Positions 1 to 12,394 are shown, numbered from the stretch's first letter. The stretch: 12,394 nucleotides of DNA from Candidatus Mcinerneyibacteriota bacterium (GCA_030630935.1 DAOVMD010000041.1:1-12394), one strand, 5' to 3'. A program made the numbers and translations. Notes: a model not told the origin generated them from the sequence alone.

Positions 1-4
1 AAAC

Positions 5-25
5 GGAATAATTTGGTTTTATTCC
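5..25 (-). terminator. Possible weak terminator hairpin after the gene at 71-1339
   Basis: Arms GGAATAA (5-11) and TTATTCC (19-25) form a perfect 7-bp inverted repeat around a 7-nt loop. It lies about 45 nt past the stop codon of the minus-strand gene at 71-1339. On the minus strand the arm is followed by CGTTT and then the window ends, so the U-tract cannot be judged. The stem is AT-rich, so this is only a candidate. Confidence 0.3.
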
Positions 26-70
26 TATATATGCGAATTTATTGATGTTTCGGTATATGTTCGCTCTCTC

Positions 71-1339
71 TTATGTCTGAATCACAAGTAAAATACAACC
101 TCCAACATCTCCTTGAAGTTCTTTTCTCCAAATAAGATTACCGTCTTCATCAACATACCTTAATATTATAGAAGTATAGTCCGGGAAAATATTACAATTA
201 TTATAATAATGAGATATTTCACAATCAAAACGATTTAAAAAATAAGTAAAATAGTTATTTGATTCTGCTTCATCTAAAATTAAATAACCATTTTCTCCAA
301 ATGGTACAATATCAATACCATCACTTTCCCATAATTTCTTATGAAATGTTTTTCTCCAAACCTCATTACCATCTTCATCTATTTTTAATAACAATAAATC
401 TAAAGTATTAATTTCTTTAAATAATACTTTTTCTTTTGAAGACTTGCGTCCGAGTATTAAATAACCTCCATCCCTTGAACTAATAATTCTAGTTCCTAAA
501 ATTCGTGAGTCTTCATCACTATAATTTTTCTCCCAAACTTTATGACCTAGATTATTGACCTTTATTATTTTAATTCTTTTTCTATAGTTTTTTGGGAAAT
601 AGGAGCATAGAATAAGAATAGAATTATCCTCACATTCCAATATTGAAGTTATCCAATCAACATTTTTTATATCATATCTCCATTTAAATTCTCCAGAGCT
701 ATTTATCATGCAAATATATTCAAAATATTCTTCTGGATACTTTGATGTAAAAACGTAATTATTATCTCTTGTTTTTATTATCTGATTATGTAGTCGTGAG
801 GAAGCTTTATAAACCTTTGCAAATTTTATTGCATTTTTATCGTACTGATTTTCATATTTACCATTCCAATTATAATTAAATGAATCTTTTTCCGGTTGTT
901 TCCCGATTAAAATAAAAACATTAATAGATAATACACTTATAGAAAATATCATTGATAAAAGTATAAATATCAAAGGTTTTTTTCCTTTGGATAACTTTTT
1001 ATTTATTATTAAAAATACACAGGAAATAATAAAAGAGATAATTGCAATATAATTAAAATTACTAAAATAAAATTTTGTAAACTCATCAATATTTTGAAAT
1101 AAAATCAATGTACTCCAAAAAGTCACGAACGATATTATCATTAATAATAATGCATTAGTTCTTAGATTCCTCTTTTTCTCTTCGTTGGAGATTTTAATTA
1201 TTCCTGTTCCCAATAAAATATAATAAATAATTGAAGTAAAAAAAACTATAATTATTAAAAATGGCCAGACAGGAAAATAAATAGATGTAATTGAAAACAT
1301 CAAGATTGATAAAATAAAGAATAACATTCCTTTTTTCAC
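71..1339 (-). CDS. Unrecognised membrane protein with C-terminal propeller-like repeats
   Basis: I do not recognise a named family. Residue numbers here count from an upstream TTG at 1357. The N-terminal ~155 residues hold about five hydrophobic segments (roughly 11-29, 31-50, 68-88, 102-118, 128-152). The rest is soluble and carries four copies of a strand-turn-strand motif of the type hydrophobic-x-K-I-D-E-D-G-N-x-x-W-R-K: near 214-226, 262-275, 320-334 and 397-410, with tryptophans at 226, 275, 334 and 410. This motif is common in beta-propeller repeat proteins of the PQQ/WD-like kind. The preferred start is GTG at 1339, because AGGAG (1346-1350) stands 6 nt before it, while the TTG at 1357 has no Shine-Dalgarno and lies at the predicted transcription start. 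The protein ends abruptly at GGCILLVIQT, a place where such repeats usually continue, so it may be 3'-truncated. Function unknown; possibly an envelope sensor or binding protein (inference). Confidence 0.75.
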   Translation of the reverse strand: MKKGMLFFILSILMFSITSIYFPVWPFLIIIVFFTSIIYYILLGTGIIKISNEEKKRNLRTNALLLMIISFVTFWSTLILFQNIDEFTKFYFSNFNYIAIISFIISCVFLIINKKLSKGKKPLIFILLSMIFSISVLSINVFILIGKQPEKDSFNYNWNGKYENQYDKNAIKFAKVYKASSRLHNQIIKTRDNNYVFTSKYPEEYFEYICMINSSGEFKWRYDIKNVDWITSILECEDNSILILCSYFPKNYRKRIKIIKVNNLGHKVWEKNYSDEDSRILGTRIISSRDGGYLILGRKSSKEKVLFKEINTLDLLLLKIDEDGNEVWRKTFHKKLWESDGIDIVPFGENGYLILDEAESNNYFTYFLNRFDCEISHYYNNCNIFPDYTSIILRYVDEDGNLIWRKELQGDVGGCILLVIQT

Positions 1340-1345
1340 TTCTTT

Positions 1346-1350
1346 CTCCT
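1346..1350 (-). promoter_or_regulatory. Ribosome binding site that decides a GTG start
   Basis: AGGAG on the minus strand ends 6 nt before GTG 1339-1337, an ideal spacing. The ATG at 1327 has a purine stretch directly abutting it, which is too close, and the TTG at 1357 has none. Confidence 0.6.
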
Positions 1351-1361
1351 GTTTCAATTAA

Positions 1362-1390
1362 ATTTTAACATAATTTATTAATTAAATCAA
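1362..1390 (-). promoter_or_regulatory. Predicted sigma70 promoter for the gene at 71-1339
   Basis: On the minus strand a -35 TTGATT (1385-1390) and a -10 TAAAAT (1362-1367) are separated by exactly 17 nt. The expected transcription start falls near 1355-1356, inside the candidate TTG start codon, which supports the downstream GTG at 1339 as the true start. The surroundings are very AT-rich, so chance matches are likelier than usual. Confidence 0.5.
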
Positions 1391-1483
1391 GTACTTTTCA
1401 GTATTAGGGAGGGACGGACCTTTCATTTTGTTGCAGTATTATGTTTACTTCAGATGGGAAAATTAAGTTCATTTGGTTAGGGC

Positions 1484-1553
1484 ATGTTTGGTTAACTCCG
1501 TTAACCAAACCGAGAGCAGAGAACTGAGAACAGAGAACAGTTGTTTTATAGAT
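1484..1553. repeat. Composite palindromic repeat, copy A (lacks second hairpin)
   Basis: The element opens with a perfect 11-bp inverted repeat: arms GTTTGGTTAAC (1486-1496) and GTTAACCAAAC (1500-1510) around TCC. A linker CGAGAGCAGAGAACTGAGAA follows, then CAGAGAACAG and TTGTTTTATAGAT. Linker and tail match copies B and D (11855-11936, 12227-12328), but the second hairpin found there is absent. GAACAG joins directly to the tail, as if a deletion had occurred between GAACAG direct repeats. The arms differ from those of copy D at five pairs, and all five are compensated. Confidence 0.8.
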
Positions 1554-1588
1554 TGTAGATAGAGGAAAGGAGTTTATCTTATTATTCC

Positions 1589-1610
1589 AGATCTAGACCT
1601 AGATCTAGAC
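1589..1610. repeat. Short tandem duplication AGATCTAGAC
   Basis: AGATCTAGAC occurs at 1589-1598 and again at 1601-1610, separated by CT, giving a 12-nt period. The unit contains the palindrome AGATCT and overlapping CTAG sites. No role is apparent. Confidence 0.7.
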
Positions 1611-1664
1611 AAAGTATTGTAAGCATTTAGTACAGTCTCGATCTGATATCTCGGTCTTGATACT

Positions 1665-1685
1665 ATTGTTTTCGAAGAAAACAAT
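1665..1685. repeat. Palindrome capped by a C-GAA-G triloop
   Basis: Arms ATTGTTTTC (1665-1673) and GAAAACAAT (1677-1685) pair perfectly around GAA. Read on the minus strand the loop is TTC, matching the C-TNC-G form of the palindromes at 1486-1510 and 12230-12254 but in the opposite orientation. On the minus strand the sequence after it, CCGAGATATCAGATCGAGAC, is loosely like the linker of copy A. ACTATTGTTTTC recurs at 1773-1784, across the 3' end of the lpxL-like gene. Confidence 0.65.
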
Positions 1686-1702
1686 GCCCCTACTGCATTG
1701 TT
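1674..1702 (-). terminator. Candidate operon terminator
   Basis: On the minus strand, about 70 nt past the lpxL-like stop codon, AACAATGC and GCATTGTT form a perfect 8-bp stem (1695-1702 with 1680-1687) around a 7-nt loop. TTCTTC follows, so the 3' arm plus tail reads TTGTTTTCTTC. This has the form of a weak intrinsic terminator. Its 3' arm shares AACAAT with the neighbouring hairpin at 1665-1685, so only one can form at a time. Confidence 0.4.
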
Positions 1703-1773
1703 AATACATAATGCTAATCAATCTTCAATTAATAATTATCAATCATAAATCATAAATGTGTAGCGCAGCGAAA

Positions 1774-2673
1774 CTATTGTTTTCTCCATCGTCGATGCAT
1801 CCATATCCACTGATCGGGATACTTGAATATATACTCACTCACGAGGTCGGAGTATTTTTGTGTATTGAATTTAATTGCTTCATCTTTATCATCCATCTCA
1901 ACGAATTTAAATGGCGGGAAAATATCAATTATAAGTTTTGTTTTATCATTCAGATCCCTGTGATTCAGGATTGGAATTACGGGGACTTTAAACTTTGAAG
2001 CCATTGCCGCGAGAGCATCGAATGTTGATGTTGGTTGTCCCATGAAATTCACAAATATGCTTGCATTTGGAACATATTGATCAATTACAAATCCGACTAA
2101 TTCATTTCTATCTAAAGCTCTTTTTATCCGGAAGATTGATCGTTTATAATATATCGGATTGACCCCGCCCTGCTTTCTAATCTTCATCCAATAATCATTC
2201 ACAAGATTTCCCTGTTTAAATATCTTTGTAATCAGGTTAACTTTAAATCCTGATAACCCGATTGCGGTCGCCATCAGATCCCAGTTGCCAATATGTGCAG
2301 TAAGGATCAAAGCTCTTTTCCCTGAACTCAGACCTTCTTCCAAATATTGTAAATTATTAATTTTAACTTTCTCTGAGATATTACTTTCATTCCACTTATT
2401 CAAGCGCAGGAACTCGGCGAGGTTCATTCCAAATTGCCGATATATTAAATTTGTCATGATTTTAATACGCCAGTCCGGGAAACTATCTCCATAAACTAAC
2501 TTAAAGTTATCATGAATTATCTTTTTCCTTTTACCCTGAGTGAAGGATAAGAATCTAATAAGTCCCCCGAGAAAATTAATTGCAATTCGTTCAGGGAGAA
2601 GATTAATAAAAAAAGATATAAACAGGATTAATCCCAGGTAAATATTATCAAGTATTTTCTCATTTAATTTCAT
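1774..2673 (-). CDS. LpxL/HtrB-family lysophospholipid acyltransferase
   Basis: This is a 299-residue member of the Lip_A_acyltrans (LpxL/HtrB/LpxM) family. These inner-membrane enzymes move an acyl chain from acyl-ACP onto a lipid, classically the secondary acylation of Kdo-lipid A. A hydrophobic anchor covers about residues 10-28. The catalytic HX4D motif is in TAHIGNWDL (H127, D132). Downstream are the family-typical DQYVPNASIFVNFMGQPTST (198-217) and the C-terminal PDQWIWMHRRWRK. Length is close to the ~300-residue norm. ATG overlaps the cinA stop by 4 nt (ATGA) and has no good Shine-Dalgarno, so coupling to cinA is likely. No other lipid A genes are in the window, so the acceptor could be another lipid (ornithine or aminolipid); the gene symbol is left open. 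Confidence 0.88.
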   Translation of the reverse strand: MKLNEKILDNIYLGLILFISFFINLLPERIAINFLGGLIRFLSFTQGKRKKIIHDNFKLVYGDSFPDWRIKIMTNLIYRQFGMNLAEFLRLNKWNESNISEKVKINNLQYLEEGLSSGKRALILTAHIGNWDLMATAIGLSGFKVNLITKIFKQGNLVNDYWMKIRKQGGVNPIYYKRSIFRIKRALDRNELVGFVIDQYVPNASIFVNFMGQPTSTFDALAAMASKFKVPVIPILNHRDLNDKTKLIIDIFPPFKFVEMDDKDEAIKFNTQKYSDLVSEYIFKYPDQWIWMHRRWRKQ

Positions 2674-3914
2674 AATAAATTCAATAAGTATAATCTTAAG
2701 ATATTCAGGGCATGCTGAGATGCCTGTACTTTAATCATTTTTCTAGTCCCATAAAACATAAACTTAAATGACTTCGTAATTTTTTTTGTGTCAATCGCCA
2801 TAAAAACTAACCCGACTGGTTTCTCTTTTGTCCCGCCTGTTGGACCTGCAACCCCTGTGATTGAAATACCGATATCAGCATTTAACAGTTTCCTGACACC
2901 CTTTGCCATTGCAAGTGCAGTTTGACTGCTGACCGCACCAAATTTTAATAAGTTAGCTTTCTTAATTTTCAATAATTTCTCTTTCACTTCACAAGCATAA
3001 CAGACCGTTGCCCCGAGAAAATATTTTGAAGACCCTGACACATTTGTTATTCTGTTCCCTAACATACCACCCGTACATGATTCAGCGAGTGAGATTGTTA
3101 GGTTTTTTTTCAGGAGTAAACCCCCGACTACAGATTCCAGGGTATCTTCATCATACCCGAAGATATTATGTTTAAATATCTTCTCCATCTCAAGTTGGAC
3201 CTTTGAAATTATTTTCTTAACTTCTTTAAGATTCTTTCCACGGGCAGTTAACCTGATTGAAATTTCGGATGGTTTTGCAAGAAGTGCAATTGTAGGATTG
3301 CGATAGCTTTCAAATTGTGCTTTAATCATTTTATTAACTTGTGATTCGGGCAGCCCAATTACTTTTAAAATTCTTGAGAAAATAATTTTCCTCGGTACCT
3401 TAGTTTTCAGAAATTTAAGTACCGATGAATTAAACATCTGAATCATCTCTTCGGGAACTCCCGGTAAGATAATAAATATTTTCTTCCCTTTGTTAACAAT
3501 GAATCCAGGGGCTGTACCGATTTTATTTTTAATTACCACAGCATTTTTCTTAAAGACGAGCGCTTGTTTAATATTTCCTTCGGGCATCTTCACATTAAAC
3601 CGTTTAAATTTATTTTTAATATCCAGAAGAATTTTCTGATTCAGAACCAGGTCATAACCGAGGAACTCTGCGAGTGTTTCTTTTGTAATATCATCAACTG
3701 TCGGTCCAAGCCCGCCTGAGATTATTATCAGATTTGCTCTTGTCGAAGCAATCTTCAATGCAGCTTTTAATCTCTTCATATTATCCCCGGCAACTGTTTT
3801 GTAATAAACATTCACACCTAACATTGCCAGTTTACTTGCGATAAATGAAGAGTTTGTATCATGAATTTGACCAAGTAATAACTCAGTCCCTACTGAGATA
3901 ATTTCCGCTCTCAT
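2670..3914 (-). CDS. cinA: CinA: NMN amidase / COG1058 two-domain protein
   Basis: At 414 residues this has the full two-domain CinA layout. The N-terminal MoCF-type (COG1058) domain covers about 1-170: IISVGTELLLGQIHDTNS at 5-22, GGLGPTVDD at 67-75, and PGVPEEM at 151-157. In studied homologues this domain acts as a pyrophosphatase on ADP-ribose or NMN-adenylate-type substrates. The C-terminal PncC domain (about 255-414) hydrolyses nicotinamide mononucleotide to nicotinate mononucleotide and shows AESCTGG at 277-283 and GVAGPTGGTKEKPVG at 354-368. The usual Y-S-N-E-x-K stretch reads YACEVK (306-311): tyrosine and lysine are kept but Asn becomes Cys. ATG overlaps the pgpA stop (ATGA), with GGAGAAG close upstream. 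In many bacteria recA follows cinA; here an acyltransferase does. Confidence 0.95.
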   Translation of the reverse strand: MRAEIISVGTELLLGQIHDTNSSFIASKLAMLGVNVYYKTVAGDNMKRLKAALKIASTRANLIIISGGLGPTVDDITKETLAEFLGYDLVLNQKILLDIKNKFKRFNVKMPEGNIKQALVFKKNAVVIKNKIGTAPGFIVNKGKKIFIILPGVPEEMIQMFNSSVLKFLKTKVPRKIIFSRILKVIGLPESQVNKMIKAQFESYRNPTIALLAKPSEISIRLTARGKNLKEVKKIISKVQLEMEKIFKHNIFGYDEDTLESVVGGLLLKKNLTISLAESCTGGMLGNRITNVSGSSKYFLGATVCYACEVKEKLLKIKKANLLKFGAVSSQTALAMAKGVRKLLNADIGISITGVAGPTGGTKEKPVGLVFMAIDTKKITKSFKFMFYGTRKMIKVQASQHALNILRLYLLNLL

Positions 3915-4402
3915 ATTACTTCTCCAAACGAAATTAAATAACCAAGCCTAATTAAAACATTCGTCATGACTCCCGCGATAATATCGTCGAGCATGATTCC
4001 TGTTCCGCCATCGAGTCTCTGAACTGAATTAATGAACCATGGCTTTGCCATATCAAGCGCCCTGAAAATCGCAAACGTTCCTAAAAATAATAACCCGATA
4101 TACTTAACTTTTTCAAGTCTCAAAAATGAAAATGCAATGAATATCCCGGCGACTTCATCAATCGTAACTTTACCCGGATCTTTTTTCTGAAAAATTTTTT
4201 CTGCTGCAGTTGAGATTGGAATCCCTATCACTGAGAATATTAGAGCTAAACCCGGGATTATAAAGAAATAACTTGATTTAAAAGAAACAAAAATAAAAAA
4301 TATTAAAATTGTATATACAAAAGTTGTAGTAGTACCCGGGAATACAGGCATATAACCCACAAAGCATGATGTCGATAGTAGTTTAACCATGAAATTCTTC
4401 AT
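3911..4402 (-). CDS. pgpA: Phosphatidylglycerophosphatase A
   Basis: This 163-residue inner-membrane phosphatase removes the phosphate from phosphatidylglycerophosphate to give phosphatidylglycerol. The PgpA hallmarks are present: GYMPVFPGTTTTF near 16-28 (the P-x-A-PGT-type N-terminal motif), DPGKVTIDEVAG at 75-86, FRALDMAKPW at 113-122, and DGGTGIMLDDIIAG at 131-144 with the conserved acidic pair. Three or four hydrophobic segments lie between these motifs. It starts one base after the pgsA stop (TAA-A-ATG) and has little Shine-Dalgarno, so it is probably translated by coupling with pgsA, the gene for the preceding enzyme in the same pathway. Confidence 0.93.
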   Translation of the reverse strand: MKNFMVKLLSTSCFVGYMPVFPGTTTTFVYTILIFFIFVSFKSSYFFIIPGLALIFSVIGIPISTAAEKIFQKKDPGKVTIDEVAGIFIAFSFLRLEKVKYIGLLFLGTFAIFRALDMAKPWFINSVQRLDGGTGIMLDDIIAGVMTNVLIRLGYLISFGEVI

Positions 4403-4403
4403 T

Positions 4404-4967
4404 TTACCAATCTTTTCTTATTACGTGAAAACTTTTAACTAAGTACGCCGTTCCTGAAACTAAAGTTGCAACAGTTGCGATATAAAATAGAATCATTGGG
4501 AACCATAACCAGACTCGCTGAAAGTTAACACTCTCCATTACATCCAGAGCATGAAACCCAATCATGAACCCGATTGCGATCTCCTGTAAAGTTGTTTTGG
4601 TTTTACCGAGAACATCAGACGGGATTGTAACACCTTCCGAAATTGCAATTATTCTCAAGCCTGTAACAATAAATTCTCTTCCAATAATAATCAAAGCAAT
4701 CCAGCCCGGCAGCCATTCAAGCTGAACAAAAGCAATGAGTGCAGCACATAAAATCAATTTATCCGCAAGCGGATCCATAAATAACCCGAACTTTGTAATC
4801 ATATTTTTTGACCTTGCCAGATACCCATCAATAATATCGGTTGCAACTGCAAAGAGAAATAGACCAAGAGCAAACCACAATGAGTATGGAGTAGATAACA
4901 ATATTAGAATAAGGAGGAAAGGAACTAAAAGAATACGAATTACAGTGAGTTTATTAGCGATGTTCAT
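4404..4967 (-). CDS. pgsA: CDP-diacylglycerol-glycerol-3-phosphate phosphatidyltransferase
   Basis: This 187-residue integral membrane enzyme of the CDP-alcohol phosphotransferase family joins CDP-diacylglycerol and glycerol-3-phosphate into phosphatidylglycerophosphate. The full catalytic signature D-x2-D-G-x2-A-R-x8-G-x3-D-x3-D is visible: D44, D47, G48, A51, R52, G61, D65, D69. The N-terminus NIANKLTVIRILLVPFLL is typical of PgsA, as is GREFIVTGLR (96-105). Length matches the family (~180-200). ATG overlaps the rimO stop by 4 nt (ATGA), with a G-rich stretch just upstream. Synthase (pgsA) and phosphatase (pgpA) are consecutive, which strongly supports both calls. Confidence 0.96.
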   Translation of the reverse strand: MNIANKLTVIRILLVPFLLILILLSTPYSLWFALGLFLFAVATDIIDGYLARSKNMITKFGLFMDPLADKLILCAALIAFVQLEWLPGWIALIIIGREFIVTGLRIIAISEGVTIPSDVLGKTKTTLQEIAIGFMIGFHALDVMESVNFQRVWLWFPMILFYIATVATLVSGTAYLVKSFHVIRKDW

Positions 4968-6322
4968 TTTCTAACCCCCACTTCTTTCACAGATATTGAA
5001 ACACCATCTGCATCAGTAACCAAAACCTTAACTAACTCACCGGGATCAAATATTTTATTTGAACTAAAATAAACTTTTAAATCTATATCAGGAGCGTCTG
5101 AACGGGTCCTGGTAATATATCTTTCATTGAACTTATCATCAACCATAACCTCAAGAGTCTTTCCTATTAAAAAAGAATTTTTTGAGTATAACTTTTCTTC
5201 ACAGATCTCCGCTAAGTAATTATATCTCTCTGCAATTATTGAGTCCGGAACTTTATTCTTCAGGTTAAATGCAATGGTACCTTGCTCATCGGAATATTTA
5301 AAAATTCCTACCCTATCAATTTCTGTACTCTTTACAAAATCAACAAGCTCCTGAAAATCCGCATCAGATTCCCCCGGAAACCCGATAATAAATGTCGTTC
5401 TAATTGTGCTGTCAGGTATTAACTCCTTGATTTTATTAAAAAGCCTGGTAATATCTTCAAGGTTTGAAGACCTACGCATTGATTTTAGAATTTTATTTGA
5501 AGCATGTTGTACAGGAATATCGAAATATGGCAGAATTGATTTCGATTTTTTTATTAATGTGATTAACTCATCATCAAATCTATCAGGATTTAAATATAAA
5601 AGCCGAATCCAGGGAATTGATAATTTCAATTTTTCAATCTCGCCAAGTAACTCAGCCAAACCAGCTGCAGGTTTTAAATCCTTCCCATAAAAAGTTGTAT
5701 CCTGCGAAATTAAAATCACTTCTTTTATCCCTAATTTCTCAAGGTTGATCAACTCATTCAAAATAGACTGTACCGGTCTGCTCCGGTATCGACCGCGAAT
5801 AGATGGAATTGTACAGAATGAACAACTATTTGAACAGCCCTCAGAGATTTTCAAGTATGCGATATGCGGATAATTAATAATTATCCTTGGCGTATTCTCA
5901 TCCATTAGATATAATCTTTCTGATTTAACAATACCGACATCATCTGTAAGTGCATCAATAATTTTTTCCGGAGAGTTGACATCTACAAAACAATCGACAT
6001 CGTTAAACTCATCTTTAATTTTATCGAATCCAAAACGTTCAACTAAACAACCAACTACAATAATCTTTTTTATTCTTGATTCCTTTTGATTTTTAATCCG
6101 GTTTAATTTTTTAATTACATCATTACTCTCATCAATTGCATCCTGGATGAATCCGCATGTGTTTACAATGCAATAATCTGCTGTCTCTGGTGTATCAACT
6201 AAATTAAATTTTTCTAATAATAACATGGCAAGCATAACTTCAGAATCAACCTGGTTCTTTGAACAGCCTAAAGTAATGAAATAAATATTTTCATTCGAAA
6301 CAATATCTTTCTTAATAGTCAA
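4964..6322 (-). CDS. rimO: Ribosomal protein uS12 methylthiotransferase RimO
   Basis: This 452-residue radical-SAM enzyme adds a methylthio group to a conserved aspartate of ribosomal protein uS12. The N-terminal UPF0004 domain has TLGCSKNQVDSE (C20) and NTCGF (C56), plus C92, the ligands of the auxiliary 4Fe-4S cluster. LGCSKN distinguishes RimO from MiaB. The radical-SAM motif is EGCSNSCSFC (C163, C167, C170), followed by IPSIRGRYRSRP. A C-terminal TRAM domain covers about 385-450. The start is TTG at 6322: the preceding in-frame codon is TAA, and no ATG, GTG or TTG follows before C20, so TTG is forced. AAGGGG lies about 10 nt upstream, inside the end of the LolA-like gene, with which this gene overlaps by 11 nt. 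Confidence 0.96.
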   Translation of the reverse strand: MTIKKDIVSNENIYFITLGCSKNQVDSEVMLAMLLLEKFNLVDTPETADYCIVNTCGFIQDAIDESNDVIKKLNRIKNQKESRIKKIIVVGCLVERFGFDKIKDEFNDVDCFVDVNSPEKIIDALTDDVGIVKSERLYLMDENTPRIIINYPHIAYLKISEGCSNSCSFCTIPSIRGRYRSRPVQSILNELINLEKLGIKEVILISQDTTFYGKDLKPAAGLAELLGEIEKLKLSIPWIRLLYLNPDRFDDELITLIKKSKSILPYFDIPVQHASNKILKSMRRSSNLEDITRLFNKIKELIPDSTIRTTFIIGFPGESDADFQELVDFVKSTEIDRVGIFKYSDEQGTIAFNLKNKVPDSIIAERYNYLAEICEEKLYSKNSFLIGKTLEVMVDDKFNERYITRTRSDAPDIDLKVYFSSNKIFDPGELVKVLVTDADGVSISVKEVGVRK

Positions 6323-7037
6323 TTATTTCAACCCCTTCAGGAATTTGGAGTTTGAAATATGATTTTTTAAATTCTTTATTTATCGTAACCTCTAAAAGGT
6401 TCAGCTTTAATACCCTGCCGTCCCTGGACCAAAGATAAACCATATTGGGCAGCAGATCAGATTTGTTAATGATGTAAATGATCTTATCAAAATTAATCTT
6501 CGTTTCAATATCCTTCTTAATCTTCAATTCAAGTAAGTAATTAAATTCGTTTTGAGCAACCGTAACATTAAACTTCTCATCAAAATCACCAACCGGTAGA
6601 ATCTCGAATAATGTATTAATATCCTCGGCAGATTCAATCTTCCGCTTATAACAAATTCCATCCTTAACCAAATAAGTTAGAAGAGTTTCTCCGTCACAAA
6701 CAATTATCTGTTTATCGGAGTCAAAGGTTTCAAGTTTAAAAAGTTTCTCTTTTTTAAATGTAAAACTTCCAGTCAGGAAATGAGTTTGGTCAATGAAACT
6801 AAGAAGTATCTCCTCCTCAAATTTACCGGTGATTGACTTCATTGATTTATAGAAATCCTTTATCATCTTAATTATTTCAACTTGCTCCTTTTCTGAAGCA
6901 TCTTTCATATCTTCAACTCTAGTCCTGAAAATACCATCCAGTTTTGGTTTTGGAGATGGTTTTGGTGTATCGCCATTATCTGCGAAAACATTTAGAATTA
7001 AAAAACAGAATAATATTAGAATAATATTTTTTTTCAT
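6312..7037 (-). CDS. LolA-like outer-membrane lipoprotein carrier
   Basis: This 241-residue protein has a signal peptide (KKNIILILFCFLILNVFAD, cleavage near 19-20), a proline/lysine-rich spacer (about 20-35), and a LolA-type domain from about residue 52 on. LolA proteins carry lipoproteins across the periplasm to the outer membrane. Family features seen are an early K/S-I-T-GKFEEE strand (68-76), TGSFTFKKEKLFKLET (89-104), the turn IIVCDGETLLTYL (111-123), and the C-terminal FKLQIPEGVEIID, the usual P-x-GV-x-V/I-I ending. It is longer than E. coli LolA because of the N-terminal extension. Its ATG overlaps the ftsK stop (ATGA), with GAGGT 5 nt upstream. The ftsK-lolA pairing also occurs in E. 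coli and other Gram-negatives, which supports the call. Sequence similarity is weak, so exact lipoprotein specificity is inferred. Confidence 0.82.
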   Translation of the reverse strand: MKKNIILILFCFLILNVFADNGDTPKPSPKPKLDGIFRTRVEDMKDASEKEQVEIIKMIKDFYKSMKSITGKFEEEILLSFIDQTHFLTGSFTFKKEKLFKLETFDSDKQIIVCDGETLLTYLVKDGICYKRKIESAEDINTLFEILPVGDFDEKFNVTVAQNEFNYLLELKIKKDIETKINFDKIIYIINKSDLLPNMVYLWSRDGRVLKLNLLEVTINKEFKKSYFKLQIPEGVEIIDY

Positions 7038-9301
7038 TTTATACCTCGTCTTTCTTTATATTCTTCCCAGGATATTAGGAGTTCCCGGCGATTTTTATCG
7101 TCAAGTGCAGAGATTAAACCTTCTTCTTCCATAACCTCAATTAATCTTGCAGCACGATTATATCCTATCTTAAGCCTGCGCTGTAAAAAGGATGCGGAAG
7201 GTTTTTTATAACTTAAAACAATTTCAATTGCATCAACATATAATTCATCATCGAGTGCTTCCTGCAGACTGAATCTACTGGAAGCATGTTCAATTTTTGC
7301 AAGTTCGAAACTTGCAAAATCCGGTTCACCCTGACCTTGCCAAAAATCAACAATCTTTCGTCTCTCTTTTTCAAATACGAATGCCGACTGAATTCTAATA
7401 GGATAGCCTTGACCGGGTGGTATGTATAACATATCACCTTTCCCGAGTAATTGCTCCGCCCCTTTCATATCAAGGATTGTTCTTGAATCCACTTTTGGAG
7501 CTACCTGGAATGCAACTCTTGCAAGGAGATTCGCTTTTATAACACCTGTTATTACATCTACTGATGGACGTTGAGTTGCAACAATTAAATGTATCCCGAC
7601 CGCGCGCGCAAGCTGTGAAATCCTGGTTATGGATTCCTCAACGTCATTTTTGGAGCTGATCATTAAATCTGCAAGCTCATCGATTATAACAACAATATAC
7701 GGCATGTGCTGGTATAACATCTTCTCCTCAACAGGAGTTTCATCAGTAAATTCCCGCTGTTTCTCAATGACTTTCTGATTGAATATCGTAATGTCCCGTG
7801 TCCCGGCATGCCCTAAACTTCTAAGACGGGAATCCATAATTCTTGTGATCTTCTTCAAAGCTTCAGCGGATTTCTTCGCTTCAACTTGAACCTTCATTAA
7901 TAGATGCGGAAGTTTTCTGTAGATTGAGAATTCAACACGTTTCGGATCAATTAAAACTAACCTGAGGTCATCGGGTGATGAATTATTAATTAAACTTAAA
8001 ATAATATTATTCATGAAAACAGATTTCCCGGACCCTGTAGTTCCTGCAATAAGAAGATGGGGCATCTCTTTTAAATTATCTATGATCGTATTACCCTCAA
8101 TATCTTTTCCTATTGAAATTGTTAAATTAGATTTCTGCTGCGACTCCAGGTACTCGGAAGATGTTATCAATTCCTTAAAATAAACAATTTGAGCTTCCGG
8201 GTTGGGTATTTCAATACCGACTGCGGTCTTACCCGGGATTGGGGCGATTACCCTAATCCTGGTTGCTTTAATTGCATAAGCAATATCATCTGCAAGCTTA
8301 GTAATACTGGATACCTTAATCCCAGGAGCAAGTTTAATTTCAAACCTGGAAATCACCGGACCCTTAACAATGTTTTCTATTCGGGCGGTTACACCAAAGT
8401 CTCTTAAACATTCAAGGAGAAGCTCGCCATTGGCCTTCAAAATATTAGTTAATTCACGACTCTGAGCTTTCTGGGGAATTTCATAAATATTTAAACCGGG
8501 AAGCTTATAATTCTTCTGTGAATCAGGTGGAGTAAATGTAACCTTAATCGGTTTCTCTTTTTTCTCTTGAACATTCTTCCTGGCTGGGGGTTCTTTAATA
8601 TCCTTTGTTGAACCCGATACTTTAATTTGGTCTGGCTTGGTTTCCTTCTTGAATTTTTCCTGCTTCTTTGCAAGGCGCTCACGAAACTTCTCTCGCTCCT
8701 TAATCTTATCTTCCTGTTTCCTTTTATCTTTTATTAACTTCTTCTCCTTTGAAGTTTCTCTTCTTTGAATCCAGAAATCCCGGAGCTTCATCAGGATCTT
8801 AGAGAAAACAATCTCTGTACTGATTATTACTGAAACGATAATTAGAAGAATAATTACCAGGTATGCTCCTAATATCCCGAAGATCTCAAAGAACTTCTGT
8901 GAAATGAATTTACCCAATAGACCAACTCTATTATAATACTCAGGGTGAGACCAAACTTTGTAATAAATCCCTAATAATGAAGATACCGAAATTAGAGTAA
9001 TCAAAAATGAAACCAATTGAAGCCAGAACTTTTTAATTGCTCTTTTAAAAAACTTATATACACCAAGATAAATTAATATTGCAGGAATCAGATAAGTTGA
9101 CCAGCCAATAAACCAGATTAGGCTGCTGGCGATTACCTTCCCTGCTTTGCCTACGATGTTCTGAATATCTCTCTCAGGATCATAAGTCACCAGAGTAATC
9201 AACATGAATATCCCTAAAAATATTAGAATTATTCCGATAAGTTCATTAAACTGCTCCTGACTAACAATCCTTTTTCCTTTCTCAGACTTATTATTCTTCA
9301 T
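7034..9301 (-). CDS. ftsK: DNA translocase FtsK
   Basis: This 755-residue septal DNA pump moves chromosome ends apart at division and promotes dimer resolution. Four membrane segments lie at about 21-40, 55-80, 93-112 and 138-162. A short, lysine/glutamate-rich linker (about 180-260) follows, far shorter than in E. coli FtsK and closer to SpoIIIE/short FtsK forms. The alpha/beta motor starts near 265; Walker A is GTTGSGKS (420-427), Walker B VVIIDELADL (537-546), and ATQRPSVDVITG lies at 575-586. The C-terminal gamma winged-helix domain (SFLQRRLKIGYNRAARLIE, 704-722) is the one that reads polar chromosome sequences (KOPS/SRS). No XerC/D gene or dif-like site is apparent in the window. ATG overlaps the uppP stop (ATGA). 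Confidence 0.97.
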   Translation of the reverse strand: MKNNKSEKGKRIVSQEQFNELIGIILIFLGIFMLITLVTYDPERDIQNIVGKAGKVIASSLIWFIGWSTYLIPAILIYLGVYKFFKRAIKKFWLQLVSFLITLISVSSLLGIYYKVWSHPEYYNRVGLLGKFISQKFFEIFGILGAYLVIILLIIVSVIISTEIVFSKILMKLRDFWIQRRETSKEKKLIKDKRKQEDKIKEREKFRERLAKKQEKFKKETKPDQIKVSGSTKDIKEPPARKNVQEKKEKPIKVTFTPPDSQKNYKLPGLNIYEIPQKAQSRELTNILKANGELLLECLRDFGVTARIENIVKGPVISRFEIKLAPGIKVSSITKLADDIAYAIKATRIRVIAPIPGKTAVGIEIPNPEAQIVYFKELITSSEYLESQQKSNLTISIGKDIEGNTIIDNLKEMPHLLIAGTTGSGKSVFMNNIILSLINNSSPDDLRLVLIDPKRVEFSIYRKLPHLLMKVQVEAKKSAEALKKITRIMDSRLRSLGHAGTRDITIFNQKVIEKQREFTDETPVEEKMLYQHMPYIVVIIDELADLMISSKNDVEESITRISQLARAVGIHLIVATQRPSVDVITGVIKANLLARVAFQVAPKVDSRTILDMKGAEQLLGKGDMLYIPPGQGYPIRIQSAFVFEKERRKIVDFWQGQGEPDFASFELAKIEHASSRFSLQEALDDELYVDAIEIVLSYKKPSASFLQRRLKIGYNRAARLIEVMEEEGLISALDDKNRRELLISWEEYKERRGIK

Positions 9302-10131
9302 AATCCAACTATACTTAAAATTATTAATAAAAAACCAAAACCAAAACAGTAATAGGAGAAGATATTTAATTTATTTTTCTTTACAACTTTTGAAAGTAAG
9401 GATACACCTACAAACCCTGCTGCAACACCGGCTGCCATCCCAGTTAAGAATATCCAAACTGCTTCATTTGTTATTTCCTGAAAATTTATATCCAGAACTG
9501 TTAATAAAGTAGCTCCTGCAATTGCGGGTATCGATAATAGAAATGAGAACTCGAATGCTTCAGTTTTATCTAAGCCCCTGAGTAAACCACCCGAGATTGT
9601 GGAGCCCGAACGCGAAATCCCCGGGATAACCGCAAAACCCTGGATCACACCAATTATAATTGCATCAAGCAAATTAAGCTTTCTATATGAATCCTGTGTC
9701 TTCCGTAAATATGGCAGCAGCATCAAACCTCCTGTTACTAATAGAAATAGCCCGATATAAATTATTCTGTTGAAAATAACTTCTTCAATGAACTCTTTAA
9801 TCATCAGCCCGATTATTGCAGTTGGTATCGACCCTATTATAATAAATAGAATCTTGTTAAACGACTCTTTATCTTCTGAGGATTTAGTTCTTTTAAAAAT
9901 AAACCTGGTAGAAATAATTAATTTTAAAAGTTGTTTCCTGAAAAAAACTATTATTACAATCAAAGTCGCGAAATGAAGAGCAACATCGAAAGAAAGACTA
10001 TATTTCTGAAAGAATAATAAATCTTTAAATAATAAATTTTGTAAAGCAGCCAGATGACCCGAGGAACTAACCGGTAAGAACTCAGTTAGCCCCTGGATTA
10101 CACCTAAGAAAACAGCAATTAAAATTAACAT
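9298..10131 (-). CDS. uppP: Undecaprenyl-diphosphatase (BacA/UppP family)
   Basis: This 277-residue polytopic inner-membrane phosphatase converts undecaprenyl diphosphate to the monophosphate, recycling the lipid carrier for peptidoglycan and O-antigen-type glycans. Overproduction in other bacteria gives bacitracin resistance. Both family signatures are intact. The first is QGLTEFLPVSSSGH (13-26) with Q13/E17 in the E/QxxxE position and H26. The second is VIQGFAVIPGISRSGST (162-178) with PGxSRSG and R174. About eight hydrophobic segments are present and length is typical (~270). It starts 9 nt after the TPR gene's stop codon and lacks a clear Shine-Dalgarno, so coupling or a leader-independent mode is possible. 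Confidence 0.97.
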   Translation of the reverse strand: MLILIAVFLGVIQGLTEFLPVSSSGHLAALQNLLFKDLLFFQKYSLSFDVALHFATLIVIIVFFRKQLLKLIISTRFIFKRTKSSEDKESFNKILFIIIGSIPTAIIGLMIKEFIEEVIFNRIIYIGLFLLVTGGLMLLPYLRKTQDSYRKLNLLDAIIIGVIQGFAVIPGISRSGSTISGGLLRGLDKTEAFEFSFLLSIPAIAGATLLTVLDINFQEITNEAVWIFLTGMAAGVAAGFVGVSLLSKVVKKNKLNIFSYYCFGFGFLLIILSIVGL

Positions 10132-10140
10132 TACATAAAT

Positions 10141-11625
10141 TTATAGTGACTTTAAAGTTTGGTCAATTTGCTTAATACGTTTATCAATTGCCTCATTTTG
10201 TGAGGTAGAGGTCGCATAAGTTTTCGCCTTTTCAAGACTCTCTTTACCCTTCTTTAAAATCTCCTTAGCTTCAGCAGGTTGTGTAGATTTCATTTTAAGA
10301 CCCAAGATAAAACGAGTATAACCAAGGTTATAATAAACCTGGAAACCATATTTTGATGGAACCTTCATCCCAGAAGCTTTAGTAAAATTCTCTTCCGCAT
10401 TCTTAAAATCCTTTTTACTGAAATAAGCATTTCCCAAATCCATATATACATAAAAATCTGCAGCACCCGCTGCAATTACTTTTTCATATAATATTATAGC
10501 TTCATCAAAATTACCTGAGGTCAATGCATCTGCAGCTTCTTGAATGAGAGCATCAGTTTGCCCCGAGGAACCTGAGGTTATTTTTGAATAATAACTTTTT
10601 GATTTTAAATGATATTCTTGTGCAAGGGAGCTGTCCCCATTGGCCTTGGCTTCTCTCTCTAATCCCTGATAACTCTTTGCTGCACCTTCGTATGCTTTCT
10701 GGAGAAGATCTTCTTTTGGTTTTGGAGTTGAATTAATAATCCTTTCAAAAATCTCAGCTGATTTTTTGTATTTCTTATTATTCAAAAACCTGACACCTAT
10801 CTGCTCTAATCTGTCATTATCAATGTCCTCAGATAAAACTTGGTCATAGATTATCAGGGCAGCATCAAAATCATTACTATCTTCAAGAATACCAGCTTTT
10901 AAAATTTTCAATTCCAAGATATCATTTGGTTTTGCGGTTGCAATCGCTTCGTCAATTGCCTTTAAAGCAGCCTTTGTGTCACCCTTATATTTATATAAGG
11001 CAGCAATCCTGGTTTGGGTCAAACCCTCGATTTTGTATTTTAAGGCTTTCAATTCATAATCAATTGCCTTATCTAAATATTGTGAATCCTTTTTCTCCGA
11101 TTCGTTATATTTTGCCTCATAAATAAGACTGAGGCTATGATATATATATGGGGTCACATGCTCGGTACCACGGTCTTTGGGAATTGCAAATATCTTGTTA
11201 AAAGTACTTATAGCAAGATCCCATTTCTGCTGTCTCTGGTAAATCGTAGCAAGACGGAAATAAACATGAGAACTCCTATTCCTCTTCATATATTTCTTCG
11301 TGAACTCTTCTGCGGTATCATAATCATTCATAAGCATATAGATATCGGTAAGCTTAGTAAATGCTTCCATATAGCCGGGATCTAAATCTAAAACTTTCTT
11401 GTAATAATTAATAGCTTCTTTTAACTCTATTGCTGCCGCATCTTCTTTTTCCTTGATCTTTGCAGGATCAGTTAAATACATTGTCTCGTTTAGAATTTCC
11501 ATACCCTTTCTATGGTGTTTATCTGCTTTCTTTAACATCTTTGCGGATAATTCACCTAATGAAAAAACATTAACCGTGAATAACGTAATGAGTAAAATGG
11601 AAATTAATAAGGTTCTATTTCGCAT
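10141..11625 (-). CDS. Secreted tetratricopeptide-repeat protein
   Basis: A 494-residue protein with a signal peptide (about 1-22, MRNRTLLISILLITLFTVNV then FS) and no lipobox cysteine, so it is probably periplasmic. The mature part is almost all helical TPR-like repeats: clear units at about 64-97, 119-148, 204-237, 240-263, 269-300, 357-389, 391-420 and 428-460, with the usual A-x-Y/F...A and D/N-P spacing. A lysine-rich helix closes the protein. No catalytic domain is seen. TPR arrays bind other proteins. The position between a ribosomal protein and envelope genes suggests an envelope-assembly scaffold, but that is inference. The start is well supported: AAGGAGG (11631-11637) stands 5 nt before ATG, 34 nt past the bS22-like stop. 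Confidence 0.9.
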   Translation of the reverse strand: MRNRTLLISILLITLFTVNVFSLGELSAKMLKKADKHHRKGMEILNETMYLTDPAKIKEKEDAAAIELKEAINYYKKVLDLDPGYMEAFTKLTDIYMLMNDYDTAEEFTKKYMKRNRSSHVYFRLATIYQRQQKWDLAISTFNKIFAIPKDRGTEHVTPYIYHSLSLIYEAKYNESEKKDSQYLDKAIDYELKALKYKIEGLTQTRIAALYKYKGDTKAALKAIDEAIATAKPNDILELKILKAGILEDSNDFDAALIIYDQVLSEDIDNDRLEQIGVRFLNNKKYKKSAEIFERIINSTPKPKEDLLQKAYEGAAKSYQGLEREAKANGDSSLAQEYHLKSKSYYSKITSGSSGQTDALIQEAADALTSGNFDEAIILYEKVIAAGAADFYVYMDLGNAYFSKKDFKNAEENFTKASGMKVPSKYGFQVYYNLGYTRFILGLKMKSTQPAEAKEILKKGKESLEKAKTYATSTSQNEAIDKRIKQIDQTLKSL

Positions 11626-11659
11626 TTCTTCCTCCTTATAGACTAGAATTACTTAAATG

Positions 11660-11752
11660 TTATTTTTTCTTTTTATGTCTATTAGCTCTTCTTCTCTTTT
11701 TCCGTTTATGCTTTTTTACTTTCATTAACTTTCTTTTTCTTCCTGATGGCAT
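11660..11752 (-). CDS. bS22/mS38-like small ribosomal protein (AURKAIP1/COX24 domain)
   Basis: A 30-residue, extremely basic protein, short enough to be missed by most gene callers. It begins MPSGRKRKLMKV and ends KKHKRKKRRRANRHKKKK. This matches the AURKAIP1/COX24 domain proteins known from Bacteroidota (MPSGKKRK...KNRHKKKK type), the mycobacterial bS22 protein and the C-terminus of mitochondrial mS38. In solved ribosomes these bind 16S rRNA of the small subunit near the decoding region. (Not to be confused with E. coli Sra, once called S22.) It is preceded by a near-perfect extended Shine-Dalgarno and a strong promoter, and is the first gene of the ten-gene operon. The SD, promoter and family match together make a chance ORF unlikely. 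Confidence 0.85.
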   Translation of the reverse strand: MPSGRKRKLMKVKKHKRKKRRRANRHKKKK

Positions 11753-11756
11753 TAAG

Positions 11757-11770
11757 TAATCACCTCCTTT
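11757..11770 (-). promoter_or_regulatory. Extended Shine-Dalgarno of the bS22-like gene
   Basis: AAAGGAGGTGATTA on the minus strand is complementary to nearly the whole single-stranded 3' tail of bacterial 16S rRNA. It ends 4 nt before ATG, leaving 10 nt between GGAGG and the start codon. It is much longer than any other ribosome binding site in the window and implies very strong initiation. Confidence 0.85.
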
Positions 11771-11791
11771 ATTGTGATTTAAAATCCATTT

Positions 11792-11820
11792 ATTATATCA
11801 TATAATATTAGGTAATTCAA
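11792..11820 (-). promoter_or_regulatory. Strong sigma70-type promoter of the ten-gene operon
   Basis: On the minus strand -35 TTGAAT (11815-11820) and -10 TATAAT (11792-11797) are separated by exactly 17 nt. The -10 is a perfect consensus, and the -35 matches TTGACA at four of six positions. Transcription should begin near 11785, giving a leader of about 33 nt before the bS22-like ATG. No riboswitch or operator fits in so short a leader. Confidence 0.75.
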
Positions 11821-11854
11821 GTAAAAAGTTAGTAATAATATATTATATAGATAT

Positions 11855-11936
11855 CAGAGAGCAGAGAACAGAGAGCAGACCCAGAACCACGCACTTCGTT
11901 AGGGTATCTGGGCTCCGGAACAGTCGTTTTATAGAT
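11855..11936. repeat. Composite palindromic repeat, copy B (second hairpin only)
   Basis: It begins with the linker CAGAGAGCAGAGAACAGAGA and continues into a hairpin at 11880-11912: CCCAGA pairs with TCTGGG and ACC with GGT, with one bulged A. The hairpin is capped by ACGCACTTCGT. It ends GGAACAGTCGTTTTATAGAT, shared almost exactly with the tail of copy A. The first hairpin of copies A and D is missing. Confidence 0.75.
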
Positions 11937-11941
11937 AGCAT

Positions 11942-12020
11942 ACAGCTGCGCTGTCGAGAACAAAGAACATACCCTGAACCACGCGCTTCGTTAGGGTTCT
12001 GGGCGTCGGAACAGTCGTTT
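11942..12020. repeat. Composite palindromic repeat, copy C
   Basis: A short first hairpin has arms ACAGC (11942-11946) and GCTGT (11950-11954) around TGC. The linker CGAGAACAAAGAACATA follows. The second hairpin (11972-12003) pairs CCCTGAACC with GGTTCTGGG with one T-T mismatch, and its loop contains CGCTTCGTTA. The tail CGGAACAGTCGTTT matches copy B. B and C lie nearly head to tail in the same orientation. Confidence 0.75.
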
Positions 12021-12090
12021 CTCAGAGAACTGATATGATGCAATATTTGCTGCTCTATCAAATATAACGATTTTGGCGGGGTTTTATTTC

Positions 12091-12215
12091 AAGAACTAAA
12101 GAACTAAAGAGTTAAAGTGTTCAATAGTTAAAATGTTAATAAATGCGTTTAAATGTTTAATCAGTTACAATAGTTCAATGGTTTAAGAGTTAATAAAACC
12201 GTTAAAGTGTTATTG
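12091..12215. repeat. Degenerate A/T-rich tandem repeat
   Basis: Imperfect repetitions of units such as GTTAAAGTGTT, GTTAAAATGTT, GTTTAAATGTTT and AGTTCAATGGTTT run for about 125 nt, preceded by two copies of AAGAACTA. There is no constant period, which suggests an old slipped-strand array. No reading frame of interest was found. Confidence 0.6.
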
Positions 12216-12226
12216 TAGAGACGTGC

Positions 12227-12328
12227 CATGTTCAAGCAACTCCGTTGCTTGAACAGAGAGCAGATAGCTGAGAACAGACCCTGTACCACTGCTTTCGCTT
12301 GGGTGCAGGGCGCGGAAACAATCGTTTT
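12227..12328. repeat. Composite palindromic repeat, copy D (most complete)
   Basis: This copy has all parts. First, an 11-bp perfect palindrome: GTTCAAGCAAC (12230-12240) and GTTGCTTGAAC (12244-12254) around TCC. Then the linker AGAGAGCAGATAGCTGAGAA, and a second hairpin (12279-12310) pairing CCCTGTACC with GGTGCAGGG with one G-U. Its minus-strand cap is GCGAAAGC. The tail is CGGAAACAATCGTTTT. Comparison with copy A shows the same flanks but arms changed at five compensated pairs. Confidence 0.8.
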
Positions 12329-12341
12329 GAAGATTAAAGTC

Positions 12342-12390
12342 CTGCGACAAGCGTAGCGCAGACGTCCCGTATGTCCATAGGACATCGGGA
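12342..12390. repeat. Pair of hairpins at the right edge
   Basis: CTGCG (12342-12346) pairs with CGCAG (12357-12361). Directly after it, TCCCG plus ATGTCC (12365-12369, 12371-12376) pair with GGACAT plus CGGGA (12380-12390), with one bulged T and the loop ATA. That gives 11 bp and the most GC-rich stem here. The element may continue past the window. If a gene lay further left on the plus strand this could serve as a terminator, but none does. Confidence 0.6.
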
Positions 12391-12394
12391 TTAA

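What the first reader, a model, noticed from the sequence alone, without database searches (positions are those of the whole stretch)
1486..12254. Palindromes with freely changing arms but an invariant C-GNA-G cap, on both sides of the operon
Four perfect inverted repeats share one design: 1486-1510, 1665-1685, 11942-11954 and 12230-12254. Read on the appropriate strand, each loop is GNA (GGA, GAA, GCA, GGA) closed by a C-G pair. The arms are otherwise different yet always pair perfectly; copies A and D differ at five stem pairs, all compensated. d(GCGAAGC)-type GNA triloops and d(GCGAAAGC) are known as unusually stable DNA mini-hairpins, and the second hairpin of copy D contains exactly GCGAAAGC on the minus strand. 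This suggests selection for a single-stranded DNA hairpin. Possible explanations are recognition by a REP-type/HUH transposase or another ssDNA-binding factor, or arms kept symmetrical by quasipalindrome templated repair. The seven-base core AACTCCGTT is the common island in A and D.
Basis: partly seen in the sequence, partly recalled or inferred. Interest (0 to 1): 0.72.

Follow-up and report, generated by a model that had tools for sequence, protein, structure and literature searches.

The report
Mosaic repeat with self-matching hairpin heads
Three of the four palindromes are the hairpin "heads" of a short repeat scattered about 200 times through this one bacterium's genome; their arms do change in matched pairs, most likely because DNA copying keeps re-matching the two arms, so this is a new family of a familiar kind of bacterial repeat rather than a new machine.

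Summary
The palindromes are real, but the description needs correcting. Three of them (1486-1510, 11942-11954, 12230-12254) are heads of one dispersed mosaic repeat: variable hairpin head, an array of 7-nt units, an optional second hairpin, and a constant tail AACAGTYGTTTTATAGAT. The tail occurs 197 times in this genome (reversed control 2) and only at chance level in 97 other genomes, including the one same-family genome. The fourth palindrome (1665-1685) belongs to something else. Arms co-vary beyond shuffles. The cap is not an invariant C-GNA-G: the commonest loop is TCT/AGA and the consensus is C-RNA-G, a cap that is also in excess in unrelated bacteria. About ten heads carry the loop inverted against the constant tail, including two neighbouring copies with identical stems and downstream flanks. 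Arm homogenisation plus spacer inversion is the published signature of template switching at inverted repeats. The units lie in all orientations to genes, none of their modules lies near the genome's three Y1 transposase genes, and they lack the GTAG/CGTC tag at the head. Verdict: a new species-restricted REP/BIME-like mosaic family, with arm symmetry maintained mainly by template-switch correction (inferred). Spread by a Y1 transposase is possible but unsupported.

The parts
1486..1510 (+). Copy A: hairpin head, GGTTAAC class, loop TCC (tail strand)
   Evidence: same head class at 95 sites in the genome with up to 1 mismatch
1511..1535 (+). Copy A: 7-nt array (GAGAGCA GAGAACT GAGAACA ...)
   Evidence: sequence; head-to-tail distance 36 nt as in 39 of 57 copies
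1536..1553 (+). Copy A: constant tail AACAGTTGTTTTATAGAT
   Evidence: 197 copies in the genome
1665..1685 (.). Second palindrome of the finding; not part of the repeat unit. Next to GCCCCTACTG (minus strand CAGTAGGGGC), so possibly a piece of a GTAG-type repeat
   Evidence: four loose relatives, one with the same GCCCCTAC flank
11855..11936 (+). Headless copy: 7-nt array, second hairpin 11880-11912, tail 11919-11936
11942..11954 (+). Third palindrome: head of the CAGC class, loop TGC
   Evidence: about a dozen heads of this class precede the same array
11955..12021 (+). Rest of the third copy: short array, second hairpin 11972-12003 (one unmatched pair), tail 12010-12021
12229..12255 (+). Copy D: hairpin head, CAAGCAAC class, loop TCC, 12-bp arms
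   Evidence: 120 sites in the genome with up to 2 mismatches
12256..12334 (+). Rest of copy D: array, second hairpin 12279-12310 (contains GCTTTCGC 12291-12298), tail 12317-12334

Best explanation
The window holds four copies of a species-restricted, dispersed, mosaic intergenic repeat of about 65-110 bp: hairpin head, 7-nt array, optional second hairpin, constant tail. Shown: the modules, the copy number, the co-variation of the arms, loops inverted against the tail, and no orientation to genes. Inferred: arm symmetry is maintained mainly by replication template switching inside the hairpin. One arm is copied from the other, so a mutation in one arm is passed to its partner, and some switches flip the loop. 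Short purine...A loops closed by C-G would favour this because they make stable DNA turns. How the unit spread is unresolved: duplication of composites, or mobilisation in trans.
For: Tail 84+113 hits vs 0+2 control in this genome, chance level in 97 others; head classes 120 and 95 sites. Head-to-tail spacing in steps of 7. Pairing 339/351 and 291/330 against shuffle maxima 327 and 279, with half-changed intermediates. About ten heads with the loop inverted relative to array and tail; two copies in L095 (4277-4305, 4521-4551) with identical stems and identical downstream flank have loops TTC and GGA. Template switching is reported to homogenise inverted-repeat arms and invert spacers, including ttc/gaa spacers between perfect arms (PMC8604942); see also PMC8794818 (abstract only). 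Orientation to genes 17/18/18/12, so no RNA-sense role is needed.
Against: No strain comparison was possible, so no single template-switch event was seen in a lineage. Inner AAC/GTT is practically invariant, which hints at sequence recognition. The outer arms of the commonest head type (TTCTCAAGC...GCTTGAACA) stay unmatched. Inverted loops could also come from recombination between oppositely oriented palindromes.
Confidence: 0.6

Rival explanations
1. The unit is a non-autonomous mobile element whose head is recognised as a single-stranded DNA hairpin by a Y1 (HUH) transposase of the RAYT or IS200 kind; recognition selects for pairing and for the cap.
For: Three Y1 genes in the genome; GTAG stands exactly 1 nt after the tail in 23 of 111 copies (expected 0.16); high copy number confined to one species.
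Against: None of the modules lies at the Y1 loci held; no GTAG or other constant tetranucleotide at the foot of the head; arms vary widely; the cap preference is not specific to this genome.
Confidence: 0.15
2. The heads work in RNA, as transcription terminators or mRNA-protecting hairpins, and selection keeps them paired.
For: Intergenic position of most copies (9 of about 110 overlap a predicted frame); REPs of other bacteria are thought to act in RNA (PMC3733652).
Against: No bias of the unit towards either gene strand or gene ends; no run of T after the head; half-changed pairs on the tail strand are A-C 7 and G-T 2, so no excess of G-U there. A symmetrical hairpin could still act in either direction.
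Confidence: 0.1
3. There is no ongoing correction: a few ancestral heads were copied many times, and A and D simply carry different heads.
For: Much of the A/D difference is between two head classes shared by dozens of copies; related copies are not independent, so shuffles overstate significance.
Against: Double changes at several positions inside each class, with intermediates, and inverted loops.
Confidence: 0.12

Closest known systems
GTAG- and CGTC-tagged REPs (Di Nocera et al. 2013, PMC3733652)
   Same: Short intergenic palindromes in high copy, restricted to one or few species, with subfamilies that differ by complementary stem changes and with very short loops.
   Different: No GTAG or CGTC tag at the foot of the head; the palindrome is only one module of a unit with a 7-nt array and a constant tail.
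Bacterial interspersed mosaic elements (BIMEs), from general knowledge
   Same: Composite intergenic units made of palindromes joined to other recurring motifs, in variable combinations.
   Different: Not built from alternating inverted copies of one REP; modules and sequences are unrelated to the enterobacterial ones.
Template-switch correction of quasipalindromes (PMC8604942; PMC8794818; PMC7202029)
   Same: Arms made identical and spacers inverted between perfect arms.
   Different: Here inferred from about 100 paralogous copies in one genome, not from comparison of strains.

Membership tests
GTAG/CGTC-tagged REP | Palindrome of 20-40 bp in high copy between genes | tested here: met
GTAG/CGTC-tagged REP | Unpaired GTAG or CGTC motif at one end of the palindrome | tested here: not met
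   Flanks of the heads show none; GTAG follows the tail in 30 of 111 copies, not the head
RAYT-mobilised REP (REPtron/REPIN) | The repeat flanks a Y1 transposase gene of the same genome | tested here: not met
   Head, array and tail patterns absent from the three Y1 loci held; the genome is 80% complete, so another gene may be missing
MITE | Terminal inverted repeats at the two ends of the unit | tested here: not met
   Head and tail are not inverted copies of each other
MITE | Target-site duplication, empty sites | not testable with these tools
   No genome of the same genus is held
BIME-like mosaic repeat | Recurring palindromic and other modules joined in variable combinations between genes | tested here: met
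   Head classes, with or without second hairpin, headless and tandem forms, more than one 3' end
Template-switch signature | Homogenised arms | tested here: met
Template-switch signature | Inverted spacers between otherwise equal arms | tested here: met
   events not polarised in a lineage
Invariant C-GNA-G cap | All loops GNA on one strand | tested here: not met

The most novel reading that the evidence does not exclude
The C-RNA-G capped head is a single-stranded DNA recognition hairpin for an enzyme that tolerates almost any outer arm sequence as long as it pairs, so the repeat is mobilised or processed by shape rather than by sequence.
Probability: 0.1. Interest if true: 0.65.

Novelty: new member of a known kind. 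Interest (0 to 1): 0.3.

Why it matters
It gives a natural set of about 100 related short palindromes in one genome whose constant, asymmetric flanks reveal loop flips, so it could be used to measure how often template switching re-matches hairpin arms in bacteria. It also shows that compensated arm changes alone do not prove selection for a hairpin. If the heads were recognised by shape, that would be a new targeting principle, but nothing here requires it.

Tried and rejected
Rfam: no match in the window. Tandem Repeats Finder: nothing. Naming the organism through RimO: only 36-43% identical hits in many phyla, so the phylum was not determined. The whole genome was not available as a file; 892 kb in 121 contigs was analysed instead, 40 contigs taken blind and the others chosen mostly because they carry copies, so copy densities from that set are biased; genome-wide counts come from the pattern searches. 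The proposed C-TNC-G control was dropped because it is the same palindrome read on the other strand. Y1 genes as source of the unit: modules absent. Terminator reading: disfavoured by orientation. A literature search for a matching mosaic repeat with 7-nt units found nothing.

Full report
Observation. The four palindromes exist as written. Arms of 9 or more with a 3-nt loop are far above chance in the window (4 vs 0.15; arms of 11 or more, 3 vs 0), but the 5-bp arm of 11942-11954 is not (31 such sites, 21.8 expected). A fifth long palindrome, 7295-7319 inside the FtsK gene, has a T-CGA-A cap and does not fit the design.

What they are. Reading outward from the palindromes showed a shared unit: head hairpin, degenerate 7-nt array (such as CAGAGAA CAGATAT CAGAGAA CCGAGAG), then AACAGTYGTTTTATAGAT. 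In the genome of the window (G000, 3.16 Mb in 471 contigs, 80% complete) the tail pattern with up to 2 mismatches occurs 84+113 times against 0+2 for the reversed pattern; 97 other genomes, including the one of the same family, have at most 5. The CAAGCAAC head occurs at 120 sites and the GGTTAAC head at 95; the same-family genome has 0 and 1, and the other genomes searched have 0-4. Many copies carry a second hairpin before the tail, CCCAGAACCACGCACTTCGTTAGGGTATCTGGG or CCCTGTACCACTGCTTCGCTTGGGTGCAGGG. The A-T/T-A swap between these is itself compensated, and the window copy at 11972-12003 is an intermediate. The distance from head loop to tail is 36 nt in 39 of 57 copies scored as lacking the second hairpin, and otherwise mostly 22-23, 29-30, 43, 50 or 57, that is, steps of 7. 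Units can be tandem, as at 11855-12021 in the window and in L102. The window therefore holds copy A (1486-1553), a headless copy (11855-11936), a copy headed by the third palindrome (11942-12021) and copy D (12229-12334). The palindrome 1665-1685 has no such neighbours.

The cap. In 99 collected heads, a few of them doubtful, the loops on the tail strand are TCT 31, TCC 18, TTC 14, TTT 12, AAA 9 and rarer ones. On the other strand that is mostly R-N-A, with ANA commoner than GNA, so an invariant GNA is wrong. Outside the head classes, palindromes with 7-bp arms, a C-G closing pair and a purine...A loop are still in excess when each inner arm is counted once (loop 3: 20 vs 4.2 simulated; loop 4: 15 vs 4.0), while other caps are near expectation. 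Some of those arms are related variants (for example TATCCC, TGTCCC and AGTCCC with GTA), so the votes are not fully independent. The same cap class is also in excess in 271 kb of mixed named bacteria (9 vs 1.2 and 8 vs 1.8), although other caps exceed expectation there too for loop 3. The cap is thus a common feature of short bacterial palindromes and no sign of a special machine here. That GNA and GNNA loops form stable DNA turns through a G-A pair is my own knowledge; the literature search gave no paper I could use for it.

The arms. Within the CAAGCAAC class 339 of 351 inner pairs are paired against a shuffle maximum of 327; within the GGTTAAC class 291 of 330 against 279. Double changes occur at several positions, with half-changed forms such as TCAAGAAAC...GTTGCTTGA between TCAAGCAAC...GTTGCTTGA and TCAAGAAAC...GTTTCTTGA. 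The inner AAC/GTT hardly ever changes. Related copies are not independent, so the shuffles overstate significance, but the number of distinct double changes makes chance implausible.

Mechanism. Two processes can keep arms matched: selection for a hairpin, and template switching, in which one arm is copied from the other. The second also predicts inverted loops. Because array and tail give each head a direction, inversion can be seen: about 10 heads carry RNA instead of TNY on the tail strand. The clearest case is L095, where copies at 4277-4305 and 4521-4551 share the stem and the downstream flank letter for letter but have loops TTC and GGA; all three bases differ, which an inversion of TCC plus one transition explains. 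Published work describes exactly this pair of signatures, arm homogenisation and spacer inversion, in inverted repeats with arms over 9 bp, with ttc to gaa among the cases (PMC8604942). Selection in RNA is disfavoured by the lack of orientation to genes (17 and 18 co-directional, 18 convergent, 12 divergent, close to the share of intergenic space; gene calls were a simple longest-frame rule) and by no excess of G-U half-changes on the tail strand (small numbers). Selection on single-stranded DNA is not excluded.

Mobility. The genome has three Y1 genes: one nearest IS200/IS605, and two nearest REP-associated tyrosine transposases but below NCBI's cut-off. None of the modules lies in those loci. 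GTAG stands exactly 1 nt after the tail in 23 of 111 copies and 4 nt after it in 7 (expected 0.16 each), partly because ordinary one-sided GTAG repeats (GTAGAGACGTGCCATGGCACGTCTC, 25 sites) follow it. I cannot explain this adjacency. Without close relatives no empty site was available, so how the unit spread is open.

Comparison. Di Nocera et al. report that most GTAG families contain subfamilies with alternative complementary stem residues (PMC3733652), so arms that change in matched pairs are already known for REPs. What differs here is the missing tag at the head, the 7-nt array, the constant tail and the visible loop flips. I call it a new, species-restricted family of REP/BIME-like mosaic repeats.

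Noticed in passing
window 1411-1451: Matches the 3' end of the REP-associated transposase element on contig C338 (L113, minus strand): a solo end without the gene, 35 bp upstream of copy A. Nine more solo copies in the contigs held; such transposase-linked terminal repeats are described in PMC3733652.
   Followed up: partly
tails genome-wide, e.g. L137, L163, L173: GTAG stands exactly 1 nt (23 of 111) or 4 nt (7 of 111) after the constant tail, far above chance; unexplained.
   Followed up: partly
window 12363-12390: CGTCCCGTATGTCCATAGGACATCGGGA: a palindrome preceded by CGTC, looks like a CGTC-tagged REP; the stretch before it (AAGTCCTGCGACAAGCGTAGCGCAGACGTCCCG) follows the tail in several other copies.
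   Followed up: partly
window 12215-12229: GTAGAGACGTGCCAT: half of the genome's GTAG palindrome (25 full sites), directly joined to head D.
   Followed up: partly
window 7295-7319: Perfect 11-bp palindrome TTTTGCAAGTTCGAAACTTGCAAAA inside the FtsK coding sequence.
   Followed up: no
window 12090-12212: Degenerate AT-rich stretch of GTTAAA/GTTCAA-like units of irregular length, seen beside many other repeats of this genome.
   Followed up: no
L112, 500-1200: The IS200-like Y1 gene lies inside an array of short repeats (GCTCCGTAGGAGCGATATCTTTGTAG-like) that run into its 3' coding end.
   Followed up: no
heads without the usual tail, e.g. L101, L189, L087: A second 3' end, roughly GAACAGAAAAATRAAA, follows the array in several copies.
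   Followed up: no
window 11661-11755, minus strand: Tiny very basic reading frame (MPSGRKRKLMKVKKHKRKKRRRANRHKKK...) with a good ribosome site; read by eye only, resembles short basic AURKAIP1/COX24-type proteins.
   Followed up: no
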